Shown: positions 1-64,000 of the stretch, one piece after another
Numbering within the stretch: the first letter of the stretch is position 1
Layout: each line of letters opens with the position of its first letter
Source: Thermodesulfobacterium sp. TA1
GTDB lineage: Bacteria > Desulfobacterota > Thermodesulfobacteria > Thermodesulfobacteriales > Thermodesulfobacteriaceae
Assembly: GCF_008630935.1 (NCBI RefSeq)
Contig: NZ_CP043908.1
Span: 1,054,001-1,118,000 of the forward strand
Direction: 5' to 3'
Length of the DNA: 64,000 nucleotides
The notes under the pieces: model-generated
Database searches by the model: none
What the model was told of the DNA's origin: nothing
What the model saw: the letters and a program-made list of their open reading frames with translations, nothing else
Position numbers and translations under genes: made by a program

Positions 1-1334
1 GGGTCAAACATCTTTTTGAGGTTTTTCATAAGCTCTAATTGAAAAGAACTAAGCTCCCAAGCTACAAAAGACCTTTTTACATACCCTATTCCATGTTCCC
101 CTGAAAGGGTACCCTTAAGATTTAAAACCTCTTTTAAAATAGTGTTCCTTAGGGCTTTAGCCTTTTCCTCTTTTTTTGGACCAAAAAGAAGATTAACATG
201 AAAGTTTCCATCCCCAGCGTGTCCAAAACAACACACATAAACACCGGTTTTTTCTTCCAAATCCCTAATCCTTTTTAAAAACTCTTTCATATTTCTTCTT
301 GGCAAAACTACATCATCAGAAATCTTTTTTTCTCCTAACATCCTTACTGAAGGAGAAACACCTCTTCTTACCTCCCAAAGGGTTTCAATTTTTTCTTCAG
401 ATTCAGCTTTATGATAAAAAATACCTTTGGTTTGATATAGGTCTTCTACTTTTTTAAGCTCCTTCTGCACCATTCCTTCTTCTCCGTCTAATTCTAAAAA
501 AAGAAGAGACTGAACTCCTTTGTCTGGCAGTTCTAACCGTTTATTCTTGAGTAAGGCTAAAAGGGTAGTTTTGTCTATAAATTCTGCAGAAGCCGGGGTA
601 ATAAGACTTTTCAAAAGCTCTGAGATTATCTCTAAAGGTTCTTCTTCTTCTCTGTGATAAGAAACCAAAAGTACCCTTTTCTCTGGGAAAGGAATTACCT
701 TTAAAACTATCTCGGTAAAAACCCCTAAGGTCCCTTCAGACCCAACAAAAAGTGGGGTTAGATTATAACCCACAACTCCTTTAAGGGTAAAAGGACCTGT
801 CCAAAAAATTTTACCTCCCGGCAATCCTACTTCTAAGGCCAAAACATAATCCTTGGTTGTGCCATACTTAAGACCTCTTGGACCACCTGCACCTGTGGCA
901 ACATTTCCTCCTATGGTAGAATAAGCATAACTTGCTGGGTCTGGAGGATAAAAAAGCCCAAATTTTTTCAAATACCTTTTCAGCTCTCCGTTTAACACCC
1001 CAGGTTCTACCACTACCAATCTTTCTTCCAGGTTTAGGTCTAAAATACGGTTCATCCGTTCAAAAGAAAGGACCAATCCATGATTATGAGAAACGGCACT
1101 ACCCGTGGTTGCTGTCCCAGCCCCTCTTGGCACCAGAGGAACTTTATACTCTGCTATAAGCCTTAAAACCTCAACTACCTCTTCTTTTCTTTCAGGAAAG
1201 GCTACAGCCAAAGGAACCCCTGTAGCAGATGAAGAGTCATAAGAATATACCAACAAATCCTTAGGTTCAGTAAAAACCTTTTCTTTTCCTAATATTTCCT
1301 CAAGCTTTGAAAGAAATTTAAAGGAGTATTTCAT
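1..1334 (-). CDS. FAD-linked oxidase, GlcD / D-lactate dehydrogenase type (C-terminus cut by window edge)
   Basis: Reads as a flavin oxidase that oxidises a 2-hydroxy acid such as glycolate or D-lactate and passes electrons to a partner or quinone. The N-terminal FAD-binding half shows VPRGAGTATTG (about 68-78), PPDPASY (about 130-136) and GGNVATGAGGPRG (about 142-154). The C-terminal half shows GHAGDGNFHVN and SGEHGIGYVK, the usual metal/substrate end of the family. About 444 residues are visible and the last ones are MFDP, so only roughly ten are missing (inference from family length). The ATG lies inside the last 17 bases of dnaA, so translation is probably coupled. The exact substrate cannot be read from the sequence. 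Confidence 0.88.
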   Translation of the reverse strand, partial: MKYSFKFLSKLEEILGKEKVFTEPKDLLVYSYDSSSATGVPLAVAFPERKEEVVEVLRLIAEYKVPLVPRGAGTATTGSAVSHNHGLVLSFERMNRILDLNLEERLVVVEPGVLNGELKRYLKKFGLFYPPDPASYAYSTIGGNVATGAGGPRGLKYGTTKDYVLALEVGLPGGKIFWTGPFTLKGVVGYNLTPLFVGSEGTLGVFTEIVLKVIPFPEKRVLLVSYHREEEEPLEIISELLKSLITPASAEFIDKTTLLALLKNKRLELPDKGVQSLLFLELDGEEGMVQKELKKVEDLYQTKGIFYHKAESEEKIETLWEVRRGVSPSVRMLGEKKISDDVVLPRRNMKEFLKRIRDLEEKTGVYVCCFGHAGDGNFHVNLLFGPKKEEKAKALRNTILKEVLNLKGTLSGEHGIGYVKRSFVAWELSSFQLELMKNLKKMFD

Positions 1335-2664
1335 CAGAAGACCCAAGTTCTGGTTCCCATACCTTATCGTTTAGCTCTAAATTAATCTCTTTTATCAAGT
1401 AATCAAGCCTGGTCCTTAAAGATACATCTCTTTGAACCTTTTGTTCAAAGGTCTTAAGGTTGTAGATGATGGTAGAGTGTTGTTTTTTGAAGATCTTAGA
1501 AATATCCTTTAGAGACTTTTTAAGAACGTTCCTGAGAAGATAGATCACTACCTGACGCGAAAGGGAAAGGTCTTTTCTTCTAGAAGAAGAAAAAAAGTCT
1601 TCTCTACCTATCCCAAAAAACTTACAAGTAGTCTCTATAACAAAGTCTACCGAATCTGAGGTATCTTTTAATCCAATCTCTTCTATAAGTTCCTTAGCCA
1701 AGGTTAAAGAAATAGGCTCTTTTAAAAGCGAGGCCCTAGCAATAAGCCCTAACACTACACTTTCAATCTGTCTTACATCACCCCTTACTTTTCTTGCTAA
1801 ATATTCTACTACTTCATATCCTATGTTATACCCCAATTTTTTCGCTTTATGCCTGATAATCTTTTTACGGGTTTGAAAATCAGGGGCATTAAGTTTGATA
1901 ATCAAAGCTGAATTAAGCCTTGACCTAAGAGAACTATCTATGTTATTTAATTCTTGAGGCATCTTGTGTGAAGTAAAAATAACGGTTTTCCCTTGGTCTA
2001 AAAGATAGTCTAAAAGAAAGGTTAGTTCGTTTTGAGTATATTCCTTTCCTACAAAGAAATGTATACCCTCTAACAACAAAACCTCACAATATTCCTTAAA
2101 ATTTTCTTTAAAGTTTTCTATCATCCCAGACCTGAGGTATTTTACCATGTAGTTTAAAAAATCTTGGGCGGTTAAATAATATACCCGGTCAAATCCTCTG
2201 CTAAAAAGAGTGTTACCTACTGCCTGGGTAAGATGGGTCTTACCTAAACCAAAGTTTCCATAAAGATAAATCAAATATCCTTTGGGTCTTTCATCGGCTA
2301 CCTGATAACAAACATTATAAGCAAATTCATTACATTTACCTACCACAAAATCCTCAAAGGTATACTTAGGACTTAGTTTCCTTCCTATCAAACTTATAGG
2401 ATTATAAGGGATAATTAACTGTTCTGCTTTGGGATTTTCTCTTACTATAAAACTGTAGCCTATTAATTCATATTCTGCTACTACCTGGTTTAGTAAGTTT
2501 GCATAATTTTCTTCTATCCAATTTTTGGTAAACTCATTTGGAACCTCTAAAATAAGTTTACCATCAACTACTTCTCCTTTGTTAGCCTCAAACCAAACCT
2601 TAAATATAGGTTCAGGCAATAACTCCTTTATTCTTCCTTTAACCAAGGACCAACTAACAGACAT
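1318..2664 (-). CDS. dnaA: Chromosomal replication initiator DnaA, with altered Walker B
   Basis: Replication initiator that binds oriC and melts DNA as an ATP-bound filament. Domain I is at about 1-75. The AAA+ domain begins at about 100 with FVVGKCNEFAY, and Walker A is GNFGLGKT (136-143). The DNA-binding end keeps the helix-turn-helix signature with QHSTIIYNL. Length (448) is normal. The odd point is Walker B: the usual LLIDDIQF reads LLLEGIHF, so the two acidic residues at 199-200 are Glu-Gly. The sensor I motif LTSD is FTSH, and the FEWGL after the conserved R-S-R is LNSAL. Start is an ATG with GGAGGGG upstream. It stands alone, with no dnaN beside it. Confidence 0.93.
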   Translation of the reverse strand: MSVSWSLVKGRIKELLPEPIFKVWFEANKGEVVDGKLILEVPNEFTKNWIEENYANLLNQVVAEYELIGYSFIVRENPKAEQLIIPYNPISLIGRKLSPKYTFEDFVVGKCNEFAYNVCYQVADERPKGYLIYLYGNFGLGKTHLTQAVGNTLFSRGFDRVYYLTAQDFLNYMVKYLRSGMIENFKENFKEYCEVLLLEGIHFFVGKEYTQNELTFLLDYLLDQGKTVIFTSHKMPQELNNIDSSLRSRLNSALIIKLNAPDFQTRKKIIRHKAKKLGYNIGYEVVEYLARKVRGDVRQIESVVLGLIARASLLKEPISLTLAKELIEEIGLKDTSDSVDFVIETTCKFFGIGREDFFSSSRRKDLSLSRQVVIYLLRNVLKKSLKDISKIFKKQHSTIIYNLKTFEQKVQRDVSLRTRLDYLIKEINLELNDKVWEPELGSSDEILL

Positions 2665-3019
2665 AACCCCTCCAAAAACTACAAGTGAATGGATTGAAGA
2701 AAAAATAAATTTTTAAGACCTTCTTTGGATATTTAATTTACCTAAAACCTTTTAAAATTTCAAATCGAAAAAAGGATGGTTGGGGTTGGTTTCAAGTTCA
2801 ATTTTTATTTTTAATTTTTAACAAAAAAACAAAGACTTAAAAAAATCGAAATTTAAGAAGTAAATAAGTATGGGGTTTTTGAGAGAAAGTTTTTATTAAG
2901 AAACATGGCCTTTATATTGAACATCTCTTTTTTTCTTTAACATTTTCTTATTTTTGTTTTTTTTCTTTTGTTTAGATTTTTAACATAAAAAAAAGGGGGT
3001 TAAATTGAGCAATATTACA
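2665..3019. other. AT-rich gene-free stretch upstream of dnaA
   Basis: About 355 bases with no convincing gene between the end of the oppF-like gene and dnaA. It is rich in A and T runs (for example T8 on the minus strand at about 2989-2996). I found no DnaA boxes resembling TTATCCACA, so there is no positive evidence that this is the origin. It must contain the dnaA promoter. Confidence 0.6.
2735..2763 (-). promoter_or_regulatory. Candidate sigma-70 promoter of dnaA
   Basis: On the minus strand TTGAAA (2758-2763) and TAAATT (2735-2740) are 17 bases apart, about 70 bases upstream of the dnaA ATG. The match is moderate and the surroundings are AT-rich, so chance is possible. Confidence 0.4.
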
Positions 3020-3976
3020 CTATAAATTAAAACAAGCTATATATTGTAGGTTGCTTTTTTGAGTAAGTTTGGGTTCTTTATCGTAACATTGTATCGTCTT
3101 TTTAGGACATCTATTAAAAAAAACACAGCCTTTAGAAGGTAAAACCGTCCCTTCGGTGTCGGTCTCAATAATTAACGGAGGAGAAGGAGAAAATGCGTCA
3201 AGGTAAGATTTTAAAAGAAGTTCGGTATAAGGATGATGGATAAGATCTTTAAAATTAGCTTTATGACATAGTTCTACCAATACCCCAAGATATATTACAG
3301 CAATCCAGTCGGCAAGATAAAAAATTACAGGTAAAGAATGGGTGATCAGAAGATAGCTCAACTGATAACGTTGTTTTAAGACTTTCATAAGGTCAAGAAT
3401 TTGCGCCTGGATGGTTACATCTAAAGCTGAAGTTGGTTCATCGAGCACTATCAATTCAGGGTTAACCATTAAAGCCCTGGCTAAGGCTATTCTCTGCCGT
3501 TGGCCTCCGCTTAATTCGTGAGGATATTTTTCTAAAACCTTTTGGTCCATCCCTACCTGATTTAAAAGTTCTTTAGCTTTATCTAAACCTTCTTTTTTGT
3601 TAGAACTTATGTTGATAAGATATGGCTCTAAAAGGATGTCTTTTATTTTATATCGAGGATTAAGGGAAGAATAAGGGTCTTGTAAAACAGCCTGAACCTT
3701 AGGTCTTAAAGCTTGGTAGGTTTTTTTGTCAATGGTCTTAAGAGATTTTCCAAACCAGTAAACCTCTCCCTGATCTGGGATTTCAAGTCCTAAAGCTATT
3801 TTTCCAAGGGTAGATTTTCCACATCCACTCTCTCCTAAAAGACCTAATACCTCACCCTTTTCTATCTTAAAACTTACCCCTCTTAAAGCAATAACTCTAT
3901 AAGTTTTTAAACCACCTAAAACCTTTACTTGGTAAGTCTTCCAGAGATTTCTAACCTCAAGCACAGGTTTATCCAT
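3020..3976 (-). CDS. Oligopeptide/dipeptide ABC transporter ATP-binding protein, OppF/DppF type
   Basis: ATPase subunit of a peptide- or nickel-type ABC importer on the cytoplasmic face of the membrane. Walker A GESGCGKS is at about 48-55, the signature is LSGGQRQR, and Walker B is LIVLDEPTS. The C-terminal oligopeptide/HPY-type tail contains the Cys-rich stretch [14 protein letters not shown]. Length (318) fits the F subunit. It overlaps the end of the upstream D-type ATPase by 8 bases, so the pair is co-translated. No permease or binding-protein gene is next to the pair, so the cargo is unknown and the membrane subunits must be elsewhere or shared. Confidence 0.88.
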
Positions 3977-4919
3977 ACCTAAAACATCTTACCATGTGTT
4001 GAGAAGTTACTTCTATCAGAGGTGGGTGATAAATTTTACCTTCTTTACAAGGTGCATCACAACGTAATCTATAATAACAGCCTTCAGGTTTTTGAGTAAG
4101 CTCTATGACCCCTCCTTTTAACCTAACCTTAAATTCACCTTCTTTAGGATAGGAGTCTATCAAGGCTTGTGTATAGGGATGTAAGGGGTTTAAAAAAAGC
4201 CTGTCTACCAGGGAAATTTCTACTATCTCTCCCGCATAAAAAACAGCTACCCTATCAGCGATCCATCTTACTACCCCTAAATCATGGGAAATAAACACTA
4301 TCGTAAGTTTTCTGGTCTTGTTTAGCTTTTTTAATAAGTTTAAAACTTGAACCTGCAAGGTTGGGTCAAGTGCAGTAGTAGGTTCATCAGCTACCAAAAC
4401 TTCTGGTTCTCCAGCAAGGGCTATCGCTATCATTACCCTTTGTCTTAATCCCCCAGAAAGTTGATGAGGATAACTCCTTAACTTTATCTCTGGGTCTGGA
4501 ATTCCTACTTCTTTTAAAAGACTTATCATTTTATCCTGCCTTTCTTTTTTAGAAAACTCAGGCTGATGAACCTTAAAAACCTCTTCTAACTGTTCTCTAA
4601 TCGTTAAAACCGGATTTAAAGAGCTTAACGGATCTTGCAGAATGATGGCTATTTTTTTACCTCTTATTTTGATAAGTTCTTTTTCGTCTAAAGAATAAAG
4701 AGAAAGGTCATCTAACCAAACCTCTCCCGAATAATAGCAAACACCAGGAGGGAAAAGCCTAAGAAGGGCAAAACCTGTTAAGGTTTTGCCACACCCACTT
4801 TCCCCTAAAACCCCAAGGACCTCTCCTCTTTCTACTGTAAAGCTTACATTTTCTACTAAAGGAACTTTTTTATAGGTTAATCCTAAGGTAAGGTCCTTTA
4901 TAGCTAAGATTGGTTTCAC
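3969..4919 (-). CDS. Oligopeptide/dipeptide ABC transporter ATP-binding protein, OppD/DppD type
   Basis: Partner ATPase of the preceding entry. Walker A GESGCGKT is at about 39-46, the signature is LSGGLRQR, Walker B is VLVADEPTT, and the C-terminal tail has the cysteines [10 protein letters not shown] typical of the D subunit. Length 316 is normal. It lies 41 bases downstream of the SlyD-like gene on the same strand and may share its transcript. Di/oligopeptide and nickel importers use nearly identical ATPases, and nothing here separates them. Confidence 0.88.
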
Positions 4920-4960
4920 CCTTTAATTCTCCAGAGACACCTCTCTGGTAGAACCTATCT

Positions 4961-5443
4961 TCAACCTCCAGAACAGGCCTTCATTTCAGCAGCCATAATT
5001 TCATAAGGAGTTGCCTGTCTTGCCTCTAATACCTTAATATTAATCGCTACGTTTTTCCCTGCGGCAGGATGATTAAAATCTGCCTTGATTTTATCTCCGT
5101 TTATTTCAAGTACTTTAAAAGAAATCCTTGCTCCGTAAGGACTTACTTCTTCATACCATTCCCCTACCTTTACCTTTTCAGGGTGCTTAAGGCTACCCAT
5201 TTCTACCTCTTTTATTAAATAAGGAAGATGAGGTCCATATGCAGACTCAGGAGGAATTACGATCCTCACCTCATCCCCTTCTTTTTTTCCTAAGATAGCC
5301 TCTTCGATAACCCTGGGGATATGTTCTCTACCCAAAATAAACGAAGTCTCGAGCTCCTGAGAAAACCAATCTGGAGCTTTTTCATCTTCAAGTTCTAAAC
5401 GATAGAAAATCTTAACATAAAAATCTTCTTTAATACCTTCCAT
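4961..5443 (-). CDS. FKBP-type peptidyl-prolyl isomerase, SlyD-like
   Basis: A 160-residue cis-trans prolyl isomerase/chaperone without a signal peptide, so cytoplasmic. The split FKBP domain shows YRLELEDE near the start, GKKEGDEVRIVIPPESAYG at about 55-73 and the SlyD hallmark ADFNHPAAGK at about 121-130. The middle holds the insert-in-flap region. The His-rich metal-binding tail of E. coli SlyD is missing; the protein ends in MKACSGG. It lies between argF and the ABC ATPases on the same strand. Confidence 0.87.
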   Translation of the reverse strand: MEGIKEDFYVKIFYRLELEDEKAPDWFSQELETSFILGREHIPRVIEEAILGKKEGDEVRIVIPPESAYGPHLPYLIKEVEMGSLKHPEKVKVGEWYEEVSPYGARISFKVLEINGDKIKADFNHPAAGKNVAINIKVLEARQATPYEIMAAEMKACSGG

Positions 5444-5478
5444 CCCTTCCCCCTAATATTTATTTTTTTACTAAAAAA

Positions 5479-6390
5479 TTAAACACATTTTAATAAAAAT
5501 TCAAGTAGAGCCATATGAAACCACATTTTATTTTCTGCTTGGTCCCAAACTACAGAATGCTCACCCTCCAACACTTCTTCTGTAATCTCTTCTCCTCTAT
5601 GGGCAGGTAGACAATGTAAAACCATCGCTTCTGGACTGGCTAATTTTAAAAGGTCTGAGTTAACTTGAAAAGGTTGAAAAACCTTTTTCCTGGTTTGGGA
5701 TTCTTCATCTTGACCCATACTTACCCAAACATCGGTATTTATAATAGTAGCTCCTTTTACCGCCTCTTTAGGGTCGTTTAAAATTTCTACTTGTAGATTG
5801 TATTTTTGCCTTAACTCTTCGATAAGTTCTTTAGATGGTTCATATCCAGGAGGTGAAGCCACGGTGATTTTAAAACCAAGAATTGCAGCTGCTTCTATCC
5901 AAGAATGGGCTACGTTGTTTCCGTCTCCTATCCAAACCACTTTCTCTTTGGTAAGGTCCCTTCCTTTTTCTATTACTGTAAGCACATCAGAAAGGGCCTG
6001 ACAGGGATGATAAAAGTCAGAAAGTCCATTAATCACTGGGATCGTAGCATGTTTAGCAAATTCTTGTATAGTCTGATGGCTATAAGTCCTTAATACCAAA
6101 ACATCTAAATATCTTGAAAGCACTCTTGCAGTATCCTTTATTGGTTCCCCTCGAGTAAGCTGTAAATCCCTTGCTGAAAGGAAAAGGCTACTTCCTCCCA
6201 ATTTTATCATCGCCGACTCAAAAGAAAGACGCGTTCTGGTTGAGGGTTTTTCAAAAATCAACCCCAAAATTTTACCTTTCAAAGCCTCCTGAGGATAACC
6301 CTTATGTTTAAACCCTATCGCACGAGAGAATAAACTTAAAATCTCTTCCTTAGCAAGGTCAGAAATTCTTAAAAAATGTCTTATACCCAT
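5479..6390 (-). CDS. argF: Ornithine carbamoyltransferase
   Basis: Makes citrulline from ornithine and carbamoyl phosphate in arginine synthesis. The carbamoyl-phosphate loop STRTR is at 50-54, HPCQ at about 128, and HCLPAHRGEEI near the C-terminus supplies the catalytic Cys of the ornithine site. This last motif separates it from aspartate carbamoyltransferase. Length 303 is typical. No other arginine gene lies beside it. The start ATG follows AAAAAATGG without a strong Shine-Dalgarno but begins at the family's usual N-terminus. Confidence 0.94.
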   Translation of the reverse strand: MGIRHFLRISDLAKEEILSLFSRAIGFKHKGYPQEALKGKILGLIFEKPSTRTRLSFESAMIKLGGSSLFLSARDLQLTRGEPIKDTARVLSRYLDVLVLRTYSHQTIQEFAKHATIPVINGLSDFYHPCQALSDVLTVIEKGRDLTKEKVVWIGDGNNVAHSWIEAAAILGFKITVASPPGYEPSKELIEELRQKYNLQVEILNDPKEAVKGATIINTDVWVSMGQDEESQTRKKVFQPFQVNSDLLKLASPEAMVLHCLPAHRGEEITEEVLEGEHSVVWDQAENKMWFHMALLEFLLKCV

Positions 6391-6502
6391 TTTTTCACCT
6401 CTTATAGCAAATTAAAAAGAATTTTTATCCAAAAACTTTGAATTTTTTAATTTTTAATCAATTTTTAATTTTGTAAAGTGCTTTTTTCGAAAAATTTTAT
6501 AC

Positions 6503-6531
6503 TTGACCTTAAAAAAATATTTTTGTAAAAT
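6503..6531 (+). promoter_or_regulatory. Sigma-70 promoter of the radical SAM gene
   Basis: TTGACC (6503-6508), 17-base spacer, TAAAAT (6526-6531), about 33 bases before the favoured ATG at 6564. Confidence 0.6.
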
Positions 6532-6563
6532 GATAAGTAACAAACTTGGAAACATTGAACCTT

Positions 6564-8081
6564 ATGATAAAAGTCTTATTGGTTTATCCACGTTATCCAG
6601 ATACGTTTTGGAGCTTTAGAAATGCTTTGAAATTTGTCAAAAAGAAAGCCTCTCATCCTCCCTTAGGTTTATTAACCATTGCTAGTTTACTTCCTAAGGA
6701 TTTTCGACTTAAGGTTTTAGACCTAAACACAAGTCCTCTTAATCTTGAGTTTTTTAAATGGGCTGATTGGGTATTGATAAGCGCTATGTCTGTGCAAAGG
6801 GAAAGTGCTGAAGAAGTTATTAAAATAGCTAAAAGTCTTGGGAAAACGGTCATAGCTGGAGGGCCTCTCTTTACTGCTTTTTATCAAGATTTTATCGAGA
6901 AAGTAGACCACTTAGTTTTAAATGAAGGAGAAATAACCTTACCTAAATTCCTTGAAGACTGGGAAAAAGGATGTCCCCAAAAAGTATACTATACCTCTGA
7001 GTTTGTAGACCTGAAGTTTTCACCTGTTCCTTCTTATCATTTGATAAAACTTAAAGATTATACTTCTATGTGTATTCAATATTCTCGAGGATGTCCTTTT
7101 AGTTGTGAATTTTGTGATGTAACCAACCTTTTTGGACGTAAAATTAGAACTAAAACGGTTGATCAAATAATAGCTGAATTAGAAAACCTTTATAAACTTG
7201 GTTGGAGAGGTTCGGTTTTCTTTGTAGATGATAATTTTATAGGAAAAAAACCTACCGTTAAACAAGAACTACTACCTTCGTTGATACGTTGGCAAGAAAA
7301 ACATAGATATCCTTTTGTTTTTTATACCCAAGCTTCAATAAACTTAGCCGACGATGACGAACTTATAGAACTTTTGGTAAAAGCTGGCTTTAATTCTGTT
7401 TTTATAGGAATAGAAACTCCGGTTGAAGAAAGCTTAGCAGAGGTGCAAAAACGTCAAAACTTAAACAGAAACCTGGTAGAAGATGTCAAAAAAATCCAAA
7501 GAAAGGGTCTTGAGGTAATGGGAGGTTTTATTGTAGGTTTTGATTCTGACCCTCCCAATGTTTTTAACTCCCTTGTCAAGTTTATAGAAGAAAGTAAAAT
7601 CGTTATAGCGATGGTAGGACTTTTAAACGCACCTCCCGGGACTAACCTATACCAAAGACTTAAGACAGAAGGTAGAATTAGACCCCTCTTTAAAGGCAAC
7701 AACACCGACCTTTCAACCAACATCATCCCTAAAATGGGATTTGAAACTCTATTACAAGGATACAAAAAAGTAATCACCAACCTATATGAAACCAAAAGAT
7801 ATTATAAACGTGTTTTTGGTTTTTTAAAAGATTTTAACCCCTATACCCATATAAAGATAGACAAAGCTTATGTAAAAAATCATCCTTTTTACCTTTTGAA
7901 CCTTCCTAAAATAATCTTTAAATTTGGGGTTTTAGAAAAGGGAAGAATTTTATTCTGGAAAATGTTTTTTTACACCTTTTTTAAAAAACCCAAGGTTTTT
8001 GCCACTTTTATAGCTCAAGTTTTAGGAGGATACCATTTTAGAAAGGTTTTTCGCCCATTTTTCCTTTCAGGAAAAATATAG
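6564..8081 (+). CDS. B12-binding-domain radical SAM protein, DUF4070 type
   Basis: A 505-residue enzyme predicted to use cobalamin and a [4Fe-4S]/SAM centre. The N-terminal Rossmann-like B12 domain is at about 1-140 and the radical SAM motif GCPFSCEFC has cysteines at about 177, 181 and 184. It is followed by FVDDNFIG and the C-terminal DUF4070-like part with GGFIVGFDSDP. Members of this group methylate unactivated carbons, for example hopanoid methylases, but the substrate here is unknown. A longer TTG start at 6546 is possible; I prefer the ATG at 6564 because MIKVLLVYP matches the family start. It is monocistronic in its own promoter context. Confidence 0.83.
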   Translation: MIKVLLVYPRYPDTFWSFRNALKFVKKKASHPPLGLLTIASLLPKDFRLKVLDLNTSPLNLEFFKWADWVLISAMSVQRESAEEVIKIAKSLGKTVIAGGPLFTAFYQDFIEKVDHLVLNEGEITLPKFLEDWEKGCPQKVYYTSEFVDLKFSPVPSYHLIKLKDYTSMCIQYSRGCPFSCEFCDVTNLFGRKIRTKTVDQIIAELENLYKLGWRGSVFFVDDNFIGKKPTVKQELLPSLIRWQEKHRYPFVFYTQASINLADDDELIELLVKAGFNSVFIGIETPVEESLAEVQKRQNLNRNLVEDVKKIQRKGLEVMGGFIVGFDSDPPNVFNSLVKFIEESKIVIAMVGLLNAPPGTNLYQRLKTEGRIRPLFKGNNTDLSTNIIPKMGFETLLQGYKKVITNLYETKRYYKRVFGFLKDFNPYTHIKIDKAYVKNHPFYLLNLPKIIFKFGVLEKGRILFWKMFFYTFFKKPKVFATFIAQVLGGYHFRKVFRPFFLSGKI

Positions 8082-8093
8082 CGTTTACCAAAA

Positions 8094-8113
8094 ACTGTGA
8101 AATACTGTGAAAT
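8094..8113 (+). repeat. Perfect 10-bp tandem repeat ahead of the por operon
   Basis: ACTGTGAAAT occurs twice head to tail (8094-8103 and 8104-8113), one helical turn apart, and ends two bases before a possible -35 (TTGAAC, 8115-8120, with TAGATA 17 bases on). The position suggests a binding site for a regulator, but no protein is assigned. Confidence 0.6.
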
Positions 8114-8202
8114 TTTGAACTTTCTACTTGATTTTTTTAGATAATATAGTAGACATATTGAAGATCTTCAATAAAGCAATAAACCACAATAAGAGGTGGG
8201 AT

Positions 8203-8751
8203 ATGATTGAGATTAGACTACATGGAAGAGGTGGGCAGGGGGCGGTTACCTCTGCCGAGCTTATCGCTGTGGCTGCTATCTCCCAGGGTGATTATGCTCA
8301 AGCCTTCCCAAGCTTCGGACCTGAAAGAAGAGGGGCTCCGGTCCAAGCCTTCGCAAGAATCGACAAAAAACCTATCCGCTCAAGAGAAAAAATCTATGAA
8401 CCTGACGTCATCCTCGTTCTTGACCCCACTCTACCCAAAATCGTTAACATCACCCAAGGACTTAAATCCTCTGGTATCGCTATCCTTAACTCCCATCTCC
8501 CTGAACCCGAATTACGTAAACTCCTTAACAACTTCCCAGGTAAAATCGCTGCCGTTGATGCCACCAAAATCGCCATCGAAGAACTCGGACTCCCTATCAC
8601 CAACACCACCATGCTCGGTGCCTTCCTTAAAGCCACAAGCCTCATCTCCCTATCAGCCATCGAAGACGCTCTAAATGCTCGCTTCGGACGCCTTGCCGAA
8701 AAAAACATCAATGCCCTCAAAAGGGCTATCGATGAAACCAAAATCTACTAA
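8203..8751 (+). CDS. porC: 2-oxoacid:ferredoxin oxidoreductase, gamma subunit
   Basis: Gamma subunit of the pyruvate (or related 2-oxoacid) ferredoxin oxidoreductase, which converts 2-oxoacid plus CoA to acyl-CoA, CO2 and reduced ferredoxin. The family start MIEIRLHGRGGQGAVTSAE is intact and PSFGPERRGAPVQAF follows. An open frame continues 25 codons upstream, but AGGTGGG sits just before the ATG at 8203, which I choose. First gene of a gamma-delta-alpha-beta operon. From here to 11215 codons end in C far more often than in the flanking genes, as expected for very highly expressed enzymes. Confidence 0.93.
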   Translation: MIEIRLHGRGGQGAVTSAELIAVAAISQGDYAQAFPSFGPERRGAPVQAFARIDKKPIRSREKIYEPDVILVLDPTLPKIVNITQGLKSSGIAILNSHLPEPELRKLLNNFPGKIAAVDATKIAIEELGLPITNTTMLGAFLKATSLISLSAIEDALNARFGRLAEKNINALKRAIDETKIY

Positions 8752-8765
8752 TAAGGAGTTAAGCC

Positions 8766-9059
8766 ATGCCTAAAGAACAAGGCCTCGTAAGCTGGAAACA
8801 ACTCGCACCAGGTATGTATATCCTTGAGCCTGGTAATTCCAAAAAGTTTAAAACCGGTGACTGGAGAGCCTTCAAACCCGTCCTCGATAAAGATAAATGC
8901 ATCAAATGCGGTATGTGCTATATCCTATGCCCTGACATCTGCTACCAACCAGACCAAGAAGGCTTCTTCATCTCTAACCTTTTCTACTGTAAAGGCTGCG
9001 GTATCTGTGCCGCACACTGCCCTAAAAAAGCCATTACCATGGTCTTAGAGGAGGAATAA
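8766..9059 (+). CDS. porD: 2-oxoacid:ferredoxin oxidoreductase, delta (ferredoxin) subunit
   Basis: Small two-[4Fe-4S] ferredoxin subunit that carries electrons from the TPP site to free ferredoxin. The two cluster motifs are CIKCGMCYILCPDIC (about 43-57) and CKGCGICAAHCP (about 75-86). Length 97 is normal. It starts 14 bases after porC behind AAGGAG and ends just before porA. Confidence 0.94.
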   Translation: MPKEQGLVSWKQLAPGMYILEPGNSKKFKTGDWRAFKPVLDKDKCIKCGMCYILCPDICYQPDQEGFFISNLFYCKGCGICAAHCPKKAITMVLEEE

Positions 9060-9060
9060 C

Positions 9061-10230
9061 ATGGCTAAAAAAATCGCTAAAGAAGTCTCCGTTGCCGTGG
9101 CTGAGGCTGTAGCCCAGTGTAATGTTGACGTCATCTCAGCCTACCCTATTACCCCTCAAACCCATATCGTCGAACACCTCGCAGAACTTGTTAACAACGG
9201 CGAGCTTGATGCCGAATACATACCTGTTGAGTCTGAACATGCTGCCATGAGTGCCTGCATCGGTGCTGCTGCAACAGGGGCTAGAACCTTTACCTCTACC
9301 TCCTCACAAGGCCTCCTCCTCATGTACGAAAACCTCTACATCGCTCCTGCTCTACGCCTGCCTATCGTTATGGCTCTTGTCAACCGCTCTGTCTCTGCCC
9401 CTATCAGCATCTGGAACGACCACTCCGATGTCATGTCCATGAGAGATGCCGGCTGGATACATACCTTCGCTGAAAACGGCCAAGAAGCCGTTGACCTCAT
9501 CTACCATGCCTACAAAGTCGCTGAAAAAACCTTACTTCCTGTTGCTGTAAACATCGACGGCTTCATTCTATCCCATGTGGTAGAACCTATCGAATTCTTA
9601 GACCAAACCCTGGTTGATAAATACCTTCCCCCCCTTAAAATGAAATATAAACTCGACCCCAAAAAACCTATCACCATCGGTGCCATCGGGGTCCCTGAAA
9701 TCTATACCGAGGCTAAAAAGGCTGAAGACGAAGCCCTTAAAGCTAGCTACAAAACCATCGTCCAAGCCTGGAAAGACTTCGAAAAACTCACCGGCAGAAA
9801 ATATCTTCCTGTTGAAACCTATCAAATGGAAGATGCCGAAGTAGGCCTTGTCATCATGGGAAGCCTTGCTGAAAACGCCATGAATGCCGTCGACCTCCTT
9901 AGGGCTAAAGGTAAAAAAGTAGGACTAGTAAGAATAAGACTCTGGAGACCCTTCCCACTTAAAGACTTCATCAAGGCTATCGGTAAAGTCAAAGCCCTTT
10001 GCGTGGTTGACCGAGCCGTTAGCCATGCCGCTACCGGTGGCCCTGTCGGTATAGAAGTAAGGTCTGCCCTCTACCAGTCTAACAAAAGACCTCGGGTCCT
10101 TAACCTCATCGCAGGCCTAAGCGGCAGAGACGTTACCAAAGAAGACTTCGTCGAAATCTTCGAAAAAACCTTTGAAACCCTTGCTAAAAAACCATCTACA
10201 CCCTATGAAATATACGGTGTAAAGGAGTAA
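9061..10230 (+). CDS. porA: 2-oxoacid:ferredoxin oxidoreductase, alpha subunit
   Basis: Alpha subunit carrying the pyrimidine-binding and transketolase C-terminal domains. The start region with SAYPITPQTHIVEHLAE is the hallmark of the family, followed by VESEHAAMSACIGAA, FTSTSSQGLLLMYE and the C-terminal VGLVRIRLWRPFP. Length 389 is as expected. It begins one base after the porD stop, behind the Shine-Dalgarno GAGGAG that lies in the porD end. Pyruvate is the likeliest substrate, but 2-oxoisovalerate or related acids cannot be excluded by eye. Confidence 0.94.
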   Translation: MAKKIAKEVSVAVAEAVAQCNVDVISAYPITPQTHIVEHLAELVNNGELDAEYIPVESEHAAMSACIGAAATGARTFTSTSSQGLLLMYENLYIAPALRLPIVMALVNRSVSAPISIWNDHSDVMSMRDAGWIHTFAENGQEAVDLIYHAYKVAEKTLLPVAVNIDGFILSHVVEPIEFLDQTLVDKYLPPLKMKYKLDPKKPITIGAIGVPEIYTEAKKAEDEALKASYKTIVQAWKDFEKLTGRKYLPVETYQMEDAEVGLVIMGSLAENAMNAVDLLRAKGKKVGLVRIRLWRPFPLKDFIKAIGKVKALCVVDRAVSHAATGGPVGIEVRSALYQSNKRPRVLNLIAGLSGRDVTKEDFVEIFEKTFETLAKKPSTPYEIYGVKE

Positions 10231-10234
10231 GCCT

Positions 10235-11215
10235 ATGAGACCAGAACTTAAAAACTTTAAACCCTTTACCATGAAAAACTTACCTCAGTATGAAGGCTTT
10301 GCTCAAGGCCATAGAGCCTGCCAAGGTTGCGGCACCGTACTCCCACTAAGACTCGCCCTTAAAGTCTTAGGCCCAAACACCATCGCCGTCACCTCAACCG
10401 GCTGCATGGAAATCATCTCAAGTCCATTCCCTTATACCTCCTGGGAAGTCCCCTGGATACATGTTGCCTTCGAAAACTCCGCTACCGTCGCCTCAGGCAT
10501 AGAAGCCGCCATCAAAGCCCTTAAAAGAAAAGGTAAAATTAAGTCCAAAGAAAAAATAAACATCGTCGTCTTTGCCGGAGACGGAGCTACCTTTGACATA
10601 GGTCTCCAGTGGCTCTCTGGTGCCCTTGAAAGAGGCCATGACTTTGTCTACATCTGCCTTGATAACGAAGCCTACATGAACACAGGGGTCCAAAGGTCTG
10701 GAGCAACCCCCTTCGGAGCCCACACCACCACAAGCCCTGCCGGTAAAGTCATCAAAGGCCAAACCACCTGGAAAAAAAATCTAATGGGCATCGTGGTAGC
10801 CCATAACATACCTTATGCCGCTACCGCTAACCCAGCCTTCCCTCTTGACCTGATGAATAAGGTTAAAAAAGCTGCCCTGATAAACGGTCCTGCCTTTATC
10901 CATGTGTTCGCAACCTGCCCCACCGGTTGGGGATGTAAAAGCGAAGACAGCCTACTTGCAGCTAAACTTGCGGTAGAAACAAGGGTCTTCCCTCTCTACG
11001 AAGTAATAGACGGAAAATACATCATCAACCGCAAAATAGACAAACCTAAACCCGTAGAAGAATACCTTAAACTCCAAAGAAGGTTTAGACACCTTACCCC
11101 AGAACAAATAACCTACATCCAACAAAGAGTAAACGAAGAATACGAAAAACTAATTAAACTCGCCGAATGCTTCGGAGAAGAAAAAACCGAAACAAAACAA
11201 AACCAAGAAGAGTAA
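10235..11215 (+). CDS. porB: 2-oxoacid:ferredoxin oxidoreductase, beta (TPP-binding) subunit
   Basis: Thiamine-diphosphate-binding beta subunit that completes the Por complex. HRACQGCGTVLPLRL at the start and CPTGWGC later include cluster-ligating cysteines, and GDGATFDIG is the TPP/Mg motif. YICLDNEAYMNTGVQRSG is the typical PorB signature. Length 326 is normal. The start lies 4 bases after the porA stop, behind AAGGAG. The operon ends here; a separate tRNA promoter follows about 10 bases later. Confidence 0.94.
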   Translation: MRPELKNFKPFTMKNLPQYEGFAQGHRACQGCGTVLPLRLALKVLGPNTIAVTSTGCMEIISSPFPYTSWEVPWIHVAFENSATVASGIEAAIKALKRKGKIKSKEKINIVVFAGDGATFDIGLQWLSGALERGHDFVYICLDNEAYMNTGVQRSGATPFGAHTTTSPAGKVIKGQTTWKKNLMGIVVAHNIPYAATANPAFPLDLMNKVKKAALINGPAFIHVFATCPTGWGCKSEDSLLAAKLAVETRVFPLYEVIDGKYIINRKIDKPKPVEEYLKLQRRFRHLTPEQITYIQQRVNEEYEKLIKLAECFGEEKTETKQNQEE

Positions 11216-11224
11216 AAATTCTTC

Positions 11225-11252
11225 TTGACAGTGGAAAAAAATAAATTATAAT
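11225..11252 (+). promoter_or_regulatory. Consensus sigma-70 promoter of tRNA-Gly
   Basis: TTGACA (11225-11230) and TATAAT (11247-11252) with a 16-base spacer, 13 bases before the tRNA 5' end. Both hexamers are perfect. Confidence 0.9.
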
Positions 11253-11265
11253 TAATGTTATTCAA

Positions 11266-11339
11266 GCGGGCGTGGCTCAGCCTGGTAGAGCGGCTGCTTG
11301 CCATGCAGCAGGTCGCGGGTTCGAATCCCGTCGCCCGCT
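11266..11339 (+). tRNA. tRNA-Gly (anticodon GCC)
   Basis: Complete cloverleaf: acceptor GCGGGCG/CGCCCGC, D arm GCTC/GAGC, anticodon stem GCTGC/GCAGC with loop TTGCCAT, T arm with TTCGAAT. The discriminator is T, as usual for glycine. CCA is not encoded. Confidence 0.96.
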
Positions 11340-11366
11340 CTTTATCCTTTTTGATGGTGTCAAGCT

Positions 11367-12050
11367 ATGAAGTTGGTATTTTATGGTCATTCTTGTTTTA
11401 AAATAGTCTCTGAACAAGGGAAAAAAATTATCATAGACCCTTGGCTAACCAATCCCCTTTCTCCTAAAAATGCCGACCAAGGACCTTATGATTACATCTT
11501 GATTACACATGCCCACGGAGACCATTTAGGAGAGGCTCTATCCCTTGCTAAAAAAGGGGGAGAAGTAATAGCCATTCATGAAATTCAACAATATCTTCTT
11601 AAAAAAGGAGCCCCCAAAGCCATCGGCATGAACATAGGAGGTACTTATCGTTCAGGTGAGATTTCTTTTACTATGGTTCCTGCTTTACATAGTTCCTCTT
11701 TCCCAGACGGAAGCTATGGTGGGGACCCTTGTGGTTTTGTGATTACTTTAGAAAATGGATTAAGTATTTATCACGCTGGTGATACAGGAATTTTTTACGA
11801 TATGAAATTAATAGGAGAACTTTATACCCCTAAAATTGCTCTCTTACCTATAGGAGACCATTATGTGATGGGTCCTAAAGAGGCTGCTAAGGCTTGTGAA
11901 CTTATAAACCCTGAAGTAGTTATCCCTATGCATTATGGTACATTTCCTATTCTTTCTGGTAAAGTAGAAGATTTAGAAAAGGAAGTCAAAAAATACGGTC
12001 TTGAAACTAAAATAATAGCTTTAAGACCTGGCGAAGAGTATAGTCTTTAA
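11367..12050 (+). CDS. Metal-dependent hydrolase, UPF0173 / metallo-beta-lactamase fold
   Basis: A 227-residue cytoplasmic metallohydrolase. The metal motif HAHGDHLGEA (HxHxDH) is at about 50-59, and further ligands are likely in YHAGDTGIF and in PMHYGTFP near the end. The N-terminus MKLVFYGHSCFKI is the standard start of UPF0173/UlaG-like proteins. The substrate is unknown in the family. It sits between tRNA-Gly and the MobB-like gene and may be read through from the tRNA promoter. Confidence 0.88.
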   Translation: MKLVFYGHSCFKIVSEQGKKIIIDPWLTNPLSPKNADQGPYDYILITHAHGDHLGEALSLAKKGGEVIAIHEIQQYLLKKGAPKAIGMNIGGTYRSGEISFTMVPALHSSSFPDGSYGGDPCGFVITLENGLSIYHAGDTGIFYDMKLIGELYTPKIALLPIGDHYVMGPKEAAKACELINPEVVIPMHYGTFPILSGKVEDLEKEVKKYGLETKIIALRPGEEYSL

Positions 12051-12059
12051 AGTTTATCT

Positions 12060-12752
12060 ATGCCTTGTTTTCTGGCGATATCTGGATATAGCGGTTCAGG
12101 GAAGACCACATTTGGGTCGTTTTTGGTAAAAAAACTTAGTGAGAGCGGTTATAAAGTAGGAGTAGTTAAATCTTGTAAAGAATCAGAAATTTTTACTGAT
12201 TTACCCAACAAGGATACTTGGGTCTACCGGGAACAAGGGGCATCAGGGGTTGTGCTTTTTCAAGAAAACTTGTTTACTCTTTATTTAGACCCTCCAAAAA
12301 ACAACCTTACCTCACCTAAGGATTGGCATGGTTATTTTTTATCAATTTTTTGGGAATACGACCTAGTGCTGTTTGAAGGGTTTAAAAAGGTTGATTTTCT
12401 TTCTAAACTTTGGGTGATAAAGGACAAAGATGAAGATTTAAGGTCTGTTAAAAAAGAAATAAAAAATCTGTTGGGGTTTGTGGTAAAAGAAAACGTAGAG
12501 TGGTGGAAAAAAAGTTTCCCAGAAGAAACCTTTTTTAGTTTAGAAAAAGAGGAAGAAATCTTAAACTTTTTAAAAGGTTTTATAGAACAAAAAAAAGAAA
12601 AAGTGATGTTAAGGGTTAATGGTAAAAAAGTTCCTCTTAAAGATTTTGTAAAAGATATTTTAGCCTATCCTGTTTTAGGTTTTGTTAAAGCATTAAAAGG
12701 GGTCCCTGAAGAGATTCTAGAAATAGAAGTAAAAATCAAAAATCAATCTTGA
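12060..12752 (+). CDS. mobB: MobB-like molybdopterin-guanine dinucleotide biosynthesis GTPase
   Basis: A P-loop protein with GYSGSGKTT at about 8-16 and GYKVGVVKSCKES, the pattern of MobB, which binds GTP and helps attach GMP to molybdopterin. After the roughly 165-residue MobB domain there is an extra C-terminal part that includes VNGKKVPLKDFVKDIL and looks like a short added domain seen in some anaerobes. It starts 9 bases after the previous stop with little Shine-Dalgarno, so coupling is likely. Its stop overlaps the -35 of the next tRNA promoter. Another molybdenum cofactor gene (moaB type) lies at 38089. Confidence 0.82.
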   Translation: MPCFLAISGYSGSGKTTFGSFLVKKLSESGYKVGVVKSCKESEIFTDLPNKDTWVYREQGASGVVLFQENLFTLYLDPPKNNLTSPKDWHGYFLSIFWEYDLVLFEGFKKVDFLSKLWVIKDKDEDLRSVKKEIKNLLGFVVKENVEWWKKSFPEETFFSLEKEEEILNFLKGFIEQKKEKVMLRVNGKKVPLKDFVKDILAYPVLGFVKALKGVPEEILEIEVKIKNQS

Positions 12753-12776
12753 CAAAACCAAGAAATCGTTTATATT
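12749..12776 (+). promoter_or_regulatory. Sigma-70 promoter of the tRNA-Lys/tRNA-Glu pair
   Basis: TTGACA (12749-12754), 16-base spacer, TATATT (12771-12776), 21 bases before tRNA-Lys. The -35 hexamer overlaps the mobB stop codon. Confidence 0.85.
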
Positions 12777-12797
12777 TAAAAAAGTTTTAGGGAGACT

Positions 12798-12870
12798 GGG
12801 CCGGTAACTCAGTCGGTAGAGTATCGGCCTTTTAAGCCGAGAGTCGCAGGTTCGAGTCCTGCCCGGCCCA
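12798..12870 (+). tRNA. tRNA-Lys (anticodon TTT)
   Basis: Acceptor GGGCCGG/CCGGCCC, anticodon loop CTTTTAA, T arm GCAGG-TTCGAGT-CCTGC, discriminator A. 73 nt; CCA not encoded. Confidence 0.96.
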
Positions 12871-12886
12871 TATAAATAAAATAAGT

Positions 12887-12961
12887 GCCCCCATCGTCTA
12901 GCCAGGTCCAGGACACCGGCCTTTCACGCCGGCGACAGGGGTTCGAATCCCCTTGGGGGCG
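12887..12961 (+). tRNA. tRNA-Glu (anticodon TTC)
   Basis: Acceptor GCCCCCA/TGGGGGC, anticodon stem CCGGC/GCCGG with loop CTTTCAC, T arm AGGGG-TTCGAAT-CCCCT, discriminator G. It is 16 bases after tRNA-Lys and probably co-transcribed with it. A T7 run follows directly (12964-12970), which may help termination. Confidence 0.96.
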
Positions 12962-13010
12962 CTTTTTTTATTTGAGAAGTCGTTTTGGATTTAGGTTGAA
13001 AAATCTATTT

Positions 13011-13463
13011 TTACCTTGACTGTTTATGTTTCCAAAATAAATAAACTCCTGTCAACCCAACAAGCCATCCTGCGATTCCAAGGGCAATAAATAGTTTGGT
13101 ATAGGTGGCAACAAGAGGCTTTTTAAACCCCTCTATACTTAAGTCTTCTTTCACTTTTATCGCAACCTCTGCTGCATGAAGCCCGTGCTCTGTTTCTCCT
13201 TGAGCCCTTACCTTCCAAATACCTTTTTTATCAGGCATAAAGCAAAAAATTCCATTTTTATCAGCCCTTGCTTTTTGAAAGGGTATTTTTTCTTCTGACT
13301 CATAAACTTCTATTTCTGCATAATTCATCGGTTCACCACCTGCAAAAAAGAAACTTACACAAACCCCCTTAGCCTCCTCTACCTGATAATTTACTTCATG
13401 AGCAAAAAGCTCTTTTAAAAAACATAAACATAGTAAAACCACCAAAAACAGGATTTTTTTCAA
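13011..13463 (-). CDS. Membrane-anchored periplasmic protein, NikL/CbiL-like
   Basis: 150 residues: an N-terminal signal peptide ending near LFAHEV, a beta-rich periplasmic part (about 20-115) resembling a carboxypeptidase-regulatory/greenling fold with GEPMNYAEIEVY and KNGIFCFMPDKKG, and one C-terminal membrane segment (about 122-142) with a basic tail. This layout matches the small NikL-type proteins that accompany nickel/cobalt uptake, but I cannot identify it firmly. The start is a TTG with GGAGG eight bases upstream. It is the last gene of the 18683-13011 cluster. Confidence 0.65.
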   Translation of the reverse strand: MKKILFLVVLLCLCFLKELFAHEVNYQVEEAKGVCVSFFFAGGEPMNYAEIEVYESEEKIPFQKARADKNGIFCFMPDKKGIWKVRAQGETEHGLHAAEVAIKVKEDLSIEGFKKPLVATYTKLFIALGIAGWLVGLTGVYLFWKHKQSR

Positions 13464-13487
13464 TTTTCTAACCTCCAGAGAAAAATT

Positions 13488-14213
13488 TTAATCCTTTTTC
13501 TGCCAGGTAAGGGAAGTAATAAGCCATAGATAGTCAGCTTTGGGGTCTGAAATTTTTACCTTGTAAAAACAAACCAAGGCATAATACCCTTCTTTCATCT
13601 TAAGTTCTTCAACCTTTATCCTTGCCATACCCTTAGCATCCGTTTTTGCTATTTCTTTATGAAAAGGATTAAAAACGATTACTCCTTCAGCAGGTTTCCC
13701 TTCATATAAAACCTTAACCATCGCTTCGTCTTTCCCTTTATATGGATTTTCCACAAAAACTGGTTCAAGTTTTAAACCTAAGGGTTTGTTTAAAAGGGTT
13801 GAGTCCGCAAAAATCGCTTTGGTTGCCTGAAGGGCATAAAAACTCTCTATTACTTGCAAACCTTGCTTTTGGGCCTCAAGTTTATCCATCCTTTTTCTAC
13901 CTTCTGGGGTAGTAACTAAATAAACTCCTTCCATAGAGGCAAGAATTACTGAGGGCTTTTTCTCAACTGAGAGAACAAGTTGGTTATCAACCACTTCTTT
14001 TTTAAGTTTCACTGAGTTTCCCTTATTATCAAAAACCTTTAACTCTTTTATCCTTCCAGGATCATAAGGTTCAACCTTACTTTTATGACCCCAAAACACC
14101 TTAAACTTTCCGTTGGTTTCTTCTATCCAAAGCATATGACAAAAACCCACGGATACAAACAAAAATATAGCTAAAACTGATAAACCAAAGCTTAAGACTA
14201 TTCTCTTCATCAT
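13488..14213 (-). CDS. DUF4198-domain periplasmic protein (NikK-like)
   Basis: 241 residues with a signal peptide (cleavage after about residue 25, near VGFCHM). It has the DUF4198 pattern: HMLWIEETNGKFKVFWGH at the mature end, a long beta-rich middle, and EGVIVFNPFHKEIAKTDAKG in the C-terminal Ig-like part. DUF4198 proteins are found beside nickel and cobalt transporters and beside TonB receptors, and are thought to handle metal in the periplasm. The mature protein begins with a His, which may matter for metal binding (inference). The start codon directly follows the stop of the permease gene. Confidence 0.75.
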   Translation of the reverse strand: MMKRIVLSFGLSVLAIFLFVSVGFCHMLWIEETNGKFKVFWGHKSKVEPYDPGRIKELKVFDNKGNSVKLKKEVVDNQLVLSVEKKPSVILASMEGVYLVTTPEGRKRMDKLEAQKQGLQVIESFYALQATKAIFADSTLLNKPLGLKLEPVFVENPYKGKDEAMVKVLYEGKPAEGVIVFNPFHKEIAKTDAKGMARIKVEELKMKEGYYALVCFYKVKISDPKADYLWLITSLTWQKKD

Positions 14214-15569
14214 TTACCCCCTTTTGTTTTTTAATTTTTGATTAAACTTAAACTGGTATAAAACAAAACCTACTAAAATAGTTAAAATCCCTGCCAAAAT
14301 GGTTAAAGGCTTAGTTAGGATGGTAAAAATAATCATCCAAAGGTTAGCTAAAATAAAAGCAAAAGCCGGGAAAAAAAATCTTTTTTTAAGTTTCATAAGT
14401 CCAAAAACCGTTAAGCATGCACATAAAGATAAGGTAAAACCTATGTAAAGAAGAAGGGCTTCAAAGGTTGAGGTTAAAACCATAAAAATAGCAATAAGTG
14501 CCTGAAAAATAATAGAAAAAACAGGGGTTTTCTTTTCTGGATGGACTTTTGAAAAGACTTTAAAAAATATTCCATCCCTTGCCATGGCATAATATACTCT
14601 TGGTCCGGCGATTATCATAGCACTTAAAACTGAAAGAAGCCCAAAAGTAATTCCAGCAGTAAAAAGAAAAGAAAGCTTTTCTCCAAAAAGCTTTTCTGCG
14701 GTCTTAGCTCCTATCTCCACAACTCCAGACATTTCTTCCACAGAAAGGGACTTAACATATAAAAGGTTTATTCCGAGATACAAAGCTACTATTATTAAAA
14801 CCCCTAACAACAGGGATAAGGGAATGTTCCTTTGCGGGTTTTTAATTTCCTCTCCTATGTAAGTTGCAGCATTCCAACCACTATACGCATACATAACATA
14901 GATAAGAGAAACAGGAAAACTTAAGCTTAAAATGGCTTCTTTTTTAGGAATTAGACCCTCTATCTCAAAGGTATTTAACCCCTCCTTAGAATACCAAAGC
15001 CCTAATAAAATAAAACCAAAAAGAAAAAGGATTTTAAAAAGGGTTAACCCTGCCTGAAGGTTAGCACCTATCCTAATTCTTTGCACATGAACCAAGGAAA
15101 GAAGTAAAATCACTGAGATGGCTAAAAGTTTTGAGGTTATCTCAAAGGTTTGGAAATGGAAAAGCTCTAAAAAGTATTTTGAGAAAGCAATGGCGGTTGC
15201 TGCGATAGGAGCTGAAAACCCAACTATAAGCGAAATCCATCCAGCAAGAAATCCAAAGACTTCACCAAAGCTCTCTTTTAAAAAGGTATACTCACCTCCT
15301 GCCCGAGGGAACATCCTCCCAAGCTCAGCATAACTGAGAGCCCCAAAAAGGGCTATCAACCCTCCCAAAATCCACACAAGAAGAAGAGCTGCTGGATCTT
15401 TAATCTCTTTTATGATAAACCCTGAGGTAGTAAAAATCCCAGTTCCTATGGTATTTCCCACAACAAGCATTATAGCAGAAAAAAGTCCCACTTCTCTTTT
15501 TAATTGCCATCTTTCTTCTTCGTAAATAGAAATATTTTTCAGTTCAACCAACTCCTCAGATTTCACCAA
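14214..15569 (-). CDS. APC-family amino acid/polyamine permease
   Basis: 451 residues with about 12 hydrophobic segments. The N-terminal GLFSAIMLVVGNTIGTGIF is the APC substrate-binding helix motif, and FPRAGGEYTFLKESFGEVFGFLAGW and YAYSGWNAATYIGEEIKNPQRN are typical of the LAT/YfnA-like group. It should import or exchange an amino acid or related amine across the inner membrane. It overlaps the upstream methylase-like gene by 14 bases. Its place between a TonB receptor and metal-type periplasmic proteins is unusual and suggests it imports the cargo of the cluster. Confidence 0.85.
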   Translation of the reverse strand: MVKSEELVELKNISIYEEERWQLKREVGLFSAIMLVVGNTIGTGIFTTSGFIIKEIKDPAALLLVWILGGLIALFGALSYAELGRMFPRAGGEYTFLKESFGEVFGFLAGWISLIVGFSAPIAATAIAFSKYFLELFHFQTFEITSKLLAISVILLLSLVHVQRIRIGANLQAGLTLFKILFLFGFILLGLWYSKEGLNTFEIEGLIPKKEAILSLSFPVSLIYVMYAYSGWNAATYIGEEIKNPQRNIPLSLLLGVLIIVALYLGINLLYVKSLSVEEMSGVVEIGAKTAEKLFGEKLSFLFTAGITFGLLSVLSAMIIAGPRVYYAMARDGIFFKVFSKVHPEKKTPVFSIIFQALIAIFMVLTSTFEALLLYIGFTLSLCACLTVFGLMKLKKRFFFPAFAFILANLWMIIFTILTKPLTILAGILTILVGFVLYQFKFNQKLKNKRG

Positions 15570-16377
15570 AATCTCCTATATAAACCAAGTATTCAAAAGG
15601 AAGCTTAATCCCTTTAATTTTTTCATAAATGTCTTCAAAGGTTCCTGCTATGACCCTTTCTTTTTCCTTATAACCTGCATAAAGCACAAAAATTACCTGA
15701 GTTTTGGGAGAATAATATTTTTCAATCTTTTTTAAAACCTCGGCTATGTCCTTTATTCTCATGGTGAAAAGAACAAGGTTTGTCCTTGTTTTAGCAAGGC
15801 TTTCAAGGTCAGAAAAACCAGAAGCCAGGGTTATACTTAACGTCTTTCCCCCTGTAAGACTTTTTTTAATGGCTGCGTTTGCAGCGTTAAAAGAGCTAAC
15901 CCCAGGAACAATTTCTGGGTTCAAATCTTTAAAAGCCTCCATATACCAGATATGAGGACCATAAACGGTGGGATCTCCTTCATCAAGCACCGCTACTACT
16001 TTACCTTGTTTTACGGCAGTTCTTACTATCTTAGTTATCTTTTCAAGCTCTTTCTTTTTTTCTTCTCTGTTAAAATCATGGGGTCTTATTTCAGATGAGG
16101 AAATTTCTTTTTCTTTTCGATAAAAAAGATGAAAAATCCCAAACCCTGCGTCATAAACCTCCTTTCCTTTGATTAAATCTTTCATCCTTTCGCAACTCCA
16201 CTTACTGCAAAATACAATGTCAGCTTTCTGGATAACCTCATAAGCCCTTAAAGTAAGATTATCAAGGTCTCCCACACCGGTACTAACAAGATAAAGTCTT
16301 CCTTCTGCGCAAGCTTTGGAAAAACTGAAAATCAAAAACAAAAGGCTTAAAAGGAAATTTTTTCTAAGTTTTTTCAT
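15556..16377 (-). CDS. Tetrapyrrole (precorrin/porphyrin) methylase-like protein with signal peptide
   Basis: 273 residues. After a clear Sec signal (KKLRKN, then a hydrophobic core, cleavage near KACA) comes a complete TP-methylase fold. It shows LYLVSTGVGDLDNLTLRA (GxGPGDxxLLT type) at about 28-45, EGDPTVYGP in the middle and EIVPGVSSFNAANAAI later. Cytoplasmic relatives (CobI, CbiF, CobA) transfer methyl from SAM to corrin or sirohaem precursors. An exported copy is odd because SAM is not known in the periplasm, so it may bind a tetrapyrrole rather than methylate it. It lies 17 bases downstream of the TonB receptor. Confidence 0.8.
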   Translation of the reverse strand: MKKLRKNFLLSLLFLIFSFSKACAEGRLYLVSTGVGDLDNLTLRAYEVIQKADIVFCSKWSCERMKDLIKGKEVYDAGFGIFHLFYRKEKEISSSEIRPHDFNREEKKKELEKITKIVRTAVKQGKVVAVLDEGDPTVYGPHIWYMEAFKDLNPEIVPGVSSFNAANAAIKKSLTGGKTLSITLASGFSDLESLAKTRTNLVLFTMRIKDIAEVLKKIEKYYSPKTQVIFVLYAGYKEKERVIAGTFEDIYEKIKGIKLPFEYLVYIGDFGEI

Positions 16378-16394
16378 AACCTACCTCCACTTTT

Positions 16395-18683
16395 TTAAAA
16401 ATTAAAGGATATTGAGCTAAACACAGTAAAAGGCACCCCTGGATAATAACTGTTAGAAGTACCAAAAATGTATCTTCTGTCAAAAAGGTTGTAAATCTCA
16501 AGGCTTAATTTTATGTTTTTAAGCCTAAGACTTTTTATTTCTTCTTTGTTATAAGAAACTATAAAATCAAAAACTTCATATCCTGATACTTTTTCTGTGC
16601 GTTGTAAATCTCCATAATAACTACCTACATACCTAAACCTTGGGGTTATTTCAAACCCTTTGTATCTTGCTATAAGTCCTGTGGTTAACATTCTTTCTGG
16701 TACACCAACCACCTGTTTTCCTTCAACAGAATAGCGAATTCCACCACTTACGATATCTTCATCATATTTCATTTTTACATAAGAAGGATTAAAGAAAAAG
16801 GAGATTCTATCCGTCAGATAGAACGTTGAAGCAAGCTCAAACCCATATCCCCTTGCCTTGCCGATAAAGGTATTAAAGCTTACCGGTCTTCCAGTTTGAG
16901 GGTCAATCAAAGGCTGGGACGGATTATCGGGATCTTTCCATCCCGGAGTAAAAGGAGTGTTTAAATTCTTATGTTTAGAAAAGTATATGGTGGGATATAA
17001 CTCAAACCTTTGTGTTCTAATCCTAAGCCCCAAATCCCAATTATAAGTTTCTTCACATTGGTAATCGTTAAAAAGGTCATCTAAGGTTATACCCATTTTT
17101 TTGAACTTATCATAAAGCCGATAATAAAGGTTAATGAGAGGCATATACATGTATGGTGTTTGAAAGGTTTTACCAAAGCTTGTGTAAGCCTCTATCTTAT
17201 CACTAAAGGCATAAGAAATACCAAAAGAAGGAACCCAGGAAGAATAGCTTCTTCCACCATAATCAAGCCTTGGTTCCCTTTCTAAATATGGTGTTGTTCC
17301 ATTATATTTAGTAATATACCCTTCGTTTTCACCGTCCTTTTTCTTTATATAAGTTATTCCTGCCTGCCAGTTTAATTTGCCAAGGTTTCCTGAAAGCTTT
17401 AAATACGGACTTGAAGAATAGCCATCTGAAATGCTTTTAGTAAACCTCCCCCATCCGATAAAAGTCAAACTACCATTAGCATTTAACCAGTAATTTTTTG
17501 AGGGTCTGTCATCCCACTCTTGACGCTCATAATGATAACCTAAAACCCCTTTAACAAGCCTAAAATCAAAAACAAGCTCCCCCAAAACTCCTTTACGTGT
17601 AACTTCCCATCCACTCCAGCTTACTCCTGGTTTAGGTGGTCCTGAAGGACCAGAGATTCTTGAACTCCCACTCCAATCCTCTTTTTCCTCTATCCTGTAG
17701 TAAGGTTTTATCTGAAGCACAAGACTATTTAATAACTTAACATCTATAAAACCGTAATAATCATAGTTTGTCCATCCAAGCTTTTGATACTTGTAATAAT
17801 ACCAGTCTTTCGTAGTATTACCTGTAAAGATTTCATTGTAATCTAACCATCTATCTTTTTTAGCATTTTGATAAGAAAGGGTAGCATATTTGTGATGTTC
17901 AATATCATTGTAGTTTACCCAGAATTTTATATTAATCATCTCTCCTATTGGTTGAACCAAAGTAAAGTTTACATTATTTCTTGGACCAATTTTTCCTTTA
18001 CCTCTCCATTTATCTGCTTCAGTATATGAATAGGACAGAGAAATTTTTGTCCCTAAGGGATTAATTTTTCCAGTATCTAACCTTGCAAAAGTCTTGGTGT
18101 AGTCATTCATACCTAAGCCTTGTTTAAACTCAAAACCAAACCTATCTTTTGCCCATTTGGGTTTTACCTCAACCGTTCCTCCCCTTGTTCCAGCCCCTGT
18201 CCCAAGGTTAACAGGAATAACCCCTTTATAAACATCAATCGCTTCAATATTATCTAAATCAAAGATGTATTCTCTTGGACCGATTGGGTTTCCTCCGTAA
18301 ACAGGCACCCCTTCAACAGACATAGTCCCCAAGGAACCACTTACCCCTCTTATGGTAATAGTACGTTGAGTAGAGGAAATACCTGTTGGATCAGGACTCT
18401 CAAAACGGACTCCAGGTAAAAAATTTAAAATGGACCACACATTACTACTTCCCTTTTCCCCAGATAATTCAATTCCCTTTTTAGTGATTCCAATTCCTGT
18501 ATAAACCGTTTCTGCGGTTTCTTTAGTAGGAGTAATAATTTTCTCTCCCTCAACCACAACCTCAGGTAGCTCTTCAGCCTTTTTAAATTTTTCTTCTTCT
18601 TTTATCTCCTCTCCAAAGGCTGAAGAAACTAAAAATCCTAAAATAGCCAAACTTATATAAAAAATTCTTTTATTTTTACCCAT
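16395..18683 (-). CDS. TonB-dependent outer-membrane receptor
   Basis: 762 residues. Signal peptide about 1-24 (LVSSAFGEE), a TonB-box-like ELPEVVVEG at about 38-46, a plug domain with LNFLPGVRFESP and ITIRGVSGSLGTMSVEGVPVYG, and a long beta-barrel rich in aromatic strands ending in the outer-membrane terminal Phe (SSISFNF). It imports a scarce nutrient such as a siderophore, cobalamin, haem or metal chelate. The ligand is not readable from sequence. It heads the operon with the exported tetrapyrrole-methylase-like protein. Confidence 0.92.
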   Translation of the reverse strand: MGKNKRIFYISLAILGFLVSSAFGEEIKEEEKFKKAEELPEVVVEGEKIITPTKETAETVYTGIGITKKGIELSGEKGSSNVWSILNFLPGVRFESPDPTGISSTQRTITIRGVSGSLGTMSVEGVPVYGGNPIGPREYIFDLDNIEAIDVYKGVIPVNLGTGAGTRGGTVEVKPKWAKDRFGFEFKQGLGMNDYTKTFARLDTGKINPLGTKISLSYSYTEADKWRGKGKIGPRNNVNFTLVQPIGEMINIKFWVNYNDIEHHKYATLSYQNAKKDRWLDYNEIFTGNTTKDWYYYKYQKLGWTNYDYYGFIDVKLLNSLVLQIKPYYRIEEKEDWSGSSRISGPSGPPKPGVSWSGWEVTRKGVLGELVFDFRLVKGVLGYHYERQEWDDRPSKNYWLNANGSLTFIGWGRFTKSISDGYSSSPYLKLSGNLGKLNWQAGITYIKKKDGENEGYITKYNGTTPYLEREPRLDYGGRSYSSWVPSFGISYAFSDKIEAYTSFGKTFQTPYMYMPLINLYYRLYDKFKKMGITLDDLFNDYQCEETYNWDLGLRIRTQRFELYPTIYFSKHKNLNTPFTPGWKDPDNPSQPLIDPQTGRPVSFNTFIGKARGYGFELASTFYLTDRISFFFNPSYVKMKYDEDIVSGGIRYSVEGKQVVGVPERMLTTGLIARYKGFEITPRFRYVGSYYGDLQRTEKVSGYEVFDFIVSYNKEEIKSLRLKNIKLSLEIYNLFDRRYIFGTSNSYYPGVPFTVFSSISFNF

Positions 18684-18749
18684 ATCCTCCCCCTTTTTAA
18701 AAAAATATATTTGTTATACCTTACACAATTTTAAATGGAAATTAATTAT

Positions 18750-18778
18750 TTAGTATCATAAATTTTAGAAATTGTCAA
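18750..18778 (-). promoter_or_regulatory. Candidate promoter of the TonB receptor cluster
   Basis: Minus strand TTGACA (18773-18778), 17-base spacer, TACTAA (18750-18755), about 65 bases before the receptor ATG. No recognisable Fur box or cobalamin riboswitch was seen nearby. Confidence 0.45.
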
Positions 18779-19105
18779 TATTAAAGTTATTTTATATTTT
18801 TATGAGTTTAAAATTTGAAAAAAAATATAAAATAATAGATATATAGTGCTTAAAATGTGAAATATAAATATTTAAAGTATTACTTAAAAAAGATTGAGAT
18901 TAGGGCATAGAGGAAGACTATGCAAATAAGCTTTATTTTCTTATAGATCCTTAAAAAACTAATTAAATCCATCGTTATTTAAAAAAATTCCGATCAACCG
19001 ACATAGTAATTTTAATGATACAAGCAAAAGCAAATTAAAAACTGCCATTGTGGCTCCGATAGCATCTTTAAAATTAACAATTTTAGAGGAAGGCCTGCTA
19101 TAAGT
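18779..19105. other. Gene-free AT-rich stretch between divergent TonB cluster and phoU-like gene
   Basis: No supported gene or RNA family found in these roughly 330 bases. I looked for cobalamin, Fur and NikR elements and saw none. A 54-codon minus-strand frame at about 18960-19124 encodes a hydrophobic peptide without a start or family match. Confidence 0.5.
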
Positions 19106-19134
19106 TTGACCGTTCTTAAAAATTATATTATAAT
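19106..19134 (+). promoter_or_regulatory. Sigma-70 promoter of the PhoU-DUF47 gene
   Basis: TTGACC (19106-19111), 17-base spacer, TATAAT (19129-19134), 32 bases before the ATG. Confidence 0.75.
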
Positions 19135-19166
19135 AAATTAATTGCGGTTAGTTGGGGAGGCTTCTC

Positions 19167-20510
19167 ATGACAAGAATAGCGCTTGGCAAGGAGTTGCAAA
19201 TCTTAAAAAATCTAATAACTGATATGGCAAAAAATGTAGATGAAATGGTAAATGGTACCATTTTAGCTTTAAATAAATTAGATGCAACGATAGCTGAAAA
19301 GGTAATCAAAGCAGATGACCAAATAGATTACTATGAACATATGGTATGCCAAACAGCACTTGAAATCATAGCCTTACAACAACCAGTAGCAAGAGATTTA
19401 AGGTTTGTAATCACTGCTATAGACATAGCCAGGAACTTAGAAAGGACAGCAGATCAGTCGGTTAATATTGCTTACAGTGCTCTCACTTTATCAAAGCAAG
19501 AAAATCGAGCCTTTCCGGAATGTAAAGTAGCCATAGAAGAAATGGCTAACGAAGCTTTAACCATGCTTCATTCAGCCATCAATGCCTTTGTCACTGAAAA
19601 TACTCAAAAAGCAAGGTCAGTGATTGAATATGATTCTATAGTAGACCGTTTACAAAGGGATCTTATCGAGGATGTAAAAAATTGCATGAAAAGAAGTCCT
19701 AACAATATAGATCCAGGGATAGAATATATTAAAGTAATAGAAAATATAGAAAGAATAGCTGATTTAGCAACGAACATCGCAGAAGGGGTCATTTTTGTAA
19801 CTGAAGGAAGAATGGTAAAACTGGAAGAAAGAACTATCTCTATAAAGAACATCAAAGAAGAAATTTTAAAAGACTTGCCTGTATTTGAGTTATTAAGGAA
19901 GCATGCCCGTTTAGTGATAGAATGTGTTGAAAGGCTTTCTCTTTCTTTAGAGGCTTATTATAACCTTAATCAAGAAAGGCTTGAGGAAACGGCTAAACAT
20001 ATTTTTGAGATAGAAAAAGAAGCTGATAAACTAAAAAGAAACATCAGAGGACACTTACCTAAAGGACTTATCTTACCGGTAGAAAGGTTTGAGCTTTTTA
20101 TGTATCTCAAAGAACAAGACGCCATTGCTGACGTAGCTGAAGAAATACTTAATTGGCTTTCCTTTAAACATCTCCCTGTCTCCTCAGACCTTTTTAAACA
20201 TATAGAAGAACTTCTAAACCAAAGTATTAAGCCTCTTGAATTTTTAGAAGAAATGATCCTATATTCTGCGGATTTTATTTTAACTAAAAATGAAGAAAGC
20301 AGAAACCGTGCCAAAGATTTGATCAGAGAAATTAGGTATGGACAGTACTTAGCTGAAGATTATGGGAACAAAGTTAAAAAGGCCATTTTTAACCAAATAG
20401 AAGATCCTTTAGCCCTTTTTTACTTTTTAAAACTAGTAGACCTGATTTTAGGGATTTCTCATCATGCAGAAAATACTGCAGACCTTATGCGGGCTATGAT
20501 AGCTAAATAA
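19167..20510 (+). CDS. PhoU-domain protein fused to a DUF47/PitA-associated domain
   Basis: 447 residues, about twice the length of PhoU. The first half has two PhoU-type helical bundles, with VARDLRFVITAIDIARNLERTADQ and YIKVIENIERIADLATNIAEG carrying the metal-binding E/D-xxx-D pattern. The second half (about 220-447) reads like a DUF47 helical domain, with EKEADKLKRNIRGHLPKGLILPVER and a closing LVDLILGISHHAENTADLMRAM. Both families regulate phosphate transport, PhoU with Pst and DUF47 with Pit. No phosphate transporter is adjacent. I choose the ATG at 19167 because GGGGAGG lies six bases upstream; an in-frame TTG at 19152 is less likely. Confidence 0.82.
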   Translation: MTRIALGKELQILKNLITDMAKNVDEMVNGTILALNKLDATIAEKVIKADDQIDYYEHMVCQTALEIIALQQPVARDLRFVITAIDIARNLERTADQSVNIAYSALTLSKQENRAFPECKVAIEEMANEALTMLHSAINAFVTENTQKARSVIEYDSIVDRLQRDLIEDVKNCMKRSPNNIDPGIEYIKVIENIERIADLATNIAEGVIFVTEGRMVKLEERTISIKNIKEEILKDLPVFELLRKHARLVIECVERLSLSLEAYYNLNQERLEETAKHIFEIEKEADKLKRNIRGHLPKGLILPVERFELFMYLKEQDAIADVAEEILNWLSFKHLPVSSDLFKHIEELLNQSIKPLEFLEEMILYSADFILTKNEESRNRAKDLIREIRYGQYLAEDYGNKVKKAIFNQIEDPLALFYFLKLVDLILGISHHAENTADLMRAMIAK

Positions 20511-20530
20511 AATAATGTTTTTTAAAAGAT

Positions 20531-21142
20531 TTATTTTATTACTTGCCCTATCCTATCTAATCTTATTCGAAAATGTTCTGAGTCCCAAGAAAAATATATA
20601 ATCAGAGCCCTACCTTTAAGATATTCTATCGGAACAAAACCCCAAAACCTACTATCATAACTTTGATCACGGTTGTCTCCTAAAACAAAGATCTTTCCTT
20701 GAGGGACTTTTATCGGTCCCAAATTGTCTCGAGGACTAACCTCACGAGGGTAAACCTCGGGGTCTACAAACTGTACATAAGGCTCATAAAGAAGTTGACC
20801 ATTAACATAAACTTTTTTGTTAACTATCTGTATAGTATCCCCTGGAAGCCCTATAACCCTTTTTATAAAGTCTAACTTTTTGTCTAAAGGATAGGTAAAA
20901 ACTACTACTTCTTGTCTTTTAGGTAGTTCCCTAAAATAGATAAATCCTCCTTGAATCGGATTTTTAACTCCGAATGAGAGTTTGTTGACCAAAAGGTAGT
21001 CTCCTATTAATAAGGTAGGTATCATAGAGCCAGAAGGGATTTTATATGCCTGCACTACAAAGGTGCGGATAAAAAGGGCTAAAATTAAAGCTATGACTAA
21101 ACTTTTAATCCAATCTAAGACCTTTTCTTTACCTGTATTCAT
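20531..21142 (-). CDS. lepB: Signal peptidase I
   Basis: Membrane protease that removes Sec signal peptides at the outer face of the inner membrane. One N-terminal membrane segment (about 12-30) is followed by IPSGSMIPTLLIGDYL with the catalytic Ser at about 39, then KRVIGLPGD with the catalytic Lys, and the closing box GDNRDQSYDSRFWGFVP. Length 203 is normal. It is 17 bases downstream of lepA, the classical lepA-lepB arrangement. Confidence 0.95.
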   Translation of the reverse strand: MNTGKEKVLDWIKSLVIALILALFIRTFVVQAYKIPSGSMIPTLLIGDYLLVNKLSFGVKNPIQGGFIYFRELPKRQEVVVFTYPLDKKLDFIKRVIGLPGDTIQIVNKKVYVNGQLLYEPYVQFVDPEVYPREVSPRDNLGPIKVPQGKIFVLGDNRDQSYDSRFWGFVPIEYLKGRALIIYFSWDSEHFRIRLDRIGQVIK

Positions 21143-21159
21143 TTCTACTCCTTTAGTGT

Positions 21160-22971
21160 TTAGATTTTTAGAATTGCGAGAAAGGCTTCTTGAGGAATCT
21201 CTATTTGACCTATAGATTTAAGCCTCTTTTTACCTTCTTTTTGTTTTTCTAAAAGTTTTTTCTTTCTGGTGACGTCTCCTCCATAACACTTTGCAAGCAC
21301 ATCTTTTCTAAGTGGAGCAATTCTTTCTCTGGCTATAATTTTACTACCGATAGCCGCTTGGATAACGACTTCAAAAAGTTGTCTTGGTATTACCTCTTTT
21401 AATTTAGTCACAAGTTCTCTTCCTCTATAATAGGCCTTGTCTTTATGGACTATTAAAGATAGAGCGTCAACAGGTTGTTTATTGATTAAAATATCCATTT
21501 TTACTAAATCTCCTGGTTTGTATCCAATAAATTGGTAGTCTAAAGATGCATAACCTTTAGAATAACTTTTAAGTTTATCATAAAAATCTAAGACTACCTC
21601 GCTAAAAGGAATTTCATAGACTAAAACGCACCTTTCTGGGGTGAGAAACTTAAGTTCTTTTTGGATTCCTCTTTTTTCTTCACAAAGATTTATCAATTGG
21701 CCTAAAAATTCCTTAGGAGTATAGATTTCTGCCTTTATGTAAGGTTCAAGCACCTCCTCTATCAAGCTTGGATCAGGCCACTTTGCCGGATTTTCTACCT
21801 CTATTTCCTTTCCGTTTTTAAGTCTTACCTTGTATTTAACCGAAGGGGATGTAGAAATAAGGTTAAGGTTATATTCTCTTTCCAAACGTTCCTGGACGAT
21901 TTCCATGTGTAAAAGCCCCTGGAAGCCGCACCTAAAACCAAACCCTAAGGCTGCTGAAGTTTCCATTTCATAAGAAAAAGCTGGATCGTTTAACCAAAGT
22001 TTTTCTATAGCCTCTTTTAGGTCTTCAAAATCGTCGCTGTCAACCGGGAAAATACCTGCAAAAACCACAGGTTTTTGTTCTTTAAAACCTGGTAAAGGTT
22101 CTACCTGAGCCTGAGATTCGGTAATAGTATCACCTATCTTAGCCTCTCTAACCTCTTTTATCCCCGCTGCTATAAAACCAACCTCTCCGGCTGAAAGTAA
22201 ATCAACCGATGTTGGCTCAGGAGCAAACACACCCACCTTTGTAACCTCGTATACCTTACCTGTAGAGAAAAACCTTATTTTCTGTCCTGTATAAAGCTTG
22301 CCATCAACCACCTTTATTAAAACGACCACCCCTAAATAAGGGTCATACCAAGAATCAAACACCAAAGCCCTGAGAGGTTTTTCTTTATCTCCTTTAGGAG
22401 AAGGAATCTTCTTAACGATAGCTTCTAGAACTTCCTTAATTCCTATTCCAATTTTAGCGCTTACCAAAATAGCTTCTTCTGCCGAAAGCCCGATAACTTC
22501 TTCTATCTCTTTTTTAGTTTTTTCTATGTCTGCTTGGGGAAGGTCTATCTTATTGATAACCGGTATAATTTCTAAGTTGTTTTCTAAGGCTAAATATACG
22601 TTAGCTAAAGTTTGGGCTTCAACTCCTTGAGAAGCGTCTACCACCAGTAAAGCCCCTTCACACGCAGCAAGGGCCCTTGAAACTTCATAGGTAAAATCTA
22701 CATGTCCCGGAGTATCTATAAGGTTAAATTGATAGACCTCCCCGTCTTCACTCTGATAATAAAGCCTTACTGCCTGAGCTTTTATAGTAATTCCTCTTTC
22801 TCTCTCTAAATCAAGGCGGTCTAAATACTGGTCCCGCATCTCTCGGGCTGAAACAGCACCGGTAGCCTCTAAAATCCTGTCGGCAAGCGTAGATTTACCA
22901 TGGTCTATATGAGCAATAATACTAAAGTTTCTAATTTTTTCCTGTGGAAAAAGCTTCGGCTCCTTTTTCAT
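21160..22971 (-). CDS. lepA: Elongation factor 4 (LepA), back-translocating GTPase
   Basis: Ribosome-bound GTPase related to EF-G that acts under stress. G1 AHIDHGKST is at 20-28, the switch II motif is DTPGHVDF and G4 is NKIDLPQAD. The LepA-specific C-terminal domain has [14 protein letters not shown] and [22 protein letters not shown]. Length 603 is typical. It is transcribed with lepB. Confidence 0.96.
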
Positions 22972-23024
22972 AGCAATTTAAAAATAACAAATTTGTTAGA
23001 AAAAACAAGATATTTACTCTATAT

Positions 23025-23828
23025 TTACTCTCCTATTTTAGGAAGCTTTCCCTTTTCTTTAGCTAATCTTAAAGCATAAACAAAAACTAAAGAACTAACT
23101 ACTAAATAAATTAAGTTTAAAAAATAAGATTTAAGCACTAAACCTATATCCCATTTTTCCGTTTTTAAAATTTCTCTCAAGGTTTCAAAAAGATACGAAG
23201 CGGGTACTAATTTACCAAAAGTTTTTATAGGTTCTGGTAAAACCTCTAACGGATAAAACACAGCAGAAAAAGGAAGAAAAAACAAGGCTAAAGCCCAGGC
23301 AAGAATTTCTGCCTCTTGACCAAAAAACAAAATAAGTGCCATTGTAAGTAAACCTATACTCCAGGCAAAGATTAGTAAACCATAAACCAAAACAAAAAAT
23401 TGTAACCCTGTTAGCCAAAATTTAAAATTAAACACCGTACCGGCAATAAACACCATAATAACCGAAGCAATAGCCGCCTTAAAAAGGCTATAGATCATCA
23501 AGCCTGCTAAATATTCATAAACTCTTATAGGAGAGACAAAAATATGTACCAAGTTTCTGGACCATACATCTTCTAAAAAACCTACTGCTAAACCTTGTTG
23601 AGCCCTTATCAAAATATTCCAAAAAATTAAAGCCCCGATAAACTGAAAAACCCAAAAACCTTGAGAATAAATCTCCTTTTGTAAGTATATAGTAATAAAA
23701 CCCCAAAGTAAAAGGTCAACCGTTGGCCAATATAAAAGGTCTAACCACCTACTTGGACTGTGTTTTAAAAGAAAAAAATGTCTTAAAACTACGCCATAAA
23801 TCCTTTTAAAGCTAAAGACCGTCTTCAT
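23025..23828 (-). CDS. ABC-2 type transporter permease
   Basis: 267 residues with about six hydrophobic segments, including SPSRWLDLLYWPTVDLLLWGFI near the start and FFLPFSAVFYPLEVLPEPIK, the ABC2 signature region. It forms the membrane part of an exporter with the ATPase encoded just upstream, whose stop it overlaps by 17 bases. Such pairs export drugs, lipids or glycans; the substrate is unknown. Confidence 0.85.
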   Translation of the reverse strand: MKTVFSFKRIYGVVLRHFFLLKHSPSRWLDLLYWPTVDLLLWGFITIYLQKEIYSQGFWVFQFIGALIFWNILIRAQQGLAVGFLEDVWSRNLVHIFVSPIRVYEYLAGLMIYSLFKAAIASVIMVFIAGTVFNFKFWLTGLQFFVLVYGLLIFAWSIGLLTMALILFFGQEAEILAWALALFFLPFSAVFYPLEVLPEPIKTFGKLVPASYLFETLREILKTEKWDIGLVLKSYFLNLIYLVVSSLVFVYALRLAKEKGKLPKIGE

Positions 23829-24543
23829 GAAACACCTTAAAATATAATTCTTCTAAGGACTCCACCTGAAATTGAACCAACAAATGTTTTAACTCACCAA
23901 ACCCAACCACCCTACCCTGCTTAAGAAGAAGTATTTTGTTGGCAACCCTTTCTAATTCTCCTAATTGATGAGAAGTAAGCACAATCGTAGTCTTTCTTAA
24001 GGCTACTTCCTCTTTTAAAACTTGAGATACATATTTTACATATTCAGGGTCAAGGCCAGCAGTAGGTTCATCTAAATACACTATTTCAGGACGATGTAAA
24101 AAAGCTCTAACCAAGTTTAACCTCATCATCTCTCCTGAAGATAAAGAACGAGTTAAGGTTTTCTTTTTATGGGATAACTTAAAAAGAGCTAACAATTCTT
24201 CTATCCTTTGACTAAGAGAGGGCACTTTATAAAAATAACCAAAAACCTTTAGGTTTTCTTCTACAGTAAGAGAATAAGGAAGACTAAGATACTGAGAAGC
24301 AAAGCCAACCTTAGCCAAAATTTCTGCTCTATGTTTTCTGAAATCTTTACCAAAGTAAAAAATCTTTCCATAAGTAGGAACTAAAACATCTAATAATAAA
24401 TAAAGTAAAGTGGTTTTACCCGCACCATTAGGACCAATTACCCCCAAAACATCGCCTCTTTTTAACTCAAAAGAGACATCTTGAAGCACTTTCTTAGAAC
24501 CAAAAAACTTAGAAAGAGAAACTGTTTGAAGAATAAAATCCAT
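23812..24543 (-). CDS. ABC-2 exporter ATP-binding protein
   Basis: 243 residues: Walker A GPNGAGKTT at about 36-44, signature LSSGEMMRLNLVRAF, Walker B IVYLDEPTAGLDP, H-loop LTSHQLGE. It pairs with the overlapping ABC-2 permease. The start ATG (24543-24541) has GGGGG seven bases upstream, but that run is the 3' arm of a perfect 10-bp hairpin, so initiation may be controlled by RNA folding. Confidence 0.88.
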   Translation of the reverse strand: MDFILQTVSLSKFFGSKKVLQDVSFELKRGDVLGVIGPNGAGKTTLLYLLLDVLVPTYGKIFYFGKDFRKHRAEILAKVGFASQYLSLPYSLTVEENLKVFGYFYKVPSLSQRIEELLALFKLSHKKKTLTRSLSSGEMMRLNLVRAFLHRPEIVYLDEPTAGLDPEYVKYVSQVLKEEVALRKTTIVLTSHQLGELERVANKILLLKQGRVVGFGELKHLLVQFQVESLEELYFKVFHEDGL

Positions 24544-24550
24544 ATGTAAA

Positions 24551-24578
24551 CCCCCTAATCCAAATTTTGATTAGGGGG
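24551..24578 (-). promoter_or_regulatory. Hairpin covering the Shine-Dalgarno of the ABC-2 ATPase gene
   Basis: Minus strand CCCCCTAATC - 8-base loop - GATTAGGGGG, a perfect 10-bp stem. The 3' arm GGGGG is the only Shine-Dalgarno-like run before the ATG and lies seven bases from it. No U-tract follows (TTTACAT comes next), so a translational switch is more likely than a terminator, although weak termination for the upstream small gene remains possible. Confidence 0.65.
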
Positions 24579-24624
24579 ATTAATAGCCTAAAAATTTGAT
24601 TTTAAACGTTAAGACTAAAATAGC

Positions 24625-24837
24625 TTAAGATATTTTAGCCTTTTCTAATTTTGATAAGGCTTCGTCTAAGGTCATAATACCCTTAGCTACCGCATAAGCT
24701 ATATAAGAATAAACTGTAGTATCATATCCTTCGGGACGAGGAAAAAGGCCCTTAGCACGAAGTTTAGCTAATTTTTCCCTTCTTCTTCTCCTTCTTTCGA
24801 TTTCTCTCTGCCTTTCTATCTTTTTATGTCTTGCCAT
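24625..24837 (-). CDS. Small highly basic protein of unknown function
   Basis: 70 residues. The first 32 residues are a dense run of Lys and Arg (for example IERRRRRREKLAKLRAK), predicted helical, followed by FPRPEGYDTTVYSYIAYAVAKG and a short helical end DEALSKLEKAKI. The basic half could touch RNA or DNA, but that is inference. The ATG at 24837 is five bases after GGAGG; a second ATG 12 bases upstream lies before that Shine-Dalgarno and is rejected. It has its own good promoter, so I regard it as a real gene. No family recognised. Confidence 0.75.
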   Translation of the reverse strand: MARHKKIERQREIERRRRRREKLAKLRAKGLFPRPEGYDTTVYSYIAYAVAKGIMTLDEALSKLEKAKIS

Positions 24838-24875
24838 CAGTACCTCCACCTTGAAATGATAAAGTTTTGGTTAAA

Positions 24876-24903
24876 AATATATAGGTTTTTATTTTTTTGT
24901 CAA
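24876..24903 (-). promoter_or_regulatory. Sigma-70 promoter of the small basic protein gene
   Basis: Minus strand TTGACA (24898-24903), 16-base spacer, TATATT (24876-24881), about 39 bases before the ATG. Confidence 0.75.
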
Positions 24904-28242
<3,339 letters not shown>

Positions 28243-28384
28243 CACCCTTTCTAATTTTTTTTGATAGTTTTCTAAAATTACCACAAAATCCAAAAATTTG
28301 GAGTAAACCATCTTTTAAAATAACTGATTTTGGATAAAATATTTTTCATACAGGTAACTGTATCAAAAGGGAGGTAGAATTAAA

Positions 28385-28663
28385 ATGGAATGCGAGAGAT
28401 TAAAAAACCTTATTAGAGACTGGTACCAAGAAGTAAGGTCCTTTACCCTTTCTCCGGTTAAAATGATGGAACTTGTAGAAAAACATGTACAAAACTGTGA
28501 AATTTGTCAACAAGATGAAACCCTACCTTTAGAATTGGAACAATTAAGAGAAATTATAAGGGTTCCTCATAAACCTCCAAAAGAAAACGAATTTAAGTTT
28601 TCTGAAGAGGTAAAATATATATATGATGAAGATTTAGAAGAAATAGAGGAAGAAGAAATTTAA
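28385..28663 (+). CDS. Small acidic protein with HxxxCxxC motif
   Basis: 92 residues. EKHVQNCEICQQDE gives His-x3-Cys-x2-Cys, the spacing of the zinc-binding anti-sigma (ZAS-like) motif; a fourth ligand could be Cys3 in MECERL. The C-terminal third is very acidic (EDLEEIEEEEI). GGGAGG lies eleven bases before the ATG. It could bind a regulator or carry zinc, but no sigma factor is adjacent, so function is open. Confidence 0.7.
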   Translation: MECERLKNLIRDWYQEVRSFTLSPVKMMELVEKHVQNCEICQQDETLPLELEQLREIIRVPHKPPKENEFKFSEEVKYIYDEDLEEIEEEEI

Positions 28664-28700
28664 AAAATATGCTTAGTTATTAGCTATCCTTCTTTATCAA

Positions 28701-29066
28701 CTAAGACCTCTTATGGCAGTCGTTACACTTAGTAGGCGCCTGTTTAGCCTGTTCAGCATTAACTTTTTTATGACATTCAATACAAGTTTTATGATAAGCA
28801 TCCATAGCTTTTAATATCTTATCTTGAGCCTGAGCGATATCATGACATTCTATACATTTTTTTACTTCTTTATTAGGGTCTGCGTCTGCGTGATGACAAA
28901 TCTTACATTCTACCTTGTATTCATCTATGTGTTTAGCATGATTAAACTTTACGGGAGGAAACTTCATTCCCTCCCACTTTAACTCTATTTCTGACGGCAA
29001 GGCAAAAACTAAAGCACCTCCAAATAAAAAGCTCCCTACTATCAAACCCCCTAAAATCTTTTTCAT
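28701..29066 (-). CDS. Periplasmic tetrahaem cytochrome c3
   Basis: 121 residues with a signal peptide (FGGALVFALP) and four CxxCH haem sites: CKICH, CIECH, CIECH and CNDCH, plus extra His ligands (FNHAKHID, CHHAD). This is the class III cytochrome pattern that shuttles electrons among hydrogenases, formate dehydrogenases and membrane complexes in sulfate reducers. I use the ATG at 29066 because GGAGG lies just upstream; the frame extends 18 codons further into the cytochrome b gene. It is the last gene of a four-gene electron-transfer operon. Confidence 0.9.
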   Translation of the reverse strand: MKKILGGLIVGSFLFGGALVFALPSEIELKWEGMKFPPVKFNHAKHIDEYKVECKICHHADADPNKEVKKCIECHDIAQAQDKILKAMDAYHKTCIECHKKVNAEQAKQAPTKCNDCHKRS

Positions 29067-29085
29067 AACATTACCTCCTTTATGG

Positions 29086-29727
29086 TTAATTATGTTTGTG
29101 TTCCTCTGGTTCTTCTTCATAACCAGTAATCATAGCTTTAATATGTGCTAAAGGAGTATGTCCTAAGGTACTTAAATAAATATGCACAAAAAGGAAAAAT
29201 CCATAAAATATCCAAAGCCCATTATGGATTAAAGAAACTATTTGAATACCTCCCATCAACCGTTCTAACCAACTAAATTGCACAGGGTCCCAAAGCACAA
29301 GACCGGTTAAAATCTGTAAAGGTATACAAAAAACCATAATAATAAAATAAAAGACCTGTTGTAAAGGATTAAATTTATTGTCTGGGGTTGGATGATGAGG
29401 GTTTTTGTCTCCTACCATAATACCATAGGCATAATACTTGGCCTGATTAAAAGCTCTCTTTATGAAATCTATAGGCCTCCAAAAAGGTGGAACATAGATT
29501 TTAAAAATTTTCCCGGTAACCAGATAGTAAACTAACCAAATAAAATAGTTGGCAAGAAGGATAAAACCTAACCAACTATGTATTTTTACCGCCGTATGAA
29601 AGGACATAAGGGTTAGCTTGTCAACCAACCTAATTTGTAAGCCAGTAATAATAAGAACAATAAAACTTAACGCATTTACCCAATGCCATATCCTTATAGG
29701 TAAAGGATGGAGATATACCTTCTTCAT
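29086..29727 (-). CDS. Membrane cytochrome b, thiosulfate-reductase/FdnI-like
   Basis: 213 residues with four to five membrane segments. HPLPIRIWHWVNALSFIVLIITG is the standard first segment of the Ni/Fe-hydrogenase/formate dehydrogenase/thiosulfate reductase cytochrome b group. Likely haem b ligands lie in HPLPIRIWHW, SFHTAVKIHSW and FFLFVHIYLSTLGHTP. It should exchange electrons between menaquinone and the periplasmic multihaem cytochromes of the operon. The start overlaps the stop of the 13-haem gene in TAATG, so the two are translationally coupled. Confidence 0.87.
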   Translation of the reverse strand: MKKVYLHPLPIRIWHWVNALSFIVLIITGLQIRLVDKLTLMSFHTAVKIHSWLGFILLANYFIWLVYYLVTGKIFKIYVPPFWRPIDFIKRAFNQAKYYAYGIMVGDKNPHHPTPDNKFNPLQQVFYFIIMVFCIPLQILTGLVLWDPVQFSWLERLMGGIQIVSLIHNGLWIFYGFFLFVHIYLSTLGHTPLAHIKAMITGYEEEPEEHKHN

Positions 29728-31433
29728 TATTTACCCTCCCTTCTTTTTCTTCTAATAGGTGTAGTAATAATCCTTAAACCTAAATGACCTAAACCAAAAC
29801 CTAAACCGCAAACTACAGCTAAAACAAACAACACATCTAATACACTAATCCTTGAAAGACCTAAAACGTAAAAATCTTTTACATTAGGTATAGCGTAAAA
29901 AGAATTTAAAACCTTTCTATCAACCGAGGTCTTAAGAGTTTTTTCTCCCTCTTTGTTGATTTCTAAAACACCGACAAACTTAGCCTCAGAACTATGACAA
30001 ACCGCACAATCTTTTATAGCCTCTTTCTTAGAAAGGATCTTATGCGCATCATTAGGATTGGTTATATCTATTCTACCCTTTAACTCTACCTTAACTTTTT
30101 GTTTAACCGTACCCAAAAATTCCCAAAGTTCTTTTTCCTGAATCAAACCATCTTTATTAAAATCGATTTTCTCTACTACCTGTTCAACATCCCAATTAAG
30201 GACTTTACTTAACTCATCTATCGTAAAAGGTGTCTTTTTATCCTTATTTACTAAAGTAAGTATTACTGCCTTTTCACCTTTAGCATGACAAGCACTACAA
30301 GAAGAACCTTTAAAATGCACGTCTACAAAAGATTCCAAGGTAAACGGAGGATTGTAGAGCCATTTATTATGAGCTTTTTTAGAATCTTTATGACAGGCCA
30401 AACAAGAATCGTTTAAGTTAGCCATATTAATAGGCAAAACATCGTGGGCCTTATGGCAATTAGAACAGTTAGGTGCATTAGGTTTCGCTTCAGATAGGGC
30501 TTTAAAATGGATACTTTCTTTATAAGCTTTAGCTTCTTCTCCATGGCAGCTAGCACAAAGGTTTAATTTAAGTTCATTGTTAGGCAAAATCCGAGCAACT
30601 TTATGGTAATCATGACATTTTAAACAGTCTGGGGCGTTTTCTTTTCCTTGATAAAAAGCTTTAGCATGAATACTTTTATTAAACTGCTCAGTCTCTTTAG
30701 TATGACATTGTTTACATACTTCTATAGCTTGCTTTCTATACTCTTTCAAAGAAGCTATCTTCTTAATAGGATGCTCTGTTTTAGAATAACCTTTATGACA
30801 ATCACTACATTTAAGGTCTTTATGGACGGAGTTTAAAAGATGTGCTCCATCCACTCTTACTGAAAGTACCTCCCCGTTTTCAAACTTTTTGGTTATGTTT
30901 CTGCTATGGCAGGTCAAACAATACTGATTTTCTGGCAAGTGTTTTGCTATTTTAGCCGGTTTAACCCCATGGTATCCATGGCACTCGATACAAGAAGCAG
31001 TTTTAGAAATGTTGTAATGTACCGGATTTCTCTTTAATGAGGCATCGGTATGACACTTTTGACAGATTGTTTTGGAAAGAGTAACGGCATATTCTCTTTT
31101 ATTTTTAAAATTATAAGTAGGGTGTTTAGTCTTTGAAAAATCAGAATGACATATTATACACTGAAACTTGCCGTGGACCGATTGTTTAATTTCGTTTAAG
31201 TTTACTTTAAGGTCTAAGGTTTCTCCACTTTTAAGGTTTTTCTTCAAATCTATCTTATGACAAGACATACAATATTCATCAAAACTTGCCTTTTGCTTCC
31301 ATTCTTTAAGACTAAAGTCTTCTTTAGAAGGTAAACTCCCTACAACCTTTTTAGAGGTAGCGGCAACCAAACTGGTTGCTAATAAAAACAAACTCAGTAT
31401 TAAGAAAGAAAAATATAGAGTTTTTCTTTTCAT
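29727..31433 (-). CDS. 13-haem periplasmic c-type cytochrome with an EF-hand and membrane anchor
   Basis: 568 residues. Signal peptide about 1-25 (LATSLVAA), then 13 CxxCH motifs by my count: twelve from CMSCH near residue 55 to CSACH near residue 380, and the last (CAVCH) near residue 480. Between the twelfth and the last lies a single Ca-binding loop DFNKDGLIQEKE (D-x-N-x-D-G-x-I-x-x-x-E). A C-terminal membrane helix (LDVLFVLAVVCGLGFGLGHL) with an RRKRR tail anchors it. Together with the cytochrome b it probably forms a quinone-linked periplasmic electron conduit. The start overlaps the previous stop in TAATG. Confidence 0.88.
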   Translation of the reverse strand: MKRKTLYFSFLILSLFLLATSLVAATSKKVVGSLPSKEDFSLKEWKQKASFDEYCMSCHKIDLKKNLKSGETLDLKVNLNEIKQSVHGKFQCIICHSDFSKTKHPTYNFKNKREYAVTLSKTICQKCHTDASLKRNPVHYNISKTASCIECHGYHGVKPAKIAKHLPENQYCLTCHSRNITKKFENGEVLSVRVDGAHLLNSVHKDLKCSDCHKGYSKTEHPIKKIASLKEYRKQAIEVCKQCHTKETEQFNKSIHAKAFYQGKENAPDCLKCHDYHKVARILPNNELKLNLCASCHGEEAKAYKESIHFKALSEAKPNAPNCSNCHKAHDVLPINMANLNDSCLACHKDSKKAHNKWLYNPPFTLESFVDVHFKGSSCSACHAKGEKAVILTLVNKDKKTPFTIDELSKVLNWDVEQVVEKIDFNKDGLIQEKELWEFLGTVKQKVKVELKGRIDITNPNDAHKILSKKEAIKDCAVCHSSEAKFVGVLEINKEGEKTLKTSVDRKVLNSFYAIPNVKDFYVLGLSRISVLDVLFVLAVVCGLGFGLGHLGLRIITTPIRRKRREGK

Positions 31434-32605
31434 TATTTACCCCCCACAGGAATATTGGTATGATATCCGTGGCAATCAATACACATAAATCTTTTATCTT
31501 TGGCTACTATAGCATGACCTGGATGTTTAGATATACTTTCATAAGTATGACATTTAATACAACGAGAGGCCATTTCTTTAGTATAATCTTTTAAAGATTT
31601 AATGTTTAGAGGTTTAGGATGAAAGTCCGCGTTATAGATGTCATAATGGCAAGCAAAACAACCTGTTTTAGCATGAGGAGTAAGAGCAAATTTTTCTGGA
31701 TCTACATAAAGATACATCTTGTCTCCGTTAGCTAAAACCTTTGGCGACCTTTCTGCTTTATGACACTGAATACATTCTTGGGTCTGTTTTTTCACTAACT
31801 TCATATTTTTTACATAGTGAGAAGTATGACATTCAGAACAAAGGACTTTTCCTTCTTTTACGATGTTTTGATGAAAAGAAGAAAGTCCAGAAGATGGATG
31901 ACAGATAAGACAATTTCGATTTATCTCTTTTGAATAAGCATAACGGCTTTCTATTTTGATAGGTTTGGGATGGGTAGACTTATCGATATCCTGATGACAG
32001 AACAAACAGTGAACCTTCTGGCCATGGGCAGATTGATAAAATCTTTTTTCCTCCACATAAAGCGCCATCTTTTCTCCATTGGGTAAAACCTTATGAAGCC
32101 TCTCTAACCTGTGACACTTCAAACAGTCCTTAGCTACTTTGTTAAACTCTTCTTTTATAGGCTGGATGTAGTGCGAACCATGACATTCTGCACAAGAAAG
32201 TTTGTTTTCTCTTACGATGTTTTTGTGAATAGGAGATAAGCTCTCTGTAACATGACAGCTTACACAATTAGCAGAAACCTTTTTCCTATATTCTTTTTTG
32301 CTTGAAATTTTTATCGGTTTTGGGTGTTCTTTTACGTTAATATCAGCATGACAAGAAAGACAGTCTATACTTCCGTGAACTGAAGTTTTAAAACCTTCAG
32401 GGTCCACATAAAGCGCCATCTTTTCTCCATTGGGTAAAACCTTATGAAGCCTCTCTAACCTGTGACACTTCAAACAGTCCTCGTTTGAACCACCACTACT
32501 TGCCACCAAAGCTTTATTAAAAGTTAATGAAAGAAAAAAACTTAAACATAAAAGCACTCCAGATAAAAACAATCCAAGAAAAAAATATCTAAAACCTTTT
32601 CCCAT
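31433..32605 (-). CDS. 12-haem periplasmic c-type cytochrome built of three repeats
   Basis: 390 residues with an N-terminal signal/anchor. It has 12 CxxCH sites arranged as three units of four (about 43-160, 163-275 and 280-388). Each unit runs C..CH-xxERLHKVLPNGEKMALYV (or a close version), C..CH-D-HPKPI, C..CH, then C.ECH..HY. Units one and two share a 24-residue block from CLKCH to ALYV whose DNA is identical over 79 bases. First gene of the operon that continues with the 13-haem protein, cytochrome b and c3. The haem count suits long-range electron transfer in the periplasm. Confidence 0.88.
   Translation of the reverse strand: MGKGFRYFFLGLFLSGVLLCLSFFLSLTFNKALVASSGGSNEDCLKCHRLERLHKVLPNGEKMALYVDPEGFKTSVHGSIDCLSCHADINVKEHPKPIKISSKKEYRKKVSANCVSCHVTESLSPIHKNIVRENKLSCAECHGSHYIQPIKEEFNKVAKDCLKCHRLERLHKVLPNGEKMALYVEEKRFYQSAHGQKVHCLFCHQDIDKSTHPKPIKIESRYAYSKEINRNCLICHPSSGLSSFHQNIVKEGKVLCSECHTSHYVKNMKLVKKQTQECIQCHKAERSPKVLANGDKMYLYVDPEKFALTPHAKTGCFACHYDIYNADFHPKPLNIKSLKDYTKEMASRCIKCHTYESISKHPGHAIVAKDKRFMCIDCHGYHTNIPVGGK
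32052..32130. repeat. 79-bp direct repeat, copy in haem unit two
   Basis: Identical to 32403-32481, base for base, inside the 12-haem gene; it encodes CLKCHRLERLHKVLPNG and the residues after it. Confidence 0.9.
32403..32481. repeat. 79-bp direct repeat, copy in haem unit one
   Basis: Second copy of the 32052-32130 repeat, 351 bases away (117 codons, in frame), consistent with recent duplication or gene conversion between haem units. Confidence 0.9.
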
Positions 32606-32663
32606 TATAAACCTCCATAAAGAAAGATTTTTACAATAATCCTAATCTCCCTATTGAATATAG

Positions 32664-32692
32664 ATATTATACAATCTCAATCTTTCAGTCAA
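32664..32692 (-). promoter_or_regulatory. Promoter of the multihaem cytochrome operon
   Basis: Minus strand TTGACT (32687-32692) followed by TATAAT (32666-32671, 15-base spacer) or the shifted TAATAT (32664-32669, 17-base spacer), about 60 bases before the 12-haem ATG. Confidence 0.65.
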
Positions 32693-32766
32693 GCCTTACA
32701 AAACCTAAAAATATAGGTTTTTAGGGATAAAATTATATTAATCACCATGTTTTTATAGTTTTTTTT

Positions 32767-34041
32767 TTATTTTTTCCTTTTATCTATTACTCTTACCGCT
32801 TTACCAGGAACTCTTTGAATGGTTCCTTCAGGAACTATCTGGATTTTGCTTCTAAATCCTAATAAGTCATAAAGTTCTAAGTTTAGTTTTTCCATCTCTT
32901 GATCAGTCAATCCACCATCGGTTTTTTCTACGATGATGGTCATTTCGTCCTTACCTTTTATGTTTTCTATAACCAGCTGATAATAAGGAGCAAGTCCTTT
33001 ATATTTTAAAAGAATAGCTTCTACCTGAGAAGGATAAAAGTTTACTCCTTTTACCTTTAACATGTCGTCTGTTCTTCCTTTTATTCGGTCTATCCTCACA
33101 TGGGTTCTACCACATTCACATGGCTCATAGCTTACTATCCTTGAGATATCTCTTGTTCTATATCTTATAAGAGGCAAACCTTCGCGAGTAAGAGTAGTTA
33201 CTATTAATTCTCCTTCTTCCCCTGGAGGCAACACCTCACCTGTTTCAGGGTTTACGATTTCTATTATGTAATGATCTTCCCATACATGGATACCCTTTCT
33301 AGCCTCACAATCTATTCCTAAACCTACCCCCCCTGTTTCTGTCATTCCTATGATATCAAAGGTTTTAACTCCCATTAGGTCTTCTATTCTCTTTCTATAT
33401 TCATCTGACCAGGTCTCAGCCCCTAAAATAGCTACCCTAAGCTTAGTTTTTCGGAAATCAAAGTCGTTTTCTTTAGCCACCTCTATAAGCCTCGCAGGAT
33501 AAGAAGATATGGCTCCTATGGCAGTTACCCCTAAATCTTTTATAAGTTTAAGCTGCATAAGGCTTCTTCCAGCCCCTGCGGGCACGATAAAACATCCTAA
33601 AGTTTCTGCTCCATAATGAAAACCAAACCCTCCGTTAAACAAACCAAAAGAAGGCATGATCTGCAACCTATCCTTTGAGGTAAGCCCAGCACAAGCTAAA
33701 CAGCGAGCCATAATCTCACCCCATTGATCTACATCATGCTTAGTCATAAGGTTTAAAACCGGTATCCCTGTAGTCCCTGAACTCATATGCATCCTTACAC
33801 AATCTGAAGGATCTACCGCAATGTGTTCAAAAGGATAACAGTCTCTTAAGTCATCTTTGGTAGTAAAAGGTAAATACTTCAGATCATCTAAACTTTTAAT
33901 GTCCTCAGGATGAACCTCTTTTATCTTTTCTTTTAACCTGGACTTAGAATTCTTAAGAAAAGCTATGGTTTTTCGTAGTCTTGCAAGTTGAATTTTTTCG
34001 ATTTCTTCTCTGGGAAGGGATTCCATTTTGGGATTAAACAT
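32767..34041 (-). CDS. paaK: Phenylacetate-CoA ligase / aryl-CoA ligase family
   Basis: 424 residues. It activates an aryl or related carboxylic acid with ATP and CoA. The AMP-binding loop HMSSGTTGIPV is at about 88-98, the second ATP motif YRTRDISRIV at about 295, and KGRTDDMLKVKG precedes the small C-terminal domain. GGAGGAG lies before the ATG. Many anaerobes carry PaaK copies without a phenylacetate pathway, so the true substrate is uncertain. It is alone, with no aromatic degradation gene in the window. Confidence 0.9.
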   Translation of the reverse strand: MFNPKMESLPREEIEKIQLARLRKTIAFLKNSKSRLKEKIKEVHPEDIKSLDDLKYLPFTTKDDLRDCYPFEHIAVDPSDCVRMHMSSGTTGIPVLNLMTKHDVDQWGEIMARCLACAGLTSKDRLQIMPSFGLFNGGFGFHYGAETLGCFIVPAGAGRSLMQLKLIKDLGVTAIGAISSYPARLIEVAKENDFDFRKTKLRVAILGAETWSDEYRKRIEDLMGVKTFDIIGMTETGGVGLGIDCEARKGIHVWEDHYIIEIVNPETGEVLPPGEEGELIVTTLTREGLPLIRYRTRDISRIVSYEPCECGRTHVRIDRIKGRTDDMLKVKGVNFYPSQVEAILLKYKGLAPYYQLVIENIKGKDEMTIIVEKTDGGLTDQEMEKLNLELYDLLGFRSKIQIVPEGTIQRVPGKAVRVIDKRKK

Positions 34042-34073
34042 CTTCTCCTCCTAAAGTTATTATATAATAATAT

Positions 34074-34625
34074 TTATAATAGTTTTTCCATACTCAAATA
34101 GGCCTTTAAACGACTATCGCATATAAGACAAAAATTTTTACCTTTTCTGTCTGTATCTCTGATGGTATTAGAAAAAGCCATCACACATCCTGGATTAAAA
34201 CAATGAGGGAGAAAAAATAGATGACCAATCTCGTGGGTAACCTCTTTAATAAGTCTTTCAGTAAAAAGTTTTTCGTCAAACTCTAACCCATAAAACTCTG
34301 GATTCAGCCTAACAAAAGATACCACCGCTATTCCTCGCCTTAAATCTGCTTCTCCAAAAACAAAGTTTAAACCATAGGCATAAAGGTCTACGTCCACCAA
34401 AACTACCCATTTTTCTCTTGGGTTTTTTTTGTATTTAGAAAATAGATCTATAATTTTGGTAGAACGGTATTGATTTCTTTTAGGATTATAGGCTTGAGAA
34501 AAATCAAAAACCAATCCATAAAAATTAACAGGGCAACCAAAAACAGCTTCTAAGTGAGACTTTAATACTAAAAGGATCTCGTCTTTTAAGTCCGTATAAA
34601 CTAAAAAAATAGAGATTTTTTTCAT
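34074..34625 (-). CDS. amzA: Archaemetzincin-type zinc metalloprotease
   Basis: 183 residues, cytoplasmic. The zinc site is HEIGHLFFLPHC, followed by the Met-turn CVMAFSNT and a second-zinc pair CLIC, which together give the archaemetzincin layout HExxHxxGxxHC...CxM...CxxC. The glycine expected after HExxHxx is Phe here (HEIGHLFF instead of HExxHxFG), which I checked in the codons. Family members are aminopeptidase-like with unknown natural targets. The start has no strong Shine-Dalgarno. It follows the DEAD-box gene on the same strand. Confidence 0.85.
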   Translation of the reverse strand: MKKISIFLVYTDLKDEILLVLKSHLEAVFGCPVNFYGLVFDFSQAYNPKRNQYRSTKIIDLFSKYKKNPREKWVVLVDVDLYAYGLNFVFGEADLRRGIAVVSFVRLNPEFYGLEFDEKLFTERLIKEVTHEIGHLFFLPHCFNPGCVMAFSNTIRDTDRKGKNFCLICDSRLKAYLSMEKLL

Positions 34626-34692
34626 GTCATAGTTAAAATATCAATTTTAACCATGATGTCAAGTTCTTTAGAAGATTTTTTCTTATAAACCA

Positions 34693-34724
34693 AACCCTGT
34701 TAGATTTGAGAGTCTAACAAGGTT
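34693..34724 (-). terminator. Hairpin after the DEAD-box helicase gene
   Basis: Stem AACC-x-TGTTAGA / TCTAACA-x-GGTT with an 8-base loop, about 30 bases past the helicase stop. The U-richness after it is modest (TTTGGTTTAT), so termination may be partial. Confidence 0.5.
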
Positions 34725-34753
34725 GGCTAAAAGTTATTTATTAAGGGGGTTGT

Positions 34754-35866
34754 TTATATAGACCTGACCATAGGGTTGACTTTGGTTTTAAACATGATGT
34801 TTCTCAGAAATTTTTCTTCAGACCTACTCATCAAAGAAATAGCTGTGCCTGTTTGACCAGCCCTTCCGGTTCTTCCGATACGATGGATGTAAGATTCAGC
34901 ATCCTTTGGTAAACCATAATTAATGACCAACCCAACGTCTTTGATGTCTAAACCTCGAGAAGCTACATCGGTAGCTACTAAGATTTTAAACTCCCCTGCC
35001 TTAAAACCTCTCATCACTGTTTCTCTTTTTTTCTGAGGGTAGTCTCCGTGGATAGCTTTTACTGAATATCCTTTCTCCCTTAAAGCTTTGGCTAAATCTT
35101 CTGCTTCTAACTTGGTTTGTACAAAAATAATAACCTTTGGTTCTTGCCAAAGGTCTAAAATTGCTGTTAGTTTTTCAAACTTCATGTGGGAAGGAACCTT
35201 ATAAACCTCTTGGCTAATTTGTTTTAAAGTGATTTCTTCTGGCTTAACCTTTATGGTTTTATAACCCTCTCTAAGATATTTTTCTGCTAAAGCCCAAATA
35301 TCCTTAGGCAAAGTAGCAGAAAACAAAAGGGTTTGCCTTCCCTTAGGTGTTTTTGAGATTATATAGTCTATGTCCTCAATAAACCCCATGTCAAGCATCC
35401 TGTCTGCTTCATCTAAAACTAAAATCTTTACTTTATCAAGTTTAAGATAACCTCTGTTAATAAGGTCCTTAATCCTTCCAGGCGTTCCTACTAAAACTTT
35501 ACCTATTTTTTTCTGTAAAAGCTCTCTTTGCTTTTGCAAAGGTTTCCCACCGTAAAAAGTAAGCACAAAAAGTCTTTTGTTTTTTCCTATGTTTCTTATT
35601 TCTTCACTTACTTGAATAGCAAGTTCTCTAGTAGGAACAAGCACTAAAGCCTGAATTTCCTTAGCTTTAAGGTCTACTTTTTCTACGATAGGTATTCCAA
35701 AAGCTGCGGTTTTCCCAGTTCCTGTCTGGGCTTGACCTACCAAGTCCTCTCCTGCTAAGACTAAAGGTAAGGCCTTTTTCTGAATGTCTGTAGGGATTGT
35801 ATACCCCATAGAACTTAACGCTTCAAGCGTTCCCTGAGAAAGGTTAAAACTCTGAAAATCTAACAT
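34754..35866 (-). CDS. DEAD-box ATP-dependent RNA helicase
   Basis: 370 residues forming only the two RecA-like domains. Q motif and start QGTLEALSSMGYTIPTDIQ, Walker A AQTGTGKTAAFG, DEAD box VLDEADRMLDMGF, SAT motif FSATLP, and the C-terminal domain with VATDVASRGLDIKDV and YIHRIGRTGRAG. There is no C-terminal extension, unlike longer DeaD/CsdA proteins. It likely unwinds RNA in ribosome assembly or mRNA decay; the short tail KTKVNPMVRSI is all that follows motif VI. Confidence 0.94.
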   Translation of the reverse strand: MLDFQSFNLSQGTLEALSSMGYTIPTDIQKKALPLVLAGEDLVGQAQTGTGKTAAFGIPIVEKVDLKAKEIQALVLVPTRELAIQVSEEIRNIGKNKRLFVLTFYGGKPLQKQRELLQKKIGKVLVGTPGRIKDLINRGYLKLDKVKILVLDEADRMLDMGFIEDIDYIISKTPKGRQTLLFSATLPKDIWALAEKYLREGYKTIKVKPEEITLKQISQEVYKVPSHMKFEKLTAILDLWQEPKVIIFVQTKLEAEDLAKALREKGYSVKAIHGDYPQKKRETVMRGFKAGEFKILVATDVASRGLDIKDVGLVINYGLPKDAESYIHRIGRTGRAGQTGTAISLMSRSEEKFLRNIMFKTKVNPMVRSI

Positions 35867-36112
35867 AAATCCTCCATGATTTATTAATTTTGTTTGCAGA
35901 GAAAAGAAGTCATTTTGAACTTAAAATGAACTTTTGAGAAGTTTAAATAACCTCTTTTTTACTGCTTTTTTAAAAAATAACATGGAATATAAAAAAAACA
36001 AGTTAACAAAAGGCAGATTATAAAAATTTTAGAAACTAAAATTGCCCTTGACTATTTAAATAAATTTTTTTATTAAATATTTTTAAGTAATCTAAAAACA
36101 GGAGGGTAGGTT

Positions 36113-38092
36113 ATGGGGGTACCTAAGGTATTAACGATTTTAGGCCAAACCGACGCAGGAAAAGCAAGACTTTCTGAAGCCTTTTGTAAAGTTTGTGGAG
36201 AAGCCATCAAGGGACAAAAAAAAGAATCAAACTTCTATCTGAGAGTCTATGGATTTAATTACAAAGATACACCTTTTTATCTTTTAACCACTCCAGGTGA
36301 TGAAAACTTTTTAGGAGAGATTAAATGGGCACTTAAGGTGTCTGATGCTGCTATTTTAGTGGTTGATTCTTCTAACCCCATCAAATATCACACCATAAGA
36401 GTGTTTGAAATGGCAAAAGAGATGGAAGTTCCTCTTTTTATCTTTATCAACAAATTAGACGAAGAAAAAAGTAACTTTGGTCAAACCATTTGCGACCTGC
36501 AAGATAACTTAGAAATTTTACAGGTCCCTATAATCTATGCCTTTGGAGAAAAAGAACAGCCTCTTTTAGTTGATTTGATAGAAGATAAGGCCGTAGTAGA
36601 AAAGGGTAGTAAAATAGAATATATAGACTATCCAGAAAATTTAAAACATAGAGTTTCTACTTTAAAAGAAAATCTTATAGAAACAGCAGCTGAAGGAAAA
36701 GATGAACTGATAGAAAAATATCTTGATACCGGAAGTTTAACCAAAGAAGAAATTTTAGAAGGTTTAAAAGCTGGTTTAGCCAACAATAAAATCGCTTTAA
36801 TCTTTACTGGGGCGGCTAAACCTGGAATAGGAGTGCCTACTTTTCTCGAATATCTATACCAGTTTGTTCCCTCTTACGAACTGGTAAGAAAAAGGAACGA
36901 AACAGACGAAAAATCTTCTGGTTTTATTTTCAAAACCATCATCGATCCCTTTGCCGGCAAACTTTCTTATGGAAGGGTATTTGCCGGTTCTTTTAACTCA
37001 GACAGCACGGTTTTTACCTCTAACGGCAAAGAAGAAAAGTATACCCAAATTTTTGTACCCAAAGGCGATGGACTACAACAAGTAAAGGAAGTTAAAGAAG
37101 GAGAAGTAATCGTTTTTGCTAAAGTTGACGGATTGTCTACAGGGATAACCTTTGCTAAAAATCTTGGGGTTAAACCTATTTCACTACCCAAACTACCTTC
37201 ACCTATGATAACCATGGCTTTACACCCAGAAACCAGGGCTGACGAAGACAAGATAAGCGGAGCTTTAACTAAAATCAAAGAAGAAGACCCTTCTATCATC
37301 TTTACCAGAGATGAAGAAACTAAAGAACTTCTTATTTCTGGTTTAGGGGTAATCCATATAGAAAAAACCATAGAAAAATTAAGGGAAAAGTTTGGGGTAA
37401 AGGTAAAACTTACTACCCCTAAAATCCCTTATAGAGAAACCATCAAAAAACCAGTACATGGTGTAATTTATAGACATAAAAAACAAAGCGGAGGTAGAGG
37501 ACAGTTTGCTGAAGTCCATTTCAACCTCTTTCCCTTAGAAAGAGGTAAAGGCTTTGAATTTTTAGAAACCCTTACTGGAATGAATGTCCCAAGAAACTAT
37601 GTACCTGCAGTAGAAAAAGGGGTAAGAGAAGCGATGGAAAGAGGACCTTTGGCAGGATTTCCGGTAGTTGACGTAAAAGTCCAATTTTATGACGGAAAAT
37701 CTCACGAAGTAGACTCCTCTGACCTTGCCTTTAAAATAGCAGCCATTCATTGTTTTAGAAAAGGTATGGAACAAGCTAATCCTGTGCTCTTAGAGCCTTA
37801 TATAGAAATGGAAATCTATGTTCCAGACGAAACCGTAGGGGACGTAGTAGGAGACCTCAACTCAAGAAGGGGCAGAGTATTAGGGATTGAAAAAGATAAA
37901 AAAATGACTAAAATATCCGCTGTGGTTCCGATGGCAGAGGTTCAAAACTATGTAGTAGCTTTACAAGGATTTACAGGAGGGAGAGGGTATTTTATCTCCA
38001 AGTTTTCCCATTACGAAGAAGCCCCACCGTTTGTAGCAGAAAAAGTGATAGCAGAAAGAAAATCCCAGTTAGAGGCTGCAAAAGAAGAATGA
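36113..38092 (+). CDS. EF-G-like translation factor homologue with degenerate GTPase motifs
   Basis: 659 residues in the domain order of EF-G. The G domain is damaged: the P-loop reads GQTDAGKAR (11-19) with Ala where Thr/Ser binds Mg, and switch II reads TTPGDEN instead of DTPGHVD, losing the catalytic His. NKLD (G4) remains. Domains III-V look intact: GVIHIEK-type GLGVIHIEKTIEKL, GRGQFAEVHF and GDVVGDLNSRRGRVLG. It belongs to the FusA2/EF-G-like group of uncertain role, perhaps ribosome binding without normal translocation. AGGAGGG precedes the ATG. moaB overlaps its stop by 4 bases. Confidence 0.85.
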   Translation: MGVPKVLTILGQTDAGKARLSEAFCKVCGEAIKGQKKESNFYLRVYGFNYKDTPFYLLTTPGDENFLGEIKWALKVSDAAILVVDSSNPIKYHTIRVFEMAKEMEVPLFIFINKLDEEKSNFGQTICDLQDNLEILQVPIIYAFGEKEQPLLVDLIEDKAVVEKGSKIEYIDYPENLKHRVSTLKENLIETAAEGKDELIEKYLDTGSLTKEEILEGLKAGLANNKIALIFTGAAKPGIGVPTFLEYLYQFVPSYELVRKRNETDEKSSGFIFKTIIDPFAGKLSYGRVFAGSFNSDSTVFTSNGKEEKYTQIFVPKGDGLQQVKEVKEGEVIVFAKVDGLSTGITFAKNLGVKPISLPKLPSPMITMALHPETRADEDKISGALTKIKEEDPSIIFTRDEETKELLISGLGVIHIEKTIEKLREKFGVKVKLTTPKIPYRETIKKPVHGVIYRHKKQSGGRGQFAEVHFNLFPLERGKGFEFLETLTGMNVPRNYVPAVEKGVREAMERGPLAGFPVVDVKVQFYDGKSHEVDSSDLAFKIAAIHCFRKGMEQANPVLLEPYIEMEIYVPDETVGDVVGDLNSRRGRVLGIEKDKKMTKISAVVPMAEVQNYVVALQGFTGGRGYFISKFSHYEEAPPFVAEKVIAERKSQLEAAKEE

Positions 38093-38580
38093 TAAAAGTA
38101 GGCATCCTTACACTTAGTGATAAAGGGTTTAAAGGAGAAAGAGAGGATAAATCTGGAAAACTGCTTAAAACCTTGGTAGAAAAAGAAGGATGGTTAGTAG
38201 AAAAATATTTAATTCTACCAGATGAAAAGGAAAAAATAGTAGAAACCCTTAAAGCTTGGACTGATGAAGCAAGATTAGACCTTATTCTTACCAACGGAGG
38301 AACTGGGGTTTATCCAAGGGATGTTACCCCTGAAGCTACCCGAGAGGTAATAGAAAAAGAAATTCCTGGTATACCTGAATTTATAAGGTATATCAGCTAT
38401 CCCCTAACCCCTATGGCTGCTTTAACCAGAGGAGTAGCTGGGGTTAGGGGTAAAACCCTTATCATCAACCTACCTGGTAGCCCTAAAGCTATCGAAGAAA
38501 TTTTCCCCAACTTGATAGCCATCATAAAACATGCGGTAGAAAAGATCAAAGGAGACCCAAGTGAGTGTGCCAGAGGTTAA
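38089..38580 (+). CDS. moaB: Molybdenum cofactor protein MoaB/Mog (molybdopterin adenylyltransferase family)
   Basis: 163 residues. Adenylates molybdopterin before metal insertion. The MoCF-binding domain shows KVGILTLSDKGFKGEREDKSG at the start, LTNGGTGVYPRDVTPEA in the middle and GKTLIINLPGSPKAIEE near the end. The ATG overlaps the previous stop in ATGA, and selD starts inside its last 20 bases, so EF-G-like, moaB and selD form a coupled unit. Mo and Se handling together fit selenium-containing molybdoenzymes such as formate dehydrogenase (inference). Confidence 0.92.
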   Translation: MIKVGILTLSDKGFKGEREDKSGKLLKTLVEKEGWLVEKYLILPDEKEKIVETLKAWTDEARLDLILTNGGTGVYPRDVTPEATREVIEKEIPGIPEFIRYISYPLTPMAALTRGVAGVRGKTLIINLPGSPKAIEEIFPNLIAIIKHAVEKIKGDPSECARG

Positions 38581-39622
38581 ACTTTCTAAAATGGTAAAAG
38601 CCTCAGGTTGAGCGGCTAAGCTTCCACAAGAGTTTCTTGTGGAAATACTTGAAGATTTAGAGCTTCCTTCTCATCCTAACCTTATTCAAAGTTTTGAAAA
38701 CGGAGCTGATGCAGGGATTTACAAGTTAGACGAAGAAAAGGCCTTGGTTTTTACCGCCGACTTTTTTACCCCTGTGGTTGACGACCCTTATACCTTTGGG
38801 CAAATAGCCGCAGCCAATTCTTTAGCAGACGTTTATGTCTGTGGAGCAAAACCCCTTTTAGCCTTAAACCTTATTACCTTTCCCAAAAAAGGTATCCCTA
38901 AGGAGGTATTAAAAGAAATTCTAAAGGGTGGTTTGTCTAAAATCAAAGAAGCAGGTGCTTTGTTGGTAGGTGGACATAGCGTTGATGATCCAGAACCTAA
39001 ATATGGTCTTGCTGTAGTTGGCCTGGTTCATCCTCAAAAGATCATAAGAAACAATCAGGCCCAAGCAGGAGACCTCCTTTATCTCTCTAAACCTATAGGA
39101 ACAGGAATTTTAATAACCGCCTATAAAGGTAAACTTTTTGATGAAACCAAAGAGATTTATCAAAAGATGGTAAAAACCATGACTGAGCTAAACGATAAAA
39201 TCTGTTCGGTAATGGTAGACTTAGGGATTAAAGCTGCAACAGATATTACAGGTTTTGGTTTAATAGGCCATGCCCTTGAAATGGCTACTGCAAGCAAAAA
39301 GGACCTTATCATCTACTCAAGCAAAGTCCCTTGTTTTAAAGAGGCTAAAGATTGTATTTCTATGGGAATAGTGCCTGAAGGTGATTACCACAACCTTCAT
39401 TTCTGCAAAAAATCGATCTATGTTCACCCAGACGTCTCAGAGGATGAATTAATCTTATTATCTGATGCCCAAACCTCTGGAGGGGTTTTAGTAGCCGTAC
39501 CTCCAGAAAAAAAAGAAATCTTTGAGAAAAAAACGTTTGAATTAGGGCTTACCAACCTAACCCTTATCGGAGAAGTTAAACCACCAGAGGGCTCCTGTCC
39601 AACCGTAAGGGTTTATCCTTAG
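38561..39622 (+). CDS. selD: Selenophosphate synthase, itself a selenoprotein (in-frame UGA)
   Basis: Makes selenophosphate from selenide and ATP. The frame begins at GTG 38561, six bases after GGAG, reads LSKMVKASG, meets TGA at 38609-38611, then continues AAKLPQEFL. The TGA falls at residue 17, where the family has the catalytic Cys or Sec of the GCAAK/GUAAK motif, so it must be selenocysteine. A perfect hairpin follows (SECIS entry). Later motifs include FTADFFTPVVDDP and GGHSVDDPEPKYG. Total 353 residues. A naive gene call starting at 38639 would lose the active site. Confidence 0.95.
38622..38644 (+). promoter_or_regulatory. Bacterial SECIS hairpin of selD
   Basis: TTCCACAAGA (38622-38631) pairs perfectly with TCTTGTGGAA (38635-38644), with loop GTT. 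The loop begins 20 bases after the UGA (38609-38611), within the usual spacing for SelB recognition, and carries an apical G-U as in known bacterial SECIS elements. Confidence 0.9.
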
Positions 39623-39741
39623 ATTTATAAACTTTTCCTATATATCAACCTAAAACTTATTGAAAAATCCTATTTGACTTTTCTCAGTTGTTACTAAAAA
39701 TTTTTCTAAATTTTTAAGAAAAAACCTCCAGGGAGGGATCT

Positions 39742-41007
39742 ATGACACAAGACTATGTAAAAATGTGGCAAGATTTAGGTCTAAATTTAGAAAACCATGA
39801 TTGTTTGCTCAAGGCTTTAGCCGATATATATCAACAGGTGTATCTTACTCAAGAAAACCGCCCCGAAGGGATGAAATATTTTGATTTTGTTATCTCAGAG
39901 GCTCATGGTCTTAGGATAAAAGAGCTTCTTGAGGCTAAAAAACAGGGAAAAAAGATTATAGGAACCTTCTGTGTTTATGTACCTGAGGAAATGATACTGG
40001 CAACAAACGGAATATGTGTAGGTCTTTGTGCAGGGGCTCCAATAGGTTTTGATGAGGCAGAAAAGGTTTTACCAAAGAATACCTGTGACCTCATCAAGGC
40101 TTTTATAGGTTTTAAGCTTACCCAGGTTTGTCCTTATATAGAAAGCTGCGACCTTTTGGTAGGCGAAACCACCTGCGATGGTAAGAAAAAAGCTTATGAA
40201 GTCCTTGATAAACTTACCAGAAAGGTCTATGTTATGGAAGTCCCCCACAGAAAAACAGAGGTAGGTAGAGAATTGTTTTTAAAAGAACTTTTTGGTTTAA
40301 AAGAGAAGTTAGAAGAATTAACCGGTCAAAAAATGTCGGTAGAAACCCTTAAAGAAGGTATAAGGATAGTAAACGAAAAAAGAAAAGCTTTGATGAGGCT
40401 TGAAAGATTAAGGGCTTATGACCCAGCTCCTATTTCAGGTCTTGACGCCCTTTTGGTTAATCAGATAGCCTTTTATGACGATCCAGTAAGATTGACCCAA
40501 AAGGTAAACGAACTTTGTGATGAACTCGAAGAAAGGGTTAAAAAGGGCTTAGGCGTTAAACCCAAAGGAACCCCAAGAATACTTATTACTGGTTGTCCCT
40601 TTGCCTTACCCAACTGGAAACTTCATCACATAATAGAAACAAGCGGAGCAGTAGTCGTAGGAGAAGAATCTTGCATAGGAAGAAGGTATTATCATACCTT
40701 GGTTCCTGAAAACTTTGAGAGTGTAGAAGCAGGTATCAAACTCTTAGCCGATAGATACTTAAAGACCCACTGTGCTTGTTTTACCCCTAATACAGAAAGA
40801 ACAGAAGACATCAAAGATATGGCCAACCAACTAAAAGCTCAAGGGGTTGTTTATTACTCTATTCAATTCTGTACACCCTACCTTTTTGAGGCTTATCAAG
40901 TAGAAAAAGAAATTGACCTTCCCTTTTTAAAAATAGATACCAACTACAGCATGGAAGACGTGGGACAACTCAAAACAAGATGTGAGGCCTTTATAGAAAC
41001 CTTATAA
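39742..41007 (+). CDS. Double-cubane-cluster reductase, 2-hydroxyacyl-CoA dehydratase subunit type
   Basis: 421 residues of the HgdB/YjiM family. Conserved cysteines lie in GTFCVYVPEEM (about 76), VCPYIESCDLLVGETTCDGKKK (about 134-150) and EESCIGRRYY (about 310). This fits a double-cubane [8Fe-9S] protein that performs low-potential reductions driven by its ATP-dependent activase, encoded 9 bases downstream. The natural substrate of such proteins in non-fermenters is unknown. Its position between selD and the yedE cluster suggests a role in selenium or sulfur chemistry (inference). GGAGGG precedes the ATG. Confidence 0.87.
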   Translation: MTQDYVKMWQDLGLNLENHDCLLKALADIYQQVYLTQENRPEGMKYFDFVISEAHGLRIKELLEAKKQGKKIIGTFCVYVPEEMILATNGICVGLCAGAPIGFDEAEKVLPKNTCDLIKAFIGFKLTQVCPYIESCDLLVGETTCDGKKKAYEVLDKLTRKVYVMEVPHRKTEVGRELFLKELFGLKEKLEELTGQKMSVETLKEGIRIVNEKRKALMRLERLRAYDPAPISGLDALLVNQIAFYDDPVRLTQKVNELCDELEERVKKGLGVKPKGTPRILITGCPFALPNWKLHHIIETSGAVVVGEESCIGRRYYHTLVPENFESVEAGIKLLADRYLKTHCACFTPNTERTEDIKDMANQLKAQGVVYYSIQFCTPYLFEAYQVEKEIDLPFLKIDTNYSMEDVGQLKTRCEAFIETL

Positions 41008-41016
41008 AGATTTATT

Positions 41017-41775
41017 ATGAAGGTTTTAGGGCTTGATGTTGGTTCTACCTACATTAAGATAGCCCTTTTTGAAAAGGAAAATTTAAAAGCTTTAGAAAGA
41101 GATAATACTTCCTATACACCTTTAGAAAAAGCTCTTTATTATATAGAAAAATACCAACCAGATCAAGTAGTTGCTACCGGATACGGAAGAAACTTGGTTC
41201 ATACAAACCTTGAAAACTGTACTACTATTTCTGAGATAAAAGCTTTTGCCATAGGTGCAAAGTTTATTCATCCGACAGTAAAAACCATCTTAGACATAGG
41301 AGGACAGGATACCAAAGTTATAAGCCTTGATGAAACAGGTAAGGTGGTAAAGTTTGAGATGAACGACCGTTGCTCGGCAGGCACAGGAAGGTTTTTAGAG
41401 ATAATGTGCAGAGCATTAGGTTATCAGATTGAGGAGTTAAATCATCTGGAAATAGAAGGAGAGGTTAAGGTAAAAATTAGCAGCCTCTGCACGGTTTTTG
41501 CAGAATCAGAGGTTATCTCCCTGATAGCCCAAGGGTTGCCAAGGGAAGAAATTTTAAAAGGAGTTCATCTTTCTGTGGTCTATAAGGTGATTTCTATGCT
41601 TAAAAGAATTTCTGTTAAAGAGGATTTAGTTTTTGCTGGAGGTTGTTCACAAAATAAGCTTTTAAAAAGACTTTTAGAAGACCAGCTAAAAACCAAGATT
41701 ATAACCTTAAAAGAATCCCCTTTTTTAGGGGCGATAGGGGCTGGGGTTTTTGGTTTGTTAAAAACTAGAGATTAG
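41017..41775 (+). CDS. BadF/BadG/HgdC-type ATP-dependent activase
   Basis: 252 residues of the ASKHA fold. LGLDVGSTYIKIALFE is the phosphate-1 loop, LDIGGQDTKVI the second, and MNDRCSAGTGRFLEIM carries the Cys that, with SSLCTVFAESE, bridges a [4Fe-4S] cluster between two subunits. It hydrolyses ATP to push one electron into the double-cubane reductase just upstream. Its end overlaps the convergent LysR gene by 11 bases. Confidence 0.9.
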   Translation: MKVLGLDVGSTYIKIALFEKENLKALERDNTSYTPLEKALYYIEKYQPDQVVATGYGRNLVHTNLENCTTISEIKAFAIGAKFIHPTVKTILDIGGQDTKVISLDETGKVVKFEMNDRCSAGTGRFLEIMCRALGYQIEELNHLEIEGEVKVKISSLCTVFAESEVISLIAQGLPREEILKGVHLSVVYKVISMLKRISVKEDLVFAGGCSQNKLLKRLLEDQLKTKIITLKESPFLGAIGAGVFGLLKTRD

Positions 41776-42655
41776 AAAATTCTTTGATAAATTCTAAAAA
41801 TTTATGTTCTATCGGTAAAAGTTTAGTCATCCGTAGATAAACCATGTAAAACTTTCTTTTTATCACCAGATTTTTAATCCTCACTACCTTTAAAAGATTA
41901 AGAGAGGTTTCAAGTCCTACGGCTAAAGAAGAAACCAAACCAAACCCTAAACCTGCTTTTACCGCCTCTTTTATAGCCTCTGTTGACCCCATCTCTCCGA
42001 TGATATTAAGCTTAGTCCAGTCTATATTCTTTTTATCTAAAGCTTCTAAAAAATTTTTCCAAGTGCCTGACCCCTCCTCACGCTTTAAAATAGGTATTTT
42101 ATAAAGTTCTTCTAAACTTATTTCTTCTTTAGCAAAGTCAGTAGGAGCAATAAGGACTATCTCATCTTCATAACAAGGTAAAAACACTAAATCTTTATTA
42201 ACAAAAACCGCTCCAATCATCCCAAAATCTATCTCCTTTGCCAACACCTTTTCTACAACCTCTTTACTGTCACCTACTTTTAAAAAAACTGAAATGTTCG
42301 GGTACTTTTCCTTAAAACTTTTTATGATCTTAGGAAGTATATATTGTCCTGGGATGGTGCTTCCTCCGATTTCTATCATACCTACTTTTTCGTCTTTAAG
42401 TAGTTTCAACTCTTTCTCCATTTGCTTTATAATGTTTAAGACCTCTTTTCCATAACGGTAGACTATCTTTCCTGCTTTACTGGGTACAACTTTTCTGGTA
42501 TTTCGGTCAAAAAGACTTACCTCTAACTCTTCTTCAAGGTCCTTGATATGAAGAGTAATGGTAGGTTGAGCAAGATGTAAAACAGCAGAAGCCTTAGAGA
42601 AACTCTGAGTTTCGTATACCTTGATAAAAACCTCTAATTTCCTTAAGTCTAACAT
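41765..42655 (-). CDS. LysR-family transcriptional regulator
   Basis: 296 residues. N-terminal winged helix LRKLEVFIKVYETQSFSKASAVLHLAQPTI region, then a substrate-binding domain from about 90 with GMIEIGGSTIPGQYILP and FGMIGAVF. I use the ATG at 42655, eight bases after GAGG; the frame reaches 42706 but those residues precede the helix-turn-helix start. It is divergent from yedE, and a classic T-N11-A box lies between them, so it probably controls the selenium-linked yedE operon and itself. The inducer could be a selenium or sulfur species (inference). Confidence 0.9.
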   Translation of the reverse strand: MLDLRKLEVFIKVYETQSFSKASAVLHLAQPTITLHIKDLEEELEVSLFDRNTRKVVPSKAGKIVYRYGKEVLNIIKQMEKELKLLKDEKVGMIEIGGSTIPGQYILPKIIKSFKEKYPNISVFLKVGDSKEVVEKVLAKEIDFGMIGAVFVNKDLVFLPCYEDEIVLIAPTDFAKEEISLEELYKIPILKREEGSGTWKNFLEALDKKNIDWTKLNIIGEMGSTEAIKEAVKAGLGFGLVSSLAVGLETSLNLLKVVRIKNLVIKRKFYMVYLRMTKLLPIEHKFLEFIKEFSNL

Positions 42656-42727
42656 ATCATAATCCTCAAGGTTTGAAATATTGATATTGAGTATACAAAA
42701 AAACACTCTAGAGACAAGGGCATTTTT

Positions 42728-42744
42728 TATAGAAAAAGTCTATA
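42728..42744. promoter_or_regulatory. LysR-type operator (T-N11-A) between lysR and yedE
   Basis: TATAGAAAAAGTCTATA is a perfect palindrome of 6-bp arms with the canonical ATAG-N7-CTAT core. It lies between the divergent genes, about 30 bases upstream of the yedE -35, as expected for a LysR recognition site. Confidence 0.75.
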
Positions 42745-42775
42745 AATCTTTCTAAAACATATTGATTTTTTCTAT

Positions 42776-42804
42776 TTGACTTTAAATTGCGTTTTTTATA
42801 TTTT
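42776..42804 (+). promoter_or_regulatory. Candidate yedE promoter
   Basis: TTGACT (42776-42781), 17-base spacer, TATTTT (42799-42804); TATATT two bases earlier gives a 15-base spacer. Lies about 45-70 bases before the ATG. Confidence 0.5.
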
Positions 42805-42848
42805 TTTAGAATTGATAAACTACTACTTTTAAACTAAAGGAGGTGTGC

Positions 42849-43946
42849 ATGAACGGGATAGGTAATTTTTTTGCCACCAGATGGGGCATTATTTTAGTAG
42901 GAGCTATTATAGGAATTTTAGCCCCTATTCTTCAAAAGCTGGGAAACCCACCTAATATGGGGATTTGTGTTGCCTGTATGGAAAGAGACATTGCAGGAGC
43001 CCTTGGTTTTCACAGAGCAGAGGTAGTCCAATACATGAGACCAGAAATAATCGGTTTTGTTTTAGGTTCTTTTTTAAGTGCCCTTTTGTTTAGGGAATAT
43101 CGTCCAAGAGGAGGGTCTGCCCCGTTTATCCGGTTTATCTTAGGGATGTTTGCGATGATAGGTGCTTTGACTTTTTTAGGTTGCCCTTGGAGGACTATCC
43201 TTAGACTTGCTGGAGGAGATTTCAACGCTATTTTGGGGTTGGTAGGTCTTATTTTTGGTGTATTTATCGGAACAATTTTTTTCAGAATGGGGTATTCGCT
43301 CGGTAGGTCTCAGGGCCTACCTTATAAAGCCGCTGGTTTAGGCTTTCCCTTTTTGATGCTAATCTGTCTGGTTTTACTTTTGATAGATGCACCTGCCCCT
43401 GGTACCAACAAAGGAGAATTTTTATTTTTCAGCATTAAGGGGCCTGGTTCACAACACGCCCCTATTTTGGTTTCTCTTTTAGTAGGACTTTTTATAGGGG
43501 TGCTTGCCCAGAGAAGCAGGTTTTGCACCATGGGAGCCTTCAGGGATGTTATTCTTTTCAGGCAGTTTCATCTTTTCTTAGGAGTTGCCTCCTTTTTTGT
43601 TACCGCATTGATTACTAACCTTATTTTAGGGCAGTTTAACCCTGGATTTGAAAATCAACCTATCGCCCATACGATGCAGTTGTGGAACTTTTTAGGCATG
43701 ACCTTAGCAGGACTTTGTTTTGCCTTAGCAGGAGGCTGTCCTGGAAGGCAACTTTTCCTTTCAGGAGAAGGAGACGGAGATGCAGCCATCTTTGCTACAG
43801 GTATGATAGTAGGTGCAGCAGTAGCTCATAATTTTGGTTTAGCTGCTTCTCCCAAAGGTATAGGACCTCATACCCCTGAAGCCATAATCTTAGGTTTTGC
43901 GGTATGTCTGGTGATAGGGTTTACTATGAGGACTAAAAAAGCTTAA
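42849..43946 (+). CDS. yedE: YedE-type selenium metabolism membrane protein
   Basis: 365 residues with about nine to ten hydrophobic segments. It has NMGICVACMERDIAG near the start, TFLGCPWRTILRLAGGD in the middle, SRFCTMGAFRD, and ALAGGCPGRQLFLSGEGDGD near the end. These paired Gly/Cys motifs mark the YeeE/YedE (TsuA-like) channel fold, and this version belongs to the selenium-linked subgroup. It probably transports a selenium or sulfur compound. Start at ATG 42849, five bases after AAGGAGG. The tusA-like partner that should follow is now 1.5 kb away because of an IS110 insertion. Confidence 0.87.
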   Translation: MNGIGNFFATRWGIILVGAIIGILAPILQKLGNPPNMGICVACMERDIAGALGFHRAEVVQYMRPEIIGFVLGSFLSALLFREYRPRGGSAPFIRFILGMFAMIGALTFLGCPWRTILRLAGGDFNAILGLVGLIFGVFIGTIFFRMGYSLGRSQGLPYKAAGLGFPFLMLICLVLLLIDAPAPGTNKGEFLFFSIKGPGSQHAPILVSLLVGLFIGVLAQRSRFCTMGAFRDVILFRQFHLFLGVASFFVTALITNLILGQFNPGFENQPIAHTMQLWNFLGMTLAGLCFALAGGCPGRQLFLSGEGDGDAAIFATGMIVGAAVAHNFGLAASPKGIGPHTPEAIILGFAVCLVIGFTMRTKKA

Positions 43947-43985
43947 AATCAAAAACTTAAGGAGTCAACTATCAGAAAATAGGAA

Positions 43986-45185
43986 TTAAACATGAGAGAC
44001 CTCCAGAACAGGGAACTTAGAAAAAGCAGGATTAAAGAAAGTTTTTTTTCTACAAATTGCATAGATAACTCTTATAAGTTTGTTTACAACTGCTATCATA
44101 GCTTTCTTATAACTGCCAAAGTTTTTCTTCTTACGTATAAAATAGGATCTGAAGTAAAAATTCCATTTTACTACACCTACCGCCATCTGGAAAAGAACAT
44201 TTCTGAGAAAGCTCGACCCTTGCTTAGATATGCTCATCTTAGCTTTATACTTACCAGATTGTTTTGTTACTGGGTCTGTGCCCGCAAACTTTATGAGCTT
44301 TTTGGCATTAGAAAATCTTTTTACGTCTCTGATTTCAGCCAAAAAGAGACTTGCAAGTTTAGAGGAAATACCTTTTATAGAGGAAATGAGCTTAATTTGT
44401 TCTTGCTGGTCTTCATCCATTTTCTCTACAAGCATCTCTTCAAGCTTTTTTATTCTTGGCTCAAGGAAAAAGAGTTTTTCGATGTAGATGATAAGAGTTT
44501 GAGAGAGATAAGGATTGTCAACCCCGATAGAGTTTTTAGCAAGGTTTATGACTTCATCGGGAGAAAAGGAAGGGGTTTTACCTTTAGGAACAGAGGATTT
44601 AATAATTTCGGAAATTTCATTTGGTTTAGCTTTTTTAAGGGTTTTAGCAGAGGGGAATTTAAGGAGTATGTTAAGGAAGGAGTGGGAGTAAATATTAAAG
44701 TGCTTTTCAGCTTCTGGGAAAAGAACAGTGAGGGCGTATTTGATTTGAGTTTTAGCTTCAGCAAGTTCATGTTTAAGTTTTTGGATAAGACGAGAAGCAC
44801 TACGGAGTTCAGAGTTTTCAGGATAGGATTTAAGGAATTCAGGGTTATTAAGAGCGAAGAGTGCAAGGATTTTGGCATCTTTTGTGTCGTATTTAGAGGG
44901 GTTGTTAGCGGAGATAAATTCAAAGAATCTGTGGACGATTTTAGGGTTAAGGATGAAGGTTTGGATATCTTTTTCAACGAGGAAGCAGTAAAGGGGGATG
45001 TGGAACCTACCAGAGGATTCCATAACAACGATAGGGTCAGAGAGGGTTTTGAGAAGGTTAAAGAAATCAGAGAAGCCTTGAAGAGACATAGAGAGTTTGC
45101 CGGAGGAGAGGGTTTTAGCTTCATGGTTAAGGATGCAGAAGTGGAAGTTATCTTTAGAAATGTCAACACCGATGTAATGGGTCAT
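43986..45185 (-). CDS. IS110-family DEDD transposase (bridge-RNA-type recombinase)
   Basis: 399 residues, full length. The RuvC-like N-terminal domain holds the DEDD residues: D8 in YIGVDIS, E56 in VVMESSG, D100 and D103 in YDTKDAK. A coiled-coil middle follows, then the Transposase_20 domain with SIKGISSKLASLF, KLIKFAGTDPVTKQSGKYK and the Ser region SKQGSSFLRNVLF. AAAGGAGG lies just upstream of the ATG. No frameshift or stop interrupts it, so it may be active. It separates yedE from the tusA-like gene. Confidence 0.95.
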   Translation of the reverse strand: MTHYIGVDISKDNFHFCILNHEAKTLSSGKLSMSLQGFSDFFNLLKTLSDPIVVMESSGRFHIPLYCFLVEKDIQTFILNPKIVHRFFEFISANNPSKYDTKDAKILALFALNNPEFLKSYPENSELRSASRLIQKLKHELAEAKTQIKYALTVLFPEAEKHFNIYSHSFLNILLKFPSAKTLKKAKPNEISEIIKSSVPKGKTPSFSPDEVINLAKNSIGVDNPYLSQTLIIYIEKLFFLEPRIKKLEEMLVEKMDEDQQEQIKLISSIKGISSKLASLFLAEIRDVKRFSNAKKLIKFAGTDPVTKQSGKYKAKMSISKQGSSFLRNVLFQMAVGVVKWNFYFRSYFIRKKKNFGSYKKAMIAVVNKLIRVIYAICRKKTFFNPAFSKFPVLEVSHV

Positions 45186-45210
45186 GATGCTACCTCCTTT
45201 TTAAGATTTT

Positions 45211-45341
45211 TGTCCCTCACACCATCCTCCCGAGTAGCTGGGGCTTTGGTAGCCCAACCAACTTATCGGGTGTTGAGGGACAGAGGGACATACTCCTTAA
45301 GAGGCTCAAAGGCCTACCAAAAATGGAGTCCCTGTCCCTCT
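45211..45341 (-). ncRNA. Predicted IS110 bridge RNA
   Basis: The non-coding end ahead of the transposase folds into two stem-loops. Stem 1 pairs 45333-45341 with 45282-45290 (9 bp) and 45325-45329 with 45292-45296 (5 bp), leaving a large 28-base loop. Stem 2 pairs 45212-45219 with 45274-45281 and 45220-45223 with 45269-45272 (one bulged base). Inside it are GGGCT/AGCCC (45241-45245 with 45251-45255) and CCGA/TCGG. This is the layout of IS110 bridge RNAs, with a target loop first and a donor loop second. Confidence 0.7.
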
Positions 45342-45363
45342 CTAACTTATAAGCTTTTGTTTT

Positions 45364-45391
45364 ATTATACAAAACAAAATGTGTTAAACAA
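45364..45391 (-). promoter_or_regulatory. Promoter at the IS110 end driving bridge RNA and transposase
   Basis: Minus strand TATAAT (45364-45369) with TTGTTT (45386-45391) 16 bases upstream. Transcription would start near 45357, just before the predicted bridge RNA. Confidence 0.6.
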
Positions 45392-45423
45392 ACCTTAACA
45401 TAAAAATTGCAGGAGGTAAAAAT

Positions 45424-45639
45424 ATGGCTGAGGTGGTAGATGCAAGGGGACTTTCTTGTCCAGAGCCAGTTTTACGGACATTAGAAGCTATAAAAGCCTT
45501 AGGGCAAGGGGAATTAGAAGTCTGGGTAGACAACCCAACGGCAAGAGAAAACGTAATCAGAGCTGCTAAAACCTCTGGCTGGGAGGTGGTTGAAATAAAA
45601 GAACTCCCTGATACTATTAAAGTGGTTATCAAAAAATGA
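45424..45639 (+). CDS. TusA/SirA-family sulfur (selenium) carrier protein
   Basis: 71 residues. DARGLSCPEPVLRTLEAI carries the CPxP motif whose Cys forms persulfide or perselenide. It matches the N-terminal domain of YedF-type selenium proteins and the SirA-like proteins linked to YedE. GGAGG precedes the ATG. It was probably directly downstream of yedE before the IS110 insertion. Its stop overlaps the next ATG. Confidence 0.9.
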   Translation: MAEVVDARGLSCPEPVLRTLEAIKALGQGELEVWVDNPTARENVIRAAKTSGWEVVEIKELPDTIKVVIKK

Positions 45640-46193
45640 TGAACTGGCTAACTAAATTTTTTCTACCTAAAAAAGAAAAAACCCAAGAAAATGCCCAAAG
45701 GGCTCTTCTTATCTTTGAAAACACTTCTGAAGTTATCCAGGCAGAAAAGGTTTTACAAAAAGAAGGTTATAAAGTAAAGGTGGTTGGCCCTCCTCCTGAG
45801 GTAAGAAAAGGCTGCGATTTAGCTATAGAAGTCCCGGTAGTAGAAATCCCTGGTATCTTAAATCTGTTAAAAACCAAAAAGATAGAACCTTTAGACTTTA
45901 TTTCCTTTTCTGAAGATGAAATTTTAAAACCTGTAGACCTCTTTAACGTTAAAGACTTTGGGGAGTATCTAATGGTAAGGGCTGCTAACATGAAAATCAC
46001 GGTAGATAAAAAAACCTTAACCATCGTTAATGTCTCTGGCGGGGGATGCCCTGATGTTCCATATTTAGCTTCTGTTTTAGTAGGTAAAAATCTAAAAGAT
46101 ATTTTTTCTCTTAAAGATAAAGGACACACCCTTTGTGGATATGCTCTACATTTAGCTTTTAAAAAAACTAAAGAACTGTTATGCTCGGAATAG
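45636..46193 (+). CDS. DUF3343-containing putative Se/S carrier with extra C-terminal domain
   Basis: 185 residues. The first 85 are DUF3343-like: ALLIFENTSEVIQAEKVLQKEGYKVKVVGPPPEVRKGCDLAIE-type sequence, containing Cys in RKGCDLA. The rest (about 90-185) has GGGCPDVPYLASVLVG and GHTLCGYALHLAF, with two more cysteines, and I do not recognise it as a family. DUF3343 proteins occur with SirA-like and YedE-like proteins in selenium loci. The start overlaps the tusA stop and the end overlaps the next gene by 13 bases. Confidence 0.8.
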   Translation: MMNWLTKFFLPKKEKTQENAQRALLIFENTSEVIQAEKVLQKEGYKVKVVGPPPEVRKGCDLAIEVPVVEIPGILNLLKTKKIEPLDFISFSEDEILKPVDLFNVKDFGEYLMVRAANMKITVDKKTLTIVNVSGGGCPDVPYLASVLVGKNLKDIFSLKDKGHTLCGYALHLAFKKTKELLCSE

Positions 46194-47035
46194 TAGGCAT
46201 CATACCCGATGAAAATTTTCCTTTGGTTTATGGAACCCCTACTTTAGTAGAAAATTTTTTAATCGTAGACCGATGGCAAATACCTGTAGAACGTGGAACA
46301 GCTGCTCTTATTGCCTCGGCGATAAAAACCTTAGAGTTTTTAAAAAAGCCCAGTCCTTTGGTCTTTCTTGTAGGAGACATAGGCACAGGCAAAGGAAGTA
46401 AGGTTTTATACCGGTTTTTAGCAGAAAACCTTTCCCAATATTCTTTTAAGACACTTACTTTTCACTACATCCTTCCGGAAATAGACGGGTGTTTGAAAGT
46501 AATTTTAGCGATAGAAAAATTTTCCAAGAAACCTTTTCTGATAGCAGACGCAGGGTTTATGTATGCGGTCAAAATGGCAGGATATGCCAATTTTTTTGAT
46601 CTTTTTACCCCAGATATAGGAGAATTAGCCTTTTTAGCAGATGAGAAAGCCCCTCACCCTTTTTATACCAGAGGATTTTTACTGTCTAACGAAAATGATG
46701 TAGAAAGCTTAATAGAAAGGGCATATAAACATCAAAACGCACCACCTTATCTTTTGGTTAAAGGAGAAAAAGATAGAATAGTTTTTAAAAAAAAGGTCTT
46801 ACTAACCATAGAAGAACCCTTAGTCCCTGAGCTTGAGGCTATAGGAGGAACAGGGGATACCCTAACCGGATTGGTTTCAGCCTTGATTTATGCTGGCTAT
46901 CCTACAGAAAAGGCAGGAGCTATCGCTGCTAAAGCTAACAGATTAGCTGGTGCTTTGGCCTGCCCTACCCCAGCAACTCAAATCTCAACCATCATTAACT
47001 TTATTCCCCAAGCCTTACAACGGCTTATAGATTAA
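46181..47035 (+). CDS. Ribokinase-fold protein similar to NAD(P)H-hydrate dehydratase
   Basis: 284 residues. GDIGTGKGSKVLYRFL near residue 65, PFLIADAGFMYAVK, FTPDIGELAFLADE, YLLVKGEKDRIV and especially AIGGTGDTLTGLVSALIYAGY follow the NAD(P)HX dehydratase (YjeF C-terminal) pattern, including the catalytic Asp of GTGD. The N-terminal epimerase half of YjeF is absent. It is co-transcribed with the TusA-like and DUF3343 genes, and an equivalent kinase-like gene is a regular member of such selenium clusters as I remember them. The substrate is unknown. Confidence 0.78.
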   Translation: MLGIVGIIPDENFPLVYGTPTLVENFLIVDRWQIPVERGTAALIASAIKTLEFLKKPSPLVFLVGDIGTGKGSKVLYRFLAENLSQYSFKTLTFHYILPEIDGCLKVILAIEKFSKKPFLIADAGFMYAVKMAGYANFFDLFTPDIGELAFLADEKAPHPFYTRGFLLSNENDVESLIERAYKHQNAPPYLLVKGEKDRIVFKKKVLLTIEEPLVPELEAIGGTGDTLTGLVSALIYAGYPTEKAGAIAAKANRLAGALACPTPATQISTIINFIPQALQRLID

Positions 47036-47037
47036 AC

Positions 47038-47409
47038 CTAAACAGGAATGATGGTTATTTCTTTAGAACTTTTAAGGTTCTTTAGTTTCTTTGGGTCTTC
47101 TAAAACCCTTCCTATAAGGTTTACCTCACTTGCAGGCACAGGGTTTTCATCAAAAGAAGCAGGGGTAGGTCCAAAAAATATGGCTATAGCCTTTCCAGGA
47201 GGCCAATAACCGATATCTCCAATCCTAACTTTGAGGGTAGCTGTTTCATCTAAAGGATAGTCTAAAGGAATAGAAAAATAAAACTCATCACCCCAAGTGT
47301 TTATTTTGGCCTTAATAGGCAATATTTCGTAAACCGCTTTTCCACAGGAATTATCCAAAAGTTCAGCTAAAATTTCCTCTTTTCCGTCAAAAATCAACTT
47401 AATCTTCAT
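47038..47409 (-). CDS. Cyclophilin-like-fold protein, TM1367 family
   Basis: 123 residues, all-beta. MKIKLIFDGKEEILAELLDN at the start, NTWGDEFYFSIP, GDIGYWPPGKAIAIFFGPTPAS and PASEVNLIGRV match the small cyclophilin-like family (TM1367 type), whose function is unknown; active-site residues of true cyclophilins are not evident. It is convergent with the kinase-like gene, with two bases between the ends. Confidence 0.85.
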   Translation of the reverse strand: MKIKLIFDGKEEILAELLDNSCGKAVYEILPIKAKINTWGDEFYFSIPLDYPLDETATLKVRIGDIGYWPPGKAIAIFFGPTPASFDENPVPASEVNLIGRVLEDPKKLKNLKSSKEITIIPV

Positions 47410-47500
47410 TTTAGAGTAAAAACCTAAATTTTAAATCGATTTGGTTCTTATATAACCATATTTTCTCAAAAAAACAAGAATTAACAACCAGTTTCTCAAA

Positions 47501-47966
47501 GAGGGTGTTATCTCATTAATTGTATAAAGACTTTAAGAATAATAAAGGGTATGGTAGCTTCTCTAAAGGCTAACCCACAAAAAACTATCTACCTTTTCAT
47601 TTTTTAGAAGAGTTTTTAAACTTGTTTTATAAGGAGTTCAACACCTATTTATCTTTGACCGGCAACAAGAAAGTTAAAACGGCTTTTATATCAGAAAATT
47701 ACTTACAAAGTATGAGGAAGTAGAAGGCTTAATAGAGCCACGAATCAAAAATGGAAATTTGGTTGCGTGATGAGGAAGTAAAGGCTTTGCTTAGTGCAAC
47801 AAATCAGGCTTTGAGAGGGTAGCAAGATAGATAAAAAGGAGGGTGAAGGTGATAGAGGTATCTTCGGATGAAGGGGCAGCTGAGAGGTTAGTATGCTTAA
47901 GGATTTAATGGAGGTTAAGTTGGGGACTAACATGCCCTTCAAGAGAGTTTTTACACAATAAAAAAG
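47501..47966. mobile_element. Possible decayed insertion sequence remnant
   Basis: Inside a 640-base stretch without intact genes, TTAATTGTATAAAGACTTT (47516-47534) and AGAGTTTTTACACAATAAA (47944-47962) are imperfect inverted repeats (15 of 19). The left one follows GAGGGTGTTA, reminiscent of IS256/mutator-type ends. Between them short frames interrupted by stops (such as YEEVEGLIEPRIKNGNLVA and RDEEVKALLSATNQALRG) look like a broken protein. No family match is certain. Confidence 0.4.
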
Positions 47967-48051
47967 GCACTATGTCAAAGGCTGACAAAACAAAAATCTG
48001 AGATGAAAGAGACAGATTGACAGAGTTTTAATAAATGTTTATATTTTAAAC

Positions 48052-48276
48052 ATGTCTGAAATGTCTGGGTTGGGTAAATTTCTAATTTTGATCGGAGTTT
48101 GTTTAATCTTAGTAGGAATTTTGCTTTCTATGCTTCCTAAAATTCCATATTTAGGCAAACTTCCTGGAGATATCTATATCAAAAAAGACAACTTTACCTT
48201 TTATTTCCCTTTGGCTACTTCTATCCTTATAAGCCTTTTACTTACGATCCTTTTAAACCTTCTTTTTCGTAAATAA
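48052..48276 (+). CDS. DUF2905-family small membrane protein
   Basis: 74 residues with two membrane helices (about 8-27 and 52-70) and the linking KIPYLGKLPGDIYIKKDNFTF stretch that defines DUF2905. Function is unknown. The start could be the ATG at 48052 or 48061; neither has a strong Shine-Dalgarno. Confidence 0.85.
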   Translation: MSEMSGLGKFLILIGVCLILVGILLSMLPKIPYLGKLPGDIYIKKDNFTFYFPLATSILISLLLTILLNLLFRK

Positions 48277-48298
48277 ACGATATTAGTAAATAAACCGG

Positions 48299-49378
48299 TT
48301 AAACCTCTACAGGATTACCGCCTATTTCTTTAATAAGTCTCTCGATTTCTTCTTTAGAAAGCTGAACTACTGTGTCTTTTTTCATCGACTGGCTTATTTT
48401 TTCTTCTATGACCGTTCCATGAAAATGGTCTGCTCCCCATAAAAGGGAAACCTGTGCTAACTTTACCCCTAAAAAAACCCAATAGGCTTTAATATGAGGA
48501 AAATTGTCTAAAATAATTCGAGAAATGGCGATAGTCTTCAAAACTTTTAAGGCTGAGGGACCAGTAAGATAAGAAAGTTCGTTACCTTTGGGTATAAAAG
48601 CCAGCGGAATAAAGCAATAAAATCCTTTAGTTTCTTGTTGCACTTCCCTTAAGGTAAACAGATGTCTTATTATCTCTTCTTCTGTTTCTAAATGTCCAAA
48701 AAGAAGGGTAGCGTTAGTAGGGATACCTAACCTATGGGCGGTTTTAGCTATTTCAAGCCATCTTTGGTAGCCTATTTTCCGTGGATATAACTCCTGATGC
48801 AGCCTTTCAGAAAAGACTTCAGCCCCTCCTCCTGGAAGGGAATTAAGCCCTACTTGTTTCAACTCGGTCAAAACCTCTGCTACCGATTTTTTAGAGATTT
48901 TAGTCAACCAATCTATTTCTACGCAAGTAAAAGCCCTTATTCTTAAGGAAGGAAAATTTTGTCTAACTTTACGTATAAGGTCCACATAATACTCATAGGG
49001 CAACTCTGGGTTTAACCCTCCTACGATATGAACCTCTTTTAATCCCGGGGTTGACTTTAGTGTTTCTATTATTTCCTCTATGGTATAGGTATAACCATCT
49101 TTTTCTCCAGGTTTTTTGTGATATCCACAAAATTTACAGCCGATGGCACATATGTTTGTATAGTTAATGTGTCTATTTATCGTGTAATAATAACGTTTTT
49201 GATGTAACCTTTCTTTTACAGCATTAGCCAGCTCCCCAAGAAAATAAAGATCTCCTTCCTGATACAACCTTAAAGCTTCTTCAGCCTCTAACCCTTTACC
49301 AGAAAGCACTTTTTCTGCTACTTTTTTATAAAAATCGTTTTTTTGGGTATAAGTCTTGATTATTAAAGATCTATCCAA
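48299..49378 (-). CDS. mqnE: Aminofutalosine synthase (radical SAM)
   Basis: 359 residues. Joins SAM and 3-[(1-carboxyvinyl)oxy]benzoate in the futalosine route to menaquinone. NYTNICAIGCKFCGYH supplies the CxxxCxxC cluster motif; NSLPGGGAEVFSERLHQELYP and LLWGADHFHGTVIEE are MqnE-type blocks. The paralogue MqnC shares the fold, but GGGAE with the late WGADHFHGT favours MqnE. Start is TTG seven bases after AAGGAGG. It implies menaquinone for the cytochrome b at 29086. Other mqn genes are not in the window. Confidence 0.85.
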   Translation of the reverse strand: MDRSLIIKTYTQKNDFYKKVAEKVLSGKGLEAEEALRLYQEGDLYFLGELANAVKERLHQKRYYYTINRHINYTNICAIGCKFCGYHKKPGEKDGYTYTIEEIIETLKSTPGLKEVHIVGGLNPELPYEYYVDLIRKVRQNFPSLRIRAFTCVEIDWLTKISKKSVAEVLTELKQVGLNSLPGGGAEVFSERLHQELYPRKIGYQRWLEIAKTAHRLGIPTNATLLFGHLETEEEIIRHLFTLREVQQETKGFYCFIPLAFIPKGNELSYLTGPSALKVLKTIAISRIILDNFPHIKAYWVFLGVKLAQVSLLWGADHFHGTVIEEKISQSMKKDTVVQLSKEEIERLIKEIGGNPVEV

Positions 49379-49399
49379 AACTTAACCTCCTTATGCAAA

Positions 49400-52339
49400 T
49401 TATATTAAATACCGGTAATTCTTGCAAAGGGATACATACTCACAATACTCACAAAACTTATCTCTTTCGGTAAAGTAAAACTTATCAGCAAACAACAGAT
49501 GGTTTATCAACCACTCTAAAAACCTTTTAGCTTTAGGTATAAAACATTGATTAACCAAGGCCCAATCTTTATTTTTTAGGTTAAAAAGAAAAACCTCGGG
49601 TTTCTTAAAATGGGAAGGTCTTATAAAACCCGCGTTTATAATATAACGGTCTGGTTCAGGAGAGATAAAAAAGTTTTTGTTTTGATGAAAAAGGTAATAG
49701 TAAAAGAAAAGCTGAAAATTAAAAAGGTCGTTTCCAAAGGCCTCAAGCACAGAACGCACCCCTTCTAAATCGTACCTGTCTGAAAATTCAAACTTCTCTA
49801 AGAACTCTTTCATTTTTTTAGGCTGAGGAGTGTAAGAGGGATTACTTTTAAAGTCCATGATTAAGTACTTTAAAATCTCCTCTTTTCTTTCTATTATAAA
49901 ATCAAAAATACCCCAAAAAGTCGGTTCTAAAACCCTTCCATCAAGAAGGGTTAATCTATCTTTATACACCACCTTTTTTTCTACCCCCAACACCCTGTTG
50001 GCTTTTATTTGTCCTTCTTTTTCTTTATTTATCCAAAATTCTAAATATCTAAAAACACTTATAAAGGCGATTTTTTTTGAAAGATAATGGCTTAGAGGGT
50101 CAAGTTTTCTTTTAAATTCAAACTCTTCCCAAAGGTTTTCGAGTTGGGTCTCAATCTGAGTTTTATCATAAATCTTAGAGGTAAGAAAAGACTTGCCTTC
50201 ATAAGGCTTAAAAAAATTTTCAAAAAACTTGTGAAGAAACTTCCCTGGGTCTTCTACCTTAAAACCTAATTTCTCAGGCTCTCTAAGCTTCATCACATAT
50301 TTGAAATAAAATTTAGCCCCACACTTAAGATAGGTCTCAAAATAAGAACGGCTTACCTTTTCTGTAGATAAGTATTTAAAAAGATGTTCTTTTACCTTCT
50401 CTGTTTTAGGTATCCCTTCTTTTTTAGAAAAAATCTCTACTTTAGGTTGTATTACCGTTTCTTCAGGGGTTTCACCTTGTTTTTCTTTCTCCCATTTTAG
50501 CCTATGGATAAACCGCGAAGGTTCCTTAAACTCTTGAATGTTTGCCTTTTCAACCTCTAAATAAAAAATATGAACTTCTTCAGCTGCGTTTATAAGCCTG
50601 ATAAAATAATAATCCCAAAGCTCGTTATGATAAACGGGAATACCAAGATAGCGTTTAATTTCATCGGTAAGTAGCGGATTAAATTCTGAAGAAGGGGGTA
50701 GATTCCCCTCGTTTACATCTAAAAGGATAATTTTTTTAAAATAAAGAAGTCTTGTTTCCAAAAAACCTAAAATTTGTAGACCTTTTAGAGGATCGCCAAA
50801 AAAAGGAATTTTCTGAGTTTTTAAAAGGTGTTCCAACAGAATAAAAAGGTTTTCCTTAGGGTATGACCAAGGCTTAAAATAATCCCCTTCAAAAAGAGGC
50901 AAAATTTCTGTTTCAAACACGTCAAGATAGTTGTTTAAGACGATATCCTGCCAAGAGCTTTGAGGTTGAGAAACAAGATGTCTTAAACCTAAAAAATCTA
51001 AGACTTCTTTCAAACTTTTGGCTATATCCTTTGGTTCTTCTATCTTTTCCCAGTTTTTAAAAAATACTTGATGGATTCGAGCTATAATCTCTTGATAAGA
51101 CCCGTTAAACCCACTTTCTATTTCCTCTAAACTCACCCCTATATACCCTTTATCCCTTAAAAATCTTTCTAAATCTTTTATAACTTGATCCCAAACAAGC
51201 ACTCCCGAGAAAGAAGCATGATGGAGCAAAGGATGTTTTAACACCTTTAAATAGGACTGAGTAGGATAAAGACCGTTGTTTTTTTCTTTTTGTGCCTTTA
51301 TCACTGCAATCAAAAGGGAGTTTAACGGAAGGTTATCCATCGGACAAAGAAGAGAAACGTTTACTTCAAGAGGAAAATCCTTTTGCTCAAGTTGATAGAT
51401 AAGAGGAACCAAGGCCCTTGGATCAGAAAGAACAACCGCTATTTCATCTGGACTTTCTGGATTTTTCTTAATCAAATCTAAAGCTTGCTTTATCTCCAAA
51501 TGGGGGTCTACTGTACAATAAAATTTTATCAAAGGAGGTTTTATTTCTTTTTCATAATATTTTTTAGGTAAAACTTGATAGTTTCTGTTAAATCCAAACA
51601 ACCTTAAGGTGTTTTCTACTACTTCAGGTAAGGGCTCTAAGGCCTCAAAAACCAAAAAGGTTTTATCAAAATCCCTTAAAAAGGCTTTAAACAACCTCTC
51701 TTCTATCTTTCTTAAACCGGCAAACCCTACCAACCATACCTCGTCTATTAAATTAGCTAAAGGGGTTTCTTTAAAAGATTTTTTTTCCAAGATTTCTACT
51801 ATTCTCCTTAACCGAGAAGAAGTATTAAGCCCGCCTTTTTGATTTAAAAGGGAGACATAATTAGAGTAAACCTTTAGAAGTTTTTCAAAAATTTCCTTAG
51901 CTATAGGGGGTAGGTTTTCTGGAGGATAAATTAGGTTTTGAGGAATCCTTCCTTCTTTTTCAAACTCTTCAAAAACCTCAAGGAACTTTTGACCCCAAAA
52001 AAAGTTTTTTTCAAACCTTTCTTTTGTCTCTTCTTTTAAGACTTCTAAAAGGATTAAAAGCCTTAAGATCTCCGCTCCTTTAGAAAGGGGTATTTCCTCA
52101 AGCATTACATAAAGATAATCTATTAAGTTTTCAAAAGAAAAAATTCGGGGGAAAAAACCTGCGGTATCGTTTAGTTTTTTTTCTCGGAGATAATGTTTAA
52201 AAAACAAAGCAGAACGTCTGTTAGGAAAAATCACCCAAGTTTTAAGGATGTTTTCGTCTAAGGACCTTCCTTCTAAAAAAAAGTTAACTAAGGTTTTCAA
52301 AAAGTGAGAGTTGGGTGGGATTAGTAAAGCTTGTGACAT
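49400..52339 (-). CDS. AddB-like nuclease/inactive-helicase protein with Fe-S nuclease domain
   Basis: 979 residues. The N-terminal helicase-like part has FPNRRSALFFKHYL but no Walker A, unlike Firmicute AddB. The C-terminal PD-(D/E)xK nuclease has GIFDFIIER and LIMDFKSN as metal and Lys motifs. Iron-sulfur cysteines are split around the nuclease: Cys in TYLKCGAKFYFKY and the triplet in CEYCEYVSLCK at the end. It should act in double-strand break resection. It overlaps by 56 bases an upstream gene that encodes just an AddA-like nuclease domain. Confidence 0.82.
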   Translation of the reverse strand: MSQALLIPPNSHFLKTLVNFFLEGRSLDENILKTWVIFPNRRSALFFKHYLREKKLNDTAGFFPRIFSFENLIDYLYVMLEEIPLSKGAEILRLLILLEVLKEETKERFEKNFFWGQKFLEVFEEFEKEGRIPQNLIYPPENLPPIAKEIFEKLLKVYSNYVSLLNQKGGLNTSSRLRRIVEILEKKSFKETPLANLIDEVWLVGFAGLRKIEERLFKAFLRDFDKTFLVFEALEPLPEVVENTLRLFGFNRNYQVLPKKYYEKEIKPPLIKFYCTVDPHLEIKQALDLIKKNPESPDEIAVVLSDPRALVPLIYQLEQKDFPLEVNVSLLCPMDNLPLNSLLIAVIKAQKEKNNGLYPTQSYLKVLKHPLLHHASFSGVLVWDQVIKDLERFLRDKGYIGVSLEEIESGFNGSYQEIIARIHQVFFKNWEKIEEPKDIAKSLKEVLDFLGLRHLVSQPQSSWQDIVLNNYLDVFETEILPLFEGDYFKPWSYPKENLFILLEHLLKTQKIPFFGDPLKGLQILGFLETRLLYFKKIILLDVNEGNLPPSSEFNPLLTDEIKRYLGIPVYHNELWDYYFIRLINAAEEVHIFYLEVEKANIQEFKEPSRFIHRLKWEKEKQGETPEETVIQPKVEIFSKKEGIPKTEKVKEHLFKYLSTEKVSRSYFETYLKCGAKFYFKYVMKLREPEKLGFKVEDPGKFLHKFFENFFKPYEGKSFLTSKIYDKTQIETQLENLWEEFEFKRKLDPLSHYLSKKIAFISVFRYLEFWINKEKEGQIKANRVLGVEKKVVYKDRLTLLDGRVLEPTFWGIFDFIIERKEEILKYLIMDFKSNPSYTPQPKKMKEFLEKFEFSDRYDLEGVRSVLEAFGNDLFNFQLFFYYYLFHQNKNFFISPEPDRYIINAGFIRPSHFKKPEVFLFNLKNKDWALVNQCFIPKAKRFLEWLINHLLFADKFYFTERDKFCEYCEYVSLCKNYRYLI

Positions 52340-52907
52340 CCTGTTTTTCTATCTTAAAAGGGTTTAAAACTATTAGATATGCTTCTATGTTAGCACCAGG
52401 ATAAAGATTTTGCAATAAGGAAACATAATTTCCAAGTTGCTCTCTATCCTGTAAAATGTCAAGTTGATGAAATTTAAGCTCAAAAATTACCCAACCAGAA
52501 GAGGTCCTAAATATCAAGTCTGGCCTGAGGTTTTTAACCTCTCCTGAGTTTTTATTCCTAAGAAACCCTTCTACTTCGGAATATCCCTCTTTAGCCTGTC
52601 TTAAAACTTGAGAGACCAAATTCTTAAACTCTAAGCTTTCAAAAAGTTGGTCTAAGGTCTTTTTAATCTCTTCTCTTATCTTTTGCCTTTCAAAGAAAAG
52701 GTTTAGATAGAAAGCCAAGGCTTTGTCTAAATAAAAACCTAACCTTTGCGAAAAAAGGGATTTATCCTTAAATAGGTATTCAATATTTTTTTCACAAACC
52801 AATAAATTTTCCAAAATAAAGTGTAAAATTTTCCCTATGAGAAGGTTAAGGTTTTTTCTATCAGGGTCTCCTTTAAAGCCCTTGCTTTGGTTTAAAATTA
52901 AACCCAT
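52284..52907 (-). CDS. Stand-alone RecB-family nuclease domain (AddA C-terminus without helicase)
   Basis: 207 residues. It contains the RecB-nuclease motifs in order: GKILHFILENLL (motif I His), RPDLIF with the metal Asp, WVIFELKFH (ExK), and QLGNYVSLLQ (QxxxY). In other bacteria this domain is the C-terminal end of AddA, a 1100-1200 residue helicase-nuclease next to AddB. Here upstream DNA turns into the divergent ilvE gene after 90 bases, so the motor is missing. It may be a deletion remnant still translated, or a real small subunit. Confidence 0.72.
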   Translation of the reverse strand: MGLILNQSKGFKGDPDRKNLNLLIGKILHFILENLLVCEKNIEYLFKDKSLFSQRLGFYLDKALAFYLNLFFERQKIREEIKKTLDQLFESLEFKNLVSQVLRQAKEGYSEVEGFLRNKNSGEVKNLRPDLIFRTSSGWVIFELKFHQLDILQDREQLGNYVSLLQNLYPGANIEAYLIVLNPFKIEKQDVTSFTNPTQLSLFENLS

Positions 52908-52997
52908 AATTTTAATTTTACCTTATAAAAAGGGCTTGTCAAAAAAACGAAAGGGTATATCCTTTTAAAGTAATAAAACCTAAAAGGGGGCTTAAAG

Positions 52998-54065
52998 ATG
53001 GAAATAGAGATTAATTTAGCTTCATCAGAGTCCAGAAAAGCTCCTAACTTTGACAAACTGGTTTTTGGAAAAATTTTTACCCCTCACATGTTTGTGATGA
53101 AATATGAAGAAGGAAAGGGTTGGCATTCTCCTAAGATCGTTCCTTTTTCTAACATAGAGCTTCATCCTGCGGCTATAGTTCTGCATTATTCACAAACCAT
53201 CTTTGAAGGTATGAAAGCCTATTGTGGTGTTGACGGAAAAATAAGGCTTTTTAGGCCTTTTGACCATATAGCCAGACTAAACCGCTCAGCAGATAGAATG
53301 TGTATTCCTCAAATAGACCCTAAACTTACCTTTGAGGCCATAAAAACCTTGGTTTTGTTAGATAAAGATTGGATACCTAAACAAAAGGGTTCAGCCCTTT
53401 ATATCAGGCCTTTTATCTTTGCTACAGAAAACACCCTTGGGGTTAAAGTAAGTCATGAATATCTTTTTATGATTATTCTTTCTCCTGTAGGTCCTTATTA
53501 TGCTGAAGGTTTTAACCCGGTGAAAATCTATGTTACTGAGGAATATGTCAGAGCCTGCCCAGGTGGAACAGGTGAGGTAAAAACCGGTGGAAACTATGCA
53601 GCAAGCCTTAAAGCACAGGCTATAGCCCAGCAAAAGGGATACACTCAGGTTCTTTGGTTAGACGGTAAAGAAAAGAAGTATGTAGAAGAGGTAGGTAGCA
53701 TGAACATCTTCTTCTATTTTGAAAATGAACTAACAACCCCTGCCCTTTCTGGGTCTATCCTTCCTGGTATAACCAGAGACTCGGTCTTAAAACTTGCTAC
53801 TCACTTAGGTATCCCTTCTAAGGAAAGAAAGATTTCTATAGATGAGGTCATCTCAAGTATAGAAGAAGGTAGATTAAAAGAATGCTTTGGCACAGGAACC
53901 GCAGCTGTTATCTCTCCGGTAGGAGAAATTTGTTATAAAGATAAACCTTATGTTATAGGCGAAGGGAAGACAGGCGAACTTACTAAAAAATTATTTGATT
54001 ACATTACCGGTATTCAATACGGAGAGAAAGAAGACCTGTTTAACTGGACGGTAGTTTTAGACTAA
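52998..54065 (+). CDS. ilvE: Branched-chain amino acid aminotransferase
   Basis: 355 residues, type II BCAT. PLP-dependent transfer of amino groups for Leu, Ile and Val. HYSQTIFEGMKAY near residue 60, RPFDHIARLNRSADRMCIP, the PLP Lys region GGTGEVKTGGNYAASLKAQ (Lys near 195) and GSMNIFFYF with the closing FGTGTAAVISPVG all fit. AGGGGG lies before the ATG. It stands alone between the AddA-like remnant and the TPR gene. Confidence 0.95.
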   Translation: MEIEINLASSESRKAPNFDKLVFGKIFTPHMFVMKYEEGKGWHSPKIVPFSNIELHPAAIVLHYSQTIFEGMKAYCGVDGKIRLFRPFDHIARLNRSADRMCIPQIDPKLTFEAIKTLVLLDKDWIPKQKGSALYIRPFIFATENTLGVKVSHEYLFMIILSPVGPYYAEGFNPVKIYVTEEYVRACPGGTGEVKTGGNYAASLKAQAIAQQKGYTQVLWLDGKEKKYVEEVGSMNIFFYFENELTTPALSGSILPGITRDSVLKLATHLGIPSKERKISIDEVISSIEEGRLKECFGTGTAAVISPVGEICYKDKPYVIGEGKTGELTKKLFDYITGIQYGEKEDLFNWTVVLD

Positions 54066-54092
54066 GTGGTTTTTAGACCAAAAAGTTAGAGG

Positions 54093-54545
54093 TTAAAAAT
54101 CTACTACTTTCCGTGCCTTAGCAAGCTCTCTTTGAACTTTTACAGCCTTGTCTAATTCTAAATCTGCGGCTTCTTCCAGGCCCTTTTCTCTTAATATCTG
54201 ACTTCTTGCCATATAAGCTGCCGGATAAACAGGCTCTAAATCTATGGCTTGAGTAAAAAGCTCAAGGGCCTTGTCTAAATCTTTTTTCCGATAGGATATT
54301 TGTCCTAACCTAAAATACAACCTTGCGTTTTCTGGTTCTAATGAGATAGCCTTTTCTAAGTCCTGTTCTGCTAAATCTAACTGATCCTTTTGCATATAGA
54401 TAACCGCCCTTGCTTCCAAGGCTTTTACATGATTAGGGTCTAAACTTAAAACCTTTTCAAAATACTCTAAGGCCTCTTCAAATTTTTTAAGGGTTATTAG
54501 CTTTGCTCCCTCCAAAAAAAGGTCTTCTATGTCTATCTGTGACAT
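54093..54545 (-). CDS. Tetratricopeptide-repeat protein
   Basis: 150 residues with about three and a half TPR units from residue 10: ALEYFEKVLSLDPNHVKALE, LDLAEQDLEKAISLEPENAR, LDKALELFTQAIDLEPVYPA and a final half unit. No signal peptide, so a cytoplasmic scaffold is likely; the partner is unknown. The ATG at 54545 follows GGGGGAGGAT; an earlier ATG 60 bases upstream lacks a ribosome site. Confidence 0.85.
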   Translation of the reverse strand: MSQIDIEDLFLEGAKLITLKKFEEALEYFEKVLSLDPNHVKALEARAVIYMQKDQLDLAEQDLEKAISLEPENARLYFRLGQISYRKKDLDKALELFTQAIDLEPVYPAAYMARSQILREKGLEEAADLELDKAVKVQRELAKARKVVDF

Positions 54546-54658
54546 TTTATCCTCCCCCTCAAAATTTCTTTGTTTAAAATTTATACTTTTTTTAAAAGAA
54601 TTCAACCCTAAAACTTTGCAAATGATTATCCAAAACTCTTACAAAGTCCCTTTCTTTA

Positions 54659-55735
54659 CTACTTAAAAGCCACAGTCTTAGTTTGTTTTAAAACTTTAGT
54701 TTTACAGGTAGTTTTTATTAACTCAGCCTTAGGCAAAAAATTTTGTATCTTTTGTGTGATTAAAGCCAAAGCAAGATGCACCCCATCGGTTGGTTCAGGA
54801 TGGTCTGAACTATGGACTGAGATGATAAGACCTTCCTTGCCATAAGGATTAACCGCAACAAAGAAACGCTGTTGCAGGCTTTTCTCTGAGACCATAAGGT
54901 CAATAAGCAGACCGTCTTCTTTAGTATAAACGTCTAAGACCTTGATAAAATCCTCTCCCTCCTGATAGAGAAACCCCCTGGTTATCACCTGAGATAAAGC
55001 TTTAAAATCTGGCAAACCCTTTACCTTTAAGATGTTGATTACCGGCAAGAAATCCTCCTTAGTAAGTTTTAATAAAGGATAAAACTCTTTTACCCAGTCT
55101 GATAGGACAACTTTTTTAGTTTTTTTAAACCCGGTAAAATATAAATTCAAACCTTGAGAAAGCCATTTTCTTGCGTATTTGGTAGGATAAAAATCTTCAA
55201 CCTCAGTTCTTATGGGATCATTCCACAGGGGAGAGAAGGCCTCGTTTTCGGTAAAAAACTGCACTACCTCTTCAAGATATGGTCTATGGTCTGTTGCCAT
55301 ACGAAAAAATCCACCTTCTTTAAGCCGGTCTGCAAGAAGCCATACAAAAGCTCTATTTACTAAACGGTTTTGTCTTTTTTTTCTTTTATCCCATGGGTCA
55401 GGAAAGTTAAGATATACTCCGGCTATGCTTTCTGAGGTAAAACCTTTGATAAGCAATGTAGCCCCTTCCATAGGTAAGAGTCTAACGTTATCAACCCCTT
55501 CTCTATAGGCTCTTTTTAAAGCCTTTCTTAGCACCTCCCGAGAAATCTCTGTGCCAACAAAGTTAAAGTTAGGATAGGTTTTTGCCAGATGGACGATAAA
55601 CTCCCCGTTTCCTATCCCTATCTCAACATAGATAGGGTTTGCGTTTCCAAAAACCTCAGCCCAATCAGGCTGAAAGTCTAAATCTTCTTCTCTCAAATAA
55701 ATTTTACTCTTTAGTACTTCGATTAGAGTATCCAC
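54659..55735 (-). CDS. trmB: tRNA (guanine-N7)-methyltransferase with C-terminal extension
   Basis: About 358 residues. Methylates G46 of tRNA. The SAM motif is VEIGIGNGEFIVHLA and the TrmB signature LNFPDPWDKRKKRQNRLV; FRMATDHRPYLEEV is also conserved. Normal TrmB is about 210-240 residues; here about 150 more follow from FKKTKKVVLSDWVKEFYP on, a domain also seen in some thermophiles. The start is uncertain: GTG 55735 or an ATG 33 bases upstream, both inside the efflux gene end. Confidence 0.85.
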   Translation of the reverse strand: MDTLIEVLKSKIYLREEDLDFQPDWAEVFGNANPIYVEIGIGNGEFIVHLAKTYPNFNFVGTEISREVLRKALKRAYREGVDNVRLLPMEGATLLIKGFTSESIAGVYLNFPDPWDKRKKRQNRLVNRAFVWLLADRLKEGGFFRMATDHRPYLEEVVQFFTENEAFSPLWNDPIRTEVEDFYPTKYARKWLSQGLNLYFTGFKKTKKVVLSDWVKEFYPLLKLTKEDFLPVINILKVKGLPDFKALSQVITRGFLYQEGEDFIKVLDVYTKEDGLLIDLMVSEKSLQQRFFVAVNPYGKEGLIISVHSSDHPEPTDGVHLALALITQKIQNFLPKAELIKTTCKTKVLKQTKTVAFK

Positions 55736-57104
55736 CGCCAAGGGCCTTGTAAAGGCTGACATAGGCATTAAGTAGGTCTGTTTGAAGTTGTATTAAGTTA
55801 AGCTTTGCGTTAAGATGGCTTCTTTGGGCGTCTATCACCACTAAATAGTCAACCAACCCTTGCTCAAACTTTTTCTCTGAAAGGGTTAAAACCTTCTCTA
55901 AAGAGGCTATTTGCTCTTTTTGAGCCTCTAACTTTTTTTCTGCTGCTTCAACCGCTGCCAAAGCATCGTATACCTCTTTAAAAGCAGTTTTGACGGTTTT
56001 TAGGTAGTTATATAAGGCTTCTTTTTTTTGTGCTTCTTTTAATTCTATCTGACTCTTAGTCCTACCAAAATCAAGTATCGGCCCTACTAAAGAAGCCCCC
56101 AGGCTCCAAAAAGAGGCAGAATGGGTAATCAGGTTGGCTAACTCATTGCTTTTATATCCTAAGGCACCGGTTAAAGAAATGCTTGGGAAATAAGCAGCCT
56201 TTGCTACCCCTATTTCAAAGTTAACGGCCTTAAGAGCCTCTTCTGCTGCGATGATGTCAGGCCTACGGGTTAAAAGTTCAGAAGGTAAAACCGAAGGAGG
56301 TTTTAAAGGTAAAGGTAGTTCCCTTTGAACTAAAAGGTCCTTTTCAAAGATTTCCTTAGGGGTCCTTCCTAAAAGGAGAGACAGAGCGGTTTTTAAAGTC
56401 TCTCTCCGGTTTTTTAAAGTTTCTACCCTTAGCCTTGCAGACTCATACTCAGCCTTTGCCTGCTCTACCACCAATTCATTAACCAAACCATGCTGAAACT
56501 GAGTTTGTCTATACAGATAGGTCTCCCTAAGTTTTTCGGTGTATTCTTCTGCGGTCTTTAGCTGTAGGTTTACTGAAATCAAGTTTAAATAGGTAGAAAC
56601 TACGTTTGAGATAAGGCTGATCTTTAAGGCTTCTTGGTTAGCTTTAGAAGAAAGCAGCCTTGCAAGTCCTGCTTTTTCTTGATTCCTAAGTTTTCCCCAA
56701 AGGTCTAACTCATAAGAAACCAACCCTGAAAGGGAAAAGAGGTAGTCTGTTTGTCCCCCATAAGGGGAACTATATTCAGAAGTTCTACCCCTTTGAGCAC
56801 TTCCCTGATAGCCCACATAAGGATAAAGTTGAGCCTTTAAACCACCAAGGGTGGCTAAAGCTTGTTCAACCCGGGCTTGAGCTATCAAAAGGTCGTCGTT
56901 TTCTTTTAAAGCCTCTTCTACTAATTGATTTAGATAAGGATCGTTAAAGTTTTGCCACCACCTATCCGTTAAAATTGCCGTTGAGTTTTCTAATCTAAGG
57001 CTTTGAGGCAAAGGTATTTCTGGTTTCTTTAGCTCAGGGGCTAAAGAACAACCAAAAAAAATAACCGTGCTTAATCCTAATGAAATTAATTTAGTTTTCC
57101 TCAT
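55704..57104 (-). CDS. Outer-membrane efflux lipoprotein, TolC/OprM (NodT) family
   Basis: 466 residues. Lipobox FFGCS after a short signal, then two homologous TolC halves with long coiled coils; VSYELDLWGKLRN, LTRRPDIIAAEEALKAV and GLVDYLVVIDAQRSHLNAKL are standard. It is the exit duct of the tripartite RND pump encoded upstream. It overlaps the pump gene by 4 bases and trmB downstream. Confidence 0.93.
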   Translation of the reverse strand: MRKTKLISLGLSTVIFFGCSLAPELKKPEIPLPQSLRLENSTAILTDRWWQNFNDPYLNQLVEEALKENDDLLIAQARVEQALATLGGLKAQLYPYVGYQGSAQRGRTSEYSSPYGGQTDYLFSLSGLVSYELDLWGKLRNQEKAGLARLLSSKANQEALKISLISNVVSTYLNLISVNLQLKTAEEYTEKLRETYLYRQTQFQHGLVNELVVEQAKAEYESARLRVETLKNRRETLKTALSLLLGRTPKEIFEKDLLVQRELPLPLKPPSVLPSELLTRRPDIIAAEEALKAVNFEIGVAKAAYFPSISLTGALGYKSNELANLITHSASFWSLGASLVGPILDFGRTKSQIELKEAQKKEALYNYLKTVKTAFKEVYDALAAVEAAEKKLEAQKEQIASLEKVLTLSEKKFEQGLVDYLVVIDAQRSHLNAKLNLIQLQTDLLNAYVSLYKALGGGYSNRSTKE

Positions 57105-60100
57105 TTTCTTCCCGTTAGTTGCGAAAGTTTGGTCCTTGCTTTAACCACCAAGTAATAAAAAAGTGGGATAAAGAAAACCCCAAATAATGTAGCAAAGGTC
57201 ATACCCATCACCACGGTGGTTCCGATGATGTGTCTACTGTTAGCTCCAGCTCCGGTGGCTAACATAAGGGGTAAAGCCCCGGCGATAAAAGCAAAAGAAG
57301 TCATCATAATCGGTCTGTACCTTAACCGAGCCCCTTCTAAGGTTGCTTCAAGTAATCCCATACCTCGTTTCAGCCTTTCCTCGGCAAACTCTACTATCAA
57401 AATGGCATTTTTAGCAGAAAGCCCTATCAATACCAAAAGTCCTGCCTGGAAATAAACATCGTTTTCCAAACCAAAAAGGTTTAATCCTAAGGCTGCACCA
57501 AAGATAGCAAAAGGTACCCCTAAAAGGATGGCAACCGGAGCACTCCAACTTTCATAAAGGGCAACCAAAATAAGATAAATAAACACCAACGCATAGATAA
57601 GGGCTAAGTTACCTTTAGTCTGAACTTTAATCTCTTGGTAAGACACCCCTCCCCAAGCTATGGTATAACCTGGGGGTAAAACCTCTTTGGCTACCTCAGA
57701 GATAGCCTTGATAGCATCACCTGAACTATATCCAGGTTTAGGTACCCCCAAAACCTTAGCACTTACAAACATGTTAAACTTCTCTAAGATCGGTGCATCT
57801 GGAATAAGCTCTAATTTAATCAAACTGCTAATAGGGATTAAATCTCCTTTCTTAGAACGCACATAAACATAGCTATAATCCCTTAAATCATCACGATATT
57901 CGCCTTCTGCCGCTATGTTAACGTGATAAACCCTACCATAAAGGTTAAAGTCGTTGATATAATACTTTCCAAAAACCATATTTAAAGTTTTGTAAACCTC
58001 ATCTACCTCAACCTCATAGGCCTTAGCTTTGTCTCGGTCAACGGTAACTTTATAGGTAGGTACGTTAGGAATAAAAGTGGTTCTTACTGCCGTAAGTTCA
58101 GGCCTTTGATTAGCTTTAGTCACCACTTCCTGCACATATCTATAGAGGTCTAAAATCGACCCCCCAGACCTATCCTGAATATACATCTCAAATCCACCCA
58201 CCAAACTCATACCTCTAATAGGAGGAGGATTAACTACAAAAATCAAAGCCTCTCTATTTTTTGCAAACGCTTGGTTCAACCTCGGAACCAAGGTAAAAGA
58301 AGAATGTTCTTTTCCCTTTCTTTCTTTCCAGTCTTTAAGATGAATAAAAGCGGTTAAAGAATCTGTCTTAAAACCTAAGGTTTGGATGTCAAAACCTGCT
58401 ATGTTTAGCCACTCTTCTACTTCTTTGGTCTTGGCTAAGGTTTGGTCTATCTCCTTGGAAACCTCGATCGTTCTTTTCAAAGAAGCACCTGGAGGCAGGT
58501 TGGCAAAAATGTTAATAAGACCACTATCTTCAAAAGGAACCAAACCTGTAGGCAGACGTTTGATAAAAAACCAAGAGCCTATTATTACAAAAACAAAAAT
58601 CACAACCCCTAAAGGTGCAAACCTAATAAAGTTTTTCGCGGTGCTAACAAACCATTTTCTGCTTTTGTGGAAAAAGAGGTTAAACAACCTGATAGGTAAG
58701 ATCGCCTTATGCTCTTTTTCTTCTAAAAATCGAGCACAAAGGGCTGGGGTTAAGGTAAGGGCTACAATCCCAGAGATTATCATAGAGATAGCGATGGTTA
58801 CCGCAAACTGTCTATAAAAAGCCCCGGTAAACCCTCCTAAAAAAGCCGCAGGTATAAACACTGCAGAAAGCACAAGCACTATCGCTATGATAGGTCCGGT
58901 GATCTCGTTCATCGCCTCAATCGTTGCTTCCTTAGGAGGAAGCCTTTTAACCCGCATTATCCTTTCTGCGTTTTCTATAACGATAATCGCATCGTCTACC
59001 ACCAGCCCTATCGCTAAAACCAAACCGAAAAGGGTAAGAAGGTTGATAGAAAAACCTAAAACATAAAGCCCGGCAAAGGTCCCGATGATAGAAACCGGTA
59101 TGGCAAGCACAGGAATGATTGTCGCCCTTAGATTACCTAAAAACAGATAGATAACAAAAACCACCAACAGAACCGCTATAACAAACGTAACGACAACTTC
59201 CTTTATAGCCTCCTTAACATAAGGGGCAGGGTCATAAGGATAATAAAATTTTATGTCTTCTGGAAAGGTGCGGGAAAGTTCTTTTAAAATAGACTTAACC
59301 TTTTGGTTTACCTCAAGGAGATTAGCGTTTGGTGCTAAAAATATACCCATCGGAATGGCGGGATTTCCTTTGTAAAAGGATTCTCTACTAAAATTTTCAG
59401 AGCTTAACTCAACGGTGGCTACATCTTTTAAAAGAAGTTTAGACCCATCAGGGTTGGCCCTTAAAGTGATGTTTTCAAACTGGGACACCTTTTCCAGTCT
59501 TGACTCCCCTTTTACCGTATAAGAAAATACATAAGACTTGTCTGTAGGTTCTTGGGCAAGCCCACCGGCTGAAAACTGTTGGTTTTGGCTTGCGATTGCG
59601 TTAGCTACCTCCTTCGGGGTTAAACCAAACTTAGCGAGTTTATCAGGTTTTAACCAAACCCTTATGGAATAACTTTTGTCGTCAAAAATAAAGACATCCC
59701 CAACACCTGGAATGCGTTTCAACTCCTCCACTACATTTAACGCCACAAAGTTAGAAATTTCTACTGGACTTCTTTTATTACCTTCAGATACAAAAGCCAC
59801 CACAAGAGCAAGGTCAGGAGACCGTTCTCTAACCTGAATCCCCTGTCTTCTTACCTCTTCAGGGAGTCTGCTTAAAGCCATTTGCACCCTGTTGTTTACG
59901 TCCATTTTGGCAACGTTAACATCGGTCCCTACCTCAAAAAATACGCTGATGTTAACATCACCACTTGAAGAGGCGGTGCTTGACATATAAATCATGTTAG
60001 GAACACCGTTTATATTCTCTTCTAAAGGGGTAACCACCGTTTTTAATACCGTCTCAGCATCTGCCCCTGGGTAATTCGTCCTAACCATTATTTGAGGAGG

Positions 60101-60220
60101 AGTAAGGGCAGGATATTCCTGAATAGGAAGAACTTGAATGGCCAAAACACCAAGCAAAACAAAAAAGATTGAGAGGACCGCGGCAAACCTTGGTCTTTCG
60201 ATAAAGAACTTAGAAATCAT
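57101..60220 (-). CDS. RND efflux pump, HAE1/AcrB type
   Basis: 1039 residues, proton-driven inner-membrane pump. Start FFIERPRFAAVLSIFFVLLGVLA, the TM4 proton-relay pair in GLVVDDAIIVIENAERI, FVPFEDSG-like GLVPFEDSGLINIF, and the late GLSAKNAILIVEFAEE with conserved Lys are all present. Length is normal for hydrophobe/drug pumps. Co-transcribed with the adaptor (2-base gap) and the outer-membrane channel. Confidence 0.95.
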   Translation of the reverse strand: MISKFFIERPRFAAVLSIFFVLLGVLAIQVLPIQEYPALTPPQIMVRTNYPGADAETVLKTVVTPLEENINGVPNMIYMSSTASSSGDVNISVFFEVGTDVNVAKMDVNNRVQMALSRLPEEVRRQGIQVRERSPDLALVVAFVSEGNKRSPVEISNFVALNVVEELKRIPGVGDVFIFDDKSYSIRVWLKPDKLAKFGLTPKEVANAIASQNQQFSAGGLAQEPTDKSYVFSYTVKGESRLEKVSQFENITLRANPDGSKLLLKDVATVELSSENFSRESFYKGNPAIPMGIFLAPNANLLEVNQKVKSILKELSRTFPEDIKFYYPYDPAPYVKEAIKEVVVTFVIAVLLVVFVIYLFLGNLRATIIPVLAIPVSIIGTFAGLYVLGFSINLLTLFGLVLAIGLVVDDAIIVIENAERIMRVKRLPPKEATIEAMNEITGPIIAIVLVLSAVFIPAAFLGGFTGAFYRQFAVTIAISMIISGIVALTLTPALCARFLEEKEHKAILPIRLFNLFFHKSRKWFVSTAKNFIRFAPLGVVIFVFVIIGSWFFIKRLPTGLVPFEDSGLINIFANLPPGASLKRTIEVSKEIDQTLAKTKEVEEWLNIAGFDIQTLGFKTDSLTAFIHLKDWKERKGKEHSSFTLVPRLNQAFAKNREALIFVVNPPPIRGMSLVGGFEMYIQDRSGGSILDLYRYVQEVVTKANQRPELTAVRTTFIPNVPTYKVTVDRDKAKAYEVEVDEVYKTLNMVFGKYYINDFNLYGRVYHVNIAAEGEYRDDLRDYSYVYVRSKKGDLIPISSLIKLELIPDAPILEKFNMFVSAKVLGVPKPGYSSGDAIKAISEVAKEVLPPGYTIAWGGVSYQEIKVQTKGNLALIYALVFIYLILVALYESWSAPVAILLGVPFAIFGAALGLNLFGLENDVYFQAGLLVLIGLSAKNAILIVEFAEERLKRGMGLLEATLEGARLRYRPIMMTSFAFIAGALPLMLATGAGANSRHIIGTTVVMGMTFATLFGVFFIPLFYYLVVKARTKLSQLTGRK

Positions 60221-60222
60221 AC

Positions 60223-61332
60223 CTATTCTCCAACCACCTTTTCCACTTTTACCGAAATACCTGGCTTAAGTTTAAGGAGATTGTCTATGGCTATCAGGTC
60301 CCCTGGTTTCAAGCCCTCTTCTATCACCACATAATCGTTTGAGGCCTCTCCTAATTTTACCGGTTGAGGTTGAACCTTATTATCCCTTATTACCCACACC
60401 ACAGGACCGGTAGGTGTTTGAAAAACAGCCTTCTGAGGAATAAGGATAACATTTCTTCTTTTTACCCCCCTAACCACTACCTGCACAAACTGCCCAGGAA
60501 GTAAAACTTTTTCTGGGTTTTTAAACACCGCCCTGGCTTTAACCGAGGCTGTGTTTTCATCGATAAGGGTATCTATAAAGTCTATAATCCCTGAATAACC
60601 ATAAGCCTTTCCTTCGATCAGCAAGTCCACCTTAAGACCTTTAACCCCTGCCAACCCTTTTTTGGTAAGCTCAAACCCTAATTTGATTAAATCCCTATCC
60701 GGAAAAGAAAAGTCTACATAGATCGGGTCTACCTGATTGATCGTTACCAGAGGAGTTCCTGGATTTACTAAATTACCTACGTCAACCAGTCTTTGCCCGG
60801 CTATTCCAGAAACCGGAGCTATCACCTTGGTATACCCAAGGTTTATCTCAGCTTGCCTTAGCTGGGCTTTGGCATACTCAACGTTTGCCTTAGCGGTTTT
60901 GTAAGCAGAAAAGGCTGCGTCTCTTTCTTGTTCGCTTACAACCCTTGCCTTAAAAGAGGCCTCAATCCTTTTCCAATCCTTTTCAGCCTTTTCGTAATCA
61001 GCAAGCGCTTTTTCTAAACCGGCTTTAGCACTTATATAGGCTGCCTCATACAAGTCCGGCTCTATCAAAAAAAGCACCTGTCCTTTTTTGACAAAATCAC
61101 CTTCCTTAAAATACTGTCTCTGCAAAATCCCGGTAATCCTTGCTGAGACCGTTACAAAAGAAACGCTTCTTGTTTTTCCTGGATAGACCAGCTCAACCGC
61201 CTGGTCCTTTGGTTGAGGCACTTGATAGGCGGTTACAGGTATCACCATCGTCTGAGGTTTTTCTACCTTTTTTTCAGAACAACCAAAAAAACTTAAGGTG
61301 ATTAAAAGTATCCAGATCAATCTCCTAAACAT
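60223..61332 (-). CDS. RND membrane-fusion (adaptor) lipoprotein, AcrA type
   Basis: 369 residues. Lipobox SFFGCSEKK, lipoyl half-motifs with ARITGILQRQYFKEGDFVKKGQVLF and YTKVIAPVSGIAGQR, a coiled coil between them, then the beta-barrel and membrane-proximal domains (LLPGQFVQVVV, LKPGDLIAIDNLLKL). It bridges the pump and TolC-like duct. It overlaps the TetR gene by 16 bases. Confidence 0.93.
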   Translation of the reverse strand: MFRRLIWILLITLSFFGCSEKKVEKPQTMVIPVTAYQVPQPKDQAVELVYPGKTRSVSFVTVSARITGILQRQYFKEGDFVKKGQVLFLIEPDLYEAAYISAKAGLEKALADYEKAEKDWKRIEASFKARVVSEQERDAAFSAYKTAKANVEYAKAQLRQAEINLGYTKVIAPVSGIAGQRLVDVGNLVNPGTPLVTINQVDPIYVDFSFPDRDLIKLGFELTKKGLAGVKGLKVDLLIEGKAYGYSGIIDFIDTLIDENTASVKARAVFKNPEKVLLPGQFVQVVVRGVKRRNVILIPQKAVFQTPTGPVVWVIRDNKVQPQPVKLGEASNDYVVIEEGLKPGDLIAIDNLLKLKPGISVKVEKVVGE

Positions 61333-61940
61333 ACCCCTTGTTCCTCCGACATATTTTGAAGCTCAACCCCTCTTATAAAAATGTCTACATAACCTTCTAT
61401 AATTTCCTCTAAATCGTTTTTTCTTAAGTTTAGCAGTTCTTTAATTTCCTTGGCGTAAAAATAAGAAAAAAACATCCCTAAAAAAGCCCTGGCTGCAAGC
61501 TGGGTGTTTATTCTTCTAAAAAAACCTCTTTCGGTTAGCTCGTTAAAATATCCAGAAAGAAGGTCTATGATGTTTTCTATGATTGATTCGTGAATTTTTT
61601 TGATGTAATCAGGATAGCGATGAAAGTCTGTATGCATAATCCTTATCAACTTTTTCTTAGACTCAAGAACGTTTAAAAACTCTCTTGCTATCTTTTTTAA
61701 AGCCGTCTCTGGAGGGTCTCCCTTTATTAAAGGCAGGATCTCTTTTAGCTTAGGCAAAAAGGAATACCGATTGATGGTTTCAGCAAACAGGTTTTCTTTA
61801 GACCGAAAATGCCTAAAAAGGGTGACTTCAGCTACCCCTGCCTCTTTGGCAATTTCTTTGGTTGTGGCCCCTAAAAATCCCTTCTCAGAAAAAACCTTTA
61901 AACCTGCCTCAAGCAACCTTTCCCGAGTGTTTCTTGCCAT
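61317..61940 (-). CDS. TetR-family repressor of the RND operon
   Basis: 207 residues. N-terminal helix-turn-helix ATTKEIAKEAGVAEVTLFRHFRSKENLF at about 25-52, then a ligand-binding helical domain with RIMHTDFHRYP and AARAFLGMFFSYFYA. First gene of the efflux operon, as with AcrR-type regulators that sense pump substrates. A palindrome 17 bases upstream is a likely operator. The Shine-Dalgarno-like GAGGG is directly adjacent to the ATG, which is unusual. Confidence 0.91.
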   Translation of the reverse strand: MARNTRERLLEAGLKVFSEKGFLGATTKEIAKEAGVAEVTLFRHFRSKENLFAETINRYSFLPKLKEILPLIKGDPPETALKKIAREFLNVLESKKKLIRIMHTDFHRYPDYIKKIHESIIENIIDLLSGYFNELTERGFFRRINTQLAARAFLGMFFSYFYAKEIKELLNLRKNDLEEIIEGYVDIFIRGVELQNMSEEQGVCLGD

Positions 61941-61956
61941 CCCTCAACCACATTTA

Positions 61957-61968
61957 GTAAGCACTTAC
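61957..61968. promoter_or_regulatory. Candidate TetR operator
   Basis: GTAAGCACTTAC, a palindrome of 5-bp arms around CA, lies 17 bases upstream of the tetR ATG, where autoregulation would be expected. Flanking bases extend the symmetry only partly. Confidence 0.5.
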
Positions 61969-62163
61969 ATTAAAATTTGACTATAGCATGGTTTTTATTT
62001 TTATCAAGACTATTAATACTGTTAGAGAATGTTTTGTAAAGGTTGATCTTTTAATCTTTAGGATGAAGACTCAGATAGTATATTTCTCTGTTTACGTCAC
62101 AATACAAAGGAATATCCTAACCTCGTTTAATAGCATAAGACTCATCAAAAAGTCTTTTAAAAA

Positions 62164-62201
62164 GAAAAAAAGGGCGGGTTTTCAAACCCGCCCTTTTTTT
62201 T
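62164..62201 (-). terminator. Strong intrinsic terminator of the flagellin gene
   Basis: GC-rich stem GGGCGGGTT/AACCCGCCC (62172-62180 with 62185-62193), 4-base loop, with A runs on one side and T8 on the other. It follows the flagellin stop by about 17 bases and could also stop transcription from the other side. Confidence 0.9.
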
Positions 62202-62217
62202 CAATCTTTAGAGCTTA

Positions 62218-63726
62218 TTACCTCAACAGCTGAAGCACTAATTGAGGCTGTGTGTTAGCCTGGGCAAGCATGGCAATAGTTGCCTGCATACGGATCTGGT
62301 AGGTGGTAAACTCAGCCATTTCTTTGGCGTAGTCGGTGTTCCTGATAACGGATTCGGCCTCTTTGGTGTTGTCGTAGGCAACCTTCTGAGAGTCAAAAAT
62401 AGACTGAAGGTTGTTCATAGTGGCACCGATCTGGGCTCTTATGGTGTCAACCTTTCTTAAGGCTATCTCTGCGATAAGCATCGATGCCTCTGCACCTTCA
62501 TTTGAGGTAACGTCTATAGAATAAAGGTTCTTAAACTGAGAACCTCCTGCACTACCAATCTCGAAGTCTCCTAATTTACCTGCTATATTAGTATCTATAT
62601 TCATCTCAAACTCTTTATCGTTGGCAATATAAAGGTCTCCCACCTTAACTGCAGCAGCAGTAGAAGAATTAGTAATAGCGGTTACACTACCCGAAGAGGC
62701 ACCCTCAAGGTCATTTATTATCTGATTTATATTAATCGTACCGCTTCCACTTGCTAAAGAAATCTCTACACCTATGGTATAACCTTTGGAAGAGGTAAGC
62801 ACAAGCCTTCCTGCGTCAGTAGAAGCTGTCAAGTCAGCTCCAGCTGTAGCAGCAGCACGGTTGATTTTTTCAACCAATTCATCAAGAGATACTGTAGTTT
62901 CTGCATCAAAATTAAAAGAAACATCTCCTACTTTAAAAGCTATAGTCGCCGTTCCAGAAACATCGGCTATTCCTGTATATTTTTCACCCACGCTAACATT
63001 AATAGCTTTTGCCTTAAAACCAACATCGTTTAACTTTTCGTTAACCTGCTTTGCTATATACCCTGCATCAAGGATATAATCATTTCCATTTTTTATGGTA
63101 GCATCTATTACCCTTCCGCCAATGGTTATAGTCTGGTTACTAGCAGAAACAACATCAGTTAGACCTGTGAAAGAAGCAGCTTGTCCTTTATATCCGCTGG
63201 TTTTAACCATGTGAGCACCTAAACTCTGAGCCCTCACATCATCTACCGATAGATAAACCGTCTGCTCAAGACGAGCCCCATAATGGATATACTTGTCCTT
63301 AAACGTACCATCCAAAAGCTTAATCCCGTTATACTCTGTATCAGCACCTATTTTCTGAATAGCATCAACAAAATTCCTAATTTCCTGTTGCAATGCGCTT
63401 CTTGCTGTCGGGTCGTTGATGTCGTTGGCTGCATTCTGAGCCCTTATATAGATTTCCTGAAGTTTGTCAAAAATCTGTCCGGCTGAAGCCTCTGCAATCT
63501 GTAAGGCTGAAATACCTGTCTGGATGTTTCTATTACCCTGTTCGTAACCCTTAGCCACCGTTCCAAGCATGTCTGCGATAAACAAACCTGCTGAGTCGTC
63601 TGCAGCATTCAAAATCCTATTTCCTGTAGACAACCTCAACAAACTCTTGTTTAGTGCACGCTCATTTCTCAACAATGATGTATGGGTCTGAGCGGCACCT
63701 TCATTAAAGTTAATTCTGACTGCCAT
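62218..63726 (-). CDS. fliC: Flagellin
   Basis: 502 residues, the filament subunit. The conserved D0/D1 ends are present: N-terminal LLRLSTGNRILNAADDSAGLFIAD and C-terminal EFTTYQIRMQATIAMLAQANTQPQLVLQLLR-type sequence. The variable centre (about 180-400) is rich in Ala, Gly, Ser, Thr and Val, with VGDVSFNFDAETTVSLDELVEKIN, a flagellin-IN-like segment, and no Cys. The ATG at 63726 is eight bases after AAGGAGG; the GTG three codons upstream overlaps that site and is rejected. A sigma-28 promoter precedes it. Confidence 0.95.
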   Translation of the reverse strand: MAVRINFNEGAAQTHTSLLRNERALNKSLLRLSTGNRILNAADDSAGLFIADMLGTVAKGYEQGNRNIQTGISALQIAEASAGQIFDKLQEIYIRAQNAANDINDPTARSALQQEIRNFVDAIQKIGADTEYNGIKLLDGTFKDKYIHYGARLEQTVYLSVDDVRAQSLGAHMVKTSGYKGQAASFTGLTDVVSASNQTITIGGRVIDATIKNGNDYILDAGYIAKQVNEKLNDVGFKAKAINVSVGEKYTGIADVSGTATIAFKVGDVSFNFDAETTVSLDELVEKINRAAATAGADLTASTDAGRLVLTSSKGYTIGVEISLASGSGTININQIINDLEGASSGSVTAITNSSTAAAVKVGDLYIANDKEFEMNIDTNIAGKLGDFEIGSAGGSQFKNLYSIDVTSNEGAEASMLIAEIALRKVDTIRAQIGATMNNLQSIFDSQKVAYDNTKEAESVIRNTDYAKEMAEFTTYQIRMQATIAMLAQANTQPQLVLQLLR

Positions 63727-63771
63727 ATCAGCCACCTCCTTTTGTTTTTTTCTTTCTGCTTTTGGATATTT

Positions 63772-63798
63772 TTATCGGAAAGCTTTGAAAAAACTTTA
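63772..63798 (-). promoter_or_regulatory. Sigma-28 (FliA) promoter of flagellin
   Basis: Minus strand TAAAGTTT (63791-63798), 11-base spacer, TCCGATAA (63772-63779). The consensus is TAAAGTTT-N11-GCCGATAA, so only one base differs. It is about 45 bases before the ATG. Confidence 0.9.
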
Positions 63799-63908
63799 GC
63801 CCTATCCTTTAAAAATTAAAAACTTTAACCCTTTTACTTTTTCTAAGAAAATGCTAAAATAAAATCAAAGATAAAACCTAAACCCAAGTCTTAACCAAAG
63901 GATTGGAC

Positions 63909-64000
63909 ATGACTTTTAAAAATTTTTCAACCCAAGAAAAATTAGAAGCCTTATCTTACCTAAAATCCCGTCAAAAAACCAAAGACCAGTCTATTTTTCT
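63909..64000 (+). CDS. Start of an unidentified protein (cut by window end)
   Basis: An ATG at 63909 opens a frame that stays open to the window end (30 codons, MTFKNFSTQEKLEALSYLKS and on). AAAGGA lies nine bases upstream. It is divergent from flagellin. Too little is visible to name it, and the next window is required to see whether it is real. Confidence 0.45.
   Translation, partial: MTFKNFSTQEKLEALSYLKSRQKTKDQSIF

Follow-up and report, generated by a model that had tools for sequence, protein, structure and literature searches.

What does an exported protein with a tetrapyrrole methylase fold do in an operon headed by a TonB-dependent receptor? The question is raised by a gene cluster of Thermodesulfobacterium sp. 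TA1, a heat-loving sulfate reducer with a genome of 1.83 Mb in a single contig. The cluster lies in the 64-kb stretch of DNA that was analyzed (the window) and consists of the following features.

18750..18778, minus strand: promoter-like TTGACA-N17-TACTAA upstream of the TBDT gene (read from the sequence)
18683-16395, minus strand: TonB-dependent receptor (TBDT), operon gene 1 (ORF list and Pfam)
16377-15556, minus strand: exported TP_methylase-fold protein (TPM) (ORF list and Pfam)
15569-14214, minus strand: APC permease (ORF list and Pfam)
14213-13488, minus strand: DUF4198/NikK-type periplasmic protein (ORF list and Pfam)
13463-13011, minus strand: NikL-like small protein (ORF list; NCBIfam NF058648, below cut-off)

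The spacing of the five genes is operon-like. From the TBDT to the NikL-like gene, neighbors are separated by 17 bp, overlap by 14 bases, abut, and are separated by 24 bp. An earlier note on this DNA had described five tightly packed genes in this order on one strand, with a 14-base overlap between TPM and APC and a DUF4198 gene starting at the permease stop, and the ORF coordinates agree with it throughout. The families it assigned (TBDT, TP_methylase, APC, and DUF4198) each score above the Pfam cut-off. The −10 part of the promoter-like site is weak; similar sites, TTGACA-N16/17-TATAAA, were found in several orthologous loci.

All five genes occur in identical order in four Thermodesulfobacterium genomes: G020, G021, G023 (T. 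hveragerdense, L107), and G032 (T. thermophilum, L109). The genes upstream of the operon vary among them, and G021 differs on both flanks. The order is TBDT-TPM-APC-DUF4198 in G027 and TBDT, CooC-like ATPase, TPM, APC in G029, and in all six of these genomes a TBDT orthologue heads the corresponding operon. G024 has kept TBDT-DUF4198-NikL and lacks both the exported TPM and APC; as the other genomes carry both, these two genes come and go together in the genus. No exported TPM was found in other genera of the order. Relatives of the TPM were detected in 26 of 395 genomes of the phylum at E<=1e-30, and among named genomes 138 relatives were found, with 80 loci retained. Exported relatives occur in Desulfobacterota, Planctomycetota, Chromatiales, beta-proteobacteria, Spirochaetes, and cable bacteria, with rearranged forms of the cluster in several phyla. 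Recurrent neighbors are TBDT, APC, DUF4198, and NikL, often with CbiM/Q/O, ExbB/D, or FmdE; the sampling is biased toward relatives sharing two search patterns, and short contigs are common, so neighbor counts hold for the present sample only. Tandem TPM domains within one chain (e.g. L074, L079, and L138), a DUF4198-TPM fusion (L077), and a TPM fused to a molybdopterin-oxidoreductase-type domain (L090) were also observed. In Planctomycetota the TPM is exported without an adjacent TBDT or APC, so the full import route is not universal. No match to APC, DUF4198, or NikL was found in 20 control regions around cytosolic TPMs (L040 and L175-L193; the nik operon L194 is no part of this set). Since the order is kept in four genomes of the genus, variants recur across phyla, and the arrangement is absent around the 20 controls, it is not due to chance. 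Scattered, unclustered homologues, which the earlier note had named as the finding that would speak against it, were looked for across genomes, and clustering was seen to be conserved instead. Its view of one conserved functional unit located at the envelope therefore stands.

The window TPM matches TP_methylase (PF00590) with 142 bits (Pfam cut-off 27.8) and starts with a Sec-type signal peptide, MKKLRKNFLLSLLFLIFSFSKACA followed by EG. Its relatives mostly have a comparable hydrophobic signal peptide, and lipoboxes are present in several tandem forms. An AlphaFold model (pLDDT 91.5) served for fold comparison, with pocket residues judged from sequence; its best PDB matches were CysG and CbiF (TM about 0.7). 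The SAM motifs GxGxGD, GDPxxYG, and PGxS are kept in the window TPM, and nearly all exported domains retain GxGxGD, GDPxxY, and PGxS. As the invariant positions include no His and no Cys, the protein is unlikely to bind metal directly. Fold and SAM motifs are thus shared with CbiF/CobM, CobA/CysG, and related tetrapyrrole methylases. However, the TPM differs from these in being exported, in its gene context, in standing apart in the tree save for weakly supported splits, and in falling below every functional cut-off. For precorrin-4 C11-methyltransferase (CbiF/CobM), the window TPM reached 84.1 bits compared with a cut-off of 259.65, and the exported TPM was far under the cut-off of every precorrin/uroporphyrinogen methyltransferase model scored. 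The tetrapyrrole ligand suggested earlier therefore goes back to nothing but the family name and was not upheld. Apart from the exported TPM, the window genome has only two TP_methylase genes, of which one, judging from lengths and matches, is probably a CobA-type fusion and the other an RsmI; the exported TPM is therefore no leftover of a cobalamin pathway. A search of a plasmid collection with the TPM gave no match. In a tree of 66 rows, exported and cytosolic, the cytosolic label changed 2 times compared with 18 in shuffles. The exported TPMs appear to be a family largely apart from cytosolic TPMs, with one weak split and with long branches that meet.

The window DUF4198 protein scored 51.2 bits (Pfam cut-off 34) and aligned with the solved NikK structure 9gcb from mature residue 1 (E=4.1e-5). 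Histidines are found at predicted mature positions 1 and 18, as in NikK; in the DUF4198 alignment position 1 is invariant and position 18 almost invariant. In the published account, two histidines are the nickel ligands of the NikK family, and a relative binds Ni2+ via His1 and His18 with a Kd of 18 nM (PMC12537917). The last protein of the cluster is, by its sequence features, a distant NikL-like protein. Its best NCBIfam model was NF058648 (NikL family) with 48.5 bits at a cut-off of 100, compared with 135 for the other NikL of the genome, and its match to DUF4198 was partial (24.9 bits, below the Pfam cut-off). It has a signal peptide, a predicted N-terminal His, and a C-terminal membrane anchor, and His21 and His92 are invariant in the NikL alignment (A6). 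Of the NikK/NikL-like pair claimed earlier, the DUF4198 member is thus above its cut-off, whereas the NikL-like member stays below that of NF058648. An automatic pattern detected His right after the signal peptide in 46 of 55 DUF4198 neighbors and 20 of 30 NikL neighbors. The neighbors missed proved on inspection to be mostly pattern misses or cut ORFs, and a predicted His directly behind the signal peptide is present in nearly all DUF4198 and most NikL neighbors. A canonical nikKMLQO operon lies separately in the window genome (L194; single CbiM match at 950939), and the window pair is therefore a second NikK/NikL-type pair. The NikMQO transporter genes are ∼113 kb from the cluster, and no M/Q/O genes were found among the window genes around it. 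Second or orphan copies of NikK/NikL, with neither context nor role known, have been reported (Zhang 2009, PMC2667541).

Exact NikR-type sites (GTRTTAC-N13-GTAAYAC) were found upstream of the TPM operon in six Planctomycetota loci, in several of which a DUF1559 pseudopilin-type gene lies between the site and the TPM. Permuted half-site controls gave 0 sites for 150 permutations in 1.2 Mb. Near-exact sites were present in L117 (1 mismatch) and in the Spirochaetes loci L170 (1) and L173 (2). The window genome and the four NikR-site Planctomycetota genomes searched contain a NikR gene; none was found in the assembly of Spirochaete L170. In the window genus, scanning and comparison with the nikK promoter yielded no NikR operator, and upstream of TBDTs outside Planctomycetota and Spirochaetes the matches were at chance level (mean best mismatch 4.63 compared with 4.65 in controls, 48 loci). 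TPM clusters are joined to CbiM/Q/O genes in L079, L085, L131, L137, L150, L170, and L173, and in L131 and L137 it is TPM plus DUF4198 that is so joined. The nickel/cobalt link drawn in the earlier note gained support from these joined clusters, from the retained NikK histidines, and from the exact operators of the six Planctomycetota operons, and as far as sequences indicate, nickel (or cobalt) is the best-supported metal.

The window TBDT matched Pfam Plug (40 bits) and barrel (82 bits) above cut-off. Its best curated model was TIGR01783 TonB-siderophor (126.4 bits, cut-off 223.5), and every siderophore and haem receptor model scored below cut-off. The APC permease matched AA_permease_2 (Pfam) with 181 bits, its best-scoring subfamily was the L-type amino acid transporter TIGR00911 (236.3 bits, cut-off 701.8), and the closest solved structures were system xc-, b0,+AT, and y+LAT. 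It thus resembles a LAT/b0,+ exchanger. Because the APC occurs almost only alongside a TBDT (34/36 signal-bearing loci) and the 4 Planctomycetota genomes checked, all with an exported TPM, gave no cluster-type APC, it is best read as a handler of the ligand or a ligand product. SAM/SAH exchange is a less favored alternative, supported by the adjacency of TPM and APC with a conserved overlap of 4 bases in eleven distant loci. The idea that the APC exports SAM wherever a TPM is exported was also considered, and it is weakened by the same Planctomycetota genomes.

On balance, we lean toward reading the window cluster as an acquisition operon for a nickel (possibly cobalt) chelate. At the level of sequence, the operon, the export signal, the fold, the SAM motifs, the nickel-site histidines, and the nik and NikR links in relatives are evident; from these we infer every catalytic and transport step below, the identity of the ligand, and its modification by the TPM. 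The TBDT would take a metal-organic chelate across the outer membrane. In the periplasm, the exported TPM would act on the organic ligand, the simplest possibility being a SAM-dependent methyl transfer by which the metal is loosened. Next, the NikK-type and NikL-type proteins, with their predicted N-terminal His, would accept the Ni(II) thus released and hand it on to NikMQO. The APC exchanger would carry an amino acid-like small molecule through the inner membrane; this cargo would be the spent ligand (favored) or SAM/SAH.

The strongest hint that the TPM modifies the organic ligand of the chelate comes from a coupled change in beta-proteobacteria. There, TPMs that lack a signal peptide branch within the exported family, so the signal peptide was probably lost. 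A genome-wide search of five such genomes revealed no cluster-type APC; the best APC identity was 33% or none, compared with 51-64% in cluster-bearing genomes. In Janthinobacterium and Duganella, which have a signal-less TPM, a convergent ABC importer of the Dpp/Nik type is present, whose binding protein in Janthinobacterium (L164) had NikA as best model (133 bits, below cut-off). Because TPM without signal and without APC occurs where an ABC importer could deliver to the cytosol, the data suggest that the site of TPM action follows the compartment into which the chelate is imported, the coupling to an ABC importer resting on two closely related loci.

A stricter version, in which a dedicated periplasmic SAM methyltransferase is fed with SAM across the inner membrane and frees nickel by methylating the ligand of the imported chelate, is put forward tentatively. 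We know of no source of SAM in the periplasm. This speaks for a slightly more doubtful alternative, in which the TPM is non-catalytic and serves as a periplasmic binding protein: the chelate would sit in the former tetrapyrrole/SAM cleft and be offered from there to NikK/NikL. Such a role would also fit the Planctomycetota genomes checked, where the lack of a cluster-type APC leaves no dedicated SAM exporter evident beside the exported TPM. However, retention of the SAM motifs in most exported domains is unexpected if SAM binding was dropped, and the lack of an invariant His or Cys makes metal binding by such a protein improbable.

A role of the system in scavenging cobalt or corrinoids instead of nickel is unlikely. 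Some NikK/NikL systems have been recruited for cobalt (Zhang 2009, PMC2667541), and the CbiM-type permeases near TPM clusters score with cobalt-named models. In addition, TPM relatives act in cobalamin synthesis, and the window genome, with its two other TP_methylase genes, probably makes no B12. Against this, the NikR-type operators of Planctomycetota and Spirochaetes point to nickel, the L131 permease is accompanied by NikL and not CbiN, and a riboswitch search across the window returned three tRNAs only and no B12 riboswitch.

Still less probable is the proposal of the earlier note, in which the cluster would form the entire path of a metal-tetrapyrrole or metal-amino-acid chelate and the APC would carry the chelate across the inner membrane. 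It accounts for the fold and the best PDB relatives of the TPM, which are tetrapyrrole methylases, and for the company of APC and TBDT; however, the TPM scores argue against such an enzyme, and the solved relatives of the APC are amino acid exchangers, whose known cargo is far smaller than a metal-tetrapyrrole. Together with the four Planctomycetota genomes checked, which have an exported TPM and gave no cluster-type APC, this leaves inward transport of the chelate by the APC doubtful. An ordinary ferric-siderophore operon, to which the receptor's best curated model and the mention of DUF4198 genes in work on the iron and zinc responses of Caulobacter might point, is very improbable, as NikR-type sites, CbiMQO neighbors, and NikK/NikL proteins indicate nickel/cobalt and ferric-siderophore ABC or reductase genes are not a recurrent part of the neighborhoods.

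NikK/NikL, NikMQO, nickel TBDTs, and cytosolic TPMs are already known. CbiK-P of Desulfovibrio, a tetrapyrrole-linked periplasmic cobaltochelatase near a TonB receptor, belongs to a chelatase family, and none of the five window proteins has a Pfam match to such a family. With the nickel ECF transporter NikKMLQO (Rodionov 2004, PMC545781; Zhang 2009, PMC2667541), the cluster has NikK (DUF4198) and NikL-type proteins in common, and some TPM clusters adjoin CbiM/NikM, Q, and O genes; however, the window cluster lacks M/Q/O and contains a TBDT together with an exported TPM and an APC permease. The window DUF4198 protein shares its predicted N-terminal His and second His with the nickel-binding protein 9gcb, for which the published account notes TonB and NikR neighbors and, as far as the terms searched show, mentions no tetrapyrrole methylase (PMC12537917). 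In cable bacteria, an outer membrane receptor was likewise coupled to nickel uptake genes, the candidates being a TBDT and Nik/Opp/Dpp ABC proteins, and none of the TonB receptors was related to known nickel receptors (PMC11247825). That analysis makes no mention of the TBDT-TPM-DUF4198-APC-NikL cluster found here in Ca. Electrothrix (L138 and L160). Publications were searched for an exported TP_methylase in connection with TonB, nickel, or DUF4198; with subscription journals largely outside the reach of this search, none was found, and within the same limits no published description contradicts the earlier statement that no such system had been described.

The cluster is thus apparently a widespread and undescribed bacterial system for nickel/cobalt capture, and its new part appears to be an exported family of a normally intracellular enzyme at the center of nickel/cobalt acquisition. 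Many bacteria rely on nickel hydrogenases and CO dehydrogenases, and the passage of nickel chelates through the outer membrane of Gram-negative anaerobes is, to our knowledge, poorly known. For this passage, the cluster offers candidate receptor, processing, and hand-over proteins within one conserved unit. Should the TPM prove active, it would carry SAM chemistry into the periplasm, where such reactions are unusual, and metal release driven by methylation, if true, would differ from the reduction or hydrolysis used for siderophores.

The genome of Thermodesulfobacterium sp. TA1 encodes a complete canonical nikKMLQO operon away from the window (L194:9139-12578, corresponding to about 950138-953577 on G000:C1). 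The NikK/NikL-type pair of the window cluster is therefore a second copy in this genome. The window cluster is followed immediately past its 3' end by

window:12798-12961, opposite strand to the cluster, two tRNA genes.

Altered forms of the cluster were observed within the genus. In a congeneric relative without the exported TP_methylase-fold protein (TPM), a reduced trio of TonB-dependent receptor (TBDT), DUF4198 and NikL genes is found, and the APC permease is absent (L204:4948-7997, G024:C12). In a second congener, G029, the TBDT and TPM genes are separated by a gene for a putative CooC-like ATPase (L038:3413-4192), which judging by its sequence would be of the CO-dehydrogenase nickel insertion type.

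In Chromatiales and Thauera, the TBDT-TPM-APC trio is repeatedly preceded by a gene for a LysR-type regulator (eight loci, including L106:909-1862). In the Planctomycetota loci L112, L130, L131 and L134, a DUF1559 pseudopilin-type gene separates the NikR operator from TPM. One locus carries a domain fusion, which adjoins cytochrome-c-biogenesis-like CcsA/ResB genes:

L090:2163-3911, TPM fusion protein, with TPM following domains similar to those of the molybdopterin-binding oxidoreductase family.

Apparently exported proteins of the FmdE family repeatedly adjoin TPM in some loci (L071:2542-3276, L083:8355-9038 and others), sometimes together with a putative tungstate-type binding protein. Six loci (L158, L080, L148, L149, L150 and L153) encode, near the cluster, a large membrane protein that combines MFS and spermidine-synthase domains, for example

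L158:13213-16455, large MFS/spermidine-synthase membrane protein, here also with TPR domains.

This protein represents another family near the cluster that may use a SAM-derived substrate.
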